Shown here: one piece after another, positions 1 to 64,000 of the stretch
Layout: each line of letters begins with the position of its first letter
Numbering within the stretch: position 1 is the stretch's first letter
From: Thermoplasmata archaeon
GTDB lineage: Archaea > Thermoplasmatota > Thermoplasmata > Lutacidiplasmatales > UBA184
Direction of reading: 5' to 3'
Assembly: GCA_021828195.1 (NCBI GenBank)
Contig: JAKASQ010000001.1
Location: forward strand, 720,335 to 784,334
Length of the DNA stretch: 64,000 nt
Notes under the pieces: generated by a model
Seen by the model: the letters and a program-made list of their open reading frames with translations, nothing else
Told to the model about the DNA's origin: nothing
Database searches by the model: none
Translations under genes and position numbers: made by a program

Positions 1-424
1 TCATGGAGGTCTCCCTTCCCTCGGGCATCGGGCGCAGCGGATCCGTGATGAGGTGGGGCCGCATCCGATCGTAGGCCTCCCAGAAGGACGTTTGGTCGAC
101 GACGAGGTCGCGGACGCCGCCCTGGTTGCGCATCGGCTCGATCACAATCCGTCCGTGCTCGGCGATCTCCGGTCCGATGGGGGTCTGACATGCGAGGCGG
201 CTCTTCGAGTTGATCTGCATCGCACACGAGCCGCAGATCGCGCTTCGGCATGAGTATCGGAGGGTCAGGGATGGGTCCTGTTCGGCGCGGATCCGCAAGA
301 GCGCGGTCAGCACCGGGGTGTGGGGGGGAAGTTCGAGCGTGAAGCGTTGGTACCGGGGCGCGCCGCCTCCCGCGGGATCGTGCCGAAAGACATCGATCTG
401 GGCCGTGACCATCTCCTCCGGCAT
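1..424 (-). CDS. sdhB: Succinate dehydrogenase/fumarate reductase iron-sulfur subunit (N-terminal part)
   Basis: The gene starts with ATG at 424, overlapping the sdhA stop (ATGA), and runs off the left edge, so only the first 141 codons are visible. The visible part is the plant-ferredoxin-like [2Fe-2S] domain: cysteines at about residues 59, 64, 67 and 79, in the pattern RYSCRSAICGSCAM followed by ACQ. In the family this subunit passes electrons from the flavoprotein to quinone or the membrane anchor; the C-terminal [4Fe-4S]/[3Fe-4S] domain lies outside the window. Overlap with sdhA implies translational coupling and one complex. Whether the enzyme works as SDH or fumarate reductase cannot be told from this fragment. 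Confidence 0.93.
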   Translation of the reverse strand, partial: MPEEMVTAQIDVFRHDPAGGGAPRYQRFTLELPPHTPVLTALLRIRAEQDPSLTLRYSCRSAICGSCAMQINSKSRLACQTPIGPEIAEHGRIVIEPMRNQGGVRDLVVDQTSFWEAYDRMRPHLITDPLRPMPEGRETSM

Positions 425-2097
425 CAGTACACGCGCTCCTTCGGTTCCCACCGGGTATAGCCCACCGGTGCATAGCTCAGGTTCGGTCCCTCGGGGGTCT
501 TTCGCGCCAGCGTGTGCCGCATCCAATGGGCGTCGTCCCGCGAGGGAAAGTCCACTCGGGAGTGCGCGCCCCGGCTCTCCGTCCGGGCGAACGCTCCGAC
601 GACGATCACCTCGGCCAGTTCGAGCATGTGACCGGTCTCCAGTGCATCGGTGAGGTTGAGGTTGTACACGTTCGACCGGTCGACGACTCGTACCCGTTCG
701 AATCGCTTTTGGATGGCACGGATCTGCCGCAGCCCTTCCAGAAGGTCCGATTCCGTCCGATAGATCCCGACGTACCGGTCCATGGTCTGTTGCATCGCCG
801 TCCGGATCGCCTGGGGGTCCTCTCCATCGGTACGGGACATCATGCGCCGGACGGGTGCTTCGGCGTCGGCGATGTCGGAATCATGGAGCTCCGGCGCGCT
901 CGCGCTCGCGGCGTACGCCGCGGCCGCGAGTCCCGCTTGCTTGCCGAAGACGAGCGTCTCGAGCAAGGAGTTTCCTCCGAGCCGGTTGGCTCCGTGGATC
1001 GATACACAGGCCGCCTCGCCCGCGGCGTAGAGCCCCGCAATGTTCGTCTCTCCGCGGATGTTTGTTCCCACTCCGCCCATCATGTAGTGCTGGGCCGGGA
1101 AGATAGGGATCGGATCCACGACCGGGTCGACCCCCGCGAAGTTTCGGCAGAAGTCGCAGATCTCCTGGAGGCGGGTCTCGATGCGCTCCTTCCCCAAGTG
1201 CATCAGCTCGAGGTGGACGAAATCCCCCGGGAACCCCCGGCCCTCGCGAACCTCGGTCACGATCGCCCGTGAGACCACGTCTCGGGAGGCGAGGTCGAGG
1301 ACGTGGGGGGCATACTTCCCCATGAACCGCTCCCCAAGGACATTCTTCAGAATTCCGCCCTCCCCTCGAGCGCCTTCCGTGATGAGAATCCCCGACTCGA
1401 GGAGAGCGGTCGGATGGAATTGGACGAACTCCAGGTCCTTGAGCAACGCCCCGGCATCGTACGCCGCAGCGATCCCGTCCCCGGTGCATGTGTGAGCGTT
1501 CGTGGTCCGCCCGTAGATCCGACCGGCGGGCCCCGTCGCAACCACCACGCTCTTCGCGGCGATACCCTCGAACTGACCGGTGCGCCGATCGAACGCAACG
1601 ATTCCCTGGACCCGCCCCTCCCGAACGACGATGTTCGTAAGATCCCATTCTTGGTAGAGCGTGAAGTGCTCCGTCCCGAGGCGCTCCCACAGCGCCTGCA
1701 GCAGCGCGAGCCCGGTTCGATCCGCCGCATAAATCGTGCGGGGAAATCCCTGACCGCCGAACGGCCGTCGAGCGAGCGAACCGTCCTCGGCCCGGCTGAA
1801 GATCGTGCCGTAATGCTCCATCTCGACGACGGTCGGGCCGGCCTCACGGCAGAAGAACTCGATCGCGTCTTGATCGCCGAGGTAGTCCGAGCCCTTCACC
1901 GTGTCGTAGATGTGGGTGTCGACCGAATCTTCCTTCCCCACGGCCGCGTTGATCCCGCCTTGCGCCGCGCCGGAATGGGATCGCAGCGGATGCAGCTTGG
2001 AGAGGATGGCGACGTCGCGCCGGGCCTCGACGGCAGCGAGCGCCGCGCGCTGACCGGCGAGACCGGCCCCCACCACGAGCACTTCGTGACGTCGCAT
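424..2097 (-). CDS. sdhA: Succinate dehydrogenase/fumarate reductase flavoprotein subunit
   Basis: A 557-residue FAD subunit that interconverts succinate and fumarate. The N-terminal dinucleotide-binding motif VVGAGLAGQ is at residues 8-16. RSHSGAAQGG follows at about 39-48, where His41 matches the histidine that carries covalent FAD in this family. The substrate region (HPTALLESG, then EGARGEGG) and the C-terminal GGNSLLETLVFG motif are intact. Length is at the short end for SdhA/FrdA (about 570-600). L-aspartate oxidase is a relative, but the directly overlapping sdhB makes the complex II role much more likely. A weak A+T-rich element around 2131-2139 may be its TATA box. It is divergent from the proteasome beta gene. 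Confidence 0.95.
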   Translation of the reverse strand: MRRHEVLVVGAGLAGQRAALAAVEARRDVAILSKLHPLRSHSGAAQGGINAAVGKEDSVDTHIYDTVKGSDYLGDQDAIEFFCREAGPTVVEMEHYGTIFSRAEDGSLARRPFGGQGFPRTIYAADRTGLALLQALWERLGTEHFTLYQEWDLTNIVVREGRVQGIVAFDRRTGQFEGIAAKSVVVATGPAGRIYGRTTNAHTCTGDGIAAAYDAGALLKDLEFVQFHPTALLESGILITEGARGEGGILKNVLGERFMGKYAPHVLDLASRDVVSRAIVTEVREGRGFPGDFVHLELMHLGKERIETRLQEICDFCRNFAGVDPVVDPIPIFPAQHYMMGGVGTNIRGETNIAGLYAAGEAACVSIHGANRLGGNSLLETLVFGKQAGLAAAAYAASASAPELHDSDIADAEAPVRRMMSRTDGEDPQAIRTAMQQTMDRYVGIYRTESDLLEGLRQIRAIQKRFERVRVVDRSNVYNLNLTDALETGHMLELAEVIVVGAFARTESRGAHSRVDFPSRDDAHWMRHTLARKTPEGPNLSYAPVGYTRWEPKERVY

Positions 2098-2245
2098 GAT
2101 ACTTCGGTGCCCCCGAGCCGTCCCGGGGATTAATGTTTCCCACCCTCCGATGCCGTACTCGGTCCGGAAAACGTCACGCGCGCGAGGGGCCGGGAGGCAC
2201 CTGCGCTTCCCGTCGGTGGTGGGAGCGTAATTCGTTCGCGAGCGG

Positions 2246-2253
2246 TTATATAC
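2246..2253 (+). promoter_or_regulatory. TATA box for proteasome beta gene
   Basis: TTATATAC in a GC-rich context. The expected start site (about 25 nt downstream) is near 2275, leaving a short leader with the Shine-Dalgarno sequence GGAGGT at 2292-2297 before the ATG at 2304. Confidence 0.7.
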
Positions 2254-2303
2254 CGACCCACGGTCCCCCGGTTGTCTTCCCCGCCTCGGTGGGAGGTCGA
2301 TCG

Positions 2304-2978
2304 ATGCAGAACAGGGTCAACGCGATGGATGAGGACCGGCTGCTCAAGGGCACGACCACGATCGGTCTCGTCTGCAAAGACGGGGTCGTCCTCGCGACGG
2401 AACGCCGGGCGACCGCCGGCAACATGATCGCGAACAAGCAAACCCAGAAGCTGTTCAAGATCGACCAGAACATCGGCATCACGATCGCGGGTCTGGTTGG
2501 CGACGCCCAGACCCTTACGCGCTACCTCAAGGCCGAGGTCTCCCTCTACCGGCTGCGGCGCAACGGCCAGCTCAGTGCCGAGGGCGCGGCGACTCTGCTC
2601 GCCAACATCCTATCGGGGAACCGGATGTTCCCGTTCTACGCTTGGCTGATCCTAGGCGGCGTCGACGCGAAGGGCGGCCACGTGTTCTCCGTCGACCCCG
2701 CCGGGGGCTCGATCGAGGACCGGTACGTCTCGGTCGGGAGCGGGTCGACCTTCGCCTACGGGGTCCTGGAGGAGGCGTACAACCGCGAGCTCTCGGTCGC
2801 CGACGGCGTCGACGTGGCCCTGCGAGGGCTGACAGTTGCGATGAAGCGCGACAGCGCGAGCGGGGACGGCTACCTCGTCCACTCGATCACGGGCAAGGAA
2901 TACCACGAATTCTCCGACGACGAAATCAATAAACGCCTCAAGGCGTTGAAGATCCCGTTGCCTCCGGTCCTCGCGTAA
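2304..2978 (+). CDS. psmB: 20S proteasome beta subunit
   Basis: A 224-residue N-terminal nucleophile hydrolase, the catalytic ring subunit of the archaeal 20S proteasome. A propeptide of about 16 residues ends in LKG, and the mature protein starts TTTIGLVCKDGVVLATERRA. The first Thr is the nucleophile, and the Asp and Lys of the active site follow in the usual places (Lys in NKQTQKLFKID). The start at 2304 is chosen because GGAGGT lies 7 nt upstream and the TATA box rules out earlier in-frame starts. It is followed 57 nt later by aCPSF1 with no obvious second promoter, so the two may be co-transcribed. The alpha subunit is not in the window; the ATPase partners PAN and Cdc48 are. Confidence 0.97.
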   Translation: MQNRVNAMDEDRLLKGTTTIGLVCKDGVVLATERRATAGNMIANKQTQKLFKIDQNIGITIAGLVGDAQTLTRYLKAEVSLYRLRRNGQLSAEGAATLLANILSGNRMFPFYAWLILGGVDAKGGHVFSVDPAGGSIEDRYVSVGSGSTFAYGVLEEAYNRELSVADGVDVALRGLTVAMKRDSASGDGYLVHSITGKEYHEFSDDEINKRLKALKIPLPPVLA

Positions 2979-3035
2979 CCTACGCGTGGGCTGGATCGCG
3001 GCCCAACCCCTTCTCTCCAACCCCTTCCGAAGTAG

Positions 3036-4940
3036 ATGAGTTTCGACTCGCTCATAGAGCAAACGAAAGAGGCACTGCGAGAAGTGCTGCCCGAATCGGT
3101 GGTCGTCACCGACATCGAGCTGGAGGGCCCGCACATCGTGCTGTACACGAAGCAGCTGGACTCCTTCCTATCGGGCGGAGACCTGCTCCGCCAGATCGCC
3201 CAGCGACTCCACCGCCGCGTCCTCGTCCGGAGCGACCCGGCGAGCCTGATCGATCCGAAGGAGGCGGAGAAGCTGATCCGCGAAACGATCCCCCCCGAGG
3301 CGGAGATCACCCAGCTGTTCTTCGAGCCCGAGACGGGCGAGGTCAGCATCGAGGCGTCGAACCCCGGGGCCGCGATCGGCCGGGGCGGCTCGACGCTCAA
3401 CGATCTCAAGCGGCGGATCGGCTGGATCCCGACGGTCGTCCGTACGCCCCCAATCCCGTCGAAGACGGTCGAAGAGGTTCGCATCCACCTGAGGAACGTC
3501 TTCGACGAGCGACGGGCGTTCTTGAAGAAGGTCGGGATGCGCATCGCGCGGGATCGACTTCCCGAGAAGCTCTGGGTCCGAAGCACCGCCCTCGGCGGTT
3601 ACCGCGAGGTCGGTCGGAGCGCCCACTTGCTCTCGAGCCAGAATTCGAAGATCATGATCGACTGCGGGCTCGATCCCGGCTCCGACCGTACCCCGTACTT
3701 CAGCGCCCCGGAGCTCCTTCCGCTCGACTCGCTCGATGCGGTCGTGATCACTCACGCCCATCTGGACCACGTGGGACTCGTTCCGGTGCTTCTCAAGTAC
3801 GGATACAAGGGGCCGATCTACTGCACGGCCCCCACCCGCGACCTGATGACGCTGATGCTTCTCGATGCGATCAAGGTCGTCAACCAAGAGGCCCGCAAGG
3901 GCCTGTACGATTCCTCCCACGTGCGGGAGCTCGTCCAGCGGGTGATCCCGCTGCGATGGGGCGAGACCACCGACATCTCGTCCGACGTGCGGCTGACGCT
4001 GCACAACGCCGGGCACATCCTCGGCTCGTCGATCTGCCACTTCCACATGGGGGATGGGGACCACAACCTCGCCTACTCCGGGGACATCAAGTTCGAGCGG
4101 AGCTGGCTGTTCAACCCGGCGACGAACCGCTTCCCCCGTCTCGAGACGCTGGTGCTCGAGTCGACCTACGGAGGGTTCCGCGACGTCCAGCCGACGCGCC
4201 AGCAGGCCACGGAGGACTTCACGCACCTCGTCAACAAGGTGCTCTCCCGACGCGGCCACCTCATCGTGCCCGTGTTCGCCGTCGGCCGATCCCAGGAGGT
4301 CATGCTCGTGCTCGAGGAGAAGATGCGGGAGGGCAAGATCCCGCAGGTCCCCGTGTACCTCGATGGGATGATCTTCGAGGCGACCGCGATCCACACCGCC
4401 TATCCGGAGTTCCTCAACAGCCAGCTGCGCACGCAGATTTTCCAGCAGGGGGACAACCCGTTCCTCTCCGACATCTTCCACCGGGTGGATTCCTCCACGA
4501 TGCGGATGGGCATCCTCGACTCCAAGGAGCCGTGCATCGTGCTCGCGACCTCGGGCATGATGAGCGGAGGACCCGTCATGGAGTACTTCCGTGCGTGGGC
4601 TCACGACGAGAACAGTGGGCTCCTGTTCGTAGGGTACCAGGCCGATGGGACGTTCGGTCGACGCCTGCAACGCGGACTCTCCGAGGCAACGTTCATGGAG
4701 GGACCCCGGCCGTCCGGCGTCGCGGTGCGCCTGGAGCTCGCTACGATCGAAGGGTTCTCGGGCCACTCCGACCGGGTGCAGCTCATGAACTTCGTCGCGT
4801 CGCTCGATCCTCGGCCGCAGCGGATCATCCTCAACCATGGCGAGGAGTCCAAGTCGCTCGACCTCTCCTCCAGCCTGCACAAACGCTTCAATCTCGAGAG
4901 CCGGGTGCCGTACAACCTAGAGGCGATACGGCTGCTGTGA
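3036..4940 (+). CDS. aCPSF1, KH/metallo-beta-lactamase/beta-CASP ribonuclease
   Basis: A 634-residue archaeal homologue of CPSF73. Residues about 1-150 form the KH-type RNA-binding region (GAAIGRGGSTLNDLKRRIGW is a KH-like loop). The metallo-beta-lactamase core starts near 180 and has the zinc motif HAHLDHVG near residue 240. The beta-CASP domain and the C-terminal GFSGHSDR and NHGEE motifs complete the nuclease. The archaeal family is known to act as a 3'-end-forming termination ribonuclease. Length matches the family (about 635). It lies just downstream of the proteasome beta gene and converges on the nuclease-like gene at 4953. Confidence 0.96.
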   Translation: MSFDSLIEQTKEALREVLPESVVVTDIELEGPHIVLYTKQLDSFLSGGDLLRQIAQRLHRRVLVRSDPASLIDPKEAEKLIRETIPPEAEITQLFFEPETGEVSIEASNPGAAIGRGGSTLNDLKRRIGWIPTVVRTPPIPSKTVEEVRIHLRNVFDERRAFLKKVGMRIARDRLPEKLWVRSTALGGYREVGRSAHLLSSQNSKIMIDCGLDPGSDRTPYFSAPELLPLDSLDAVVITHAHLDHVGLVPVLLKYGYKGPIYCTAPTRDLMTLMLLDAIKVVNQEARKGLYDSSHVRELVQRVIPLRWGETTDISSDVRLTLHNAGHILGSSICHFHMGDGDHNLAYSGDIKFERSWLFNPATNRFPRLETLVLESTYGGFRDVQPTRQQATEDFTHLVNKVLSRRGHLIVPVFAVGRSQEVMLVLEEKMREGKIPQVPVYLDGMIFEATAIHTAYPEFLNSQLRTQIFQQGDNPFLSDIFHRVDSSTMRMGILDSKEPCIVLATSGMMSGGPVMEYFRAWAHDENSGLLFVGYQADGTFGRRLQRGLSEATFMEGPRPSGVAVRLELATIEGFSGHSDRVQLMNFVASLDPRPQRIILNHGEESKSLDLSSSLHKRFNLESRVPYNLEAIRLL

Positions 4941-4952
4941 ACCTACCAACAC

Positions 4953-5501
4953 TCAGTCGTCCGGCCCATCGCGGCGCGTAAGCTCCTCGATCGTGTACTC
5001 GGCGAAGCCCCGGCCCCCCGATGCGCGGCGAACCATTCGCCCGATCCCCCCCCACTTGGCTCCCGCGGGGATCTCCCCGCTCGCGAGTCGGTCGAGGACG
5101 GCGCGAAAGCCTCGACGCTCCTCTTCGTACGGGTCATCCGAGCCCGACCAGGGTTGGCTCCCGCGCCGCACGTCGACCGTATCATCGCGGACAAGCCAGA
5201 TTCCCACGCGACGCGCGAGCGGCGTGGTACGCACGCGCATCAACCGCTCGGCGCTCGGTTCGGAGGCCACGGCGACCGCCACCCAGTCCCCCCAGGCTCG
5301 GCGGCGGAGTGCTTGGGCGAACACACGGGGCCCGTCGGCGAGCTTGAGTTCGACGAGACCGACCTCTTCGTTCCGCTTCGCGACCACGTCGAAGTAATCG
5401 CGCCCGTCCGGATCGATCCAGACTCGGTAGCCGAGCGCTTCGAGGTGGCGGCGCACCGGGCCCGCGAGCTCGTGCTCGGAGGCGGGCCGACCCCGGCTCA
5501 T
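4953..5501 (-). CDS. PD-(D/E)XK nuclease-like protein coupled to mutL
   Basis: A 182-residue protein starting with ATG at 5501, overlapping the mutL stop by ATGA, so it is translated behind MutL. Residues about 5-75 look like a restriction-endonuclease fold: a helix (GPVRRHLEALGYRVW), then DYFDVVAKRNEEVGLVELKL. The latter supplies the D...ExK pattern of a PD-(D/E)XK active site and resembles DUF2161-type phosphodiesterases. The C-terminal half (PYEEERRGFRAVLDRLASG to the end) looks like a winged-helix DNA-binding segment. Function is inferred from fold and operon position: possibly a strand-nicking or accessory factor in mismatch repair. Housekeeping chance linkage cannot be excluded. Confidence 0.75.
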   Translation of the reverse strand: MSRGRPASEHELAGPVRRHLEALGYRVWIDPDGRDYFDVVAKRNEEVGLVELKLADGPRVFAQALRRRAWGDWVAVAVASEPSAERLMRVRTTPLARRVGIWLVRDDTVDVRRGSQPWSGSDDPYEEERRGFRAVLDRLASGEIPAGAKWGGIGRMVRRASGGRGFAEYTIEELTRRDGPDD

Positions 5502-7279
5502 GGGCCGCTTCGCAGGAACCAGCGATCGAGCCGGGAGCGGGGAACCTGAAGGAGGACCGGGCGTCCGTGCGGGCAGGAGTAGACCGCCTCCGCGCCCTCG
5601 TACAGTGCGTCGAGGACCCGGGACATTTCCGCCGGGGCGACCGGGTCCCCGGCCCGGATCGCCGAGTGGCATGCGATGGACGCGGCCGTGCGTTCCATCG
5701 CCCCGTCGGGGACGGTCGGGCGCGCGCCCGCGGCGAGCTCGTCGAGCAGGGCGCTCAGTCCCTCGGTCCGGGCGCGCCCGCCCCTCCACGAGGGTACCGA
5801 CCGGAGCCGGTACGCGTCCCCTCCGAACGGTTCGACCGTGAAGCCGGCGGAGCGTACCGCTTCGGTGTGGGCAAGGAGGGCGGCGCGTTGCGTGTTCGTG
5901 AGGTGGATCGTGATCGGCTCAACGAGCTCCTGGCGCGCGAGCTTTCCCTCGCGGAGGAGCGCATCGTACAGGAGTCGTTCGCTCGCGGCGTGCTGATCGA
6001 CGAGCACCAGTCCATCCTCGCCCTCCGCAACCCAGTACAGCGACCCGACGCACCCGAGGAGGGTGAGCCGGGGCCGCCCGCCCGCCGATGCGGCACGTCG
6101 GGTAGGCGGCTCGGTGGTATCCAGCCGACGCTGCGGGGCCGGGCCCGACGCCGCCATCGCATCCCGGCGAGGAGGAGGTGGGAGCGAGGAGCGACCGACC
6201 CCGCGCGTCTCCACCAGAAAGTGCTGAGCCCGGGGCTTCGCGGACGGGTCCGGTGGCTCGGCCGGCGGCGGAGCCCCGATCAGGGCGTGTCGGACGGCGA
6301 GCCGAACGGCGTCGGCGATCTCGGCCTCCCGCGCGAATCGGACCTCCCGCTTCGTCGGGTGGACGTTCACGTCGAGACGCTCGGGCGGGAGCTCGAGGTG
6401 GAGCACACCGATGGGGTAGCGGGTCTTGGGAATGTAGTCGTGGTAGGACACTCGAACCGCCTGAGCGATCGCGCGTGCCTGAATCGTTCGCCCGTTCGCC
6501 GCGAGGTACAACCCTCGCGAGTGTCCGGCGGCCGTCGCGGGTCGCCCGAGCACGCCGCGGACGTGCCCGCCCCCGGGCAGGTCGCCGTCGACGGCGAACG
6601 ATTGGTGGAGGATCTCCGGTCCGAGCACGCGGGCGGCCGCATCCCGGAGATCGGAGGTGGCCGGATACGCGCCGACCTCGCGTCCGTCGGCCTCGATCCA
6701 GATGCCGACCGCGGGACGCGCGAGGTACAGGTGGTCGATCATGCGCAGGATCTCCACCTGCTCGGCCGCGGGCGCGTGCAAGAACTTCCGCCGTGCGGGA
6801 GTGTTGAAGAACAGATCCTCCACCTCGACGGTGGTCCCGACGGCGCGGCCCGCTTCGAACCGTCCAAGAATCTCGCCTCCCGTCACGGTGATCCCGGTGG
6901 CCGCATTCGCGCTCGCGGTGCGCGAGCGGATCCGGAACTTCGAGACGGAGGCGATCGCCGCGAGCGCCTCCCCACGGAATCCGAGAGTTCGGATCCCTTC
7001 GATCGATCCATCCGCGGCCAGCTTGCTCGTTGCGTGGCGCTCGATCGCGAGCTCGAGTTCGTCGGCGGGGATGCCTCCGCCATCGTCCGCGACTTCGATA
7101 CGTCGTAGGCCCCCTCCCTCGAGCCGAACGACGACCTCCTCCGCTCCGGCATCGACCGCGTTCTCGACCAACTCCTTCACGACGGACGCCGGCCGTTCAA
7201 CGACCTCGCCGGCCGCGATCCGTCGGACGGTCTCCGGGGCGAGGCGGCGGATGGGAGAGCGCGGTGCGGCCGCGCTCAC
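5498..7279 (-). CDS. mutL: DNA mismatch repair protein MutL
   Basis: A 593-residue GHKL ATPase with GTG start at 7279, overlapping the mutS stop (GTGA). N-terminal ATPase motifs are intact: ELVENAVDAGA (about residue 35), DDGGGI and GFRGEALAAI. The C-terminal domain has the metal-binding endonuclease signature of nicking MutL proteins: DQHAASERLLYD near residue 425 (the usual final Glu is Asp), ACHSAIRAGD near 534 and CPHGRP near 571. It therefore probably nicks DNA itself rather than depending on a MutH. MutS, MutL and the nuclease-like protein overlap in sequence, implying coordinated translation. Bacterial-type MutS/MutL is patchy in archaea and likely reflects old transfer. Confidence 0.96.
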   Translation of the reverse strand: MSAAAPRSPIRRLAPETVRRIAAGEVVERPASVVKELVENAVDAGAEEVVVRLEGGGLRRIEVADDGGGIPADELELAIERHATSKLAADGSIEGIRTLGFRGEALAAIASVSKFRIRSRTASANAATGITVTGGEILGRFEAGRAVGTTVEVEDLFFNTPARRKFLHAPAAEQVEILRMIDHLYLARPAVGIWIEADGREVGAYPATSDLRDAAARVLGPEILHQSFAVDGDLPGGGHVRGVLGRPATAAGHSRGLYLAANGRTIQARAIAQAVRVSYHDYIPKTRYPIGVLHLELPPERLDVNVHPTKREVRFAREAEIADAVRLAVRHALIGAPPPAEPPDPSAKPRAQHFLVETRGVGRSSLPPPPRRDAMAASGPAPQRRLDTTEPPTRRAASAGGRPRLTLLGCVGSLYWVAEGEDGLVLVDQHAASERLLYDALLREGKLARQELVEPITIHLTNTQRAALLAHTEAVRSAGFTVEPFGGDAYRLRSVPSWRGGRARTEGLSALLDELAAGARPTVPDGAMERTAASIACHSAIRAGDPVAPAEMSRVLDALYEGAEAVYSCPHGRPVLLQVPRSRLDRWFLRSGP

Positions 7280-9912
7280 GGCCCTCGCTCCGCGGGGTGA
7301 CTCTCCAGCGCTTTGCGGCGCAGCTCGGCGAGCTTCGCGAGGGCCTGCATCGGGGTCAGGTGGTCGATCTCGAGCCCCCGTAGCTCCTCGACGATCGGCG
7401 ACGGGAGTGCCGGGGCTTCGGCAGAGAGGAGCACCGCCTGGGTGTACTTTCCTACGCGGGTCGTGGTTCCGCGCGAGCGGCCCGGCAACTCCACGCCTTC
7501 CATCTCGAGTTGGCGGAGCAGCCGATCGGCCTCGTCGAGCACGTCCTTGGGTAGGCCGGCCAACCGCGCCACGTGCACGCCGTAGCTGCGATCCGTGCTT
7601 CCCGGCACGAGGTGGTGCAGGAAGACGATCCCTTCCGGCCGTTCTTGGACGGCGAGGTGGGCTTGACGAGCGGAGGAGAGCCCTTCGACGAGCTGGGTGA
7701 GCTGGTGGTAATGGGTCGCGAGCACGGCGCGGCACCGGGTGACATCGTGGAGGTGCCGGATCGTCGCCCACGCTACGGCGAGCCCGTCGAACGTGCTCGT
7801 TCCCCGACCGACCTCGTCGAGGAGGACCAACGATCGCTCGTTCGCGTTGTGCAGTATCTCCGCGACCTCGGTCATCTCCACCATGAAGCTCGACTTCCCC
7901 CGGCCGATCTCGTCCGTGAATCCCATACGGGTGAAGAGTCCTGAGACAAGCCCGACCCGGGCGTACTGGGCCGGTACGAGCGAGCCGGCTTGCGCGAGCA
8001 CCACGATCTGCCCGATCTGGCGCATGTACGTCGATTTGCCGGACATATTCGGGCCGGTAAGCACAAGGAGCCGCGCGCTCTGGGCATCGAGCTCGGTGTC
8101 GTTCGGTACGAACTGCTCGCCGAGCATCCGGTCGAGGACGGGGTGACGTCCGTCGCGAATGGTCAAGTTCGAGGAGAGGTCCACCGTGGGGCGGATGCAG
8201 CGGCGGCGCTCGCCGATGCGCGCGAAGGACAGCAGCGTGTCGAGCGTTCCCACCCCGCGCCCGATGCGGTGGATCGCCGGAACGTCGGCGTCGATCTCCG
8301 TGAGGAAGAGCTCCCACCGCGCGGCCTCCTCCGTCCGCAGGTGATCCCGTGCATCGAGGATACGGCGTTCGATCTCCTCGAGCGCTTCCGACGTGAACCG
8401 CTCCGCCTGCGCGACCGTTTGGCGTCGTCGGAAATGTCCCGGCACCTTCTCGAGGTGGGGGCGGGAGACCTCGAAGTAGTATCCGAACACCTGGTTGTAG
8501 CCGATCTTGAGCGTGCGGATCCCGCTCGCCTCCCGCTCCTTCGCTTCGAGCGCGGTCATCTCGTCGGTCGCGGCGCGTTCGGTGGCAATCCATCGATCGA
8601 TCTCGGGGACGTGCCCGAAGCGGAACAGCCCTCCGGCGCCTTCCGTCGCGGGAGGTTCGTCCGGCAGCGCCGAGCGCAACCGTTCGAGCAGGCGCATCGG
8701 CGGGACCATCGAGCGCACGACCGCTTCGAGGAGGGGAGGATCCGAGGGCACGAGGAGAGAGTCGGCGAGCGCGGCGGCCCGGGCCAATCCATCGCGCAGC
8801 GCGGCGAGCTCGGGTGGCCGCACGCGCCGGCCGGCTAGGCGCGAAGCAATCCGGGCGAGATCGGGGACCCCGGCCAGGGTCTGGCGGATCTCCTCGATCG
8901 CGGCTCCGCGGCGCCCGAGCGCCTCCACGGCGTCCTGACGCGCCACGATCGCTTCGAGATCGGCGAGGGGCGCGCGTAGCCAAAAGCCGAGGGTCCGCCG
9001 GCCGGCCGCGGTCACGGTCTCGTTCCACGCCGCGATGAGTGTGGCTCCGTGGGGATCCTCCGGGTTCATCGGTCGACTGATCTCGAGATGGCGAAGCGTC
9101 TTCGCGTCGAGGACGAGGTGGCGTCGCTCCCGTGCGCCGTCCACGACGGCGACGTACGGCAACAGCCGCGGCTGCGTCGAGCGGACGTAGGCCGCAAGGA
9201 TGCGATCCGCGACATCCGCGGACTCTCCGGCCTCACCTCCGCCACGAAGGCCCGCCGGGAGCTCCGTCGCGTCCATCGGCGGTGGGGCGATCTCGAGCCG
9301 TGCCCCGGGGAATTCCTTCCGAAACACAGCGGGAATCTCGGTTGATCGGCTCTCGCGGGGAGGGGGAGCGTAGAGAATCTCTCGAGGGGAGAACGGCGCG
9401 AGGGCCGTCGCGAGCCCGTCGACCCCTGGCCCATCCACCGGGCCGTGATGCCATTCTCCGGTGCTGATATCCACGAGGGCGTACGACCCCGGCCCGGAAT
9501 CGGCCGCCCGGGCCACGGCCAGAAAATTGTGCTCCGGACCGCCAAGGAGACCTTCCTCGACGACGGTTCCGGGGGTCACGACGCGGGTGACCTCGCGCCG
9601 CACGAGACCCTTCGCGAACTTCGCGTCCTCGACCTGGTCGCACAGCGCGACCTTGTACCCCTTCTTGACGAGCCGCCCGAGATACGTCTCGATCGCATGC
9701 TGGGGGACGCCGGCCATCGGCGTTCGCTTCCCCTGGGCGTCCGCCGAGCGTGCGGTCAGCACGACGTCGAGCTCCCGCGACAGGAGCCGCGCATCCTCCC
9801 CGAAGGTCTCGTAGAAGTCGCCGACCCGAAAGAGGACGAGATGACCGGGGTACCGGGCCCGGACGGCCTCGTACTGATCGAGGAGCGGGGTGCCGCTGCT
9901 CGGCTCCGACAT
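7276..9912 (-). CDS. mutS: DNA mismatch repair protein MutS
   Basis: An 878-residue mismatch-recognition ATPase. The mismatch-binding Phe-X-Glu motif is in GDFYETFGEDA (about residue 30). The lever, clamp and core domains follow, then the C-terminal ABC-type ATPase with Walker A GPNMSGKST, Walker B LLDEVGRGTS and a helix-turn-helix dimerisation tail. Size and motif set match MutS1. The ATG at 9912 is chosen because a TATA box sits 29 nt upstream, giving a leaderless message; earlier in-frame codons would run into tRNA-Ser. First gene of the mutS-mutL-nuclease operon. Confidence 0.97.
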   Translation of the reverse strand: MSEPSSGTPLLDQYEAVRARYPGHLVLFRVGDFYETFGEDARLLSRELDVVLTARSADAQGKRTPMAGVPQHAIETYLGRLVKKGYKVALCDQVEDAKFAKGLVRREVTRVVTPGTVVEEGLLGGPEHNFLAVARAADSGPGSYALVDISTGEWHHGPVDGPGVDGLATALAPFSPREILYAPPPRESRSTEIPAVFRKEFPGARLEIAPPPMDATELPAGLRGGGEAGESADVADRILAAYVRSTQPRLLPYVAVVDGARERRHLVLDAKTLRHLEISRPMNPEDPHGATLIAAWNETVTAAGRRTLGFWLRAPLADLEAIVARQDAVEALGRRGAAIEEIRQTLAGVPDLARIASRLAGRRVRPPELAALRDGLARAAALADSLLVPSDPPLLEAVVRSMVPPMRLLERLRSALPDEPPATEGAGGLFRFGHVPEIDRWIATERAATDEMTALEAKEREASGIRTLKIGYNQVFGYYFEVSRPHLEKVPGHFRRRQTVAQAERFTSEALEEIERRILDARDHLRTEEAARWELFLTEIDADVPAIHRIGRGVGTLDTLLSFARIGERRRCIRPTVDLSSNLTIRDGRHPVLDRMLGEQFVPNDTELDAQSARLLVLTGPNMSGKSTYMRQIGQIVVLAQAGSLVPAQYARVGLVSGLFTRMGFTDEIGRGKSSFMVEMTEVAEILHNANERSLVLLDEVGRGTSTFDGLAVAWATIRHLHDVTRCRAVLATHYHQLTQLVEGLSSARQAHLAVQERPEGIVFLHHLVPGSTDRSYGVHVARLAGLPKDVLDEADRLLRQLEMEGVELPGRSRGTTTRVGKYTQAVLLSAEAPALPSPIVEELRGLEIDHLTPMQALAKLAELRRKALESHPAERGP

Positions 9913-9936
9913 CAGAGGAGGGCGACGAGGGCGTGC

Positions 9937-9944
9937 GATATAAC
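9937..9944 (-). promoter_or_regulatory. TATA box for mutS operon
   Basis: GTTATATC on the minus strand, centred 29 nt upstream of the MutS ATG; predicts a leaderless transcript. Confidence 0.65.
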
Positions 9945-9974
9945 CCGTCGTGAGGGAGCGCGAAACGGGAAGGG

Positions 9975-10057
9975 CGCTGAGGGGGAGATTTGAACTCCCG
10001 AGGCGAATCGCCACCAGTTTTCAAGACTGGCGCCTTCCCGGGCTAGGCTACCTCAGC
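9975..10057 (-). tRNA. tRNA-Ser(UGA)
   Basis: An 83-nt tRNA. Acceptor stem GCTGAGG/CCTCAGC with discriminator G; D arm GCC/GGC; anticodon arm CCAGT-CTTGAAA-ACTGG (anticodon TGA); a long variable arm (GGCG/CGCC) typical of serine; T arm GGGAG-TTCAAAT-CTCCC. No intron, and the 3' CCA is not encoded. Confidence 0.96.
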
Positions 10058-10126
10058 GCGGCCGTCGAGGAACCGACGCCGACGGCATAAACGTATGGTC
10101 CCAGGGCCCGCGCTCGGGCCGCTAGA

Positions 10127-10228
10127 TGCAGGTGCCGGGAGCTTCGCCGCGGATCGATCCCGATCCGCCGTTTCGAACCCGGGCGGTCAGCTTGGAAGGC
10201 TGACATCCTACCACTAGATTACACCTGC
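10127..10228 (-). tRNA. tRNA-Gly(UCC) with T-loop intron
   Basis: A 102-nt gene. Acceptor GCAGGTG/CACCTGC with discriminator A; D arm ATC..GAT; anticodon arm TCAGC-CTTCCAA-GCTGA (anticodon TCC); T stem CCGGG/CCCGG. The T loop reads TTCGAA, is interrupted by 31 nt (10141-10171), then resumes with T. Removing the insert leaves a standard TTCGAAT loop and a 71-nt mature tRNA. The interruption forms a clean bulge-helix-bulge. CCA is not encoded. Confidence 0.93.
10141..10171 (-). other. Non-canonical tRNA intron in T-loop of tRNA-Gly
   Basis: A 31-nt intron. In the precursor, exon bases TTCG pair with intron bases CGAA (4-bp central helix), flanked by 3-nt bulges AAA and GCT; cleavage after the second bulge base on each side restores TTCGAAT. 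An internal 8-bp hairpin (GCGGATCG/CGATCCGC, loop GGAT) stacks on top. This is the strict bulge-helix-bulge substrate of the archaeal splicing endonuclease, at T-loop position about 59/60 instead of the canonical 37/38. Confidence 0.9.
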
Positions 10229-10268
10229 ACGGCTTTGCGCGGGCGCCCCGAGGACGGGGGTCGTATCG

Positions 10269-10913
10269 TTAATGCTTTGCCTTCGGACCGGCACCCGTCG
10301 AGGTCGCGCGACCGGGCCCTTTCGCGGGGGGGCTCGAGGGAGGCCCCTTGCGCGCGCGCCCCGGCTCGCTCGCCGCGCTCGCGTTGAGGTCGATCAGCGC
10401 GACGCGCTCGAGGACCAGACCCTCCCAGGAGCCCGGCGCGACGACCGCTCGATCCGCCGCCCCGATCCCCAACCGTTCGAGCGTCGCCTCGCTCGGAGGA
10501 ACCGGGTAGGCGTCCGGGTCGAGAATCAGGCCGAAGCGCTCGAGGAGCGGACCCGGCTCGAGCGGACGCTCTCCCACGAGCACGAATCGCTCGGTATCCG
10601 CGGCCACGCCGACCTTTGCGAGGGCGCGACCGAGCTGATCCTCCCCGGCGACGTAGAGCGCGAATTCCGCTCCTCGGTCCCGCAGGCGCGACTCGCCGTG
10701 CTCGCGCGATCGGCCGAGATGCGCCCACGCCGAGAGGAGATGGCGTTCCCCCGCGATCGCACGAGCGTCGAACAGGGCCACCAGCGCGTCGGATTCGAGT
10801 GCGAGGGCCCGCAAGGTCCGGATTATCGCGCCCGCATCGGGCTCCGCGCTTCCGGCCATTCGCGCCCCGACCGCCCAGAGCTTGCGATGCTCGGCGGTGG
10901 GTAGCGGAGCCAT
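10269..10913 (-). CDS. cgi121: KEOPS complex subunit Cgi121
   Basis: A 214-residue protein of the CGI-121/TPRKB family. The core has the family pattern: ALFDARAIAGERHLLSAWAH, then GESRLRDRGAEFALYVAGED and GVAADTERFVLV. KEOPS makes the t6A modification at position 37 of ANN-decoding tRNAs, and Cgi121 binds tRNA and regulates the Bud32 subunit. The C-terminal 50 residues (rich in Ala, Pro, Arg, Lys) extend past the usual end of the domain and look disordered. It follows the hydrolase gene by 11 nt in the same orientation and lies next to the tRNA pair. Other KEOPS subunits are not in the window. Confidence 0.82.
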   Translation of the reverse strand: MAPLPTAEHRKLWAVGARMAGSAEPDAGAIIRTLRALALESDALVALFDARAIAGERHLLSAWAHLGRSREHGESRLRDRGAEFALYVAGEDQLGRALAKVGVAADTERFVLVGERPLEPGPLLERFGLILDPDAYPVPPSEATLERLGIGAADRAVVAPGSWEGLVLERVALIDLNASAASEPGRARKGPPSSPPAKGPGRATSTGAGPKAKH

Positions 10914-10924
10914 GGAGCGAAGGT

Positions 10925-11536
10925 TCACTCCTGGAGGAATCGAAGGAACTCTTCGCGGGTCCGGGGCTTCAACGTGTAGTTCTCCCTCTTCTCCTGGCCG
11001 ATCGTGGAGGTCGGAGTGGGTCCGTAGTCGTGGCCGGGTAACACGACGAGCGCGTCGTCCAAACGGATCACGCGCCCCAACAGGCTGTCGTACATCTGCG
11101 ATGGGCTTCCTCCCGGCAGGTCCGTCCGTCCGCATTCGCCTACGAACAGGGTGTCGCCCGTGGCGACGTTCCCTTCGAAGAGATAGAGCACCGAATCCGC
11201 AGTGTGCCCCGGAGTGTGGAGGACGTCGAAGCGGATCCGTCCGATCTCGATGCGATCGCCATCGTCGACGGATCGGTCCTGGCCGATCGGAGCCGAGCGA
11301 TGAGCGACCACCTTCGCCCCGGTGCGTTCGCACACCTCTGCGTTACCCGCGATGTGATCCGCGTGACTGTGGGTGTTGAGGACGTACCGCACTTGGACCC
11401 CGTGCGCGTCGATGGAGCGGAGGACCGGCTCGATGCCGTAGGAGGGATCGATAACGACCGCGTCCCCGCCCTCCCCGCTCGCCACGAGGTAGGTGAAGTT
11501 GAGATACGGGCCGACCCGGTGCTGTTCCAGGATCAC
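10925..11536 (-). CDS. Metallo-beta-lactamase fold hydrolase (glyoxalase II-like)
   Basis: A 203-residue single-domain hydrolase. Zinc-binding motif THSHADHIAGN near residue 55; further ligands in HTPGHTADSVLYLF and in the C-terminal VLPGHDYGP. The pattern is that of hydroxyacylglutathione hydrolase/persulfide dioxygenase-type enzymes; the actual thioester substrate is unknown. The GTG at 11536 is preferred over a TTG at 11548 because an A+T-rich box (CAAATACGC, 11556-11564) would place the transcript start close to it. Probably transcribed with cgi121. Confidence 0.85.
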   Translation of the reverse strand: MILEQHRVGPYLNFTYLVASGEGGDAVVIDPSYGIEPVLRSIDAHGVQVRYVLNTHSHADHIAGNAEVCERTGAKVVAHRSAPIGQDRSVDDGDRIEIGRIRFDVLHTPGHTADSVLYLFEGNVATGDTLFVGECGRTDLPGGSPSQMYDSLLGRVIRLDDALVVLPGHDYGPTPTSTIGQEKRENYTLKPRTREEFLRFLQE

Positions 11537-11582
11537 GACACGGCGCAAGGGTGGCGCGTATTTGACGCTCGGTGCGGCCGGT

Positions 11583-12488
11583 TCAGAGAGGACCCTCTTC
11601 GCTCATTCGCCGGCCCGTCACGGCGTCGAGGACGACCCGTCCGTCGTTCCCTTCCACGTACCAGAAGGGTACATAGATCAGGACCCGGGGCCCGATCTCG
11701 ATGTCCCCGATCGCCGGAGGGAGCCGGCGGGTCTCGATCACGATCGCCTCACCGTGCTGTTCGGTATGGTCGACATTCACCGTGTGGTGACGCCGGATCC
11801 CCTGGAGGGCAATCGCGAGGGCCTGAGGCTCGGTGATCTCCGGATGCAGGCGGGGATGGTGACCGGGGAGATCCGCGACGAGCTCGTGCTCCTGCGGCTC
11901 CCAGATCTCCGCCCGACGATTGAGGGCATTGACGGCGACCACGTGGTCGGACACGACGCCCGCTCCGCCGTGGGCGGAGGGGGCCCGCACCTGGTAGGGA
12001 GCGAGAAAGTACGGAACGAGCCGCAAGGTGTAGTGCACGCCGACCCCCGCGACCAGCGCTTCGACCTCCTCCTGACCGATCCGCGGACGGATCGTGCTGG
12101 CGCCCTCCGGTATGAGGAGGGCCGGTGCGACCAGGCCCGCTGTGGGGGAGGAGTCCGGGCCTTCGTGGACCGGGAGCACGGGGCCCAGCAGGAGCTCTCC
12201 GAGCGCCGGGCCGAGGGTCCCGGGATCGAGCACCTCGATGCCCCGGCGCGCCGCCAGCTGTCGAGCGACCTCCCCGGGGTCTGCCGGGTAGTACAGTACG
12301 CGATGGACGGAATCCGGTGGGTACCACGATTCGAAGTCCGCGGGCGAGTTGAGGGCGGCCGCGGCCACGAACGCCCGACGGTCCGACGCCCGGACGGAGA
12401 TCCAGCCCTGCGGCTGATCTTCGATCCGGTATCCTGCGGCCTCGAACAGGCGGCGCAGTTCTGCGGCCGTACCTGCCCCCTCTCCCAT
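11583..12488 (-). CDS. Conserved-looking protein of unknown function, divergent from cdc48
   Basis: A 301-residue protein I do not recognise. It starts at the ATG at 12488, 30 nt after a TATA box. Residues 1-100 begin like a restriction-endonuclease-type helix (ELRRLFEAAGYRIE), but I see no complete D...ExK site. The middle contains VVSDHVVAVNALNRRAEIWE. The C terminus has the strand pattern VLIYVPFWYVEGNDGRVVLD followed by AVTG, resembling domains in archaeal proteins that read 'vPfW.v.g..g...iDa.tG'. No signal peptide or membrane segment is evident. Shared upstream region with cdc48 suggests co-regulation, which is inference. Confidence 0.75.
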   Translation of the reverse strand: MGEGAGTAAELRRLFEAAGYRIEDQPQGWISVRASDRRAFVAAAALNSPADFESWYPPDSVHRVLYYPADPGEVARQLAARRGIEVLDPGTLGPALGELLLGPVLPVHEGPDSSPTAGLVAPALLIPEGASTIRPRIGQEEVEALVAGVGVHYTLRLVPYFLAPYQVRAPSAHGGAGVVSDHVVAVNALNRRAEIWEPQEHELVADLPGHHPRLHPEITEPQALAIALQGIRRHHTVNVDHTEQHGEAIVIETRRLPPAIGDIEIGPRVLIYVPFWYVEGNDGRVVLDAVTGRRMSEEGPL

Positions 12489-12514
12489 CGCCGCTCGAAC
12501 GATGGGAGCGGGCC

Positions 12515-12522
12515 CTAATATC
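12515..12522 (-). promoter_or_regulatory. TATA box for the unknown gene at 11583
   Basis: GATATTAG on the minus strand, centred 30 nt upstream of the ATG at 12488. A weaker box (CATTTAGAG, about 12557-12565) on the plus strand sits 30 nt before cdc48. Confidence 0.55.
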
Positions 12523-12590
12523 TTCCTTCGGGGAGGGGTGCCGGTTGGCCGAAGCCATTTAGAGCGACCCGCGCGTGGACATCCTCGCCG

Positions 12591-14816
12591 ATGGGGGAAA
12601 GTGCCCACCTCCGCGTCGCAGAGGTCTCCCAGCAGGACGTCGGCCTCGGGGCCGCGCGTCTCGACAACCAGACGCGCCAGCGCCTGAAGGTCGGGATCGG
12701 GGATATCGTCGAGATCCGGGGTCGCAAGACGACCCCCGCCGTGGTGAGCCGGGCACCCACCGACGACGAGGGAAAAGCGCTCGTCCGCGTCGAGGCGGTC
12801 GTCCGCCGCAACGCCGGCGTGAGCATTGGGGACCGCGTCCAGGTAACCCGCATCGACTGCCCCCTCGCCGACGCGATCACCATCGCACCGATCTACGCCG
12901 GCTCCTCTCGCATGGACCTTGGGCCGGGGCTGGACGCTTTCGTCCAGAAGGCTCTCGCGCGACGCCCATTCGTTCGGGGGGACGTGTTCGTGATTCCCGG
13001 AGTGTTCCTCATGGGGGGCTCGCTGCCGTTCATGGTCGTCTCGACACAGCCGAAAGGGATTGTCCAGGTGGCGCCCTCGACCCTGATCACGATCAAGGAG
13101 GAGACGGTCAGCGAGACCGAGGTCTCCGCCCCCCGGATCTCCTACGAGGACATCGGCGGTCTGAAGGAGAAGCTCGGGCGCGTCCGGGAGATGATCGAAC
13201 TCCCCCTCAAACATCCCGAGCTCTTCGACCGGCTCGCCATCACCCCGCCGAAGGGCGTCTTGCTCTACGGACCCCCGGGCACGGGCAAGACGTTGATCGC
13301 GAAGGCCGTAGCCAACGAGGCCGGAGCACACTTCATCGGGATCCAGGGCCCCGAGATCATCTCGAAGTACTACGGAGAGAGCGAGAAGGAGCTCCGGGAG
13401 AAGTTCGAGGAAGCCGAGAAGAACGCCCCGAGCGTGATCTTCATTGACGAGCTCGACTCCATCGCACCCCGACGGGACGAGGTCGTCGGCGAGGTCGAAC
13501 GACGGGTCGTCGCCCAGCTTCTCACGCTCATGGACGGACTCTCCGGCCGCGGGAACGTCATCGTCATCGGGGCGACCAACCGGGAAGAGGCGATCGATCC
13601 GGCGTTGCGACGCCCGGGGCGGTTCGACCGCGAGATCGAGATCGGGGTCCCGACCCAGGCCGGGCGCCTCGAGATCCTCCAGATCCACACCCGCGGCATG
13701 CCCATCGAGGGGACCGAACGCGAGCGCGAACGGACCCTGCGGGAGCTCGCCGCCCTCTCCCACGGGTTCGTCGGAGCCGATCTCTCCGCGCTCGCCCGCG
13801 AGGCGGCCATGCGGGCGCTCCGCCGGTACCTGCCCGAGATCGACTTCGACCAGCCGATCCCCATCTCCCTCCTGGAGCGCATGAAAGTCACCGACAAGGA
13901 CTTCCGAGAGGCGCTCAAGCAGATCGAGCCGTCGAGCCTGCGCGACGTCACGGTCGAGATCCCCTCCACGCGCTGGGAGGAGGTCGGAGGGCTCGCGAGC
14001 GTCCGCCGAACCCTCGAGGAGTCGGTCGAGTTGCCGTTCAAGAACCCCCAGGTCTTCGAGCAGATGGGGATCGAACCGTCTCGTGGGATCCTGTTCTATG
14101 GGCCCCCCGGGGTCGGGAAGACCCTGCTCGCCAAGGCCGCGGCCACCGAGAGCCAGGCGAACTTCATTTCAGTGAAGGGACCCGAAGTGATGAGCAAATG
14201 GGTCGGGGAGAGCGAGAAGGCGATCCGGATGATCTTCAAGAAGGCCCGTCAGGCCTCCCCCTCGATCGTCTTCATCGACGAGATCGACGCCATCGCGCCC
14301 AAGCGCGGGCTCCAGAGCTCGAGCGGCGTCACCGAGCGGATCGTCAACCAGCTCCTCACCTCGATCGACGGGCTCGAGTCGTTGGAGCGGGTGCTCGTGC
14401 TGGCGGCCACCAACCGACCGGACATCATAGATGAAGCGCTCCTGCGCACGGGGCGCTTCGACCACCTGCTCTACGTGGGACCCCCCGACTCGGCCGGACG
14501 GCTCGAGATCCTCAAGGTGCACACCCGGAAGATGCCGCTCGCTCACGACGTCGATCTCGAGCAACTCGCCGCGCGCACGGACGGGTTCGTGGGAAGCGAC
14601 CTCGCGGCCCTCTGCCGCGAGGCGGGACTCGGGGCGATCCGCGAGAACGTGAAGGCCACGAAGGTGGGGATGGCCCAGTTTGATGCGGCCCTGCGACACC
14701 TGCATCCATCGTGCGATGCCGAGAGCCTGCGGTTCTACGAGGAGTTCTCGCGCCACCTCCTCCGCGAACGGGCGACGCGGCGCAAGGAAGAGCCCGTCCA
14801 GGCGATCTACCGATAG
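12591..14816 (+). CDS. cdc48: Cdc48/VCP-type AAA+ ATPase
   Basis: A 741-residue hexameric unfoldase. An N domain (double-psi barrel, about 1-180) is followed by two AAA+ modules: D1 with Walker A GPPGTGKT near 227 and Walker [10 protein letters not shown], and D2 with GPPGVGKT near 504 and [11 protein letters not shown]. Arginine-finger segments ([22 protein letters not shown]) are present. The protein ends in Ile-Tyr-Arg, a hydrophobic-Tyr-X (HbYX) tail of the kind that docks ATPases on the 20S proteasome. That supports a direct proteasomal role alongside PAN. Leaderless start predicted from the upstream A+T-rich box. Confidence 0.97.
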
Positions 14817-14859
14817 AGAACGCCTCGGCCGGGGACGGACCACACCTTTTGTTGGGCAA

Positions 14860-14867
14860 GCTATATG
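14860..14867 (+). promoter_or_regulatory. TATA box for the surface-protein gene
   Basis: GCTATATG within GCTATATGTATAGC. The predicted start site, about 26 nt downstream (14888-14892), coincides with the base of the inverted repeat at 14892. Confidence 0.65.
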
Positions 14868-14891
14868 TATAGCGACTAGGTTCGCCGCCGA

Positions 14892-14909
14892 GTCCTCCGA
14901 TAGGAGGAC
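14892..14909 (+). promoter_or_regulatory. 5' leader hairpin containing the Shine-Dalgarno sequence
   Basis: Perfect 7-bp inverted repeat GTCCTCC-GATA-GGAGGAC. The 3' arm is the only strong Shine-Dalgarno sequence before the GTG at 14926, so folding would hide it. The hairpin would lie at the extreme 5' end of the transcript predicted from the TATA box. Confidence 0.6.
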
Positions 14910-14925
14910 GATAGAAACGGGAGTC

Positions 14926-17900
14926 GTGAAGTCGTTGCATCGAGCCGTGCCGCAGGTCGCCTTGGTGGGATTGGTCTTGGTCGTCCTCTTGGCCGCAATT
15001 GTGCCGGTCGGGGCCGCCCCGGCTACGACGACAACCACGTACACGCTGTACGGGTACGTCACGCAGCCGACGGGCGCGCCTAACCCTGTTCCGGGCGGAG
15101 TCACGGTCAGCCTCGTCTCTCAGGCCACGAACCAGACCTACACGACCACCACGATCGGGTCGAGCGGTCAGTTCACGTTCTCGAGCGCCACCAACGCCCC
15201 GGGGCTCGCTCCGGGATGGTGGGGCGCCTGGGTCGCCCCGCAGTCGAAGCTCAGCCTCTCGGGCTGCAGCCCCTGTGCGGCCATCCCTCAGGACCCGAGC
15301 CCCGCGTTCCGCTTCTTCTCGGCCGCGAACCTCAGTTCGGGCGGAACCGGCACGCCCGTGACGATCGCGGGGGTCTCGATCCTTCCCTACTCGTCGACCC
15401 TCAACGGGACCGTCACCTACGCGGGCCGAACGGTCGTCTCGACCGTGGAGATCCTGGATCCGGCCTACAACGCCTTCGTCCTGAGCTCGAACACCACGGG
15501 CTCAAACGGGTCGTACAGCTTGCGTGCTCCCGAAGGGAGCTGGGTCGCGGAAACGATTGTTCCGGGTCCGACCACGCACTTCAACTTCACACGCGTCGTG
15601 ATCAACGCGGCCCACGAGTTCCGTAACATCTCGGCCAACAACTACCTCATCTCGGGCTTCGAGAACATCGCCGGAACGAGCCCCGCGGTCCATGTGCCCA
15701 ACGGAGGGAACGTCACCATCTACGACCCGAGTAACGGGTACATCTACTCCGGCGGGACCTCCCCCGGTGGGTTCTACTCGTTCGGCACGTACCCGCTCAA
15801 CTTCGCGAGCGGGCCGCAGCCGTTCGACGTCTTCCTGTCGCCGGTCGGCTACTCCACCGCGTACTACGCCCAGACGGTGTCCGCGAACTCGCCGGTCTAC
15901 CAGAACGTGGCCGTGACGGCGATCACGCCGCCGGCCGTCTACAACACCGTGCTGAACTTCTCGGGCTTGACGCTCGGCACGACCGGGAACGGGACCCTCG
16001 CGGTCAACACCACCGCGCAGCTCAGCCCGAACGCCGTCCTCCCGTACTTCGCGAACGCCTCGGTCGGCGATCTGTGGTCGCAGCTCGGGCTCGACTACAA
16101 TTCCTCGGTCTACTTCCCGGCCTCGTCGCTGGGAACGGCCGCGGCCGCGATCCAGTCGGCCGGTCCGTTCTTCCCGGCGGTCCAGGCCGCGACCACGGTC
16201 AACGGCACCGCCTTCACCGAGCCGGCCACGAACACGTTCACCTACGCGTCCACCTGCACGACCGGTTCCTGCGGTCCGACGAGCACCGCTACACTGACCC
16301 TGAACTACGCCCAGAGCTACGCGCTGAGCTCCACGCTCCGGGCGAACAACAGCAAGTACACACTCCAGTTCGATTACCGCTACCCCACACGCGCGCAGAC
16401 GTTCGTCTACAACGTCGTCCTTCCCCAGGGCTACTCGCTCGCGGCGGGGACGACCGCCCCGGCGAACACCCTGCTCGGCGCGACGGGAAGTGGAGGCACG
16501 TGGACGTCCTTCTCGCTCACCCCCCTGTCGAGCGGGTCGGGAAGCGGCACGGCGACCCTCTCGATCGTCAAGTACGGCGGGGTCACGGCCGCCGTGAACG
16601 CGTCCGTGGCGAGCTTCACGTTCTCGCAGGCGAACGTCCTCAACCAGAGCAAGGGCAACTACACCGTCGTCGTTGGAGAGGGCCAGGGTGTCACGTTCAG
16701 CGCGTCGAACTCGATCTATCCCGCGGGGACCAACGGCTCCCTGTTCGTATGGCACTTCGGGGATGGGAGCTCGCCCGTCTCGACCACCAGCCCGACGACG
16801 AGCCACGCCTACACCGCCCCGACCACGTCGACCCCGCTCACCGGCAGCCTGACCGTGACGAACTCCGGGGGCCTCACGAACACCGTCGCCTTCCACGTCT
16901 GGGTCGTTCCGGCCGGCCTCACGAAGGCGAATATCGCCTACAACGCAACGGGCACCCAGGTCCGTCAGACCGCGCCCGGCGGCACCACGTACCTCTACCT
17001 CAATTGGTCGACGACGATCCAGTTCAACGCGTCGGGCAGCTCCGGCAACTTCACAGCACCCCACGTCCCGAGCGTGCTGTCGGTCGCCTCGTTCATGGTC
17101 ACCGCGAACGATTACAAGACGGTCGCGAACTTCTCGGTCGGTCAGGGCGCGCGCTTCCTCTCGAATTGGTCGCTCGCCTTCCTCGGAAACGGCCTCTACC
17201 TCACGAACGGGCTCGTCGGCACTTTCTCCGTGCCGTTCCTAGGCTGGCAGTACAACATGACCCTCACCGTCTGGGATGGTGCGGGCCACTCCGCGACCGC
17301 GAAGCTCGTCATCCTGGTCGTGGACACGCAAAAGCCCGTGCCAGCCTTCGCGATCCAGAACTCCAGGGGCCAGACGGTCCCCGGCAGCGGTGTCATCGAG
17401 GGCGCGAACGGGACCGCCCAGGTCCGGTTCAACGCGGCGAACTCCACCGACCCGAACAACGGCTCCATCGTGCGGTACTCCTGGCACATCAACAACACCG
17501 GGAACAAATCGATCCAGGTCTGGTACAACCAGACCGCGAACGCCCCCGGCTACGCCTACCCCGGTGCGTGGACGTACTGGCTGACCCCGCAATCCAAACC
17601 GTACAAGATCAACCTGACCACGACCGACCGCAACTCCAACGTCGCATGGACAACTCAGGTGCTCACGGTCTCCCCGAACTCCACGACGCGGCCGATCATG
17701 GCGGCGACCAACCTGAACGCACCCGGCACGATGAACGCAGGCACGTCGTACACGATCTGGGTTAACGTCACGGTCGGAGGTGGCTCGAAAGCCGTGGCGA
17801 CCAACGTACAGGTGGCGTTCTACCTCATGGCCCCGAGCGGGACCGGCTCGCAGAACTTCATCGTCAACGCGGGCTCGAGCGCGGTGGCCTTCTACAACTA

Positions 17901-18273
17901 CACCAACGGGGTCGTCAACCCGACCCCCTGGGCCTCCGGAACGATCTCGAGCCTGCCGCACAACGCCACGGTCCGCGCGCAGATCTCCTGGACGCCCGGC
18001 CCCACGGGGAACTGGATCCTCTACGCGAACGCGACCGCCTCGAACGAGTTCCCGGCCAACTACGTCAACGGCCCGAACATCGCGTCGACGCCGATCACGA
18101 TCAACCAGAACCCGACCAACCTCTACATCGAGTACGGGATCATCGCGGCGGTCGCGGTGGTCATCATCGTGCTCCTGGTGTTCCTGTTCCGTCGCCGCGC
18201 CCGCCGCGCGAACCCCAAGATCGGGAAGCCCGGCCTCGAGCGCGGCTCCAAGAAGGACAACAAGCAGGCGTAG
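14926..18273 (+). CDS. Large cell-surface protein with PKD-like domain and C-terminal membrane anchor
   Basis: A 1115-residue secreted protein. The N-terminal hydrophobic segment (VALVGLVLVVLLAAIVPVGA, about residues 11-30) is a signal peptide or anchor. Next come beta-sandwich repeats of the carboxypeptidase-regulatory type (YTLYGYVTQPTGAPNPVPGG; VSILPYSSTLNGTVTYAGRT). A PKD-like domain follows near residues 570-660 (WHFGDGSSPVS..SHAYT), then further Ig-like modules. One transmembrane helix (about 1068-1090) ends in a basic tail, RRRARRA. Asn-X-Ser/Thr sites are very frequent, as in glycosylated archaeal surface proteins. Likely an S-layer or adhesin-like protein. The GTG start is preferred because earlier codons precede the predicted transcript start; its spacing from GGAGG (about 18 nt) is long. 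Confidence 0.85.
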   Translation: MKSLHRAVPQVALVGLVLVVLLAAIVPVGAAPATTTTTYTLYGYVTQPTGAPNPVPGGVTVSLVSQATNQTYTTTTIGSSGQFTFSSATNAPGLAPGWWGAWVAPQSKLSLSGCSPCAAIPQDPSPAFRFFSAANLSSGGTGTPVTIAGVSILPYSSTLNGTVTYAGRTVVSTVEILDPAYNAFVLSSNTTGSNGSYSLRAPEGSWVAETIVPGPTTHFNFTRVVINAAHEFRNISANNYLISGFENIAGTSPAVHVPNGGNVTIYDPSNGYIYSGGTSPGGFYSFGTYPLNFASGPQPFDVFLSPVGYSTAYYAQTVSANSPVYQNVAVTAITPPAVYNTVLNFSGLTLGTTGNGTLAVNTTAQLSPNAVLPYFANASVGDLWSQLGLDYNSSVYFPASSLGTAAAAIQSAGPFFPAVQAATTVNGTAFTEPATNTFTYASTCTTGSCGPTSTATLTLNYAQSYALSSTLRANNSKYTLQFDYRYPTRAQTFVYNVVLPQGYSLAAGTTAPANTLLGATGSGGTWTSFSLTPLSSGSGSGTATLSIVKYGGVTAAVNASVASFTFSQANVLNQSKGNYTVVVGEGQGVTFSASNSIYPAGTNGSLFVWHFGDGSSPVSTTSPTTSHAYTAPTTSTPLTGSLTVTNSGGLTNTVAFHVWVVPAGLTKANIAYNATGTQVRQTAPGGTTYLYLNWSTTIQFNASGSSGNFTAPHVPSVLSVASFMVTANDYKTVANFSVGQGARFLSNWSLAFLGNGLYLTNGLVGTFSVPFLGWQYNMTLTVWDGAGHSATAKLVILVVDTQKPVPAFAIQNSRGQTVPGSGVIEGANGTAQVRFNAANSTDPNNGSIVRYSWHINNTGNKSIQVWYNQTANAPGYAYPGAWTYWLTPQSKPYKINLTTTDRNSNVAWTTQVLTVSPNSTTRPIMAATNLNAPGTMNAGTSYTIWVNVTVGGGSKAVATNVQVAFYLMAPSGTGSQNFIVNAGSSAVAFYNYTNGVVNPTPWASGTISSLPHNATVRAQISWTPGPTGNWILYANATASNEFPANYVNGPNIASTPITINQNPTNLYIEYGIIAAVAVVIIVLLVFLFRRRARRANPKIGKPGLERGSKKDNKQA

Positions 18274-18473
18274 GGCGCGGGCCGTCGGTTCTACGGGCCT
18301 CCCGCCGGGGTGCTCGTAGACGGGGCCGCGCGCGATCGAGCGTCAGGCTCGGCCAGTCGTGGGATTGAACAGACCGGGATACGGACCCCCGGTAGGTATC
18401 ACTCCCTTCCGATCGGTCGGAAAGCGCGCCCGGGCTCGCTCTACGGCCCTCCGGTGGGGTCCCCCGGTACGTT
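18274..18473. other. Intergenic region with imperfect repeat
   Basis: No gene is seen between the surface-protein stop and the decayed gene at 18474. Two short imperfect copies of a sequence reading about CCCCCGGTA-NGT-NTCACT occur near 18386-18402 and 18460-18479, about 73 nt apart. They may be remnants of a duplicated coding or terminator sequence; no function is assigned. Confidence 0.4.
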
Positions 18474-18823
18474 TCACTGATTCGACCACGGCCGGTGCTC
18501 GGGGATCTGGAATGCCCCCTCCGCGCGGGTGGTGTCGGTGTACTCGATGGGCTCAAGCCATCGGTCCGGCGGCATCTCTTCGGCCAAACGCCGCTCGTGG
18601 ATGCCGGGATGCGCGGCGGAGATCCCCCCTCGGCGAGGGACCGGTAGTACTCCGAGGCCGGCCCGTCGCGTCGTTCGAGGCTCTCGAGCACCGACAGCTA
18701 CTCGGTGCGGGTCCCCCGGGAGATCTCGTGGAGGACGTGGACCCAATCGACCAGGAGATGCGGGATCGGCCGCTGGGCCCAAGGAGGTGCGCGGCGGTCG
18801 CCGATGCTCGTCGCGATGTTCAG
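18474..18823 (-). pseudogene. Decayed gene downstream of rpoN
   Basis: Coding-like sequence directly after the rpoN stop, without a usable start codon. It reads IATSIGDRRAPPWAQRPIPH..HEISRGTRTE, then an in-frame TAG (18698-18700). It continues in the same frame as LSVLESLERRDGPASEYYRS and needs a one-base frame change in a run of six G (18624-18629) to continue as ISAAHPGIHERRLAEEMPPD..IPEHRPWSNQ before a TGA at 18474-18476. The restored reading is acidic and protein-like, with about 115 codons. I do not recognise the family. TAG is an ordinary stop elsewhere in the window, so readthrough is unlikely. Confidence 0.5.
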
Positions 18824-19017
18824 CCGTACGGGCCGACCTCGTCGAGCAGATCGACGTGGGTGAGGAGCATCCGTCGGCAGCAGTACCGCTCGAGTCCGAG
18901 CGCGTCCAGTACGTCCCCGGCGTTCTCGCCGCGCGCCGTCCGGTCGAGATACGGGTCCCAGAACTGGCCGATCACGGTCCCGCACGTGAAGCAACGGATC
19001 GGGATCATCATCGTCAT
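18820..19017 (-). CDS. rpoN: DNA-directed RNA polymerase subunit N (Rpb10)
   Basis: A 65-residue zinc-binding subunit of archaeal RNA polymerase. It has the diagnostic [14 protein letters not shown] at the N terminus and [13 protein letters not shown] near residue 47, which together give the CX2C...CC zinc site. ATG at 19017 is preceded by a GGGAGGGAG Shine-Dalgarno sequence about 8 nt upstream; the family more usually starts three residues later at MIPIRC. Last intact gene of the ribosomal operon eL18-uL13-uS9-rpoN, an order common in archaea. Confidence 0.97.
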
Positions 19018-19042
19018 CTTCGATCTCCCTCCCTCGCTCCGT

Positions 19043-19450
19043 TCAGCGGTAGGACTTCTGTCGGCGCTTGCGGGCGCCGCGGCCGCCGGGGCGCTTGGGC
19101 AGCTTCCGGCGCGGGTCGTTCACGATCAGCGAGCGATCGTAGCGCTTGAACATCTCGGCGAGCGCGGGGTCCTTGATCCAGCCGAGGAGGCCGCGCGCGA
19201 CCGCCGTCCGGACCGCCGAGGCCTGTCCCATGATGCCCCCGCCTTGCACATGGACGGAGATGTCCACGGTCTTCCACTTGTCCCCGACCATGAGCAGCGG
19301 TTCCTGGATCTTCAGGCGAACGAGCTCGGGCTCGACGAACTCGAGTGGGGTCTCGTTGATGCGCACGCGGCCGGATCCCTTGCGGATCGAGGCGCGGGCG
19401 ATCGCCTCCTTGCGCTTGCCCGTCGTGAGCACGACCGTGGGCGCCTTCAT
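19043..19450 (-). CDS. rps9: 30S ribosomal protein uS9
   Basis: A 135-residue small-subunit protein. It starts [20 protein letters not shown], contains [20 protein letters not shown], and ends in the basic tail RRQKSYR whose last residues reach the P-site tRNA in the family. ATG at 19450 overlaps the uL13 stop (ATGA), indicating translational coupling. Confidence 0.98.
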
Positions 19451-19899
19451 ACACGCGCCCCCAGAAGCTTGGAGACCTCGCCGAGGGTGAGGGCGGTGCG
19501 CAGCGTCGCCGGCGCCTTCGCGATGTCGAGGACCTCGCGAGGGGTGCTCTGGTATTCGGACGGAACTCCCATGAAGACCTCGAGGCGATCGTAGGCTTCC
19601 TTTCCTCGGGTCTTGAGGTGGGGGAGCATCCCGCGGACGGTCCGGCGGAAGATCCGGTCGGGGTAGCGAGGGAAGTGGGGCCCGGAGCGCACCGAGCCTC
19701 GCGCGCGGGCGGCCGTATAGTGCGCGATCACGCTCGCGCGCGGTCCGGTGACGACGCACTTCTCCGCGTTCACGACGACGATCTGTTCGCCGGCAAGGAG
19801 GCGTTGCGCGATGAGGCTCGATGCCCGGCCGAGGACGAGACCCGAGACATCGACCACCTTCGCCGACGCCGCGGGAAGAGCGGCCGCCGCTTCAGCCAA
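19447..19899 (-). CDS. rpl13: 50S ribosomal protein uL13
   Basis: A 150-residue large-subunit protein with the family start VVDVSGLVLGRASSLIAQRL and the central VVNAEKCVVTGPRASVIAHY and FRRTVRGMLPHLKTRGKEAY. Two starts are possible: TTG at 19899, overlapping the eL18 stop by 8 nt, or GTG at 19857, which would give the usual short N terminus. The first is listed; neither has a clear Shine-Dalgarno sequence. Confidence 0.95.
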   Translation of the reverse strand: MAEAAAALPAASAKVVDVSGLVLGRASSLIAQRLLAGEQIVVVNAEKCVVTGPRASVIAHYTAARARGSVRSGPHFPRYPDRIFRRTVRGMLPHLKTRGKEAYDRLEVFMGVPSEYQSTPREVLDIAKAPATLRTALTLGEVSKLLGARV

Positions 19900-20257
19900 A
19901 GATCCGCACCCCCGCCCCGTCGGGCTTGGACTTGATCAGCTCGTGGATCGTCAACACGGTTCCGCCGGCCGCCTGGATCTTCGAGCGCGCCGCGGGAGAG
20001 CACTGGAACGCTGCGACCGTGATCGGTTTGGAGATCGAACCATCGGCGAGGAGCTTGCCGGGGACGACGACGACCTCCTCGCCCCGGACGAGCCGGTCGA
20101 GGTGTCCCACGTTCACGGGGTTCGTCTGGTGACGCGCGCGCCCGAGGCGCTGGGCCACCGCCCCCCAGATCGCGGCGTCGTTGGCCCTGGCCGCGATTTG
20201 GAGCTCCCGCACGGCGTGGGAGAGCTCTGGATTCTGCTTGTCCAAGATGGGGGCCAT
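19892..20257 (-). CDS. rpl18e: 50S ribosomal protein eL18
   Basis: A 121-residue archaeal/eukaryotic large-subunit protein: NPELSHAVRELQIAARANDA, VNVGHLDRLVRGEEVVVVPG and KPITVAAFQCSPAARSKIQA. ATG at 20257 is supported by length and by the TATA box 33 nt upstream. First gene of the eL18-uL13-uS9-rpoN operon. Confidence 0.97.
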   Translation of the reverse strand: MAPILDKQNPELSHAVRELQIAARANDAAIWGAVAQRLGRARHQTNPVNVGHLDRLVRGEEVVVVPGKLLADGSISKPITVAAFQCSPAARSKIQAAGGTVLTIHELIKSKPDGAGVRIFG

Positions 20258-20285
20258 GGGCGGAACGGCTCCGACCAAGGTCGCC

Positions 20286-20294
20286 GATATAAGC
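20286..20294 (-). promoter_or_regulatory. TATA box for the eL18 operon
   Basis: GCTTATATC on the minus strand, centred 33 nt upstream of the eL18 ATG. Confidence 0.65.
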
Positions 20295-20439
20295 GTTGCC
20301 GGCCGCCGGTGGAGCCCGGGCGTCCGCCCGGGGTTTTGGCTCCGCGGAGCGCGGCGCGCTCGCCAGGTACCGCCACGGGCCGCTTCCCATCCAGCCAACG
20401 GTTAAATAGCGTGGCCCGACATGGCCGAGTGAGGCCACG

Positions 20440-20682
20440 ATGCGCAAGTTCCTCACCGAACTACGGGGAAAAACCGTAATGACCAACGACGGACAGATCC
20501 TCGGAATGATCGACAACTTCGTCGTGGATACGGTCACCGGCATCATCGCCCATGTCCTCGTCACCCCGAACGAAGATGTCGAGCCCCGCTTGTTCCAGAG
20601 CGACGCGTCCGGCCGCCTCGTGCTCCCCTTCAAGAGCATGCGTGCCGTCAAGGACGTCGTCGTGATGGACATTGGCAAGTGA
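20440..20682 (+). CDS. PRC-barrel domain protein
   Basis: An 80-residue protein consisting of one PRC-barrel: GKTVMTNDGQILGMIDNFVV, then a second half ending in VLPFKSMRAVKDVVVMDIGK. Such small beta-barrels occur in RimM-like and photosynthetic proteins; stand-alone archaeal copies are common and poorly characterised, with RNA- or division-related roles proposed. A TTAAATAG box about 35 nt upstream suggests its own promoter. The downstream glycosyltransferase overlaps it by 11 nt. Confidence 0.88.
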   Translation: MRKFLTELRGKTVMTNDGQILGMIDNFVVDTVTGIIAHVLVTPNEDVEPRLFQSDASGRLVLPFKSMRAVKDVVVMDIGK

Positions 20683-21529
20683 AGCACCTTTTCGCCCGCT
20701 AGTCTCGGTGGTCGTTACCGTCCGGAACGAAGAGCCGAACCTTCGCCGACTGTTCGAGGGCCTGCTAGTTCAGGAGACCCCGTTCGAGATCATCTTCGTC
20801 GACGCGCTGAGCCAGGATCGGAGTTTCGAGATCGCTGAGGAGTACGCCCGGTCCCATCCGGGGACCATCCTCGCATTCCAGCGCTCCGGATCCCGCGGGG
20901 TCGGGCGAAACGCGGGGGTTGCGCGCGCACGCGGGGAGTTCGTCGCTTTCATCGATGGAGACTGCGTTCCGGACCCCGCGTGGCTCTCCGCGCTGCGCCG
21001 GGAGCTCCGCCACGCCGAGGTGGTCGCCGGACGCACGGAACCGATCGGTCGCGTCCGGTACGGAGCGCTCGAGCGGATTGAGCTCTACCAGAAGGGAAGC
21101 GACGTGACGTATCCGTCCTGCAATCTCGCCTACCGGCGGGTGCAGTTCGACCAGCTGGGGGGATTCGATCCGCGCTTCATCACGGCGGAGGACATCGATC
21201 TGAACCTGCGCGCGGTCCGCCGGGGCGCGACGATCCAGTACGCCCCGGACGCGGTCGTCTACCACCAGATGCGCACGACAGTACTCCGGTTCCTCTATCA
21301 AGCCTTCTGGAATGGCTACGGTCGCAAGCAACTGACGGAAAAGCATGGATCGCTGTGGTCGGACTACCGACCCCGTCGGCTCCTCCAACGGCAGCGAGGT
21401 GGCATGGCTTGGCTCCGCCTCTGCGCCGCGGCATTCGGATACACCGCGCGGATCGTGGGCGGATGGGGTTCCCGGCTCACACCGGCCGCCTCCTCCCCGA
21501 TCGTCGCGAACCGGGGAACGGAGCGCTGA
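20672..21529 (+). CDS. Family 2 glycosyltransferase
   Basis: A 285-residue GT-A fold enzyme. The nucleotide-sugar site starts VSVVVTVRNEEPNLRRLFEG, the donor/metal motif is FIDGDC near residue 95, and AEDIDLNLRAVRRG supplies the acceptor/base region. A modest hydrophobic C-terminal stretch (LCAAAFGYTARIVGG) could associate with the membrane. The start is TTG at 20672, overlapping the PRC-barrel gene; no closer ATG exists before the conserved strand. Likely acts in surface glycan or protein glycosylation, consistent with the glycosylation-site-rich surface protein nearby; the substrate is unknown. Confidence 0.87.
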   Translation: MASEAPFRPLVSVVVTVRNEEPNLRRLFEGLLVQETPFEIIFVDALSQDRSFEIAEEYARSHPGTILAFQRSGSRGVGRNAGVARARGEFVAFIDGDCVPDPAWLSALRRELRHAEVVAGRTEPIGRVRYGALERIELYQKGSDVTYPSCNLAYRRVQFDQLGGFDPRFITAEDIDLNLRAVRRGATIQYAPDAVVYHQMRTTVLRFLYQAFWNGYGRKQLTEKHGSLWSDYRPRRLLQRQRGGMAWLRLCAAAFGYTARIVGGWGSRLTPAASSPIVANRGTER

Positions 21530-21542
21530 GCCGAGGCGTGGA

Positions 21543-22409
21543 CTACCCGCGTCCGGTCTTCTGCAGCTCGAGCAGATCGGCGGTCGAGACTTTCTCGCCC
21601 TTCTTGAGCCGGGCAAGGAAATCCTCTTCTTTCGGCGGCTCGGCCTCTTCGCCCCACTCGGCCGGGGCGCGGCCGCCGCGAGTCGCGTAGAGCATCTTCT
21701 CGATGTCGCGCACCTCTTCGATCGCCGTGATGTGCGCGCGATGGAGCTCGTCCGCGCGACCCTTGACTTCGATGAGCCGGGCCTGCACCTCGTCGGCCTT
21801 GCGCCGGAGCTCGTCGACCGACTCATACAGGGCGACCATCGCCTCGTGCGCGTTCTGAGCCGCCTCGGCGTTCTGACCGACGGCCGCGTGGTGTTTCTCG
21901 GCCTCGGCCCGGGCCTCATTCATGGCTTGGAGCGCCTGATCGATCTCGGGGTCGCGGCGCAGTTGCTCGTCCTGTTCCCGGATCGCCTGCTCGAGGCGCT
22001 TCATCTCCTCGATGAGGCGCTTCTCCTGCTCGGTGGTGTGCGCCGTCGTCATGTGGCGGAACTCGAGCTCCTTGAGCTCCTTCTTCATCCGCCAGACGGG
22101 GACGGCGCCGGGGCGCGGTTGGCGGTTGCGCTTGAGCTCCTGGACCCGGTCGCTGGTTTCCTGGAGTTTGCGGTTCCACTCCTCGCGGAGGGCCTTCTCC
22201 TCCCGGACCTGCTCGTTCAGCTCATCCCGGTGCCGCCGGTGATCCTGCGCCTCCGCGCTCTTCGCGTGGAGCTCGTCGAGGATGCGGCCGCGCTCGTCCG
22301 CGATCTCGCGGGCCTCGGCGTTGAGCCGGTCCCGCGCCGCCCGGTGCTCGTCCGCCCGCTGATTGGATTCGATGCGCTTGCGTTCGAGCTCTTGCGTGGC
22401 GTCGGCCAA
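21543..22409 (-). CDS. Archaeal coiled-coil protein (COG1340-like)
   Basis: A 288-residue protein, almost wholly charged coiled coil (Glu/Arg/Lys/Ala heptads from about 5 to 240). The C-terminal tail contains EEDFLARLKKGEKVSTADLL. It resembles the archaeal COG1340 family of uncharacterised coiled-coil proteins. The TTG at 22409 is preferred over the ATG at 22454 because GGAGGTG lies 6 nt upstream and a TATA box at 22470-22478 would place the transcript start near 22450. It is divergent from herA. A structural or SMC-like scaffolding role is possible but unproven. Confidence 0.8.
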   Translation of the reverse strand: MADATQELERKRIESNQRADEHRAARDRLNAEAREIADERGRILDELHAKSAEAQDHRRHRDELNEQVREEKALREEWNRKLQETSDRVQELKRNRQPRPGAVPVWRMKKELKELEFRHMTTAHTTEQEKRLIEEMKRLEQAIREQDEQLRRDPEIDQALQAMNEARAEAEKHHAAVGQNAEAAQNAHEAMVALYESVDELRRKADEVQARLIEVKGRADELHRAHITAIEEVRDIEKMLYATRGGRAPAEWGEEAEPPKEEDFLARLKKGEKVSTADLLELQKTGRG

Positions 22410-22546
22410 CCGACCACCTCCGACCGGCGCTCCCGATAGGGACCGGGGCATCATTCGAGGGAAGCGGCCGATATAAGGACTTCTCGTGAATCTCGCGGCG
22501 GGTCGAGGGCGGAGGCACGGCGGCAGGCTTCCTCGGTCGCGGCAGG

Positions 22547-22554
22547 CTAATATC
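22547..22554 (+). promoter_or_regulatory. TATA box for herA
   Basis: CTAATATC, centred 27 nt upstream of the GTG start; predicts a leaderless message. The divergent coiled-coil gene has its own box at 22470-22478 on the other strand. Confidence 0.6.
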
Positions 22555-22576
22555 GGGCGGCCCGCTGAATTGGGGC

Positions 22577-24025
22577 GTGGAGGAGGTCGGCCGCATTTTC
22601 GGGGACGTCGGTCTCGGCCGCTTCCAGCTCAGCCTCACCCATCCGGTCGAGCGGGGCGACTACCTGTGCGTCGAGGACGAGCTGCACGGCAGCGTGCTCT
22701 GCCAGCTTGACGATCTCCAGCGCAAGAGCGATCTCGACATCGAGCGCGCGCGCACCCTCGTCTCCGCCGACGAAGCGTCGATCCGCGAGAACCTGCTTGG
22801 CATCGCGCGGATCGTCGGGTTTCGGGACCCCCAGGGTCTCGTGAAGATCCCCACGATCCCCTTCCGCCCGGGCGCTCGCGTCTATCGCGCCGAGGACCCC
22901 CTCATCGCGAAGGTGCTCGGCCTGAGTCACCACACGAACTCCGGCGCGTACGTCGGGCTCTTGCGCAACCACGACCTTCGAGTGGAGCTGGACATCAACC
23001 AGCTCGTCCAGCGCCACGTCAGCGTGCTGGCCAAGACGGGCGGTGGGAAGAGCTACCTCCTCGGGGTCCTCATCGAGGAGCTGCTGCGCCACAAGGTCAC
23101 GTGCGTCATCATCGATCCGCACGGGGAGTACAAGTCCCTGCGCACGCCGGCCGACAAGAACGGCGCGCATCACCGCTTCGGCGTCGAATCGCAAGGCTTC
23201 TCCCGCCAGATCCAGGAGTACTCGCCCGATGTCTCTCTCAACCCCTCAGCGAAACCGCTGACGTTCTCGCTGCATCACCTCGAACCGCGCGAGCTGCTGG
23301 TGTTCATGGGGCTGACGAACATCAAGACGTTCCTCGCCCCGCTCAAGCAGCTCATCGAGCGCGTCTCGACGGCGAACCCGGACTACACCGTCGCCGATCT
23401 CGCCCGCGCCGCGGAGAGTGGCGAGGGGGCGATCGCGGAGACGCTCCACGAGCGCCTGCTCTACGTGGAGCAGACCAAGCTCCTGGGACCCCGGGGCACG
23501 AGCTTGAACGATCTCGTGAAGAAGGGCGAGGCGACGCTGATCAACCTGCGCGGGGTTGCACCCGACGTACAGGAACTGGTCACCGCTCGGATCTCGTCGA
23601 CCCTGTTCGAGAACCGGAAGAAGGGCAAGATCCCGCCGCTCTTCCTCGTCATCGAGGAGGCGCACAACTTCGCCCCCCAGCAGGGTCAAGTGGTCTGCTC
23701 GCGGATCCTGAAGACGATCGCGAGCGAGGGCCGCAAGTTCGGCCTCGGTCTGTGCGTCGTCACCCAGCGTGCGGCGCGCATCGACAAGAGCGTCCTGAGC
23801 CAGTGCAACACCCAGCTCATCCTCCAGGTGACGAACCCGCTCGACCTGCGCGCGATCAGCCAGTCCATCGAGGGGCTCACCGCCGGGATGACGGAGATGA
23901 TCCAGTCGCTCCCGGTCGGGGTGGCCCTGATCACCGGAGGCGGCTATCACACCCCCCTCTTTTGTGAGATCCGGCCCCGCGCGACCCGGCACGGCGGGGA
24001 GAGCGTTCAGATCGTCGAGAACTGA
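22577..24025 (+). CDS. herA: HerA-type bipolar DNA helicase/translocase
   Basis: A 482-residue FtsK/HerA-superfamily ATPase. The N-terminal HAS-barrel is about 1-120. The RecA-like core has Walker A LAKTGGGKSYLLG near residue 152, CVIIDPHGEYKSL just after, and Walker B FLVIEEAHNFAP near 358. The C-terminal region has the conserved VTQRAARIDKSVLSQCNTQL and arginine-rich end. HerA works with the nuclease NurA in 5'-end resection with Mre11-Rad50. None of those partners is adjacent here; the nearest gene is a divergent coiled-coil protein. GTG start supported by the TATA box. Confidence 0.95.
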   Translation: MEEVGRIFGDVGLGRFQLSLTHPVERGDYLCVEDELHGSVLCQLDDLQRKSDLDIERARTLVSADEASIRENLLGIARIVGFRDPQGLVKIPTIPFRPGARVYRAEDPLIAKVLGLSHHTNSGAYVGLLRNHDLRVELDINQLVQRHVSVLAKTGGGKSYLLGVLIEELLRHKVTCVIIDPHGEYKSLRTPADKNGAHHRFGVESQGFSRQIQEYSPDVSLNPSAKPLTFSLHHLEPRELLVFMGLTNIKTFLAPLKQLIERVSTANPDYTVADLARAAESGEGAIAETLHERLLYVEQTKLLGPRGTSLNDLVKKGEATLINLRGVAPDVQELVTARISSTLFENRKKGKIPPLFLVIEEAHNFAPQQGQVVCSRILKTIASEGRKFGLGLCVVTQRAARIDKSVLSQCNTQLILQVTNPLDLRAISQSIEGLTAGMTEMIQSLPVGVALITGGGYHTPLFCEIRPRATRHGGESVQIVEN

Positions 24026-24039
24026 GGCGCGACTGGGCC

Positions 24040-25575
24040 CTAGCGGGCGTAGTCGATCAGGAACCGGGTGACCAGTCGCACGCCGAAGGCGGTCGCCCCG
24101 ATGCCCTGGTACGCCGGCTGGAGTCGACGGGTCGTGATCGTAGTGTACGCGGCTCCGGCGATGTCGAGGTGGGCCCACGGCCCCGCTCCGGCGAAGTGTT
24201 CGAGGAACGCTCCGGCCGTCAACATCCCCGCGAGCGGGATCTCGATGGAATTGCGCACGTCGGCGACCTCGCTCTTGACCAGCTCGCGGTGGTAGTCGGT
24301 GAGCGGCATTCGCCATACGGGCTCGCCCGTCGCCTTGGAGGCCGCAAGGATCCGCGCTGCGAGGCGGTCGTTGTTCGAGAGGAGCCCGGCCGTATCGTCC
24401 CCGAGAGCGACCACCTGGGCTCCGGTGAGGGTCGCCAGGTCCACGACGGCGTCCGGGTGGAACTGATCGACGACGAACGCCAGCGCGTCGGCGAGGACCA
24501 CGCGGCCCTCGGCGTCGGTGTTGGCGATCTCGATCGTCGAGCCTCCGTAGGCCGTCACCACGTCACCGGGCCGGTAAGACGTTCCGCTCGGTACGTTCTC
24601 CGCGCACGCCATCACCCCGATGACCCGCGGGCGGACGCGGAGCTGGGCCGCGGCCCGGAGGATCCCGAGGACCGCGACCGCGCCGCTCTTGTCAAACTTC
24701 ATGTCGCCCATCTTGAGCGATGGCTTGATCGAGATGCCTCCGGAATCGAAGGTGATCCCCTTCCCAACGACCGCGATCGTCGGGATCTTCGCCCCGACGC
24801 CGGGGTATTCGAGGACGATCATCCGTGGAGGGTGGGCGGACCCCCCTCCGACCGCGAGGAGGCCTCCGCAGCCGAGCCGGGCGAGCTCCTTTTCGTCGTA
24901 GACCGTGACCTTGAGATGCTCCGCCCGGGCGAGGTCCTCCGCCTCGGATGCGAGCCGAGAGGGGTGCGCCTCGTTCGCCGGAAGGTTCGCGATCTCGCGC
25001 GTCCAACGGACGGTCTCGATGAGGCTCTGCTCCTGGGCGAAGGCACGGCCGAGGGTGCGCGCCTGGGCGCGATGTTCGGAACCGAGGCAGATCGTTCCTT
25101 CCTCCAGGAGCGGTTCTTTCGGAGCCTTGTACCGCACGAACTCGTAGCTCCCGAGGCCGATCCCATCGGTCAGAGCACGCACGGCCACCTCGGGGCTGAC
25201 GGAGCGGCCGGTGAACGACGCGAGATGGAACGCGACACGGCGCACGCCCTTCCCGCGCACCCCTTTGACGGCGCTTGCCGACGCACGACGGATCCGCTCG
25301 GCATCGAGCCGGTCGCGCGCACCGAGGCCAAGGATCGCGATGCGTCCGGCTTTCTCGGCCCGGTGGAACACGCTCAGCTCTTGGAACCGGCCCCGTACCT
25401 CTCCCGAGGCCCATCCACGCTGGATCGCGCCTGCGACGGCGGCATCGGCGGCCGCAAGCGACGAAGGGAACGCGGGGTCCTTCCCCGTGGCCTCGGGTAC
25501 CCCCACGATTGAAACGTCGGCGTCCGCCGCGAGCGCCCCTCCGGGATCGAGGCGCACCTTCACGGAGCGATCCAC
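24040..25575 (-). CDS. pepA: Leucyl aminopeptidase (M17 family)
   Basis: A 511-residue di-zinc aminopeptidase. Catalytic motifs: VGKGITFDSGGISIKPS (metal-binding Lys and Asp), MKFDKSGAVAVLG, and NTDAEGRVVLADAL near residue 345 (Asp, Glu and Arg of the active site). It removes N-terminal residues from peptides, completing cytosolic peptide breakdown after the proteasome. GTG at 25575 follows directly after the sepF stop with no gap. Confidence 0.96.
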   Translation of the reverse strand: MDRSVKVRLDPGGALAADADVSIVGVPEATGKDPAFPSSLAAADAAVAGAIQRGWASGEVRGRFQELSVFHRAEKAGRIAILGLGARDRLDAERIRRASASAVKGVRGKGVRRVAFHLASFTGRSVSPEVAVRALTDGIGLGSYEFVRYKAPKEPLLEEGTICLGSEHRAQARTLGRAFAQEQSLIETVRWTREIANLPANEAHPSRLASEAEDLARAEHLKVTVYDEKELARLGCGGLLAVGGGSAHPPRMIVLEYPGVGAKIPTIAVVGKGITFDSGGISIKPSLKMGDMKFDKSGAVAVLGILRAAAQLRVRPRVIGVMACAENVPSGTSYRPGDVVTAYGGSTIEIANTDAEGRVVLADALAFVVDQFHPDAVVDLATLTGAQVVALGDDTAGLLSNNDRLAARILAASKATGEPVWRMPLTDYHRELVKSEVADVRNSIEIPLAGMLTAGAFLEHFAGAGPWAHLDIAGAAYTTITTRRLQPAYQGIGATAFGVRLVTRFLIDYAR

Positions 25576-25950
25576 CTACAGGGTGGGACGGAGCTTCTGC
25601 CGGTCGACCCGGACGCCCGCCGGGGTGATGCAAATCAGGTTCTTGGCGATCCCCGCAACATCACCGCCGATATCCTTCGAGACGTTCTTGAGATCGAGGC
25701 TCATGCGCCGCATCGCCACCTGATCGTTGGCGATCGAGGTGTAGTCCAGGAGCACGATGTCACCCTGGTAGGCGAGTTTCGAGTACGTGCCGACGTCCTC
25801 GTAGCGGAGCACTTCAGCCATCCGCACGGTGCCCCGGGAGCCGAGGGGAGAGTCCTCCCCTTCGAACCCCATCGCTCCGAGATCGAGGAAGTTGCCTTCC
25901 TCCAATGTTTCCGCCCCGTGATGCCGCCTGAGGATCCCACTTTTCGCCAT
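25576..25950 (-). CDS. sepF: Archaeal SepF cell-division protein
   Basis: A 124-residue protein with the SepF/DUF552 fold in its C-terminal 75 residues: GDIVLLDYTSIANDQVAMRR, SLDLKNVSKDIGGDVAGIAK and ICITPAGVRVDRQKL. In archaea SepF is the membrane anchor for FtsZ and binds lipid through an N-terminal amphipathic helix. Here the N terminus MAKSGILRRHHG is basic and could serve that role, though it is short. It lies between nmd3 and pepA in the same orientation; a weak TATA-like box is at 25988-25996. FtsZ is not in the window. Confidence 0.88.
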   Translation of the reverse strand: MAKSGILRRHHGAETLEEGNFLDLGAMGFEGEDSPLGSRGTVRMAEVLRYEDVGTYSKLAYQGDIVLLDYTSIANDQVAMRRMSLDLKNVSKDIGGDVAGIAKNLICITPAGVRVDRQKLRPTL

Positions 25951-26035
25951 GGCGTATCGTCCCGTACCTTCGAGAACAGGGCAGTCGCTTCATAAGCATA
26001 TGGTTCCACGCCCTCGGCCGCCCGGACGTGGACCG

Positions 26036-26791
26036 CTAGGAGGACCCCGCCGCCTCGCGCCGCGAGGGCGGGATCCGCACACAGATCGTGACGCGGTAAA
26101 GGTCCTGGCCGTCCTTGCGGCCGTACAGGGTCGCGGACTCCTTCATCTCGGCCGCGAGGCGGCGCTGGGCGAGCCGGGCGAGGGAGCGGGCGGCCATGGT
26201 GTTCACGAGGAAATAGTCCCAGCCTTCGGGCAGCGCCTCACGCCAAGAGATCGCCGTGCGCCAGTCGGCGCGTGCCTCACGCATCAGTTCGTCCCATTGG
26301 GCGTCCAGCCGGGCGCGAAGCGTCCCCGCCTTCTCCCGGGGCCCATCGAGCGGGCCGCGCAGCTGGAGCTGGGCGGTGTAGTAGTGTCCGCTCTTGCGGG
26401 AGCACTCCGGGCAGGTGTGGTGATCGACCTTCACCGTGAGCGGGACCGCGACCTCCCGTTCGATCCCGCGGAAGCGCAGGCTCACCCGCCCGATGTACTG
26501 GTGCAGGAGCGCGCTCGACCCCGTTTCCTCCCAGCGCACCGTCCGGATGCCCACCTCGGGATGGGCCTCCAACGCCGGGGTCAGGTCCTCTCCGGTGGGG
26601 AGCCGCGAGGAGCCCGAGCGCTCCCAGTGCGATCCCACCCGCCGGGCTCCGCACGTCGGGCACACGACCACGTTGAACCGCTTCGGGGCCCGCACGAGGG
26701 TCGTGCGGTCCATCGTGCACTCCGCGCAGATCCCATCGATGAGCTCGACGTCCGTACGGCCACAGGCTGCGCAGAACTCTCCCGTACCCAT
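26036..26791 (-). CDS. nmd3: NMD3 family protein
   Basis: A 251-residue archaeal NMD3 homologue. Zinc ribbons are at the N terminus (FCAACGRTDVELIDGICAEC and VVCPTCGARRVG), with a further HHTCPECSRKSGHYYTAQLQ segment. The eukaryotic protein is the 60S-subunit export adaptor; in archaea a late large-subunit assembly role is presumed. It is shorter than the eukaryotic protein, as usual for archaea. It follows DUF424 by 12 nt, with GGGAG upstream of the ATG. Confidence 0.92.
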   Translation of the reverse strand: MGTGEFCAACGRTDVELIDGICAECTMDRTTLVRAPKRFNVVVCPTCGARRVGSHWERSGSSRLPTGEDLTPALEAHPEVGIRTVRWEETGSSALLHQYIGRVSLRFRGIEREVAVPLTVKVDHHTCPECSRKSGHYYTAQLQLRGPLDGPREKAGTLRARLDAQWDELMREARADWRTAISWREALPEGWDYFLVNTMAARSLARLAQRRLAAEMKESATLYGRKDGQDLYRVTICVRIPPSRREAAGSS

Positions 26792-26803
26792 CTCGGCGCT
26801 CCC

Positions 26804-27121
26804 CTAGTGGCCCATGCTGAAGATCATCGCATGCGGAACGCCGCCGAGGGTGCCGGATCCGCCGGCCCCGACGTACCCGGCCTCCTCGGCCGCTCGCAGG
26901 ACCCGCGGGCCGAGCAGGTTCGCGCTCGTCGCCTGCTCGAGTGCCCAGAGGAGTTCCGCCAGCGAGACCTGCCGTTCGCCGTAGAACTGGGAGCTGACCT
27001 TGGTGGCGTGTCCCGGTCCGATGGGCAGCTCGCGGCCGAGGAGTTCCGCATCGCAGGCCGCCACGACGATCTCGGTCCGTACGCGGTGGACCCGCATGAC
27101 GATCCCATCTGCCGCGGCCAC
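26804..27121 (-). CDS. DUF424 family protein
   Basis: A 105-residue archaeal protein: EIVVAACDAELLGRELPIG, SQFYGERQVSLAELLWALEQ, ATSANLLGPRV and the near-C-terminal TLGGVPHAMIF, which together define DUF424. No biochemical function is firmly known to me. The GTG at 27121 is chosen because a TATA-like element (27153-27160, TCATAAGC) makes the ATG at 27145 too close to the promoter. It lies between mcm and nmd3, a common informational neighbourhood. Confidence 0.85.
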   Translation of the reverse strand: MAAADGIVMRVHRVRTEIVVAACDAELLGRELPIGPGHATKVSSQFYGERQVSLAELLWALEQATSANLLGPRVLRAAEEAGYVGAGGSGTLGGVPHAMIFSMGH

Positions 27122-27191
27122 GGTCCATCCTCTCCCTTCAAGCACCGGCGACGCTTATGAGTGGCGCGGTCGGCGCCGGGATTCGCCCCGC

Positions 27192-29321
27192 CTAGAAGCG
27201 TACGAGCTGGAGCGCTCCGGACCGCGGCTCGAACAGTTCGCCGGAGTTCTTGAGGTAGGAGACCAACTGATCGACCCGGTCCTCGGGGATCCCCTGGGGC
27301 TCGGCGGCCGCCTTCAACTGCTCCAGGGTGAAGGTTCGGCCGGGGTCGTTCGACTGGAGGTCGCGCATGATCTTCAACAGCACGTCCTGGCGCTCCCGCT
27401 GGCTGCGGCTCGTCCCGGTCGTGACCAGATCGATGTCGAGCTTGCCCTCCGAGCTCGAGACGCGGTGCAGGAAGCTGTCCATAATGCGCGTCGCCCGTTG
27501 GGCGTCCTCGACCGTCACGACGTTCGATAGCCGCGCCCGCGCCGAGGCTTCGCTCATGCGGACCAGCGCCTCCAGCTGGCGCGCGGTGATCGGGACGGGG
27601 GCGTCCGGCTCCTCGCCCTGTCGTCGGACGGTGACATAGAAGTCCTCAAGCACCGTCAGCGACGCGTCGGAGAGTGCGGGCCGGATCTTCCGGCGCGCGT
27701 AGGCCACGTACTTCTTGAGGAGGTCCGCCGAGAACGGCGCGGCATGGGTTCCCGGGGTCCGGCCGGTCGCGTCGGGGATCTCGGGTAGCTCCGAGTCGCG
27801 GTGCGAACCCAGGATTCCTTTCGCCAAGGTCCGGTCCCGCTCTTGGTTCGGCCGGTCCTTGATCGAGTAGATCACGTCGAACCGTGAGAGCAGCGTCGCC
27901 GGCAGGTCGATCTGTTCGGCGATCGTCCGATGATCGTCAAAGCGCCCCCATTTCGGGTTCGCGGCGGCGAGCACGGGGCATCGGGCATTCAGGGTCGCGG
28001 TGATCCCGGCCTTGGAGATGGAAACGGTCTGTTGCTCGAGGGCCTCGTGCATCGCGGAGCGGTCCTCGGGGGTCATCTTGTCGAGCTCGTCGACGACTGC
28101 CATCCCCCCGTCGGCGAGCACCAGCATGCCCGCCTCGAGGACCCACCGTCCGCCGGCGAAGTCGTCCTTGACCGCCGCGGCGGTGAGTCCCGCCGCGGTG
28201 GCCCCCTTCCCGCTCGTGTAGATCCCGCGCGGAGCGACATCGGCGATGTAGCGCAGCAGTTGGCTCTTCGCGGTCCCCGGATCCCCGACGAGGAGAACGT
28301 GCATGTCGCCGCGGGTCCGGATGCCGTCCGGGTGGCGTTTCGCGACGCCGCCGAAGAGCTGGAGGGCAATCGCCTCCTTCTCCTCCTCCATCCCTTTGAT
28401 CGTCGGGGCGAGGGAGAGGACGATCTTGTCGATCACCGTCGGATCGTCTTGGAACTGGAGGAAGAGCCGCTCCTCCTCCTCGGTGATCTCGATCTCATCG
28501 TACTCGAGCTGCTTCGATTCGACCGAGTTGCCGATCAGCATGAGGTCGGAGACCGTGTTGCGTACGAGGCCGCCTCGCCCGCCTCCGCTCGTGCGCTGCA
28601 CGCCCTTCAGGACCCCGTTGGCGACGATCCGGTTCCCGGGGATGACGTGGCCGGCGAGGTCCTCCGTCAGCAGCACCGGGATCCCCTGGGGGTGGGCGCC
28701 TCGGCGGAGCGACTCCGGGTTCTCCTGGACCTCGATCCGCTGGGAGTCGACGTAGGTCGACTTGTCGGCGAGGAAGCGGAACCGCGTCCGCCCCTGGGGT
28801 TTCCCGCACCCCCCCTGGGCCTCGGGGCATTCGAGCGGTTCTCGGAAGAGCATCGCGTCCGCGTCCTGCGACTCATGGATTTCGGTCCGGCACGCCACGC
28901 ACTCGAAGACCGCCTCCCGGACCTGGGGACGGACCTCGGTGACCTTCCGGACGATCCCGTCGAGCGCGAGGAATCGGCCGAGATCGGTCTCGCGGACGTC
29001 GCGGATCAAGCGATGCGCGGTTGGAGGAAGTCCCGTGATGCGCAAGCGTAGCCCCGAGAGCTCGGGCCGGTCGAGGGGTAGGAGCTCGCGCAGGCCCCGG
29101 ACGCCGGCCGGGAGCACGTCCTCGGGCCGATCGAGCAGCAGGTCCCCGAGGGTCGTATCGATCCGATCGAGGGCCTGGAAGGAGATCTCGAGCGAGCGCT
29201 CCTCCGGGAAGCGGTCGGCGAGTCCGAGGATGTCGGCCCTCAGCCCCGCTTCTTCGAACACCGCTTGCCATCGAGCATGGAGCTCGGTCGGTGCGGGTAG
29301 GATCCGCTTCGCTGCGACCAT
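27192..29321 (-). CDS. mcm: Replicative DNA helicase MCM
   Basis: A 709-residue hexameric helicase. The N-terminal domain carries a zinc site (CVACRTEIHESQ..CPEAQGGCGK). The AAA+ core has Walker A GDPGTAKSQ near residue 344, Walker B VVDELDKM, sensor 1 AAANPKWGRFD and the arginine finger LLSRFDVIYSI. The C-terminal winged helix starts near 640. No intein is present. It follows aspS by 13 nt, so it is probably part of the pyr-aspS-mcm transcription unit. Confidence 0.98.
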   Translation of the reverse strand: MVAAKRILPAPTELHARWQAVFEEAGLRADILGLADRFPEERSLEISFQALDRIDTTLGDLLLDRPEDVLPAGVRGLRELLPLDRPELSGLRLRITGLPPTAHRLIRDVRETDLGRFLALDGIVRKVTEVRPQVREAVFECVACRTEIHESQDADAMLFREPLECPEAQGGCGKPQGRTRFRFLADKSTYVDSQRIEVQENPESLRRGAHPQGIPVLLTEDLAGHVIPGNRIVANGVLKGVQRTSGGGRGGLVRNTVSDLMLIGNSVESKQLEYDEIEITEEEERLFLQFQDDPTVIDKIVLSLAPTIKGMEEEKEAIALQLFGGVAKRHPDGIRTRGDMHVLLVGDPGTAKSQLLRYIADVAPRGIYTSGKGATAAGLTAAAVKDDFAGGRWVLEAGMLVLADGGMAVVDELDKMTPEDRSAMHEALEQQTVSISKAGITATLNARCPVLAAANPKWGRFDDHRTIAEQIDLPATLLSRFDVIYSIKDRPNQERDRTLAKGILGSHRDSELPEIPDATGRTPGTHAAPFSADLLKKYVAYARRKIRPALSDASLTVLEDFYVTVRRQGEEPDAPVPITARQLEALVRMSEASARARLSNVVTVEDAQRATRIMDSFLHRVSSSEGKLDIDLVTTGTSRSQRERQDVLLKIMRDLQSNDPGRTFTLEQLKAAAEPQGIPEDRVDQLVSYLKNSGELFEPRSGALQLVRF

Positions 29322-29334
29322 CGATGGGGTGCCC

Positions 29335-30615
29335 TCACGGTTCGAGCCGGTAACGGTCGCGAGGGAATAAGCGCGCCTCTCGTATGTTCGGGAGTCGGGC
29401 GAGCGCCTGAACGAGACGGTCGATGCCGAGTCCCCAACCGCCGTGAGGTGGCATGCCGTACCGGAACGCCTCGAGATACCCGGAGAACGACGCGGGGTCG
29501 AGCCCGGCTTCGCGGATCTGCGCCTCGAGACGATCGAGGCGGTGCTCGCGGGGACCCCCGCTCGCGATCTCGAGGCCCTCGTAGTCCAGATCGAAGTAGC
29601 CGGTCAGGCTCGGGTCGTCGTCTCGCCGACCCGCGTAGAACGTGCCGGCCTTGACGGCCGTCGGGTAATCGATCAGGAAGTAGAATGGGTTTCCAAACCT
29701 CTCCACGGCGATCTCCCCGATCGCGCGCTCGTCCTCGGTGCCGAAGTCGTGGCTCAGGTCGGTCCGGTCCAACCACGAGGCGGCGGTCGCGAACGGGATC
29801 CTCGGGAACGGCACCACGATCTCCGGCAACCCGGCCGCAAGAGGATTGTCAGCGCGCAGGAGCTGTTCTCGGCTGCTGCGGATCGTGTCGGCGATCACGC
29901 CCTCGAGCGCGCCGCGGACATCATCGGGGCCATCGATGTAGCCGATCTCGGCGTCGAGGCTCGTGAACTCGGTGATGTGACGCACGGTGTCGGAGGGCTC
30001 CGCCCGGAACGCCGGCGCGATCTCGAAGACCCGTTCGAACCCGGCACCGATGAGCATCTGCTTGTACAGCTGGGGGCTCTGTGCGAGAAAGGCCCGCCCC
30101 TCAAAATACTGGACGGGAAAGAGCGTCGCGCCCCCTTCCGCTCCCTGGCGAAGGAGCTTCGGCGTCTCGATCTCCAAGAACCCCCGCTCGATGAACGACT
30201 GCCGGAATCCGCTCAGGAGGGCGGCCCGCAGTTCGAAGATCGCGCGCACGGAGGGCTTGCGCAGGTCGAGGACGCGGTGGTTGAGCCGGGTGTCGAGCTC
30301 CGCCGGGACCTTGTCCACGACGCCCAGCGGGAGCGGGACCTCTGCCCGAGAGATGAGCCTCACGCGCTCGGGGAGCAGTTCGATCCCCCGGTTCGCGCGT
30401 TCCGATCGATGGACGGCCCCCTCGACCTCGACGATCGATTCCCGAGGGAGCTCGCCGAGGAGCGCGAACAACGCGGGGTCGGCCTGGCCTTTCTTCAGGG
30501 TGACCTGGGTCGTACCCGACCGGTCCCGCACGAGAGCGAATGCGACTCCCCCGAGCGCGCGGTACTCCTCGAGATGGCCGGCGATCCGGACGGACGTGCC
30601 GTCCAGTTCGCGCAG
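29335..30615 (-). CDS. aspS: Aspartyl-tRNA synthetase (archaeal type)
   Basis: A class II synthetase with N-terminal OB fold and catalytic core: motif 2 FRAEPSDTVRHITEF, motif 3 HGGWGLGIDRLVQ, flipping-loop region RQGAEGGATLFPVQYF. The first standard start is GTG at 30531 (398 aa), but in-frame sequence upstream still encodes the OB fold (RELDGTSVRIAGHLEEYRAL GGVAFAL). Including it from the CTG at 30615, one base after the pyrG stop, gives 426 aa, the usual archaeal length. No ATG/GTG/TTG exists in that stretch, so either CTG is used or one base is missing in the sequence. Whether it is discriminating or also charges tRNA-Asn was not determined. Confidence 0.88.
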   Translation of the reverse strand: MRELDGTSVRIAGHLEEYRALGGVAFALVRDRSGTTQVTLKKGQADPALFALLGELPRESIVEVEGAVHRSERANRGIELLPERVRLISRAEVPLPLGVVDKVPAELDTRLNHRVLDLRKPSVRAIFELRAALLSGFRQSFIERGFLEIETPKLLRQGAEGGATLFPVQYFEGRAFLAQSPQLYKQMLIGAGFERVFEIAPAFRAEPSDTVRHITEFTSLDAEIGYIDGPDDVRGALEGVIADTIRSSREQLLRADNPLAAGLPEIVVPFPRIPFATAASWLDRTDLSHDFGTEDERAIGEIAVERFGNPFYFLIDYPTAVKAGTFYAGRRDDDPSLTGYFDLDYEGLEIASGGPREHRLDRLEAQIREAGLDPASFSGYLEAFRYGMPPHGGWGLGIDRLVQALARLPNIREARLFPRDRYRLEP

Positions 30616-30616
30616 C

Positions 30617-32251
30617 TCACGGGACGATCGGCGGGGTAACGGCAGGGGTCGGCACCTCCTTGCGTGCCAGAGCGGCCCGGACCAGGGCGAGGTAGAGTGG
30701 ATGCGGGGCCTCCGGGCGAGAGAGGAACTCCGGATGGAACTGCACGCCGACGAAGAACGGATGGTCCGCGAGCTCGAAGGACTCGACGCGGCCGTCCACC
30801 GCGTGCCCCGTGATGTTCAGGCCGTGCGCCTGGAAGCGATCGAGGTAGGCCGGGTTGATCTCGTAGCGGTGCCGGTGCCGCTCCCAGATCTCGGTGGCGC
30901 CGTAGCACTGCGCGATCTTCGATCCCGGGGCCAACACCACCCGTTGCGTGCCGAGACGCATCGTGCCGCCCATCTCCGAGAGTCCCTTCTGTTGCTCGAG
31001 CAGACAGACCACCGGGTCGGGGGTTTCGGCGTCCACTTCGGTCGTGTTGGCCCCGGGAAGCGAGAGGACGTTGCGGGCGAACTCGACCGCCGCCATCTGG
31101 AACCCGTAGCAGACCCCGAGGTATGGGATCCCGCGCATGCGGGCGAGCTCGATCGCGAGAACCTTTCCCTCGACGCCCCGCGCGCCGAACCCACCGGGAA
31201 CTAGGACTCCGTCCGATCGCTCGAGGCGGCCGAGGAGCGTCGGGTTCTTCGCGATGTCCTCGGCGTCGTACCATTGCAACCGGATATCGCATCCGAGGTG
31301 GCCCTGGCAATGGTGGAAGGCCTCCGAATGCGAGAGGTAGGCGTCTCGAAGTTCGGTGTACTTCCCGACCACCGCGATCTCGATGGACCCCTGCGCGCGC
31401 CGGTAGGTCGCCAAGAACTCCTTCCACGCACTGTAGTCCGGGCGGCGCTCGGGCAGGCCGAGGAGACGTTCGAGGAGTGGGCCGACGCCCTGGGCCTCGA
31501 GCACGAGGGGAACCTCGTACACGGTCGACTGGTCCGGCACCGAGATCACGGCTTCGGGCGGGACGTCGCAGAACAGCGAAATCTTCGCCTTGATATCCGG
31601 GGCGAGGGGCAGCGGGCCGCGCGCCACGATCAGGTTCGGCCGGATCCCGATCGCGCGGAGTTCGCGGACCGAGTGCTGAGTGGGTTTGGTCTTGGCCTCT
31701 CCAACCGGCCCCACGACCGGAACGAGCGTCGTATGGACGAACACCATGTGACCGTCCCCCAGCTCGTAGGAGAGCTCGCGCAGCGCTTCGAGGAACGGCA
31801 TCGACTCGATGTCTCCGACGGTGCCTCCGACCTCGACCAGGACCACCTCGGCACCGGCCGACTGCGCCACCTCACGGATCGCCCGCTTGATCTCCCCGGT
31901 GACATGCGGGATGATCTGAACGGTGTTGCCGAGATAGTCGCCGCGCCGCTCCTTCTCGATGACCGCTCGGTAGATCTTCCCCGTGGTCAGGTTGTGGGTC
32001 CCGGACAGGCTCTGTCCCAGGAACCGTTCGTAGTTGCCGAGGTCGAGGTCCGCCTCGGTCCCATCATCTAGCACGAAGACCTCACCGTGCTGGTACGGGT
32101 TCATCGTGCCCGCGTCGACATTGAGGTAGGGATCGATCTTGAGGATCGTGACCGGGATTCCGCGGGCCTTGAGCAGACGCCCGAGCGAGGAGGTGGTGAT
32201 GCCCTTCCCGAGGCCCGAAATCACGCCTCCGCTGACCACCAGGACCTTCAC
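30617..32251 (-). CDS. pyrG: CTP synthase
   Basis: A 544-residue enzyme converting UTP to CTP with glutamine. N-terminal synthetase: VVSGGVISGLGKGITTSSLG and the DPYLNVDAGTMNPYQHGEVF substrate region. C-terminal class I glutamine amidotransferase: GVCYGFQMAAVEF (nucleophile Cys) and the VQFHPEF triad residues. GTG at 32251 is chosen over an ATG at 32287 because a TATA-like CTTATGGG overlaps the latter. The stop is one base from the aspS reading frame. Confidence 0.97.
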   Translation of the reverse strand: MKVLVVSGGVISGLGKGITTSSLGRLLKARGIPVTILKIDPYLNVDAGTMNPYQHGEVFVLDDGTEADLDLGNYERFLGQSLSGTHNLTTGKIYRAVIEKERRGDYLGNTVQIIPHVTGEIKRAIREVAQSAGAEVVLVEVGGTVGDIESMPFLEALRELSYELGDGHMVFVHTTLVPVVGPVGEAKTKPTQHSVRELRAIGIRPNLIVARGPLPLAPDIKAKISLFCDVPPEAVISVPDQSTVYEVPLVLEAQGVGPLLERLLGLPERRPDYSAWKEFLATYRRAQGSIEIAVVGKYTELRDAYLSHSEAFHHCQGHLGCDIRLQWYDAEDIAKNPTLLGRLERSDGVLVPGGFGARGVEGKVLAIELARMRGIPYLGVCYGFQMAAVEFARNVLSLPGANTTEVDAETPDPVVCLLEQQKGLSEMGGTMRLGTQRVVLAPGSKIAQCYGATEIWERHRHRYEINPAYLDRFQAHGLNITGHAVDGRVESFELADHPFFVGVQFHPEFLSRPEAPHPLYLALVRAALARKEVPTPAVTPPIVP

Positions 32252-32354
32252 AAAACACCCCGGCCGCGGGTAAGGAATCCCTCCCATAAGGTCTCTGGGC
32301 GAGAACTGGAATCTGCCCCGGCGCGACGGCCGGCGCGCCCTCTCGGTGACCGGC

Positions 32355-33131
32355 TCAGAGACGCACGCGCCGCCCCGCGGGATCGCGCTTGAAGGCGCCG
32401 AACTCCGGGAGCTCGAGAAGCTTCTCCGTGGAGAAGACCGGTCCTTCCACGCAGACGTGGAACGGTCCCAGCGCGCAGGCGTCGCACATCCCCAGGGCGC
32501 ACTTCATCTGACGTTCGACCGACCCGTACGACGCGACCCCACGCGCCCGCGCGAGGAGGGCGACCTTGCGCATCATGATCTCCGGCCCGCAGCTCCACAC
32601 CGCGTCGAAGGCGTGCGTCGCCAAGAGCGGCTCGACGACGACGGTCACGTACCCTCGTGCGCCCGCGCTCCCGTCGTCGGTCGTAACTTCGACCGCCGCA
32701 CCCATCGTAGCGAACCGTTCCCGGAACAGGAGTTCCGCTTCGGTCGTCGCCCCGAGGGCCACCGTGACCTTCGCGCCACCCGCGATCGCCCGCTCGGCCC
32801 CCGGGGCGAGCACCGCCGCTCCGGATCCCCCCGCAACGATCAGGATCCGCTTCGGGGAAGGATCGAATTGGTTTCCGTACGGTCCCCGGATGCCCAGACG
32901 GGTCCCCGTCTCGATCCGCTGGACGTTCCGGCTCGTCCCGCCCATGGCCTTGACGGTGATCCCTTTGGAGGCGCCTTCGGTGTAGGAGAGCGACATGGGC
33001 AGTTCATCGTCCCCGGGGATCCAGACCATCACGAACTGACCCGGCGCTGCCGCAGGAGCGTACGGAAAGCGGAGCGTGACGGTCGAGGGCGTCTCCGCGA
33101 CTCTCTCCTGTACCGTGACGATCGTCCGCAC
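32355..33131 (-). CDS. pyrK: Dihydroorotate dehydrogenase electron-transfer subunit
   Basis: A 258-residue ferredoxin-reductase-fold protein. The FAD part contains PMSLSYTEGASKGITVKAMG, the NAD part VAGGSGAAVLAPG. A C-terminal [2Fe-2S] cluster site KCALGMCDACALGPFHVC is the PyrK signature. It passes electrons from PyrD1B-type dihydroorotate dehydrogenase to NAD. GTG at 33131 lies 27 nt after a strong TATA box, so it has its own leaderless promoter although pyrD is only 74 nt upstream. Confidence 0.93.
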   Translation of the reverse strand: MRTIVTVQERVAETPSTVTLRFPYAPAAAPGQFVMVWIPGDDELPMSLSYTEGASKGITVKAMGGTSRNVQRIETGTRLGIRGPYGNQFDPSPKRILIVAGGSGAAVLAPGAERAIAGGAKVTVALGATTEAELLFRERFATMGAAVEVTTDDGSAGARGYVTVVVEPLLATHAFDAVWSCGPEIMMRKVALLARARGVASYGSVERQMKCALGMCDACALGPFHVCVEGPVFSTEKLLELPEFGAFKRDPAGRRVRL

Positions 33132-33153
33132 GCTCCTCGACTACCCCGAGCGC

Positions 33154-33162
33154 GATATATGC
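33154..33162 (-). promoter_or_regulatory. TATA box for pyrK
   Basis: GCATATATC on the minus strand, centred 27 nt upstream of the pyrK GTG; strongest TATA match in the pyr cluster. Confidence 0.7.
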
Positions 33163-33205
33163 CCTGGGGCGCGCCGGGCGTCGGGCGGTCGAGCGGAACC
33201 GGCCC

Positions 33206-34126
33206 TCAGCTTGTCGCCGAGTGGGCGGCCCCGGTGGCGTCGCTCGCCCGCGCGAAGCCCAGGCTCTCGAGCAGCTCGGAGAGCTCCCGACCGATCCGGC
33301 CGAACGCCCCAATCCCCTCGAATGCGACCTGGGTTCCGATCTCCACCGCGCTCGCTCCCGCCATGAGGTATTCGAGGACGTCCCGGCCCGACGCGATTCC
33401 TCCCACCCCGATGATCGGGATGCGGACGCGCTCGCGGATCTGCCAGACGCAGGCGAGCCCGATCGGCTTGATCGCCGGCCCACTGAGGCCCCCGAGCCGG
33501 TGTGAGAGGACCGGCCGGCGCAATTCGACGTCGATCGCCAGCGCACGCAGCGTGTTGATGGCGCTGACCGCGGCCGCCCCTCCTCGTTCGGCTGCGGCCG
33601 CCAAGCCGGCCGGGTCCGTCGCATTGGGGGTGATTTTCGCGATCACCGGAAGCGGAACGGCCCGCGTGACGGCCCGGACGATCTCCTCGACCTGCGTTGG
33701 ATCGCTGCCGATCTCACTGCCGTATCCCTGGGCGTGCGGGCAGCTCAGGTTCAGCTCGATCGCGCAGACGCCCGTCTTCGCCATCGCCGCCGCGAGATTC
33801 GCGAACTCCGCGGCATCCCCCCCGAAGACGGACCCGATCACGGTGGCGCCGGCGCCCAGGGCGATCGCGATCTCTTGGGGGTACTCCTCGATCCCGGGGT
33901 TCGGCAGGCCCATGGCGTTGAGCATGCCCCAACGGTCGTAGCTCTCAATCGTTGGGTTGGGGTAACCGGGTCGGGGGAACGACCCGATCGATTTCGTGAT
34001 CACGCCCCCGGCTCCGGCCTTCCATGCTCCGACCAGCGATTCCCCGCTCTCCCCCCAGATCCCCGATGCGAGCAGGAGAGGGTTGCGAAGCGCGATCCCC
34101 GCGCAGCGCACCGAGAGCTCGGCCAT
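33206..34126 (-). CDS. pyrD: Dihydroorotate dehydrogenase (class 1B-like)
   Basis: A 306-residue FMN TIM barrel that oxidises dihydroorotate to orotate. Motifs: NPLLLASGIWGE, GGVITKSIGSFPRPGYPNP, MLNAMGLPNPG, the catalytic-loop region ELNLSCPHAQGYG (active-site Cys), VIAKITPN and IIGVGGIASGRDVLEYLMAG. The nearby PyrK subunit indicates the NAD-linked 1B type. ATG at 34126 lies 27 nt from a TATA element apparently shared with divergent clpB. Confidence 0.95.
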   Translation of the reverse strand: MAELSVRCAGIALRNPLLLASGIWGESGESLVGAWKAGAGGVITKSIGSFPRPGYPNPTIESYDRWGMLNAMGLPNPGIEEYPQEIAIALGAGATVIGSVFGGDAAEFANLAAAMAKTGVCAIELNLSCPHAQGYGSEIGSDPTQVEEIVRAVTRAVPLPVIAKITPNATDPAGLAAAAERGGAAAVSAINTLRALAIDVELRRPVLSHRLGGLSGPAIKPIGLACVWQIRERVRIPIIGVGGIASGRDVLEYLMAGASAVEIGTQVAFEGIGAFGRIGRELSELLESLGFARASDATGAAHSATS

Positions 34127-34148
34127 GTTCCAGGGGACTGGTGGTGCG

Positions 34149-34156
34149 CTTAAATC
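34149..34156. promoter_or_regulatory. Bidirectional TATA element of pyrD and clpB
   Basis: CTTAAATC (GATTTAAG on the other strand). Its centre lies 27 nt from the pyrD ATG on one side and 29 nt from the clpB ATG on the other. No other A+T-rich element exists in the 55-nt gap. Confidence 0.6.
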
Positions 34157-34164
34157 GGCTCGCT

Positions 34165-34190
34165 GAGATGTATCGGTTCCGATGCATCTC
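34165..34190. promoter_or_regulatory. Inverted repeat at the clpB start, operator candidate
   Basis: GAGATGTATCGG-TT-CCGATGCATCTC: 12-bp arms with 11 matches and one T-G. It begins 9 nt after the TATA box and covers the predicted transcription start and the clpB ATG (34182-34184). The position suits a repressor that blocks polymerase recruitment. Confidence 0.6.
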
Positions 34191-36788
34191 GACCGCCTGA
34201 CCGATGCGGGGCGCGAAGCGCTCGAAGGCGCGTTTCGCCGCGCATCGGACCTGAGACACCCGGCCGTCGAGCCGGAGCACCTGCTCTCGGCTCTCCTCGG
34301 GGCCTCCCAGGGACCCACCAGCGTTCTGTTGCAGGCGCTGCACGCTCCGGTCGACACGATCCGCGCACGGGTCACCGAACGCCTGGGCGAGCTCCCGACG
34401 GCCGACCATGTCACTCCGTCCGACCAGTACGTCTCGCGCACGCTCACCCAGGTCCTCGATGCGGCGGAAGCCCAGGCGGCGAAGCGCAAGGACCGGTACA
34501 CGAGCGTCGACCAGCTCCTCCTCGGCTTACTGTCGGTTCCCTCTCCCGCACGTCAGATCCTCGAGGATGTCGGGGTCCACCGGGCGGGCGTCGAGGCCCA
34601 GCTCCAGGAACTTCGCGGAGGGGACCGCCCGGTCACGAGTCGCTCGGAAGAGGCCCAGTATCAAGCGCTCGAAAAGTACGGTCGCGATCTGACCGCGCTC
34701 GCGCGCTCGCGCAAGCTCGATCCCGTGATCGGTCGCGACGAGGAGATCCGCCGCGTCGTCCAGATCCTCTCGCGCCGGACCAAGAACAATCCGGTGCTGG
34801 TGGGGGAACCGGGGGTCGGCAAGACCGCGGTCGTCGAGGGGCTCGCCGTTCGGATCGCCCAGAACGACGTGCCGGAATCGCTCCGCGAACGCCGGGTGGT
34901 GGCCCTCGATCTCGGCAGCCTCCTCGCGGGTGCGAAGTTCCGAGGCGAGTTCGAAGAACGGCTGAAAGCCGTCCTCCAAGAGGTCGAACGCTCCCAGGGC
35001 CAGGTGATCCTGTTCATCGACGAACTGCACACCGTCGTCCATGCCGGTGCGACGGAAGGTGGGGCGCTCGATGCGTCGAACCTGCTCAAGCCGGCCCTCG
35101 CGCGTGGAGTGCTCCACTGCATCGGAGCCACCACCACCCAGGAGTACCGGAAGTACATCGAGAAGGATGCCGCTCTAGAGCGCCGGTTCCAGCCGGTTCC
35201 GATCCAAGAGCCCACGGTCGAGGACACCATCTCGATCCTACGGGGCCTACGCGAGCGCTACGAGCTTCACCACGGGGTCAAGATCCACGACGCGGCTCTG
35301 GTCGCGTCCGCGACGCTCGCCGCTCGGTACATCCCCGACCGCCGCCTTCCGGACAAGGCGATCGATGCGGTCGACGAGGCCGCCTCGATGGTGCGCCTCG
35401 CGCTCGACTCCCGGCCGAGCGAGCTCGATCAATTGACGCGTCGCGTTCGCCAATTCGAAATCGAGCGAGCGGCGCTCAAGCGGGAGAAGGACGTCGCGTC
35501 GCGAGACCGGCTCTCCAAGCTCGAGAAGGAGCTCGCGAGCCTGAAGGAGTCGGAGAACGCGCTCCTATCCCGATGGAAACACGAGCGCGAGCGGGTCGCG
35601 GGCCTGCGCAAACTGCGCTCCGAACTGGAGTCGGCGAAGGTCGCCGAGGAGACCGCCGAGCGCGACGGCGATCTCGAGGCCGCAGCGCGATTGCGATATG
35701 GAACGATGCCGGAGCTCCAGAAGCAGGTCGAGTCGCTCACCGCCGAGGTCGAGACCCCCGTCGGGGGAAGCCTCCTGCGGGAAGAGGTCACCGAGGAAGA
35801 CGTGGCCTACGTCATCTCGAAATGGAGCGGCATCCCGATCAGCCGAATGCTGGAGGGCGAGAAGGAGCGGCTGGTCCACATGGAGGACGAGCTGCGCCGG
35901 CGGGTCATCGGGCAGGACGAGGCGGTGGAGGCCGTCTCCAGAGCCGTGCGCCGGGCCCGCAGCGGGCTCGCCGATCCGAACCGGCCGATGGGTACCTTCC
36001 TGTTCGTCGGTCCGACCGGCGTCGGCAAGACGGAGCTCGCGAAGGCGCTCGCGCTGTTCCTGTTCCACTCCGAACGCGCGCTCGTGCGGATTGACATGAG
36101 CGAGTATATGGAGCGGCACACGGTCGCGCGGCTGATCGGAGCTCCGCCGGGGTACGTCGGGTACGAGGAGGGCGGTCAACTGACCGAGGCCGTGCGCAGC
36201 CGCCCGTACACCGTGATCCTCTTCGATGAGATCGAGAAGGCTCACGCCGAGGTCGTCAACGTACTCCTCCAGCTGATGGACGAAGGTCGCCTGACGGACG
36301 GGCAGGGACGCACGGTCGACTTCCGTAACACGCTCGTCATCATGACGAGCAACCTCGGGTCCGAGCTCCTCAGCGGGGTCAGCTCGGATTCCGCTCGCCG
36401 CGCGCTCATCGAGCCGGCGCTCCGGGAACATTTCCGCCCGGAGTTCCTCAACCGGTTGGACGAGATCGTGCTCTTCCACGCGCTCACCGAACCGGAGATC
36501 GCCGAAATCGTCGGGCTCCAGATCGCTCAGGTCGAGGCGCGATTGAAGGACCGACGCATCGCGTTGAAGGTCACCGCGAACGCGAAGAAGCTGCTCGCGC
36601 GCACCGGCTTCGACCCGGCCTTCGGCGCCCGTCCCCTCAAACGAACGATCCAACGACTCGTGGTCGACCCGCTCACCGAGAAGCTCCTCTCCGGTGAACT
36701 CAAGGACGGCACCGAGGTAGCGGTCGACGTGCGCGGCTCGGAGATCGTCCTCCGTTCATCGAGTCCGCGTCTGGGGACCGTTCCGTAG
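34182..36788 (+). CDS. clpB: ClpB-type AAA+ disaggregase
   Basis: An 868-residue hexameric chaperone. The N domain (two Clp repeats) is about 1-145. NBD1 has Walker A GEPGVGKT near 208 and Walker [11 protein letters not shown] long coiled-coil middle domain lies at about 395-530. NBD2 has GPTGVGKT near 610 and [11 protein letters not shown]. It lacks a ClpP-binding IGF/L loop, so it is a disaggregase rather than a protease partner. Size fits ClpB (about 860). ClpB is bacterial-type and scattered in archaea, so acquisition by transfer is likely. It is followed 8 nt later by a GTPase-dead elongation-factor relative. Confidence 0.96.
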
Positions 36789-36796
36789 GAGGTTCG

Positions 36797-37741
36797 ATGG
36801 CCGGAGTCACGATTGCGATCATCGGCGCGCGGGACATCGCGAAGGAATTCGGAAAGAAGGGCACAGCTTCGGATGTCACGCTGTTCAACCAGGTGGCCGA
36901 GGGTCACGTGATCACGTGCGTCGAGCCCACCAACTTCCCCGAGAAGGTTCCGCCGCTCTTCGTGACCCTAGGGATGGCCGATCGCTGCCTGCTGGTCATC
37001 GATCATCTCTCCCGCCCGATCGCCGAGACGATTGCGGTCGCCGATCTGTACGATCTTCCGACCACCGTCGTCCTCGGTCCGGCCGTTGGGGAGGAGGAAA
37101 TCGGCCGCCTACTGAAGGGCACGCGCTTCGAGAGCGCACCGAGGTCCGCGCTCGACTTTCCGGCCCTCCGGCAGCTCCTCGACGGATGGACCCCTCGGTT
37201 CGTAGAGGGACCGGTCACCGTCCCGATCGACCATGCGTTCCCGGTCAAGGGGGTCGGGGCCGTCGCGCTCGGCGTGGTCCGTGTCGGTACGCTCCACGCT
37301 CACGAGAAGCTCCGACTCTGGCCGACTCCCAAGCTCGTCGAGATCCGGTCGATCCAGGTCCATGATGTGGAAGTGCCGGAAGCGTCGAACGGGGACCGGG
37401 TCGGCGTCGCGCTGAAGGGGGTGGACCCCGACGAGCTCGCCCGCGGCCAGACCCTGGCGCCCGAGGGGTCGCTCCACGCGGGGGCCTCGCTCCGAGGAAC
37501 GGACCTCGTCCCGTGCCGCTACCACCGCACGCCTTGGGGAGAAGGGGCCCAGATGCATCTCGCCGCCGGGCTGCAGGTCGTCCCCGTATCGGTCGGATCG
37601 CGGGACGACCATCAGGCGGTCTTCACCGCCGACCGCGCCGTCGCCTTCCACCCCGGTCAACGGGCGTACGTCCTTGATCTCTCCTCGACCACCGGACCCC
37701 GGATCGCGGCGCGGGTCACCCTCCAAGACGGACCGGACTGA
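36797..37741 (+). CDS. EF-Tu/SelB-family protein with degenerate GTPase site
   Basis: A 314-residue translation-factor relative. The first 120 residues follow the G-domain outline, but the P-loop is gone (IAKEFGKK where GxxxxGK[ST] is expected), the switch II DxxGH is absent and NKxD is replaced (VVLGPAVGEE). The middle aligns with EF-Tu domain 2 (FPVKGVGAVALGVVRVGTLH; LRLWPTPKLVEIRSIQVHDV; ASNGDRVGVALKGV), and a domain 3-like barrel follows. Archaea have such nucleotide-binding-dead SelB-like paralogues of unknown function. ATG at 36797 has AGGAGG 5 nt upstream, 8 nt after clpB, so co-expression is very likely. Confidence 0.82.
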   Translation: MAGVTIAIIGARDIAKEFGKKGTASDVTLFNQVAEGHVITCVEPTNFPEKVPPLFVTLGMADRCLLVIDHLSRPIAETIAVADLYDLPTTVVLGPAVGEEEIGRLLKGTRFESAPRSALDFPALRQLLDGWTPRFVEGPVTVPIDHAFPVKGVGAVALGVVRVGTLHAHEKLRLWPTPKLVEIRSIQVHDVEVPEASNGDRVGVALKGVDPDELARGQTLAPEGSLHAGASLRGTDLVPCRYHRTPWGEGAQMHLAAGLQVVPVSVGSRDDHQAVFTADRAVAFHPGQRAYVLDLSSTTGPRIAARVTLQDGPD

Positions 37742-37789
37742 CGGACCCACACGGAGTCGCGCCCGCCACGAATCCCGCGCTCGCCCGGC

Positions 37790-38995
37790 TCAGGCGAACA
37801 TCGTGACGGACTCCTTGCGGAGTTCCTCTTCGCCGATGACCTTCTCGATCGCGCGGTCGAAGTCGACCGCCGTGACCTGGTCCCGCTCTTCGCGGATCGC
37901 CCACATACCGGCCTCGGTGCAGATCGCCTTGATGTCGGCCCCCGTGGCGCCTTCGCAGCGCGTCGCGAGCGCCTCGAAGTCGATGGGCTCGCGGATCGTC
38001 ATCGGGCGGGAGTGGATCTTGAAGATCTCGGCCCGGCCGGAGGCGGCCGGCACCGGGATCTCGATGATGCGGTCGAAGCGGCCCGGCCGCAGCAGCGCCT
38101 CGTCGAGGATGTCGGGCCGGTTGGTCGCGGCGATGATCTTCACGTTCGACAACGGCTCGAAACCGTCCATCTCGGCCAGCAGCTGCATCAGCGTACGCTG
38201 GACCTCACGGTCTCCGCTCGTCGCGACCTCGAGTCGCTTCGCTCCGATCGAGTCGACCTCGTCGATGAAGATGATGGTCGGCGCCTTCTCTCGGGCCATC
38301 TGGAAGAGCTCGCGGACGAGGCGGGCCCCCTCGCCAATGTACTTCTGAACGAGCTCGCTTCCGACGAGGCGCACGAACGTAGCGTTCGTGTGATGCGCGA
38401 CCGCCTTCGCGATCATTGTCTTGCCCGTTCCCGGGGATCCGATGAGGAGCACTCCGCGGGGCGGGTCTACCCCGACGCGCTTGTACAGCTCGGAGCGCAA
38501 GAGCGGGTACTCCACCGACTCTCGGATCTCGCGGATCTGCTCGGAGAGACCCCCGATGTCCTCGTAGGTGACGGTGGGCTTGTCCACAATCTCGCTCGCG
38601 GTCACGAGCGGGTCGAGCGAGGCGGGGAGCACGCCCATTACGGCGAGGGTCTGCTTGTTGAGCGCGACGCGGCTACCGATCGTCATCTTCGTGTGTTCGA
38701 CCGTCTCGGCGGAGTTGACGACGAAGTCCGGCCCCGTGGACGACTTGACGATCACCCGGCCGTCCGTAAGGACGTCCCGCACGCTTCCGACGATCAGCGG
38801 AGGGTAGCGCAAGCGATCGAGTTCCGTCTTCATCCGCTTGACCTCGCGCTGGAGTCGCAGGATCTCGGACTCCATGTAGTGGCGCTCGCTCTCGACGCGC
38901 TTGATCGCTTCGGCGAGCTGGGTGTTCCTCAGCTCGAGGAAGTTCACTCGGTCAAACGCATCCTGCGGCGGTGCGGAGGAGTCCGGTTCGCTCAT
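37790..38995 (-). CDS. pan: Proteasome-activating nucleotidase PAN
   Basis: A 401-residue AAA+ unfoldase that feeds the 20S proteasome. An N-terminal coiled coil (VNFLELRNTQLAEAIKRVES onward) is followed by an OB ring (LIVGSVRDVLTDGRVIVKSS) and an AAA+ core with Walker A GSPGTGKT near 186, Walker B IIFIDEVDS and RRPGRFDR-type finger LRPGRFDRIIEIP. The C terminus is Met-Phe-Ala, a Phe variant of the usual HbYX docking tail. The ATG at 38995 is preferred; the one at 39040 lies only 14 nt from the TATA box. Confidence 0.96.
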   Translation of the reverse strand: MSEPDSSAPPQDAFDRVNFLELRNTQLAEAIKRVESERHYMESEILRLQREVKRMKTELDRLRYPPLIVGSVRDVLTDGRVIVKSSTGPDFVVNSAETVEHTKMTIGSRVALNKQTLAVMGVLPASLDPLVTASEIVDKPTVTYEDIGGLSEQIREIRESVEYPLLRSELYKRVGVDPPRGVLLIGSPGTGKTMIAKAVAHHTNATFVRLVGSELVQKYIGEGARLVRELFQMAREKAPTIIFIDEVDSIGAKRLEVATSGDREVQRTLMQLLAEMDGFEPLSNVKIIAATNRPDILDEALLRPGRFDRIIEIPVPAASGRAEIFKIHSRPMTIREPIDFEALATRCEGATGADIKAICTEAGMWAIREERDQVTAVDFDRAIEKVIGEEELRKESVTMFA

Positions 38996-39050
38996 GTCCG
39001 TAGAAGTGCGACGAACGTTCGGCTCGTCCGCCGTTAGCATAACGCCTCGG

Positions 39051-39058
39051 TTTATAAG
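39051..39058. promoter_or_regulatory. TATA element between PAN and pantoate kinase
   Basis: TTTATAAG (CTTATAAA on the minus strand), the only TATA-like sequence between the two divergent genes. It is 59 nt from the preferred PAN ATG and 41 nt from the pantoate kinase ATG, implying short leaders on both sides. Confidence 0.55.
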
Positions 39059-39094
39059 GAGTCGTCAGTCTCTATCGGGAATCGGTTCGAGCGC

Positions 39095-40000
39095 ATGCAC
39101 GGAGTCCGCACGGCGCGCGCGTTCGCCCCCGGCCACGTCACCGGCATCTTCGCCCCCGCCTCGACCGGTCGCGATCCACGAGCCCGCGGGTCTCGGGGTG
39201 CGGGCATCGTGCTGGAGCTCGGCGTGGTCGCCACGGCTGCCTGGCGGCCGGGCGCGGCGCGACGCCTGTGTGTGCTCGACGGAGGCCGGGAAGAGTGGCC
39301 CATCTCCACCGATGTGGCGCGGCGGCTGGTGGGCAATCGCCGCGGCTCGCTCACCGTGCGACTGCACCACGAGTTGCCGATCGGACAAGGATTCGGAATG
39401 AGCGCCGCGGGTGCTACAGCGACCGCGTTCGCGGTCTCGGCCGCGCTCGGCCGTCCTCGCCCAAGGGCCATCGAGATCGCCCATCTCGGCGACCTCTTCG
39501 GGGGCGGTGGACTCGGTGGTGTGGCCGCGATCCTCGGTGGCGGGATCGAGTTTCGTCGAGCTCCGGGCATTCCACCGTTTGGGGACTCGCTGCGCGTGCC
39601 GTGGTCCCCGTCCGTGTTCGTCGGCGTCGTCGGGCGTCCCATGCCCTCTCCGCCGAGATTGCGGGACGCGCGCTTCCTCCAGCGAGCCGGCGCGAGCGCT
39701 CGCGGGCTCGATGCATTGCTCGAACGCCCCGATCCCGTCCGGTTCTTCCGGGCCAGCGAGCGGTTCACCGACCGGATGGGCGTCGCGTCCGTGCGGTTGC
39801 GGCGCATCCTCCGCGAGCTGCGGACCGACGGGGCGTGGGCGTTCCAGGCGATGTTCGGGGAGAGCTTCCTGGCCGCTCCTCGATCGCTCGCGGCCCGGGA
39901 GCGCGTGATCCGCAACTTGCGTGCGCGCGGGATCCGCGCGGTGGAGGTCCGTGTCCCGGCTCGGGGCGCACGACGGCTTTCGGCCCGGACCCGCCGATAG
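39095..40000 (+). CDS. Pantoate kinase (GHMP family)
   Basis: A 301-residue GHMP kinase. N-terminal ARAFAPGHVTGIFAP and the ATP loop LPIGQGFGMSAAGATATAFA (about residues 101-120) match archaeal pantoate kinase (COG1829), which makes 4-phosphopantoate in the archaeal CoA pathway with phosphopantothenate synthetase. The C-terminal region is Arg-rich. The next pathway enzyme is not in the window. It is divergent from PAN, with uL16 downstream on its own promoter. Confidence 0.9.
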   Translation: MHGVRTARAFAPGHVTGIFAPASTGRDPRARGSRGAGIVLELGVVATAAWRPGAARRLCVLDGGREEWPISTDVARRLVGNRRGSLTVRLHHELPIGQGFGMSAAGATATAFAVSAALGRPRPRAIEIAHLGDLFGGGGLGGVAAILGGGIEFRRAPGIPPFGDSLRVPWSPSVFVGVVGRPMPSPPRLRDARFLQRAGASARGLDALLERPDPVRFFRASERFTDRMGVASVRLRRILRELRTDGAWAFQAMFGESFLAAPRSLAARERVIRNLRARGIRAVEVRVPARGARRLSARTRR

Positions 40001-40048
40001 CGAGCAATACGCAACCATTTTAACGGAACCCCCGTCTCGCCCGCGCCC

Positions 40049-40555
40049 ATGACGCGAAAGCCGGCCCGCATGTACCGCAAGGTCGAGGGGCAGATTTACA
40101 CTCGCCAGGAGTACATGGGAGGCATTCCCGTGTGCCGCGTCACGCAGTTCGACACGGGCAACCTTCGGCAGGACTTCCCGGTCGAGCTCACGCTCAACAC
40201 CGAGGAAGCGGCGCAGGTCCGCGACATCGCGCTCGAGGCCGCGCGCATCAGCGCGGTCCGGGTCCTCGAGAAGGGCGCGCCGAACGAGTACCATCTCAAA
40301 GTTCGGCGGTTCCCCCATCAGATCCTCCGGGAGCACAAGATGGCCATGGGAGCCGGGGCGGACCGTATCTCCTCGGGAATGCGACGGGCGTTCGGAAAGC
40401 CCGTCGGACACGCGGTGCGCGCTCAGATCGGCGTCGAGCTCATGTCGATCTATACGACCGCGGCCCACATTCCGGACGCCAAGGAAGCCTTGCGCAAGGC
40501 CTCCCACAAGCTCCCGTGCCCGACCCGCCTGCGGATCACGACGAAGGCGTCGTAG
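40049..40555 (+). CDS. rpl10e: 50S ribosomal protein uL16 (L10e)
   Basis: A 168-residue protein with MTRKPARMYRKVEGQIYTRQ at the start, RRFPHQILREHKMAMGAGAD (P-site loop region) and GMRRAFGKPVGHAVRAQIGV. CATTTTAACG about 30 nt upstream is a plausible TATA box for a leaderless message. Its 3' end overlaps the convergent universal stress gene by 20 nt. Confidence 0.98.
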   Translation: MTRKPARMYRKVEGQIYTRQEYMGGIPVCRVTQFDTGNLRQDFPVELTLNTEEAAQVRDIALEAARISAVRVLEKGAPNEYHLKVRRFPHQILREHKMAMGAGADRISSGMRRAFGKPVGHAVRAQIGVELMSIYTTAAHIPDAKEALRKASHKLPCPTRLRITTKAS

Positions 40556-41000
40556 ACCGCGGGTGAACGACGAGCACCGGGCACTTCACGGCGTGCAAGA
40601 TCGCGGCCGACACGCTTCCCAGCAAGAGCCTCTTGCCGCGGGAGAGGCCGCGAGATCCGATGACCAACAGGTCGGGTGGATTCGCCTCGACCTGGGCCAG
40701 GATCTCGTCCACCACGACTCCCTCTACGCAGATCCCCTTCGCGCGGACCCCGGCGGTCTTCGCCTCCTGGACCGCGTGGTCCAAGAGCTGGCGATAGTAC
40801 GGAGTATCCGTATCCGGAGACGTCGCGGGCACCCAGGGTTCGGAAGAGGCCACGTAGAGCGGCACGAGGGGAGCGACCGTGAGGACCGTCAGTTCGGCCC
40901 CGTACTTCTTCGCGAGATCGATGGCGTACCCCAGCGCCTCGCGGGCGATGGGCGAACCATCGGCCGCAACCGTCACACGCTGGATGTTCGGTTCGGTCAT
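40536..41000 (-). CDS. Universal stress protein (UspA family)
   Basis: A 154-residue Rossmann-like UspA protein: VTVAADGSPIAREALGYAID at the N terminus and the ATP-binding signature GSRGLSRGKRLLLGSVSAAI near residue 115 (G-2x-G-9x-G-S/T), so it belongs to the nucleotide-binding branch. Function is probably stress or starvation survival. It converges with uL16 and overlaps its 3' end. Confidence 0.93.
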   Translation of the reverse strand: MTEPNIQRVTVAADGSPIAREALGYAIDLAKKYGAELTVLTVAPLVPLYVASSEPWVPATSPDTDTPYYRQLLDHAVQEAKTAGVRAKGICVEGVVVDEILAQVEANPPDLLVIGSRGLSRGKRLLLGSVSAAILHAVKCPVLVVHPRSTTPSS

Positions 41001-41098
41001 CGCTCTCCTCGAGGGGTCCGGGCCTACAAGTTCATTGCGCCCGCTTCCGGAGCTTCCGCCGGTCGATTCAGAACTTCGTGCACCGCCGGGACGGCGGA

Positions 41099-41201
41099 TA
41101 GCGGGGCATGGATTTGAACCATGGATCTACGGGTTATGAGCCCGTCGGGATTTCAGGACGGCCGGCGAGGCCGACCGTTTTCCTGACTACCCTACCCCGC
41201 T
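41099..41201 (-). tRNA. tRNA-Met(CAU), elongator-like, with D-loop intron
   Basis: A 103-nt gene. Acceptor AGCGGGG/CCCCGCT with discriminator A; anticodon arm ACGGG-CTCATAA-CCCGT (anticodon CAT); T arm CATGG-TTCAAAT-CCATG. The D arm is interrupted by 28 nt; without it the D arm reads GGGTAGTCAGGAAATCCC, as in archaeal elongator tRNA-Met, and the mature tRNA is 75 nt. An Ile2 (lysidine/agmatidine-type) tRNA cannot be formally excluded from the anticodon alone. CCA is not encoded. Confidence 0.92.
41152..41179 (-). other. Non-canonical tRNA intron in D-loop of tRNA-Met
   Basis: A 28-nt intron. Exon bases CAGG pair with intron bases CCTG to form the central helix, flanked by A-rich bulges on both sides. 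An internal hairpin CGGCC/GGCCG follows. Exact ends can slide by one or two bases because both junctions lie in runs of A. The outer helix is weak, so this is a relaxed bulge-helix-bulge. Confidence 0.85.
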
Positions 41202-41223
41202 GCGGGTCGGCCCAGTGAGTCGG

Positions 41224-41231
41224 TCTATATG
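41224..41231 (-). promoter_or_regulatory. TATA box for tRNA-Met
   Basis: CATATAGA on the minus strand, centred 27 nt upstream of the tRNA 5' end. The element also reads TCTATATG in the other direction. Confidence 0.6.
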
Positions 41232-41496
41232 AGAGGTGGGAACCGCCCGGGCCCCGGAGGCGTTCGCACCCTCGACTCGACCGGTAATCCATCCCATCGA
41301 TGTACGGAGGCTTCACGTTGAGGTGGCGGTGGGGGAAACCGGACGCCTGCACGAGGCAAGCCTGGAGCTTGTGGGGCTCACGCGCGCTTGGCCGGTGCGC
41401 CGGGGCCCCAGCCACGACACCGGCACCACTGCCCGGGGGAGGAGGCTGAACCTCCCCGGAGTGGACGGGTACGTCCTCCGCTGCCGTCACCGTGAC
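41232..41496. other. Gene-free region with a stable stem-loop
   Basis: About 265 nt without a convincing protein frame. At 41426-41464 the sequence can fold into a long stem: CCACT/AGTGG outside, then GGGGAGG/CCTCCCC inside, loop AGGCTGAA. The tRNA-Met TATA element is readable in this direction too, so an unannotated RNA on the plus strand is possible. I recognise no known RNA family here. Confidence 0.35.
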
Positions 41497-42990
41497 TCAG
41501 GCCGGGTCGCCGTAGACCGTATAGTGCCAGCCTTTGCGGGCCTGACCCGTTAGATCGATGTAGATGTTCTTGACGACCGTATAGTCGTTCAAGGAATCAC
41601 TGCCGAGGTCCTTCCCGAACCCGGATTGCTTGAATCCCCCATGGGGCGTTTCCGATCCGAGGGGAAGGTGGTCGTTGATCCAAACATCTCCAAAGCGAAG
41701 CGCGTGGGCGGCCCGGAGTGCGGTGCGGACATCCTGCGTCCATGCGCTGGCCGCGAGGCCGTATTCCACGGAGTTCGCGATCTCCATCGCCTCGTCGAAG
41801 CTGGAGAACTCGAGCACGCCGAGCACCGGGCCGAAGATCTCCCGCTGAGCGATCATCATGTCCGGCGCGACTTGATCGAAGACGGTCGGGGTCACGAACG
41901 CCCCGCTCGTCAGGGATGCCGGCGGAGGCGTCCCCCCGATGACCACCTTCGCTCCCTCCTGTCGCCCGCTTTCGACGAACTCGAGTACACGATCCCGGTG
42001 ACTGGGATGAACGAGGGGTCCGAGATCGGTCGACCGCTCGAGCGGGTTCCCCATGCGAATGGTCTTGATCCGATCCACCAGATGCTGCACGAAGCGGGCT
42101 CGAATGGACTTGTGAAGGATGAGCCGAGTTGCGGCCGTGCAGTCCTGCCCGCCATTGACGAACCCTCCCACCATCGCGCCCTCGACCGCCGCTAGGAGAT
42201 CCGCATCCTCGAACACGATGAACGGCGCCTTCCCGCCGAGTTCGAGTTGAAGCCGTTTGACGGTCCCGCTCGCGGCCTCCATAACCTTGCGCCCGGTTTG
42301 AGTATCTCCCGTGAGGCTCGCGAGGTCGACCTTGGGGTTCCGACAAAGTTCGTCCCCCACTTCATCCCCCGGTCCCGTAACGAGGTTCAGCGCGCCTTTC
42401 GGGAGCCCCGCCTCGTCGAGCGCTCGTACGAGCTCGACCGAGCTGAGCGGGGTCCAGCTGGCCGGCTTCAGCACGACCGTGTTCCCCACGATGAGCGCGG
42501 GGGCAATCTTCCACACGGCCATCATGATCGGGTAGTTCCAGGGCGTGATCGAGGCGACCACCCCGACCGGCTCTCGACGGAAGATCGTCGTTCCCTCACC
42601 CGTGAACTCGCTCGGGCTCTTCGCGTCGAGCGTGCGGCCGGCGCCGGCGTAGAAGATCAGGTTGTCGATGGCGAACGGAAGGTCGGCGTCGGCGGCCTGC
42701 TTGATCGTCTTGCCCTGATTGCGGCTTTCGATCTGAGCGATCTCGGGGAGCCGCCCCTGCAGGATCGACGCGGCTCGCAGGAAGACCTCCCCCCGCGCGC
42801 GCGGCGACAGGCGAGGCCAAGGTCCCCGATCGAATGCCTCGCGTGCCGCGTCGATGGCCCGGCGAGCGTCCTCGCGCGAACCCTTGGGAACCGCCGAGAG
42901 CATCGCCCCGTCGAAGGGGCTCCGCACTTCGAAGGTGGCCCCGCTCGTGGCCCCGGTCCACTCCCCTCGTACGAACATGACGTCGGGCAT
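41497..42990 (-). CDS. NAD(P)-dependent aldehyde dehydrogenase (aminobutyraldehyde/betaine aldehyde type)
   Basis: A 497-residue ALDH-superfamily enzyme. Cofactor region PVGVVASITPWNYPIMMAVW and GNTVVLKPA; catalytic Glu in LELGGKAPFIVF near residue 250; nucleophile Cys in NGGQDCTAATR near 283; C-terminal HGGFKQSGFGKDLG. Best fits the 4-aminobutyraldehyde/betaine-aldehyde branch, but substrate cannot be fixed from sequence. The ATG at 42990 has a weak A+T-rich box 32 nt upstream. It is divergent from the solute-binding protein gene, so possibly part of the same catabolic island. Confidence 0.92.
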   Translation of the reverse strand: MPDVMFVRGEWTGATSGATFEVRSPFDGAMLSAVPKGSREDARRAIDAAREAFDRGPWPRLSPRARGEVFLRAASILQGRLPEIAQIESRNQGKTIKQAADADLPFAIDNLIFYAGAGRTLDAKSPSEFTGEGTTIFRREPVGVVASITPWNYPIMMAVWKIAPALIVGNTVVLKPASWTPLSSVELVRALDEAGLPKGALNLVTGPGDEVGDELCRNPKVDLASLTGDTQTGRKVMEAASGTVKRLQLELGGKAPFIVFEDADLLAAVEGAMVGGFVNGGQDCTAATRLILHKSIRARFVQHLVDRIKTIRMGNPLERSTDLGPLVHPSHRDRVLEFVESGRQEGAKVVIGGTPPPASLTSGAFVTPTVFDQVAPDMMIAQREIFGPVLGVLEFSSFDEAMEIANSVEYGLAASAWTQDVRTALRAAHALRFGDVWINDHLPLGSETPHGGFKQSGFGKDLGSDSLNDYTVVKNIYIDLTGQARKGWHYTVYGDPA

Positions 42991-43070
42991 GGCGGTTCGA
43001 CCGGTTAGGCGAACTGAGTTCAAATCTTGGAGGGATGCGGGCGAGCCGTCGGCGCGCAGGCTCGCCGCAG

Positions 43071-43078
43071 GATATATG
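43071..43078 (+). promoter_or_regulatory. TATA box for the solute-binding protein gene
   Basis: GATATATG, 54 nt before the ATG at 43125. Predicts a leader of about 22 nt that contains the Shine-Dalgarno sequence GGAGGGGA at 43113-43120. Confidence 0.65.
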
Positions 43079-43124
43079 TCTCCCAACACCTATGGGCGGC
43101 CTTCTTGGCTCCGGAGGGGAGAAC

Positions 43125-45017
43125 ATGGATCCAAAGTGGCGGAATGTAATCGTCCTCGGCATCGTGGTCGTAATCGTCGCCGCTGGAATCGGGGTGTACG
43201 TCGTGCATACCCAGAGCTCCAACGGAGGTGGCTCATCGGGCACATGTAGCCAGCCGCTCGCGTCGACGAACCCCATCAAGGTCGATCAGCCGGAACTTCC
43301 CGACTACCTTGATCCGCAGCAGACGTTCACGACCCCGGGCTGGGCGGCGGTCCAGCAGGTCTACCAGGGCCTCGTGAACTACAACGGCTCGAGTTCGACG
43401 AACTTTTCGGGCGTCCTCGCGACGAACTGGACGACGTCCTCGGACGGCCTCCACTGGAACTTCACCCTCCGCTCCGGCGTCACCTTCTCGAACGGGGACC
43501 CGTACAACGCCTACGTGCAATGGTTCAGCTTCTACCGGAGCCTGCTGCTGAACGCCGGTCCGCAATTTATCCTGTCCCAGAATTTCTGGTATCCGGGACT
43601 GAACTACTACTCGAACTCGACGGCCATCGCCAACGAGGAGACGAATCTCTCGGCGTTTCTGAACACCACGGACTTCTTCGCCCCGACCCCGGGCGAGATC
43701 CAGGTCATGGCCGCCTCGAACCAATCCTTCCAGGTGCTCAACGCGAATATGATCGAGCTCAACCTCGGGTTCGGGTACCTGGGCCAGGTGCCGTACAACT
43801 ACCTGTTGCCTTCGATCTCGGCGCCCAACTCCTACGCCGTCGACCCGGCGTTCGTCCAGCAGAACGGAGGCGTCGTCCCGGGCGTTCCGAACACCTACCT
43901 CGACACGAACACGCTCGGCACGGGCCCGTACACGCTGACCGCGTACAATCCGATCGACGGAGGAGGGTACACGCTCGTCCCATCCTCCCACTACTGGGGA
44001 ACCTCCGCTGCGCGGGCCCAGCCTTGGAACAACGCGATCCAGCCGGCCAACACCACGGTCCAGATCGTCTTTTCCCAGACCGACACCTCTACGATCAGCG
44101 ATCTCCTGAACGGCCAGGCCGCCAGCGCCTCATTCGCCTATACCGGACCGTCGACCATCAACCAACTCACGGGAGACCCGTGTCTGGTCGTCCAGCCGCT
44201 GTCCACCATCTATGGGGCGACTAGCGGTTCGTGGTGGGTGTTCATGAACCAGTCGGTGTTCCCCTTCAACAACCTGAGTGTACGGGAAGCGATTGTCCAC
44301 TCCATCAACTACCCGCAGATCATCCAGGACGCGTTCGGAGGATATGGGAGCCAATGGGTGGGCCCTGTGCCGCCGTCCTATCCGTACTACGACCCCCAGA
44401 GCCTCGCACCGTACGCCTACAATCTGACGCTCGCCCAGCAGGAGATCCGGAACTCACCCTGCGCCAACAATGCGTGCGCGGGGACGGTCTTCAACTACGA
44501 GTACCAAACTCCGGGCGCCGACTGGGCGGATGCCACGAGCATCCTCCAGAGCGATCTCGCTCAGATCGGGATCACCATCAAGCCGATCGGCATGAGCGTC
44601 TCTCAGCTGCTCAGCGAGCAGCTCGTCACGAACGGCGTCTGCACCAGCTCCACCACGCTCAACGGGGGACCGTTCTACATCGGTCAGGAATTCTACACGT
44701 CGGATTACATCAGCCCGGACGATTGGACCCAGAACGATGCGATCAGCTACGGAAGCGCGAACATGTGCATGTCGGGCTATGCCAACGCTACCATGGACAA
44801 CCTCGTCCTGACCGCGGCCGGGACTTCGAACCCCACCCTGCTCAAACAGTACTACACCGAGATGACGAACCTGATGTACTACAACTACACCAACGCCTGG
44901 CTCGTCGTCCCGACGGCCGTCGCCGTCTACAACGTCCACGTCCACGGGATCATCCAGAACCCCATGGCGAGCGCCGAGCCGTTCGCCTTCTTCTTCAACA
45001 CCCAGTGGGCCCGCTAG
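43125..45017 (+). CDS. Oligopeptide/dipeptide ABC transporter substrate-binding protein
   Basis: A 630-residue family 5 extracellular solute-binding protein. An N-terminal signal anchor (NVIVLGIVVVIVAAGIGVYV, residues 6-25) is followed by a Gly/Ser linker and the binding domain: PDYLDPQQTFTTPGWAAVQQ, WNFTLRSGVTFSNGDPYNAY, NNLSVREAIVHSINY. Many Asn-X-Ser/Thr sites indicate export and glycosylation. The ATG at 43125 is fixed by GGAGGGGA four bases upstream. The transporter genes lie downstream on the opposite strand, converging on this gene. Confidence 0.93.
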   Translation: MDPKWRNVIVLGIVVVIVAAGIGVYVVHTQSSNGGGSSGTCSQPLASTNPIKVDQPELPDYLDPQQTFTTPGWAAVQQVYQGLVNYNGSSSTNFSGVLATNWTTSSDGLHWNFTLRSGVTFSNGDPYNAYVQWFSFYRSLLLNAGPQFILSQNFWYPGLNYYSNSTAIANEETNLSAFLNTTDFFAPTPGEIQVMAASNQSFQVLNANMIELNLGFGYLGQVPYNYLLPSISAPNSYAVDPAFVQQNGGVVPGVPNTYLDTNTLGTGPYTLTAYNPIDGGGYTLVPSSHYWGTSAARAQPWNNAIQPANTTVQIVFSQTDTSTISDLLNGQAASASFAYTGPSTINQLTGDPCLVVQPLSTIYGATSGSWWVFMNQSVFPFNNLSVREAIVHSINYPQIIQDAFGGYGSQWVGPVPPSYPYYDPQSLAPYAYNLTLAQQEIRNSPCANNACAGTVFNYEYQTPGADWADATSILQSDLAQIGITIKPIGMSVSQLLSEQLVTNGVCTSSTTLNGGPFYIGQEFYTSDYISPDDWTQNDAISYGSANMCMSGYANATMDNLVLTAAGTSNPTLLKQYYTEMTNLMYYNYTNAWLVVPTAVAVYNVHVHGIIQNPMASAEPFAFFFNTQWAR

Positions 45018-45051
45018 CGAGACCGGACCCGCGCGCGCGCGCCCGGCCCGC

Positions 45052-46122
45052 TCAGTTCGAGGGGGGGCGGTCGGGTGGCGCCGGACCCGATCCGATCAGC
45101 GTCTCGGGCGGGATGGAACCGACCTCCTCCGCCCGGTGGCAGGCCACGAGCCGGTCGGGAAACTCGGCGACCGGGCGGAGCAGTGGATCCTCGACCCGGC
45201 AGCGCTCGATGACGAACGGGCAGCGCGGAGCGAAGCGACAGCCGGGTTTCGGATTGATCAGGGTGGGCACTTCGCCGGAGATTCGGTACCGCGCACGCCG
45301 ACGCTTCGGATCGGGTACGGGCACCGCGGCCAGGAGGGCCTTCGTGTACGGGTGGACCGGCTGGGTGAGCACCGCTCGGACCGGACCGATCTCAATGAGC
45401 TGCCCCACGTACAGCACGGCCACTCGATCCGCAGCGTATCGGACGGTCGCGACGTTGTGGGTGATGAGCAGATAGCTCAGGCCCCGTTCGCGCTGGAGAC
45501 CGACGAGCCGGTTGAGGACCTGCGCCTGAACGGCGACGTCGAGCGCGCTGGTCGGCTCGTCGAGGACCACCAACGAAGGGTTGATGCTGAGCGCACGGGC
45601 CAGCGAGAGCCGCTGACGACCCCCGCCGGAGAATTCGTGCGGGTACTGGTCGAGGCAATCGGAAGGGAGTCCGACCTGCGGGAGCAGCTCCGCGACACGC
45701 TCGCGTACCGCGGCCCGTCTCAGAGGGAGCTGGGCCCGGATCGGTTCGCTCACGATCTGCCAGACCCTCAAGCGAGGGTCGAGAGAACCGACGGGGTCCT
45801 GGAAAACGATCTGAACGTTGCGACGCCAGGCACGAAGCGCGGAGCCGGAAAGATGCGTCACGTCCTGCCCCCGGAAGCGGATCGTGCCCTGGGTGGGTTC
45901 GTGTAGGCGGGCGACGAGCCAGCCGAAGGTGGTCTTTCCCGAACCGCTCTCCCCGATGAGGGCGAGGGTCTCTCCGGACCGGACCGTGAGCGAGACCTGG
46001 TCCACGGCATGGATCGAGCGGGCGGGGGTACGCCCCAGCCAGTCCCGAGCGCTGACCGGGAGCGGGAAGTACTTCGCAATGGAGGTGGTCTCAAGGAGGG
46101 GTTCGCAGGCCGCGTCCGTCAC
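45052..46122 (-). CDS. Oligopeptide ABC transporter ATPase, OppF/DppF type
   Basis: A 356-residue ABC ATPase: Walker A GESGSGKTT, Q-loop IVFQDPVGSLDPRL, signature FSGGGRQRLSLARAL (the usual SGGQ reads SGGG), Walker B LVVLDEPTSALD, H-loop LLITHN. The C-terminal oligopeptide-transporter domain has the Cys-rich PGCRFAPRCPFVIERC motif found in peptide transporter ATPases. GTG at 46122 shares its first base with the preceding TAG and has GGAGGTG upstream. Final gene of the transporter operon. Confidence 0.95.
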   Translation of the reverse strand: MTDAACEPLLETTSIAKYFPLPVSARDWLGRTPARSIHAVDQVSLTVRSGETLALIGESGSGKTTFGWLVARLHEPTQGTIRFRGQDVTHLSGSALRAWRRNVQIVFQDPVGSLDPRLRVWQIVSEPIRAQLPLRRAAVRERVAELLPQVGLPSDCLDQYPHEFSGGGRQRLSLARALSINPSLVVLDEPTSALDVAVQAQVLNRLVGLQRERGLSYLLITHNVATVRYAADRVAVLYVGQLIEIGPVRAVLTQPVHPYTKALLAAVPVPDPKRRRARYRISGEVPTLINPKPGCRFAPRCPFVIERCRVEDPLLRPVAEFPDRLVACHRAEEVGSIPPETLIGSGPAPPDRPPSN

Positions 46123-47255
46123 TAGGTCACCTCCTCGGCATGCCAGCACGCCGTGCGGTGCTCCCCGGCGGGCGCGGTCCCGATCGGACGCAGCGGCGGC
46201 GCGGGATCGGCCGGGCAATTCTCCCGGGCGAAGGCGCACCGGGGATGGAAGACACACCCCATCGGGAGGCGCGCGAGGTTCGGCACCGTTCCCGGGATCG
46301 AATCGAGCGGGCCTTCGTCCTTGAAACGGCTCGGGGCGGCGTGGAGGAGGGCCCGCGTGTACGGATGGCGAGGGCGTTCGAAGACCTCGGCCACCGGACC
46401 GAGCTCGACGAGCCGGCCGGCGTACAGGACGCCCACGTCGTCCGCGATCTCGGCGATCACGCCCAGGTCGTGGCTGATGAAGAGGATCGAGGTATGGAGC
46501 TCGTCGATCAACTCCTTCATCAGGGTGAGGACCTGGGCCTGGATCGTCACATCGAGGGCGCTCGTCGGCTCGTCGGCAATGAGGAGCGAAGGGCGCTCCG
46601 AGAGCGCTTGCGCGATCATCACGCGCTGGCGCATTCCTCCCGAGAGCTCGTGCGGATAGAGCCGGACGATGGTCTCGGGGTCGTTGATCCGCACGAGCGT
46701 CAACGCCTCGATGACCTCGTCGTGCATCGAAGGATCGTGGAGGCCCCGTGTCTTGAGGTGCTCCTGGACCGCACCGCCGGGAAGGATCGGGCGGGTCAGC
46801 GTCGCGGCGGTGGAAGGGGATTCGGGCCTCGAGTAGTCGAACGGAGCTCCCTCCGGATGCGTGGCTCCCGCCCCTCGCTCCCGGATCCTTCGGATCCGGA
46901 TCGCCTCGGCCACTTGATCGTAGATTCGGAAGGCAGGGTTGAGCGAGTTGAGCGGCTCCTGGAAGATCATGCCGATCCCGGTGCCCCGCACCATCGGGAG
47001 CTTCCATCGGGGCAGCTTCGTGAGGTCGATGCCACGGTAGACGATCCGACCTCCCCGGACCTGCGCCGCGGGGACGGGCAGGAGCCCGGGGATGGCATGG
47101 GCGAGCGTGCTCTTTCCGCAGCCGGTCTCCCCGACGATGCCGGTGACCCGGCCCGGGAGGATCTCGAGGGAGACGTGCGAGAGGGCGTGAACACTTCCGC
47201 TGGCGGTGGCGTAACTGACGCTCAGGTCCTCGATCGAGAGGACAGGCTCGGTCAC
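46122..47255 (-). CDS. Oligopeptide ABC transporter ATPase, OppD/DppD type
   Basis: A 377-residue ABC ATPase: Walker A GETGCGKST, Q-loop IGMIFQEPLNSLNPAF, signature HELSGGMRQRVMIAQAL, Walker B LLIADEPTSALD, H-loop FISHDLG. The C-terminal Cys motif is GCVFHPRCAFARENC. An insertion of about 40 residues between Q-loop and signature (RERGAGATHPEGAPFDYSRP and following) is longer than usual. GTG at 47255 overlaps the permease stop (GTGA). Confidence 0.95.
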   Translation of the reverse strand: MTEPVLSIEDLSVSYATASGSVHALSHVSLEILPGRVTGIVGETGCGKSTLAHAIPGLLPVPAAQVRGGRIVYRGIDLTKLPRWKLPMVRGTGIGMIFQEPLNSLNPAFRIYDQVAEAIRIRRIRERGAGATHPEGAPFDYSRPESPSTAATLTRPILPGGAVQEHLKTRGLHDPSMHDEVIEALTLVRINDPETIVRLYPHELSGGMRQRVMIAQALSERPSLLIADEPTSALDVTIQAQVLTLMKELIDELHTSILFISHDLGVIAEIADDVGVLYAGRLVELGPVAEVFERPRHPYTRALLHAAPSRFKDEGPLDSIPGTVPNLARLPMGCVFHPRCAFARENCPADPAPPLRPIGTAPAGEHRTACWHAEEVT

Positions 47256-48310
47256 GGCGCGACCCCCGCGTGCGGGCCGCTCCCGGCCTCGGCGGTGGGG
47301 AGCTCGGCTCCGGTGGGTGGCGGGAGTGCCGCCCCGGCTTGGGCCGTGATCCGGCGGCTGCGCGGGTCAAGCAAGTCGCGCAGTCCATCTCCCAGGAGGC
47401 TGAAGGCGAGCACCGTGACGAAGATCGCAAGACCGGGGAAAATGACGGTCCACGGCAGGCTGTTCACGCGATCGGCGTAGAAGGCGATCATCGCTCCCCA
47501 TTCGACCGGGGGGCTCGTCGGGTACGGCACCCCGCCGGTGACGAACGCCACGGTCGAGAAGGTGACGATCACCGTGCCGATGTCGAGCGTGAAGTACACG
47601 ATCACGGGCTCGAGGATGTTCCGTAGGACGTGGCGCAGGACGATCCGGCGCTCGGTCACCCCAGCGGCTCGCGCGGCGGCGATGTACGGTTGGTTCTTGA
47701 CCGCGAGAACCTCCCCCCGCACCAAACGAACGTAGTACGGCCACCACGTGAGAAAGACGGCGAGCACGATCGGGAGCACTCCTCGACCCAGGGCCACCGT
47801 GATCGCGAGTGCGAGGATGAGGCTCGGGAACGCGAGAAAGAGGTCGGTGAGGCGCAGGATCGTCATCGACGCGACCGCGCTCAGGCTTCTCGGCCGGTCG
47901 TAGTAGCCGGCCAGGATCCCCAGTCCTCCTCCGAACAGAAGAGACGCTCCGGCGATCGAGACCCCGATTCCGAGATCCGTCGGCAGGGCCGAGAGGACGT
48001 TCGAGAAGATGTCTCGCCCGAGCTCATCGGTCCCGAAGGGGTGCAGCCAGGTGGGACCCTGGCTCAGAGGGCCGGTGAAGATCGCGAGCGCCGGGTACGG
48101 CAATACGGCTGGATCCGCCCAGATCACGACCGCGGCAACCGAAAAGATGACCACGAGGACGAACCCAGCGAACGAGAGGGAGTTGGTCCTCAGGGAACGG
48201 AAGGCCGTGGCCGCGCCCCGGCCCACCCCCCGTGCGACCGATCCCATCCTCCCCGAGCGAGTGCCGCCGGGCACCCCCGGCCGATCCGAAGATGGGGGAT
48301 GGGGCTCCAT
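47252..48310 (-). CDS. Oligopeptide ABC transporter permease, DppC type
   Basis: A 352-residue inner permease with about six membrane helices (first: SFAGFVLVVIFSVAAVVIWA) and a DppC-type GTDELGRDIFSNVLSALPTD motif. The EAA-like cytoplasmic loop that contacts the ATPase is PYIAAARAAGVTERRIVLRH. Both termini have unusually long Pro/Gly/Ala-rich tails. It starts 6 nt after the DppB stop. Confidence 0.94.
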   Translation of the reverse strand: MEPHPPSSDRPGVPGGTRSGRMGSVARGVGRGAATAFRSLRTNSLSFAGFVLVVIFSVAAVVIWADPAVLPYPALAIFTGPLSQGPTWLHPFGTDELGRDIFSNVLSALPTDLGIGVSIAGASLLFGGGLGILAGYYDRPRSLSAVASMTILRLTDLFLAFPSLILALAITVALGRGVLPIVLAVFLTWWPYYVRLVRGEVLAVKNQPYIAAARAAGVTERRIVLRHVLRNILEPVIVYFTLDIGTVIVTFSTVAFVTGGVPYPTSPPVEWGAMIAFYADRVNSLPWTVIFPGLAIFVTVLAFSLLGDGLRDLLDPRSRRITAQAGAALPPPTGAELPTAEAGSGPHAGVAP

Positions 48311-48316
48311 GCGTCC

Positions 48317-49360
48317 CTACCTCCACGCCACCTTCGGGTCGAGGAAGCCGTACAGGATGTCGGCAATCAAATTCGCGGCGACCGCTCCCACCGCGAAGAC
48401 GATCGCCACGGCGACGGTCCCGGGGATGTTACTGCCTTGGATGGCATCGTAGGCATACAGTCCGATCCCCGGCCAGCGGAAGATCTCCTCGACCACGACC
48501 GTGCCGCTCAGTAAGCCCGCGATGGTGATGCCCAGCACCGTGGTGGTGGAGATCAGGGCCGTGCGAAGGGCGTGCTTGTACAGCACGGCGAATTCGCTCA
48601 GGCCTTTCATCCGTGCGGACTTCACGTAGTCGAGCGGGAGCACCTCCAGCATCGAGCTTCGGGTCATCCGGGTGATGATCCCGAAGTTTAGCACCGCGAG
48701 CACGGCCGCGGGCAGGATGAGATGGGCGAGGGCGTCCTCCGTGTACGGAAGGTTCCCTGCTAAGATGGCGTCCAGGACCGACATGTGGGTGATCTGAGGG
48801 AACGGTGGAGGACTGTTGGTGTACTCTCCCACGCTCAGCCCGAAGTACGGGGCGACGTAGAACGCCGCCACGAGCGCTCCCAAGTACGTGGGCGTCGCCC
48901 AGCCCCCGAGATAGAAGATCCGGACGAGGTGGTCGGCCCATCGACCGTTCGACTGGGCGGCGATGACCCCGAGCGGGATGCCGATCAGGACGATGAGGAG
49001 CAGCGACGCGATCACCAACTCGAGGGTGGCGGGGAAGTACTGCTCGATCTGGAGCAGGACGGAGAATCCCCCGGGAGCAGTGCCCCAGTTGCCCGCGAGG
49101 AATTCCTTGAGGTAGAGGAAGTACTGGACGACGATCGGTTGGTTGAGGCCGAACGTGGCCTGGCAAGCGTTGATCGCGCTCTGCTTGGCGTGACCCCCGA
49201 GCCAGATGACGCAGGGATCCGGGTAGGCGATCCGGATCAGGATGAATGCGATCGCCGTGACGCCGATGACGATGGGAATCAGGAACAGCGCGCGCTTTCC
49301 GATGAACCAAAGCAGGTCGGAGGTGTTCCGTCCCACGACCGTCCCACTCTCCCTACTCAA
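48317..49360 (-). CDS. Oligopeptide ABC transporter permease, DppB type
   Basis: A 347-residue permease. First helix ALFLIPIVIGVTAIAFILIR; DppB-type periplasmic segment (NACQATFGLNQPIVVQYFLY; GNWGTAPGG); EAA-like loop LDYVKSARMKGLSEFAVLYK. First gene of the transporter operon dppB-dppC-oppD-oppF. An A+T-rich stretch (TTTTTGTAC) about 50 nt upstream may hold the promoter. Confidence 0.94.
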   Translation of the reverse strand: MSRESGTVVGRNTSDLLWFIGKRALFLIPIVIGVTAIAFILIRIAYPDPCVIWLGGHAKQSAINACQATFGLNQPIVVQYFLYLKEFLAGNWGTAPGGFSVLLQIEQYFPATLELVIASLLLIVLIGIPLGVIAAQSNGRWADHLVRIFYLGGWATPTYLGALVAAFYVAPYFGLSVGEYTNSPPPFPQITHMSVLDAILAGNLPYTEDALAHLILPAAVLAVLNFGIITRMTRSSMLEVLPLDYVKSARMKGLSEFAVLYKHALRTALISTTTVLGITIAGLLSGTVVVEEIFRWPGIGLYAYDAIQGSNIPGTVAVAIVFAVGAVAANLIADILYGFLDPKVAWR

Positions 49361-49514
49361 CCCGATGCGGGTCGCGAGATCGCGTCATTCCGATCGAACA
49401 GTGTCTATTCGTACAAAAAGGTGCGAGGTGACGCCGACTCCCCCACGGCTCCAAGGAAGTGCGAGGAATCGGACGGCGGGACCGGAACCCCCGAGAACCC
49501 ACGGCCGCTCCGAT

Positions 49515-50720
49515 TCACCGGGGCGCAGGTGGGCGGTAGGGGCCGAGCGGCGCCTCCGGTGGCGTTATCACCGACTCGATCCCCCGGCGCTCGAGAGCCG
49601 TTCGGAACGACGATCCCGGCACGCATCGTTCCGGAGGAAGGACTCCCCACCCCTGGATATCGCCTCGAACGATGAACTCCGCACCGATGGCCCCGGCGAC
49701 GCCCACGGCGTACTCGGTGGCCGTGAGACCCCAATCGGGTCGGGCAGGGAATCGTGCAACGGCGTGACGCTCCACGGCCACCCCGCCGGTCGCGCCGTGG
49801 ATCTCGAGGTCGCAGACCTCCGCGTCCTCGACGGTCACGCCTTCGGGAACGCCGAGGAGCTTCTCTCGACGCAGAAGCGCCAGGAGGAACTCCCGCGGCC
49901 GTACCGATTGTCCTCCGACCGCCAACGGGGCATCCGAAGCGAGACCGAGCAGCGCCATGATCCGCAGGAGATCGATCCCCGGTCCCCCCTCCTTCCATTC
50001 GCAGTGCCGGAGTCCCTTGTCCCGGAGGCTCTCGGGAAGTGTCGCGGGCTCCGAGTGCAGCGTCCGATAGACTTTCACGGCCCCCACGGGGGATGCGAAG
50101 GCGTACACCTCCGCCGCGCTCATGGGCGGATAGTCCCGGTACGCTCCGTTCTCGTAGATCACCGCAGGGAGGACCATCTCGTCAAGGAAGGTGCTCGGCG
50201 ACCAGGTGAATAGAACTTCGGGTGCGTTGGCGGTCAGATCGATCCAGCCATCCCGGATAGTAATGGAGTCCACTCGATCGAGATCTCGAGTGGCTTCCAT
50301 GGCGAGGACATTCGAGACTCCCGGGACCTGCCCGAGACCGGGAATGGCGAGGAGGTGCTCGCGGCGGTACGATTCGTCCTGCTCGAGCTGGCGCCGCGTC
50401 ATGTGGAAGAGCCCCCCGAAATCGAGATACGGGACGCGAGCGGCCCGGCAGGCGGCCATCACCTCGAGGTTGAAGGCATACTGGACGGCGTTGACACAGA
50501 CCGAAGCTCCCTCCAGAAGTCGGATCAGCGCCGCTCGGTCGCGAACGTCGATCGGCGCCGCCTCCACTCGGTTCCCACCGGCCCTCCTGCGCGCTCGTTC
50601 GGCGAGCGCCGGATCGAGGTCGGCCGCAAGGACCGAGTCGAACTCATCGGAATGGGCGAGGTCCCGCACGGTGCATTGCCCGGTGAGACCGCCACCTCCC
50701 AGGACGACGGCGCGGGTCAC
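49515..50720 (-). CDS. Saccharopine dehydrogenase-family oxidoreductase
   Basis: A 401-residue NAD(P)-dependent enzyme. Rossmann motif VVLGGGGLTGQ at the N terminus, DVRDRAALIRLLEGASVCVN, then the family's substrate segment NAVQYAFNLEVMAACRAARV and GLGQVPGVSNVLA. The family includes saccharopine dehydrogenase, lysine dehydrogenases and carboxynorspermidine synthase; the reaction here cannot be fixed. GTG at 50720. It lies downstream of the aminotransferase in the same direction and upstream of the peptide transporter. Confidence 0.85.
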   Translation of the reverse strand: MTRAVVLGGGGLTGQCTVRDLAHSDEFDSVLAADLDPALAERARRRAGGNRVEAAPIDVRDRAALIRLLEGASVCVNAVQYAFNLEVMAACRAARVPYLDFGGLFHMTRRQLEQDESYRREHLLAIPGLGQVPGVSNVLAMEATRDLDRVDSITIRDGWIDLTANAPEVLFTWSPSTFLDEMVLPAVIYENGAYRDYPPMSAAEVYAFASPVGAVKVYRTLHSEPATLPESLRDKGLRHCEWKEGGPGIDLLRIMALLGLASDAPLAVGGQSVRPREFLLALLRREKLLGVPEGVTVEDAEVCDLEIHGATGGVAVERHAVARFPARPDWGLTATEYAVGVAGAIGAEFIVRGDIQGWGVLPPERCVPGSSFRTALERRGIESVITPPEAPLGPYRPPAPR

Positions 50721-50897
50721 CGGAACCCACCCCCGGTCCTCGAGCGGGCGGTGGACAGGGTCCGGTCCTCGATCATCCTTCGCGCGGTAGGTTGCGAACT
50801 AATGGGCTTTTGCATGGGCCCGGTCGCTCGCGACGGACCCGGACGCTCCCGCCACTCGCGGCCCATTCGGGCGAACGGAGGAGGGCCCGGGTCGAGG

Positions 50898-52265
50898 CTA
50901 CACCGACTCTTCAATCTCGCCCACTTGGAGGCTACCGGCAAGTCCGGAAGCGGCGTCCGCGAGGATCTCCAAGTGGCGGTCGACATCCTTCTCGGTGTGC
51001 TGGACCGAGAGCGTCCATTGCTCGTCCGGGCCGGTCCCCGAAGGGATGAGCCCCCGGTTCAGGCACAGGTAGTAGTAGCGCATCGACCGGTCCCCGTCCA
51101 CGGTCAGGAAGTCGCGCCAATTTCGCACGGGGTGGTCGGAGAAGTAGACGGTCCCCGAAGGGCCGTCGTGCGAGATGTGGGCGGTGACGTGCGCGTCGTG
51201 GAGCACCTCGAGGTACCCCCGTGCGAGACGGTCGTTGAGCCGCGTGCTCTGGGCGAGCGCGTCGTCCGTTAGGATGTGGTCGAGCGACGCGAGGCAGACC
51301 GCCATCGCGAGCGGGTTGGAGTTGTAGGTGCCCGCATGCGCCACCTTGCGGGGTCCGACCTCGTCGAGGATCCCCGTGCGGGCGGCCACGGCCGAGAGGG
51401 GAACGCCGCACGCGATCGACTTCCCGAGCGTCATCAGATCGGGGCGGACGCCGAGCCGGGCCGCGCCGCCATGCGGATACTTGGCCCCGGTCTTGATCTC
51501 GTCGAAGATGAGCAGCGCTCCCACCTCGTCGCAGAGCTCGCGGACCCCGGGCAGGAACCCCGGTTCGGGTAGAACGAATCCCATGTTCATCGGGATGGGC
51601 TCGGTGATGATCGCCGCGAGGTCGTGGGCGTGTTCCCGGACGATCGCGCGGGTCGCGTCGAGGTCGTTGAACGGGGCTACGAGGGTTCGCTCCGTAGTCT
51701 CGGGAAGGAGGCCCGGGGAGGCCCCGGCGGACCGCGGGCGGTCCGCTGGGCCGGCCACCTCTGGACGGGGTTTCACACCGACCAAGAGCGTGTCGTGGGA
51801 ACCGTGGTAGCATCCCTCGAACTTGAGGACGTACGGCCGGTGCGTGAAGGCGCGGGCGAAGCGGATCGCATGGTGGGTGGCCTCGAGCCCGGTCGTGCTG
51901 AACCGGGCCTGGGCCATGCCAAAGCGGCGGCAGATCCGTTCCGCGACCTCGGGAGTCCTCTCCCACTCGTAGCCGTAGATGGTCCCGGCGTCGATCTGCC
52001 GCCGCATCGCCTCGACCACTTGGGGATGGGCGTGGCCGCTTTGCAAGGATCCGAATGCCATGTTGAAATCGAGGTAGGCATTGCCATCGGCATCCCAGAG
52101 TGTGACTCCCTGGGCCCGGCGAACGTAGAACGGGTACGGGTCCGCGAACCGGTAGTTCGAGTGGACGCCCAGCGGGGTCCATTTCCGCGCCTGTTCCCAG
52201 AGCGCGGCGGATCGAGGAGTACGACGACGATACTCGTCGTAGGCGGCTTCTCCCCTAGGATCCAT
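50898..52265 (-). CDS. Class III aminotransferase (glutamate-1-semialdehyde aminotransferase-like)
   Basis: A 455-residue PLP enzyme. VHSNYRFADPYPFYVRRAQG and AYLDFNMAFGSLQSGHAHPQ (N-terminal substrate region), cofactor region STTGLEATHHAIRFARAFTH, LLIFDEIKTGAKYPHGGAAR (Asp of the cofactor site) and the PLP lysine in TLGKSIACGVPLS near residue 287. It resembles GSA aminotransferase/aminomutase, but the association with a saccharopine-dehydrogenase relative and transporter favours an amino-acid or polyamine catabolic role over haem synthesis. ATG at 52265; an A+T-rich box near 52318-52328 would give a leader of about 30 nt. Confidence 0.88.
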   Translation of the reverse strand: MDPRGEAAYDEYRRRTPRSAALWEQARKWTPLGVHSNYRFADPYPFYVRRAQGVTLWDADGNAYLDFNMAFGSLQSGHAHPQVVEAMRRQIDAGTIYGYEWERTPEVAERICRRFGMAQARFSTTGLEATHHAIRFARAFTHRPYVLKFEGCYHGSHDTLLVGVKPRPEVAGPADRPRSAGASPGLLPETTERTLVAPFNDLDATRAIVREHAHDLAAIITEPIPMNMGFVLPEPGFLPGVRELCDEVGALLIFDEIKTGAKYPHGGAARLGVRPDLMTLGKSIACGVPLSAVAARTGILDEVGPRKVAHAGTYNSNPLAMAVCLASLDHILTDDALAQSTRLNDRLARGYLEVLHDAHVTAHISHDGPSGTVYFSDHPVRNWRDFLTVDGDRSMRYYYLCLNRGLIPSGTGPDEQWTLSVQHTEKDVDRHLEILADAASGLAGSLQVGEIEESV

Positions 52266-52434
52266 GGTCCATCTCCCGGCTGCTCGGCGCGTACGGGCGT
52301 AGGATTGAGGTCGGGGGCTTACAAAAGGATTGACGTGAGCGGAACCGCACGCCACGAACCTTCTCCCGGAGATCGATCGATCCCCTTCGCGTCGCCCCGG
52401 GAGAGCGCTACGGTCGCTTGGACCCGTAGGGGAA

Positions 52435-52507
52435 AGCCGCGGGAGGGGTTCGAACCCTCGACCTGCTCCTTACCAAGGAGCCGCTCTGCCAGCTGAGCCA
52501 CCGCGGC
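52435..52507 (-). tRNA. tRNA-Thr(GGU)
   Basis: A 73-nt tRNA without intron. Acceptor GCCGCGG/CCGCGGC with discriminator T; D arm GCTC..GAGC; anticodon arm GCTCC-TTGGTAA-GGAGC (anticodon GGT); T arm GAGGG-TTCGAAC-CCCTC. CCA is not encoded. Confidence 0.96.
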
Positions 52508-52528
52508 ACTGTCCCGAGCCGAGCGATA

Positions 52529-53404
52529 TCAGTTCTTCCGCTTTCCGCCTGCCCCGGGTCGTTGCGAGGCCCCTTCGCTCCATGGGAATCCCTTCGAGAC
52601 CGTCGCCCAATCCTGGCGGGCACCGGCCCGGAACGGTTGCTTGGCGAGGAAGGCCTGCATGCCGGCCTTCTGGTCGGGGGTCCCGAAGAGGTGCGCCCAG
52701 AGATCGAGCTCGTAGGCGAGCCCCTCTTCGATCCCCGGGTCGATCGAGTGGAGGAGGGCGAACTTCGCCGCGGCGAGCGCGACCGGGGGCTTTTCTGCGA
52801 GTTCCCCCGCGAGCGTGAGGGCCGCGGGGAGAAGGTCCGCGCGAGGAACGACCTGGTCGACCAACCCGTGCGCGTAGGCCTCCGTTGCGGAGACCGAGCG
52901 ACCCGTCATGATCCACCGACGGGCCGCCGCGGGACCGATGCGGCGGGGGAGACGTCGGGTCCCGCCCCACCCGGGCATCGCTCCGAGGTTGATCTCCGGC
53001 TGTCCGAAGGAGGCCTCGTCGCTCGCGATGATGAAATCGCAGGCAAGCGCGATCTCGCAACCCCCCCCGAGACATGCCCCGTTCACGGCGGCGATCACCG
53101 GAAGCGGGAGCCGCTCGATGCGTCGGGTGGTTCCCTGCCCGCGCTCACCGTGGTCGCGCGCCTCGGCCGGACCCATCGGAGCCATCTCGCGGATGTTCGC
53201 GCCGGCCGCGAACGCCCGATCGGATGCGCTGGCGAGCACCACCGCACGGACCTCGGGGTCGGCTTCCGCTTCGTCCAACCGGCGGACGAGGGCGTCGAGC
53301 ACCTCGCGGCCGAGCACGTTGACGGGAGGGTGGTCGATCGTCACTACGGCGATCGGGCCCCGGCGTTCGTAGCGAATGGGCCCGCCGGACGGTGGGTCCG
53401 TCAC
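52529..53404 (-). CDS. Enoyl-CoA hydratase/isomerase family protein
   Basis: A 291-residue crotonase-fold protein. CoA/oxyanion segments AFAAGANIREMAPMGPAEAR and NGACLGGGCEIALACDFIIA. The first catalytic Glu is present (FGQPEINLGAMPGWGGTRRL). The second Glu of true hydratases, expected five residues before TG in ARRWIMTG, is Arg. So it may be an isomerase, hydrolase or lyase of the family rather than a hydratase. GTG at 53404 lies 24 nt from a TAATTATG box. Probably in fatty-acid or amino-acid CoA metabolism. Confidence 0.88.
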   Translation of the reverse strand: MTDPPSGGPIRYERRGPIAVVTIDHPPVNVLGREVLDALVRRLDEAEADPEVRAVVLASASDRAFAAGANIREMAPMGPAEARDHGERGQGTTRRIERLPLPVIAAVNGACLGGGCEIALACDFIIASDEASFGQPEINLGAMPGWGGTRRLPRRIGPAAARRWIMTGRSVSATEAYAHGLVDQVVPRADLLPAALTLAGELAEKPPVALAAAKFALLHSIDPGIEEGLAYELDLWAHLFGTPDQKAGMQAFLAKQPFRAGARQDWATVSKGFPWSEGASQRPGAGGKRKN

Positions 53405-53535
53405 ATCCGGCGGAGTGGCGAGCCATAATTAACGCTCGCCGGCCCGATGCGACAACCCTTTTCGGACCGGCACGTTCGCCCGTCGTGCGCGAGTCCGTGT
53501 CGGGAAGCGGGCGGGGGACGGGGGGGACCTGACCG

Positions 53536-54573
53536 ATGCCGCGGGAGGCCGTCTCGACATGGTTCGGCGCTTTCCTGCTCGAGGAGGGAAAGATCGTCCG
53601 ATCGTATCCCGGTCCCAAGGATGCGGCCGCGATCCTCGAACGAATCGCGCTCCGCCGAGCCGGAGACCTCACCCCCGAGGACGCGCATCTGGTGAGGGAA
53701 GCGACGGGCGCCGACGTGGGAACGCGCGACCGGCGCCTCGCCGAGCGAGGTCTGCGGCTCGACCTTCGCCTTCGCGGATCGGTGGATCCCACGACCGTCG
53801 GCTTCGACCCTCGCCTACTGCGAGATCCCCTCCTGGAGGAGGCCGATCGAGCGCTGCACGCGGGCTGGGACCCTTCGATCCACGTCCAGGAGGCCGTGCG
53901 CGCGATGACCGACCTCGATCACATCCGCAACCTCCTGGGCGAGCGCATCGGCAGCTGGAGCTCGCGCGATGCTCCCGAGACCGACCCCGGCGATCACGCG
54001 GCCGCCGCACGGCTGCTTCTCGAGGACGTCACTCCGGCCTCCGGACTCTCCCCGCCGGATCCGAGCCTCGCCCGAGCTCGCCGACGGCTCGCCGAGACGT
54101 ACCGGTCCATCGAGTCGGTACGCTCGGATCTGGACAAGGCGGTCGAAGAAACGGTTCCCAAGCAGTGTCCGAATCTTTCCGTGCTGCTGGGCCCGGCGCT
54201 CGCCGCCCGCATGCTCGCTCAGGCCGGGGGGCTCGATCGCATGAGCCGGATGCCGGCGAGCACGATCCAGGTCCTCGGAGCGGAGCGGGCGTTCTTCGAG
54301 CACCTGCGCGGGCGGGCGCCTCCGCCTCGGCACGGCCTCTTGTTCCTGCACCCGCGGATCCAGTCGGCCGGCCGGACCGAACGCGGCCGCCTTGCCCGCG
54401 CCCTCGCCGGGAAGACCGCGATCGCGGCCCGGCTCGACCGCAACGGCGCCCCGCTCGATCCCGATCTCACCCACGAGTTCGAGAATCGGGCGGCCGTGAT
54501 TCGCGCGAACCCCCGCCGGCGCGGGGCTCCGAGATCACGTTCGCCACTTCACCGAGCACCCCAGCACCGGTAG
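53536..54573 (+). CDS. nop5: Nop5 (box C/D RNP core protein)
   Basis: A 345-residue NOP56/58-family protein. N-terminal domain about 1-120 (WFGAFLLEEGKIVRSYPGPK). A helical coiled coil lies in the middle, and the NOP domain about 210-300: PNLSVLLGPALAARMLAQAG, MPASTIQVLGAERAFFEHLR, HGLLFLHPRIQSAGRTERGR. It scaffolds fibrillarin and L7Ae on box C/D guide RNAs for 2'-O-methylation. The C-terminal tail is Arg-rich. Unlike many archaea, no fibrillarin gene is adjacent. An in-frame TGA at 53530 just upstream fixes the start region. Confidence 0.92.
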   Translation: MPREAVSTWFGAFLLEEGKIVRSYPGPKDAAAILERIALRRAGDLTPEDAHLVREATGADVGTRDRRLAERGLRLDLRLRGSVDPTTVGFDPRLLRDPLLEEADRALHAGWDPSIHVQEAVRAMTDLDHIRNLLGERIGSWSSRDAPETDPGDHAAAARLLLEDVTPASGLSPPDPSLARARRRLAETYRSIESVRSDLDKAVEETVPKQCPNLSVLLGPALAARMLAQAGGLDRMSRMPASTIQVLGAERAFFEHLRGRAPPPRHGLLFLHPRIQSAGRTERGRLARALAGKTAIAARLDRNGAPLDPDLTHEFENRAAVIRANPRRRGAPRSRSPLHRAPQHR

Positions 54574-55086
54574 CTCTGCGGGTGCCACGGGCTGGCCGGC
54601 AAGGGCGGCATCCAGCGCCGCCGCCAGGTACGGGTGGTGGACCGCGTCGGGACGTTCGTGGTTGTCGTCGATGCGGCCCTGAAAGATGAGGCGGCGCTCG
54701 CGGTCGAAGAGCATGGCGTGCGGGGTCACGAGCGCGCCGTAGGCGCGGGCGATCTCCTGGGATTCGTCCCGCAGGTACGGGAACGGGTAGGCATGTTCCT
54801 GAGCCCGGCGCGCCATCATCTCCATTCGGTCGTCGGGGTACGCGATCGCGTCGTTCGCATTGATCAGGACGATCCCGACGCCGCGGGGGCCGTACTTCTC
54901 TCCAATCTCGACCATACGACCCTCCCAGGCCCGGACGTACGGGCAATGATTGCACCACCAGACCACGAGCAAGAGCCGGTCCTTCGCGAACTCCCCAATC
55001 CGATGCACGCACCCGTCGGTTCCGGGGAGCGCGAATGCGGGAGCGACATCGCCCAGACGGAGTTTGAACTCGGAAAGCTCAGCCAC
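54535..55086 (-). CDS. Thioredoxin-fold protein of AhpC/TSA-like type
   Basis: A 183-residue protein with the redoxin fold: GDVAPAFALPGTDGCVHRIG, RLLLVVWWCNHCPYVRAWEG (CxxC active site near residue 45), VGIVLINANDAIAYPDDRME and YGALVTPHAMLFDRERRLIF (cis-Pro in VTP). The CNHCPY pattern is found in a subfamily of thiol-disulfide or peroxiredoxin-like proteins of unclear substrate. No signal peptide, so cytosolic. Its 3' end overlaps the convergent Nop5 gene by 39 nt. Confidence 0.88.
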   Translation of the reverse strand: MAELSEFKLRLGDVAPAFALPGTDGCVHRIGEFAKDRLLLVVWWCNHCPYVRAWEGRMVEIGEKYGPRGVGIVLINANDAIAYPDDRMEMMARRAQEHAYPFPYLRDESQEIARAYGALVTPHAMLFDRERRLIFQGRIDDNHERPDAVHHPYLAAALDAALAGQPVAPAELPVLGCSVKWRT

Positions 55087-55117
55087 AGGCCGCCCAGAGA
55101 GTCCGACCTCTTAGCGG

Positions 55118-55822
55118 TTGAGCGTCGGGGATATCCCCCTCTCCGCGCTCTCCCCGGCGGACGAGTGGATGGACGAGGACGACGGGTCCCCGATCGATGC
55201 GGAGGAGAACGAGCGACGGGACGAAGCGTCCCTGCGCCGGGCGAACGTCGCGTGGAGAGCCGCGATCGTAGCCGCGCGATCCCTCTCGATCGGAATCGGC
55301 GTCCCCGCCACGACCGCCTGGGTGGGCGAGGCCCGGCGTCGCGGGATCCCGATCGTCCGGCGTCGCACCGGCGGCACCGGAGTCCTGCACCTCGCCGGGG
55401 ACCTTGTCTGGTCGATCGTCCTTCCCCGGGAGGATCCCCGCGTGGGCCGGGACTACGCGCACGCGTACGCGCGGCTCGGCGCCGGCGCGACCCGATTCCT
55501 CACCGAACTCGGATTGGAAGCGAGGTGGACGGCCGCCCCTTCCCTCTCGAGATCCTGCTGCACGCTCGGCGAGCGAGGATGCGTGCTCACGGCGAGGGAT
55601 CGCGTGGTGGGAGGGGCGGCCCAGCACCTCACGCGCACGGCCCTTCTACATCACGGCACGATCTCCGTGACGGTCGATCGGCCTCTGGTGCGCTCGCTGT
55701 TCGACCTGAGCCGCCCGTCGGACGCCGATCGGCTGGCGGGCATCGCGGAGCTGGGAGTCGGGCTGTCGGGAGCGCGGCTCGTCGCTCGGCTCTCGGAGTC
55801 GCTTCGGGCGGAGTTCACCTAA
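55118..55822 (+). CDS. Lipoate/biotin-protein ligase A-B family protein
   Basis: A 234-residue BPL/LplA-fold protein. The nucleotide/lipoate loop RRRTGGTGVLHLAGDLVWSI matches RRxSGGGxVxHxxGxLxxS, and VVGGAAQHL..LLHHGTISV matches the second half of the site. The Lys normally found just before VxGxAxR is Arg here (ARDRVVGGAAQ). A Cys pair (RSCCTLGERGC) is unusual. It could be a ligase with altered chemistry or a transferase. TTG at 55118 is the listed start; ATG at 55169 is an alternative. Octanoyl/lipoyl substrate proteins are not seen in the window. Confidence 0.8.
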   Translation: MSVGDIPLSALSPADEWMDEDDGSPIDAEENERRDEASLRRANVAWRAAIVAARSLSIGIGVPATTAWVGEARRRGIPIVRRRTGGTGVLHLAGDLVWSIVLPREDPRVGRDYAHAYARLGAGATRFLTELGLEARWTAAPSLSRSCCTLGERGCVLTARDRVVGGAAQHLTRTALLHHGTISVTVDRPLVRSLFDLSRPSDADRLAGIAELGVGLSGARLVARLSESLRAEFT

Positions 55823-57171
55823 CGCGCCGGCTCCGTTTCGGGGGTGGTCGCTCCGGGGGGTCGCGCCTTCCAGAGCGGATCGGCCTCGCGCTCGGCGTCG
55901 CGTCGGATCTCCTCCCACGAGGCGCGCGTGAGGGTCCGGCCTCGGACGACACACTCGCCGTCCACGTAGACCGAATCGATCGCACCTTCCTCCGCCGAGT
56001 AGGCCAGGTGGGAGACTATCGCCTCCGGCCGGGCGGGAACGAGCGTCGGATGGTCGAGGCGGAAGAGCGAGAAGTCCGCCCGCTTGCCGACCTCGAGCGA
56101 GCCGAGGTCCTGGGCCCGCCCGAGAAGGTGGGCCCCTTCGATCGTGGCCATGTCCAGAAGGGTGGTTGCGGGCAGCGCACCCGGATCCCACCGGTGATGC
56201 TTCTGGAGGAGGCCCGCGACGTGCATCTCGCGCAGCATCGATAGGGAGTTGTTGCTGGCGACCGAATCGGTGCCGAGGCCGACCCGAACTCCGGCGCCTT
56301 GGAGCTCGACGACGGGGCAGACCCCACCCACCGCGAGCTTCAGGTTCGAACTCGGGCAGTGGGCCACGCCCACGCCGCGCGTCCCCAGGATCTCGATCTC
56401 CCGCCGGGTCAACCAGACCCCGTGGGCCCCGATCATGCGGGGGCCGAGGAACCCGATCTCGTCGAGCCAGATCACGGGTCGTCGGCCCGTCTTCGCCTCG
56501 TGTTCGTGGACCTCGCGGCGCGTTTCGGAGAGGTGGAAGTGGCAGAGCGTCCGAGTCTCCTCCGCGAGCGCGCGGGCGCCGAGCCACGTCTCCTTCGAGC
56601 AGACGTACACTCCCTGCGGTGCGGCGAGCGGCGTGACGCGGGGGTGATCCTTCCATCGGCCGATGAACGCTCGGGCGTTATCGAGCGGTCGGCCCTTCTG
56701 GGTGGTCCGTTCCGGGTCGAGGACCGCCCAGCCCAAGAATCCGCGGATGCCGAGGCGATCGACGGCGCGCGCGACCGCGTCCTCGTGATAGTACAGATCG
56801 AGGAAGGAGGTCGTCCCGCCGAGGAGCATCTCGGCGATGCCCGCGGCGGCCCCGACCTCGACATCCTTCTCGACCCGGCGGGCGTCGACCGCGAACAGGG
56901 TCTCGAGGAACCCGGAGAGATCGCGCTCGTCCGCGATCCCGCGCAACAGCGACATCGCGACGTGCCCGTGCGTGTTGACGAACCCCGGAACCGCGGCGAA
57001 CGCCGTCGCATCGACGACCTCCGCGCCCATGCGCGGGGCGTCGGGGCCGACGTGGGTGAAGCGGCCGCCTTCGAAGCGGAGATCCCCGCGCACGACCCGG
57101 CGCCGGGCATCCTGCGTGACGAGGAGCGCCCCGGTGAGCACGACCGGTCCGCGCTTCGCCCCGTCGCTCAC
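55819..57171 (-). CDS. Amidohydrolase, S-adenosylhomocysteine/5'-deoxyadenosine deaminase-like
   Basis: A 450-residue metal-dependent deaminase of the MtaD/DadD-TrzN group. Metal-binding VPGFVNTHGHVAMSLLRG, the third metal His in CHFHLSETRREV, catalytic MIGAHGVWLTRREIEILG, PSSNLKLAVGG and the final metal Asp in GLGTDSVASNN. In methanogens and relatives such enzymes deaminate 5'-deoxyadenosine, SAH and MTA to recycle SAM by-products. GTG at 57171 lies about 25 nt from a weak TTTTACC box and 7 nt after the CorA-like gene. It converges with the ligase-like gene, overlapping by 4 nt. Confidence 0.88.
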   Translation of the reverse strand: MSDGAKRGPVVLTGALLVTQDARRRVVRGDLRFEGGRFTHVGPDAPRMGAEVVDATAFAAVPGFVNTHGHVAMSLLRGIADERDLSGFLETLFAVDARRVEKDVEVGAAAGIAEMLLGGTTSFLDLYYHEDAVARAVDRLGIRGFLGWAVLDPERTTQKGRPLDNARAFIGRWKDHPRVTPLAAPQGVYVCSKETWLGARALAEETRTLCHFHLSETRREVHEHEAKTGRRPVIWLDEIGFLGPRMIGAHGVWLTRREIEILGTRGVGVAHCPSSNLKLAVGGVCPVVELQGAGVRVGLGTDSVASNNSLSMLREMHVAGLLQKHHRWDPGALPATTLLDMATIEGAHLLGRAQDLGSLEVGKRADFSLFRLDHPTLVPARPEAIVSHLAYSAEEGAIDSVYVDGECVVRGRTLTRASWEEIRRDAEREADPLWKARPPGATTPETEPAR

Positions 57172-57178
57172 GACCGGG

Positions 57179-58160
57179 CTACGGGGCTCGGGGTAAAAGG
57201 GGTTCGGAAGGGGCCGTGCTCGCGGCGGCATCGAGCGATACTTCGGGAAGGTCCTGCATCCCCTCCCGGCTGGTGCGCTCGAAGCCCCCCAGACCCCGCA
57301 CCAGGCTCAGGACCCAGGGCCGCGTGAAGACGATCACGATCGGCACGACGGACGTGGCCGCGAGGATCATGACCACCCAGAACCCCGAGACCCAGCTCGC
57401 GCTCGGCATCCCGAGGATCGTTGCGGTCGTGTTCGGGATGAGCACGACCGCCCCGATGAGGGCGATCACGAGCGCGAGGTAGGCGATCCCGAGCATGCGG
57501 ATATTGGAGGTGTTGGCGAGCGCGCTGATCTGTGATCTGGTTGGATATCCTTCCGAGCTCCACCGCCGATTCGGAGATCCGGTTCCCGTCCTGGCTGGTA
57601 CGCAGTAGAATGACGTCCCGGAGCACGCTCTGAATCTCCCTGCACAACGCTTCCTGACGCGCCGCCTCGCTGCGGATCTCCGGTAGGACCGGGCCGATCT
57701 CGGGGAACGCGGAGCCGAGCGACTCTCCGAGCTGGCTGACCAGCGAGACGAGTCGGATGACCCGTCGCCACGCTTCCGCCACCTCGCGGGAGGTCGCCTC
57801 CATCTCCGCGATCGGGATCGAGGCCGCCGAGGTGGGCCACGAGGCGATCCGCTCGTCCAGCCCCACGAGGTGCTCGGTGTAATTGGCCCCGGCGTACTCG
57901 ATGAGATCGACCAGGAGCGCGGTCGGTCCGGTGAGCTGCGAAGTGGTCGAACGTACGCTCCGCGGAGCGGTGCCGCCGAGCGGGAGCACTTCGCCGTTGG
58001 CGAGCCAAAGCCCCTGCCACTGGAGCGCCCCGCGCGGCCCGAAGATTCCGAGGGCGATCAGGGTCCCGTTCGGGCCCCGCGTGACGACCGTTCGAGGGAT
58101 CCCCGGCCCACCGGGATGGATCGTGCGAAGGGCCTCCGCGACCGTCAGCACCGGGGCCAT
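57179..58160 (-). pseudogene. CorA-like membrane protein gene broken by a 7-bp tandem duplication
   Basis: The frame from ATG 58160 (GGAGG upstream) encodes a soluble domain and coiled coil down to VELGRISNQIT, then loses phase. A second frame ends at TAG 57179 and encodes ISALANTSNIRMLGIAYLAL plus two membrane helices (VIALIGAVVLIPNTTATILG; FWVVMILAATSVVPIVIVF), the CorA-like C terminus. The break is the exact repeat CAGATCA CAGATCA (57526-57539); removing one copy gives GRISNQISALANTSNIRML and an intact protein of about 325 residues ending 7 nt before the deaminase start. It lies 16 nt after gyrB. It could be a real mutation, a phase-variable switch or an assembly error. Confidence 0.8.
57526..57539 (-). 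repeat. 7-bp tandem duplication (CAGATCA x2)
   Basis: Two perfect adjacent copies; seven bases is one more than two codons, so the duplication shifts the frame by +1 exactly where the CorA-like reading changes. Confidence 0.9.
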
Positions 58161-58176
58161 CCGCGAGCGCCTCCGA

Positions 58177-60148
<1,972 letters not shown>

Positions 60149-60251
60149 CGTATGTCCTCGGCGGAAAATTGACCCTCCGGACCCCCGCGGTTCGGCGCGC
60201 GTGGGAAGCCGGCAGACCCCACCATCCGGAGGCCGCGCGGGGCACTTGCGG

Positions 60252-60265
60252 TCGGCAATTGCCGA
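60252..60265. promoter_or_regulatory. Perfect palindrome upstream of grpE
   Basis: TCGGCAATTGCCGA, a 14-bp perfect palindrome in the 186-nt gyrB-grpE gap, about 20-30 nt upstream of the A+T-rich grpE promoter region (GATAAAGAC and CAAATAGC). Candidate operator; no factor can be named. Confidence 0.4.
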
Positions 60266-60306
60266 TGCCGAGTTCGCCATGATAAAGACCCAAATAGCTC
60301 CCGCTC

Positions 60307-60876
60307 GTGAGCGCCTCGATGGCCGATGTCGAGGAGGTCCCTTCACCAACGACCGCGCCCAAGGCGGCTACGCCGGAGGCGAACGATGATTGGGTCACCC
60401 GCTACAAGTACCTCCTCGCCGATTTCGAGAACTATCGACGGCGGACCGAGCGCGAGCGGGAGACGATCGCGCGGCAGACCCGCGCGTCGGTGCTGCTCGA
60501 GCTCATCCCACTGTACGAGGCGGTCCAGGGTGCGAGCGGCGCGCTCGCGATAGGTCACTCGGCCGATGACGTTCGGCGCGGCCTCGACCTGCTCGATCGG
60601 GAGTGGCAACGCCTGATCCTGCGAGAAGGCGTCGAACCGGTCGCCCAGGTCGGCGCTCCGTTCCGTGCGGATGAGGCCGAGGCCGTGGCTGAAGCCCCTC
60701 CGACCGGACACCAGAGCGAAGGCACGGTCGTCGAGATCGTCCAGCAGGGGTACCGGTTTCCCGGGGGCCTGTTGCGGCCGGCGAAGGTGGTCGTCGCTCG
60801 CGGCCCCCGCCAACCCGAGCCCGGCCCTTCGGCCGCGGTGCCCGAGTTGCCCGATTCCCCGGAGCGCGCCCCATGA
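60307..60876 (+). CDS. grpE: GrpE, DnaK nucleotide exchange factor
   Basis: A 189-residue protein. Short acidic/Pro-rich N terminus, then the GrpE helix pattern RYKYLLADFENYRRRTERER, then a C-terminal beta domain EGTVVEIVQQGYRFPGGLLR with PAKVVVARG. It exchanges ADP on DnaK. No dnaK or dnaJ lies in the window. GTG at 60307 is listed; ATG at 60319 is equally possible from the promoter position. Its last four bases overlap the HMG-CoA reductase start. Confidence 0.92.
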   Translation: MSASMADVEEVPSPTTAPKAATPEANDDWVTRYKYLLADFENYRRRTERERETIARQTRASVLLELIPLYEAVQGASGALAIGHSADDVRRGLDLLDREWQRLILREGVEPVAQVGAPFRADEAEAVAEAPPTGHQSEGTVVEIVQQGYRFPGGLLRPAKVVVARGPRQPEPGPSAAVPELPDSPERAP

Positions 60877-62180
60877 GCGAGCGATCCTCGGAGATCTCCG
60901 GTCTGTATCGACGCACGATCGAAGAGCGGCGAGCGCTCGTCCGCGAGTGGGCCGGGCTGACCGAGGCCGAGGTTCGCTCCTACGAGTTCCCGCCCGGCAT
61001 CGATCCCGCGACGATCGACCGGATGATCGAGAACGTGATCGGGATGTACCCGCTCCCCCTTGGGGTGGCCACGAACTTCCGCGTCAACGGCCACGATCGC
61101 CTCATCCCGATGGCGATCGAGGAGCCGAGTGTGGTCGCCGCCGCATCGAACGCGGCGAAAGTTACGCGGGCCACCGGCGGCTTTTCGGCGAGCACGACCG
61201 CTCCCGTGATGATCGGGCAGGTCCAGATCCTGGACGTCCCCGATCCGGCGGCGGCGCGGCTGCGAATCCTCGATGAGCGCGATCGCCTCCTCGAGGCCGC
61301 GAACGCGAAGGATCCCGTGCTCGTGAAGTTCGGTGGGGGCGCCCGCGACCTCGAGGTCCGCCTGCTGCCGACCCCCCGAGGGTCGATGTTGATCGTTCAT
61401 CTGTTGGTGGACGCGCGCGATGCCGGCGGGATGAATGCGGTCAACACCATGTGCGAAGCGCTCGCGCCCGAGCTCGCGCGCCTCGCCGGGGGCCGTAGCG
61501 TGCTCCGCATCATCTCCAACCTCGCCGTTCACCGGCTCGCCCGCGCCCGAGCGACCTTCCGGGTCGACCTGCTGGCCACCGACCGGGCGACCGGCCCGGA
61601 GGTCGTTGAGGCGATCCTGGATGCGTACGCGCTGGCCGTCGCGGACCCCTACCGCTGCGCGACGCACAACAAGGGGATCATGAACGGTATCTCCAGCGTG
61701 GTCATCGCGACCGGCAACGACTACCGCGCGATCGAGAGCGGCGCGCACACCTACGCGGCGTGGTCCGCCGAGGAAGGCGCCGTCGTCCGGCCCTTGACCA
61801 CCTACGAGAAGGACGCCGACGGCAATCTGGTCGGATCCATCGAGCTCCCCATGGCCCTCGGGCTCATCGGCGGCGCGACGGCGGTCCACCCGACGGCGAA
61901 GGCGAACGTCAAGCTCCTCGGCGTGAAGACCGCTCGGGAGCTCGCCGAGATCGTCGCCGCGGTCGGCCTCGCGCAGAACTTCGCGGCGCTCCGCGCCCTC
62001 GCGACCGAGGGCATCCAGCGGGGTCACATGGAGCTCCATGCCCGCAATCTGGCGACCAGCGCCGGCGCGCGCCCCGACGAGGTCGATCGCGTCGTCGCAC
62101 GCTTGGTTCAGGAACACGCGATCCGCTTCGATCGGGCGAAGGAGGTCATCGAGGAGCTGCGGACGGCGGGTCCCCGATGA
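60873..62180 (+). CDS. hmgA: Hydroxymethylglutaryl-CoA reductase, class II
   Basis: A 435-residue enzyme converting HMG-CoA to mevalonate for archaeal isoprenoid lipids. Catalytic residues: Glu in MAIEEPSVVAAASNAAKV, Lys in ATHNKGIMNGI, Asp in the DARDAGGMNAVNTM region and the C-terminal His in HMELHARNLA. Overall arrangement (N-terminal RRTIEERRALVREWAGLTE, short length) is the class II type also found in Thermoplasma and Archaeoglobus. ATG at 60873 overlaps the grpE stop and its own stop overlaps pdxT (ATGA in both cases). Confidence 0.95.
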   Translation: MSERSSEISGLYRRTIEERRALVREWAGLTEAEVRSYEFPPGIDPATIDRMIENVIGMYPLPLGVATNFRVNGHDRLIPMAIEEPSVVAAASNAAKVTRATGGFSASTTAPVMIGQVQILDVPDPAAARLRILDERDRLLEAANAKDPVLVKFGGGARDLEVRLLPTPRGSMLIVHLLVDARDAGGMNAVNTMCEALAPELARLAGGRSVLRIISNLAVHRLARARATFRVDLLATDRATGPEVVEAILDAYALAVADPYRCATHNKGIMNGISSVVIATGNDYRAIESGAHTYAAWSAEEGAVVRPLTTYEKDADGNLVGSIELPMALGLIGGATAVHPTAKANVKLLGVKTARELAEIVAAVGLAQNFAALRALATEGIQRGHMELHARNLATSAGARPDEVDRVVARLVQEHAIRFDRAKEVIEELRTAGPR

Positions 62181-62773
62181 ACGTCGGGGTCCTCGCCCTG
62201 CAAGGGGACGTCCCCGAACACTTTCGTGCCTTGCGACAGATCGTTCCGGAGCGGCGCATCACTTGGGTGCGACGCCCGGAGGAGCTCGTGGGTCTCGACG
62301 CCCTCTTCCTTCCGGGAGGGGAGTCCACCACGATCGCCGAACTCCTCGCGAGGACGGGACTCTGGGGCCCGATGAAAGAACGCATCGAAGGGGGCCTCGC
62401 AGTCCTCGCGACCTGCGCCGGCCTCATCGTGCTCGCGCGCGAACTGGAACCGAGCCCCGGCGGTCGGGACCCGCCCACCTTCGCGTTGCTCGACATCCGC
62501 GTCCGACGCAACGACTACGGGCGGCAGCGCGAATCGTTCGAAGGTTCGGTGCGGGTGGAGGCCCTCGAGGGACCCCCGTTTCCGGGCGTGTTCATCCGGG
62601 CGCCGCGGATCCTGTCGGTCGGGCCGGCGGCCCGGGCGATCGCCTGGAGGGCCGAGGAGATCGTCGGAGTACGCCAGGGCTCGATCTGGGGGTTCACCTT
62701 CCATCCGGAGCTCACCGGCGACCTGCGTCTTCACCGTGCCTTCCTGAGATCGGTCTCTCCGGGCTCTCCTTGA
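62177..62773 (+). CDS. pdxT: Pyridoxal 5'-phosphate synthase glutaminase subunit PdxT
   Basis: A 198-residue class I glutaminase. VGVLALQGDVPEHFRALRQI at the start, FLPGGESTTIAELL (oxyanion), LATCAGLIVLA (nucleophile Cys near 78) and FTFHPELTGD (catalytic His-Glu). It feeds ammonia to PdxS for vitamin B6 synthesis; pdxS is not adjacent. ATG at 62177 overlaps the HMG-CoA reductase stop. Confidence 0.96.
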   Translation: MNVGVLALQGDVPEHFRALRQIVPERRITWVRRPEELVGLDALFLPGGESTTIAELLARTGLWGPMKERIEGGLAVLATCAGLIVLARELEPSPGGRDPPTFALLDIRVRRNDYGRQRESFEGSVRVEALEGPPFPGVFIRAPRILSVGPAARAIAWRAEEIVGVRQGSIWGFTFHPELTGDLRLHRAFLRSVSPGSP

Positions 62774-62987
62774 ACCCCGCTTCCATCGGAACGGAGAGAC
62801 GAGGTACCGCATCCTCGGGAGGAGTGCGACGCCGAGGAGCGCGCAGCCCCTGCGCACCGGCGCCGACGTGTTCCTGGGCCGACGACGAAGATGGGCGCGG
62901 GCGGCCCGACCGATATGGCTCCAAGGGCTCCGGCCTCCGCCGGCCCGCCGCGGGCCCCGAACCGGGTGGACCCGGCCTCGCGGCCGC

Positions 62988-63983
62988 TCAGTGGTAGGTA
63001 TCAAACCGGTACGGATCGAGAGGCCGTTCGCCGATCGCCATGAGGAACTCCGGCGGGGTGAGCAGGGGCTTCGGGTAGAGCGCGCTATCGTCGAGCGCAA
63101 TCCGAGGACAGGCCGTGTTCACGTACGCCTCGACGTTGCGTCCCTCCAGATCCCGGGGATCGATGCGGGCGAAGGACAGGATCTCGGCCTGGCGCCCGCG
63201 CGAACGCGCGCGCTCCTGGAGCGCGAGGGCGGTGGCCGTTCGGTTCTGGCCGGCAAAGGCGGAGACGAGGATGCCCCAGCGGTCGACGTTGCGCACGGAG
63301 GCCACCAAGAGCTGACGGCGACGCACGAGCGCCCCGCGATCGATGGGGCTCTCGATCGTGTTCTGCAACGGATCGAGCGACCAGACGGGTCGGTCGACCG
63401 CGAACGCGAGGCCGATCGGATGGAACCGGCCGGTCCCGAGGAACAAGAAGGCGTCGACCTCCCCCGCGGTGGCCTCGGCGCCCGTGTAGTTGCACCCGAG
63501 CGCCTGGGCGGCGTACGCCAGTCGACGATCTCCCTGCCCCACACGGACCACGTACCCTCGCGCGGTGAGCGCCTCGGAGAGCGGTTCCACGAGATCGAGG
63601 TGCTGGACGGAAGCCACGATGCCCAGCCGCCGGGGAATCCCGGCCGCCTCGAGCGTTCGGACGAGCCGTTCGGGGTCTCCCGCGGGTTCCCGCATCTCGA
63701 CGAAGTAGGTGGGCATGGGAAGCGGGACGTTCGGGATCGGAGCGTGCCCGAGCACGACGGAGACGTCCGCGTTCGGCACCTCGTCTCGGGACGGAACGTC
63801 ACATGCCCCGAAGCAGGCTCGGCCCGCGAGCACCACCGGGATCCCGGTCTCCTCCCGGATCTTCTCGGCAAGATCGGCCGCGTTGCGCACGAGGCCCGCG
63901 GGTACCTGCAGGGCGATGCGGCGGGGACGATCCCCGCGGAGTGCGTCGAAGAGCTCGGGGCCGAGCGTAGAGAACCGGCGCAC
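62988..63983 (-). CDS. dph2: Diphthamide synthase Dph2 (radical SAM-like ACP transferase)
   Basis: A 331-residue protein that transfers a 3-amino-3-carboxypropyl group from SAM to the target His of aEF2, the first step of diphthamide synthesis. The three cluster cysteines are spread as in the family: RACFGACDVPSRDE (Cys57 the likely ligand), ALGCNYTGAE and YVNTACPRIALDD. The listed GTG start at 63983 is 17 nt from the window edge; the true start could lie outside. The 214 nt between pdxT and this stop contain no recognisable gene. Confidence 0.92.
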   Translation of the reverse strand: MRRFSTLGPELFDALRGDRPRRIALQVPAGLVRNAADLAEKIREETGIPVVLAGRACFGACDVPSRDEVPNADVSVVLGHAPIPNVPLPMPTYFVEMREPAGDPERLVRTLEAAGIPRRLGIVASVQHLDLVEPLSEALTARGYVVRVGQGDRRLAYAAQALGCNYTGAEATAGEVDAFLFLGTGRFHPIGLAFAVDRPVWSLDPLQNTIESPIDRGALVRRRQLLVASVRNVDRWGILVSAFAGQNRTATALALQERARSRGRQAEILSFARIDPRDLEGRNVEAYVNTACPRIALDDSALYPKPLLTPPEFLMAIGERPLDPYRFDTYH

Positions 63984-64000
63984 GCGCCTGGAGGCGTTCG

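Follow-up and report, generated by a model that had tools for sequence, protein, structure and literature searches.

One of the closest described systems is that of Methanopyrus kandleri, a hyperthermophile. Like the organism described here, this euryarchaeon has multiple-intron tRNA genes and a splicing endonuclease (EndA) without CSL and ASL; its EndA is a heterotetramer of two subunits and the case is that of one species (PMC4033280, PMC6379350; these and all other papers are cited for the parts that were available), whereas in the case reported here the enzyme is a single two-domain chain, the introns extend over a whole soil family, and the T-loop is strongly favored. Methanopyrus and Methanothermobacter are the euryarchaea named as possessing multiple introns (PMC4033280), and the reviews, as far as available, tie introns in the T- and D-loops mainly to endonucleases of the crenarchaeal or ARMAN type, with Methanopyrus as an exception among euryarchaea, whose introns they portray as few and canonical. 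Position 59/60 is among the known noncanonical intron sites (PMC4090602), and 673 of 2,206 introns in 217 archaeal genomes were noncanonical (PMC8450103). Intron-bearing tRNA genes account for about 8% in the Euryarchaeota, at the canonical position only, and for about 48% in the Crenarchaeota (PMC4090602). The introns described below share with the known 59/60 introns the position, the bulge-helix-bulge (BHB) splice sites, the short length, and the restoration of the tRNA on removal. In contrast to the Euryarchaeota of that survey (less than 10%, canonical only), they occur in a member of the Thermoplasmatota, in which 20 of the 43 tRNA genes found are interrupted and 18 of 22 introns are noncanonical.

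An expansion of introns is known from the Thermoproteales (Sugahara 2008 and Fujishima 2010, as cited in PMC4033280, PMC4090602, and PMC8450103), which also have many tRNA genes with noncanonical introns, some of them interrupted twice; they differ in the enzyme architecture, and here 14 of the 22 introns are located at one site and have no detectable similarity to each other. Atabeyarchaeia and Freyarchaeia are likewise soil archaea with abundant noncanonical tRNA introns, but belong to the Asgard archaea and have 92 to 95% of these genes interrupted (PMC11291895), compared to about 47%, dominated by the T-loop, here. With respect to the enzyme, the alpha-prime-2 EndAs of Archaeoglobus, Thermoplasma, and Ferroplasma (1r0v, 2gjw, 2ohc) are also single chains of two endonuclease-like repeats with a conserved Tyr/His/Lys set in the second (PMC8707768, PMC6379350), while the enzyme here serves a genome rich in T-loop and D-loop introns. 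The paper on the Lutacidiplasmatales used tRNAscan-SE 2.0.5 with option -A and reports coverage of the full set of 20 amino acids for AcS3-62; in its main text, as available, “intron” and “splicing” do not occur (PMC9287336). A search, mostly outside subscription journals and excluding preprints, found no report of such a set of tRNA introns in Thermoplasmata or metagenome-assembled archaea. The kind of intron and its position are already known; lineage and scale are new.

The window, which is the whole stretch of 64,000 nucleotides that was analyzed, has a GC content of 67.6% and is part of a genome of 1.62 Mb in seven contigs (93.6% complete). Judging from the named records described below and from the kinship labels of the search tool, the host is probably a Lutacidiplasma-type archaeon of the Thermoplasmatota; NCBI places the genus within the Candidatus Lutacidiplasmatales. 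An earlier note had read from the window that the T-loop of a tRNA-Gly(UCC) gene is split by an intron of 31 nt. Its coordinates were exact, and the strand, which it had not given, is the minus strand. The features are as follows.

10127 to 10228, minus strand: tRNA-Gly(UCC) gene with T-loop intron (read from the sequence, the fold, and in silico splicing).
10172 to 10228, minus strand: 5′ exon, tRNA positions 1 to 59, terminating in TTCGAA (near-invariant across 36 sequences of the genus).
10141 to 10171, minus strand: 31-nt intron at 59/60, with predicted cuts at 10172/10171 and 10141/10140 (fold and covariation).
10127 to 10140, minus strand: 3′ exon (T60, CCCGG, CACCTGC, A73).
10140 to 10177, minus strand: BHB (computed fold).
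10264 to 10278, minus strand: AT-rich, promoter-like stretch AAAGCATTAACGATA, 36 to 50 nt upstream of G1.
9972 to 10058, minus strand: tRNA-Ser(UGA), intact neighbor, 68 nt downstream of the Gly gene (ARAGORN, Rfam).
52435 to 52507, minus strand: tRNA-Thr(GGU) with intact T-loop, for comparison (ARAGORN, Rfam).

The acceptor stem of the Gly gene pairs 10228-10222 with 10134-10128, followed by A73 at 10127, and the T-stem pairs CCGGG (10182-10178) with CCCGG (10139-10135). Between the strands of the T-stem, the T-loop is composed of TTCGAA (10177-10172), the 31-nt insert (10171-10141), and T60 at 10140. The minimum free energy fold of 10182-10135 as RNA, (((((((((...(.((((((((....)))))))).)))))...))))), bore out the BHB that had been proposed: the 5-bp T-stem runs straight into a 4-bp central helix of TTCG (10177-10174) and CGAA (10146-10143), flanked on opposite strands by a 3-nt bulge each, 10173-10171 (AA|A) on the 5′ side and 10142-10140 (GC|T) on the 3′ side. 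The inner hairpin (10170-10147) consists of 8 bp plus one isolated pair. Taken alone, this fold is only moderately unusual, with a z value of −2.18 for the energy and 7 of 200 shuffled sequences equally stable.

Cutting after the second base of each bulge gave a standard tRNA back in silico, which ARAGORN called as tRNA-Gly(tcc). As predicted, the unspliced gene escaped gene finders, both ARAGORN and Rfam at its gathering threshold, with 25.4 bits in the genome-wide tRNA search compared to a cutoff of 29. When the window was scanned for T-stems with a BHB insert, two of four candidates yielded a tRNA on excision, the Gly gene and, spuriously, a stretch next to the intact tRNA-Thr; 40 dinucleotide shuffles of the window gave 73 candidates, none of which yielded a tRNA. 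One full-length Gly(UCC) match, the sole copy found, is present in the genome, no other intact gene having been found, and GGA codons are in use, 13 in the gene for CDC48 and 18 in that for MutS. The tRNA-Gly(UCC) gene is thus apparently single copy and needed. The original observation was correct, and the gene looks functional by the available sequence tests.

Upstream of the gene, the AT-rich stretch is located slightly further out than the point at which AT content peaks on average for tRNA genes in this genome. For 8-nt windows beginning 33 to 36 nt before the gene, the mean AT peak was 0.54 in the genes with a T-loop intron (n = 14) and 0.59 in 26 others; the best upstream 8-nt window contained at least six A/T in 8 of the 14 and 16 of the 26, respectively, compared to 12% of random positions. 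The pair of tRNA genes is situated directly 5′ of the gene for MutS, and the next frame downstream appears MutL-like by eye (7276-10014 and 5498-9028, both on the minus strand). In the 16 loci from named organisms introduced below, a matching tRNA-Ser always starts within 360 nt after the Gly gene.

The Gly gene is not a single case; the trait is common in the genome and in the family. A set assembled from all 41 tRNA matches of the genome and from matches of “R1,” a covariance model of the T-arm with a BHB intron at 59/60, comprises 14 genes that are interrupted at 59/60 by 26 to 38 nt: Gly(TCC), Asn, Arg(TCT), Arg(TCG), Glu(CTC), Ser(GCT), Ser(GGA), Ser(CGA), Ala(GGC), Asp, Gln(CTG), His, Leu(TAG), and Lys(TTT). 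After splicing, all 14 were called by ARAGORN with the expected anticodon, Leu(TAG) and Lys(TTT) having a complete 5′ half only once an insert in the D-loop was also excised. Both genes, Lys-UUU (L187) and Leu-UAG (L185), thus apparently contain a D-loop and a T-loop BHB intron. D-loop BHB inserts were also present in initiator Met and Arg(GCG), four in total, with boundaries less certain than those in the T-loop, as for Met, Arg, and Lys another excision ranked above the listed one that leaves an ordinary D-arm, and the excision for Leu(TAG) was picked by hand. Four anticodon-loop introns, in elongator Met, Tyr, Trp, and Leu(TAA), the last read by eye, complete the set of 22 introns in 20 of the 43 tRNA genes with an assigned anticodon (about 47%), a count that leaves out one degraded match; 18 of the 22 introns are noncanonical. 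This degraded match is a tRNA-Gly(GCC)-like copy (L031:1501-1573, which is G000:C1:85313-85385), the upstream sequence of which is nearly identical to that of an intact gene 4.2 kb away (C1:89549); it looks like a tRNA pseudogene or an integration scar.

For Asp, Asn, and His, the T-loop-intron genes are the only tRNA genes found, so that these amino acids would not be decoded unless the introns are spliced. If the organism lives as assembled, their removal must presumably be efficient. The tRNA search of this 93.6% complete assembly did not recover three members of the expected set, Pro(TGG), Pro(GGG), and Glu(TTC), which indicates that the genome or the search is incomplete. In the Rfam search, 11 of the 14 T-loop-intron genes were below the cutoff or not found, and the other three passed with a 3′ end cut or misplaced. 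In Glu-CUC (L028), ARAGORN and Rfam accept a false T-arm inside the intron, resulting in a wrong 3′ end, which is a miscall rather than a miss.

The splice sites follow a rule. A scan of 181 loci recovered 66 distinct sequences with a T-loop intron, 43 of which were labeled Gly(TCC), counting one excision per T-arm. When exon base 57 was G, the intron base facing it was C in 52 of 52 sequences (one of these rows, L048, is spurious), and when it was A, the facing base was G in 14 of 14. The count does not include six genes of the host, those for Glu, Arg(TCT), Arg(TCG), Asp, Gln, and His, in at least some cases because an incorrect T-arm already satisfies ARAGORN in the unspliced sequence; read separately, Arg(TCG), Asp, and Gln have G57-C and Arg(TCT) and Glu have A57·G, while His is a true exception with A57 facing T. 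Among the 14 own introns, 7 have A57·G in place of the fourth central pair, Asn contains an internal mismatch, and 6 sites are full BHBs. The A·G end pair is systematic rather than a sign of decay, and most own sites are near-canonical BHBs in a noncanonical place.

Do these sites need a special enzyme? The genome contains a gene for RtcB and one for EndA (L174:365-1426), a single chain of 354 amino acid residues with two PF01974 domains. PF01974 was found in 55 of 61 relatives, including all 27 of high quality, and usually twice per frame; two such domains in a chain of about 290 to 370 residues, the C-terminal one carrying the Tyr/His/Lys set, are the feature of alpha-prime-2 enzymes. The best PDB match of the own EndA was 5x89 (E = 4.6e-30), in three stretches, followed by 1r0v and 2gjw of Archaeoglobus, which were collinear over residues 67 to 336. 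Y292, H300, and K331, which we take to be the catalytic residues, are invariant in an alignment of 27 class members. A catalytic role of the Tyr/His/Lys set of EndA is supported by PMC12397907, which also names Y160/K161 as ASL residues and K44-R46 as CSL residues. The matches to the ARMAN-2 and Aeropyrum enzymes begin at residues 163 and 47 of these chains and therefore just after the ASL and CSL residues, and the equivalent site in the own enzyme was deduced from these residue numbers in the PDB matches and in PMC12397907. At this site, the 27-member alignment contained no insertion that separates EndA of the family from that of its class relatives, and no conserved Lys was present in the equivalent stretch just before the YG motif of the catalytic unit, both by sequence only. 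The endonuclease architecture, the identification of which the earlier note had proposed as a check, is thus one chain with two domains and no CSL- or ASL-like loop by sequence.

That note had also deduced that the host endonuclease accepts noncanonical sites. The position is indeed noncanonical; a relaxed enzyme is not needed, however, as the site itself is a canonical BHB. Canonical BHBs are cleaved by all archaeal enzyme forms irrespective of the tRNA mature domain (PMC8707768), so that a location in the T-loop does not in itself call for a special enzyme. Bulge-helix-loop sites are also within reach of homodimers (PMC8707768; some of these sites according to PMC6379350), and minimal BHBs are cut at 30°C by the homodimer of Ferroplasma (PMC8707768). 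Alpha-prime-2 enzymes are classed as narrow, although EndA of Archaeoglobus can cut a bulge-helix-loop site in a full-length pre-tRNA (PMC6379350). Strict canonicity has to contend with A57·G in 7 of the 14 own sites while the alpha-prime-2 enzymes are classed as narrow (PMC6379350). The A57·G sites may or may not need a special enzyme. Alternatively, the host enzyme may have independently gained a broader specificity, which would have enabled the T-loop and D-loop introns. This is possible, albeit somewhat unlikely. The A57·G pair in half of the own introns, the G that faces A57 in all 14 sequences recovered, and the best PDB match 5x89, the heterotetrameric EndA of M. kandleri without ASL or CSL and classed as “constrained broad” (PMC6379350), would agree with it. 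The full BHBs at 6 of the 14 own sites do not, nor does the EndA sequence: compared to class members poor in T-loop introns, nothing is inserted at the CSL/ASL site, and a conserved Lys is absent there. A broad-specificity loop was not found by sequence. A wider reading, tentative and rather doubtful, is that a whole family of acid-soil Thermoplasmatota came to place introns regularly in the T-loop, and also in the D-loop, of tRNAs that it needs while keeping a two-domain euryarchaeal EndA without a CSL- or ASL-like loop, well beyond the Methanopyrus precedent. A57·G would then represent a BHB variant specific to the lineage and sensed by an enzyme feature so far unrecognized, and a selective pressure against integrating mobile elements may underlie the T-loop bias.

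R1 matched all 103 genomes of the family, covering all seven genera, with 2 to 11 matches per genome (E ≤ 0.001); these counts are lower bounds, the model missing the own Asn, Ser-CGA, and Gln introns and the 14-nt intron of G038. In the own genome, the 18 matches at E ≤ 10 comprised 11 T-loop introns, 6 that read as chance matches or intact arms, and one further match (L191). Among 389 genomes sampled from the phylum, 36 had a match: 23 members of the family, in which no genome lacks one, and 13 of the 366 others, with one or two matches each. No match was obtained in the three other genomes of the same order, albeit the short intron of G038 escapes the model. Ten of the 13 nonfamily genomes were checked in 11 stretches, 9 of which gave a tRNA after splicing while those of G088 and G103 did not. 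By reading, most of these cases are tRNA-Arg (TCT or CCG), several with an additional anticodon-loop intron that shifts the ARAGORN label to Trp or Gly. T-loop introns are few elsewhere in the phylum, and their frequent occurrence is seen in this family only. The statement of the earlier note that T-loop introns are best known from outside the Euryarchaeota agrees with the reviews (PMC4090602, PMC4033280).

The Gly(UCC) gene itself was also compared. G038, from another family (f3) of the same order, has one intron in the anticodon loop and another of 14 nt in the T-loop (L071), the latter with a full 4-bp central helix and no inner helix, a minimal version of the splice site. When inspected by eye in other families of this class, the gene was intronless in 10 genomes (G043, G044, G045, G048, G049, G050, G052, G056, G057, and G059) and had an anticodon-loop intron in four (G041, G047, G054, and G058); the match in G060 is tRNA-Gly(CCC). 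The gene of G042 (L074) has an intact T-loop and an odd 3′ acceptor strand: it seems to be broken or repeated after GCGCCT, and GGCGCCTGCA occurs again about 80 to 90 nt further on, possibly owing to an insert in the acceptor stem or to a scar left by integration.

Why the T-loop? According to Randau and Soll (PMC4033280, PMC3293823), such introns may be kept as a protection, breaking the 3′ half of the tRNA that integrases of archaeal viruses and plasmids use as att site. A search for integrases in five genomes gave 11 matches. Each genome had one strong match, presumably Xer-like, and the own genome and G017 had this gene only, which does not favor the idea. Among the tRNAs listed, four of the six non-Xer matches (G028:C14:21948, G028:C1:37224, G001:C24:107657, and G012:C57:12897) are about 0.1 to 0.5 kb from a tRNA with an intact T-loop (full-length Rfam match), as protection of the interrupted genes would predict; these are four cases only, and with about one-third of the genes interrupted, four of four would be expected by chance about one time in four by estimate. 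The other two non-Xer matches, both in G001, have no listed tRNA next to them. The integrase-family gene at G012:C57:12897 contains in-frame stops. Protection as the reason for retention is possible, though rather unlikely.

Recent spread of the introns by transposition between tRNA genes, as in the Thermoproteales, would explain the same position, the similar length, and the same BHB form in 14 genes, and is nevertheless quite improbable. The hairpin cores of the 14 own introns (91 pairs) had a mean similarity of 6.31 compared to 6.16 ± 0.17 with the rungs permuted; 20% of the permutations reached this mean and 33% reached the maximum of 12, so that no signal of recent transposition among the own introns was left. 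The Gly introns of congeners diverge fast (mean 7.29 over 34), and traces of an old transposition would therefore be erased.

This divergence is largely that of the intron. A full-length Gly match was present in 34 of the 36 genomes of the same genus, the two misses being 56 to 57% complete; in G033, with weak partial matches only, inspection of locus L066 found no Gly arm there, and L097 is a fragment at a contig end. From 39 loci tried, 36 arms of 35 genomes were extracted, as two loci yielded none and one arm belonged to another family. The exons were near-invariant, while the introns, 28 to 34 nt in length, diverged widely. All four standard central pairs were present in 33 of the 36 arms and three pairs in the others, including one TTCA/GGAA. 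In a set of 35 sequences, without the near-duplicate L032 and without L071, hairpin rungs 2 to 8 paired at a higher rate than in shuffled pairings; for no rung did more than 0.4% of 2,000 shuffles reach the observed value, a percentage that is not a probability, as the shuffles ignore relatedness. Rung 1 barely varies (C-G in 34 of 35) and is hence uninformative. Searching with a pattern from the 5′ exon returned 16 named records, which are without exception metagenome-assembled genomes of Thermoplasmata and include Candidatus Lutacidiplasma silvani AcS3-62; all had the T-loop insert, with four central pairs in 12 and three in 4, and some are evidently the same genomes as in the congener set, so that both sets are not independent. 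The alignment of sister genomes that the earlier note had suggested thus revealed a conserved insert, near-invariant exons, and a covarying hairpin, and no gene without the insert, which would have pointed to an error at this site, was seen within the genus.

Position 33 in the anticodon loop is C in 26 of the 36 Gly(UCC) arms of the genus (for instance, L034, L042, and L054). U is near-universal at this position in tRNAs and is retained in the own gene.

A decayed pseudogene or an assembly artifact with an intact gene elsewhere, which could be suspected from the failure of the gene finders at the Gly locus and from an assembly in seven contigs at 93.6% completeness, is extremely improbable, given the near-invariant exons, the compensatory changes within the insert in other genomes, the lack of a second full-length copy in the genome, and the same arrangement in 13 other own tRNA genes and, by R1, in all 103 family genomes.

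The insert is very probably a genuine archaeal BHB intron at 59/60 of an apparently single-copy and needed tRNA-Gly(UCC), spliced by EndA and RtcB, and one of a family-wide set. The Gly gene would be transcribed from an external TATA-type promoter, so that the interrupted T-loop would be harmless to transcription. In the nascent RNA, the T-stem would stack on the 4-bp helix formed by the exon UUCG with the intron CGAA, an EndA-type endonuclease, probably assembled from the two-domain chain, would cleave in both 3-nt bulges, and RtcB would ligate the exons. The T-arm should form after ligation, followed by end processing and T-loop modification. The introns may have been gained, or have multiplied, close to the root of the Lutacidiplasma-type family and retained because near-canonical BHBs would be cleavable by an ordinary euryarchaeal enzyme.

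For the family, this means that tRNA annotation is unreliable with finders that lack a model of the T-loop intron, because 11 of the 14 T-loop-intron genes fail in Rfam and 3 receive a wrong 3′ end. The interesting part is the abundance of such introns in a euryarchaeal lineage with an EndA lacking the known broad-specificity loops. As every one of the 103 family genomes contains T-loop introns by R1, a model of coevolution of enzyme and introns becomes testable in this soil family.
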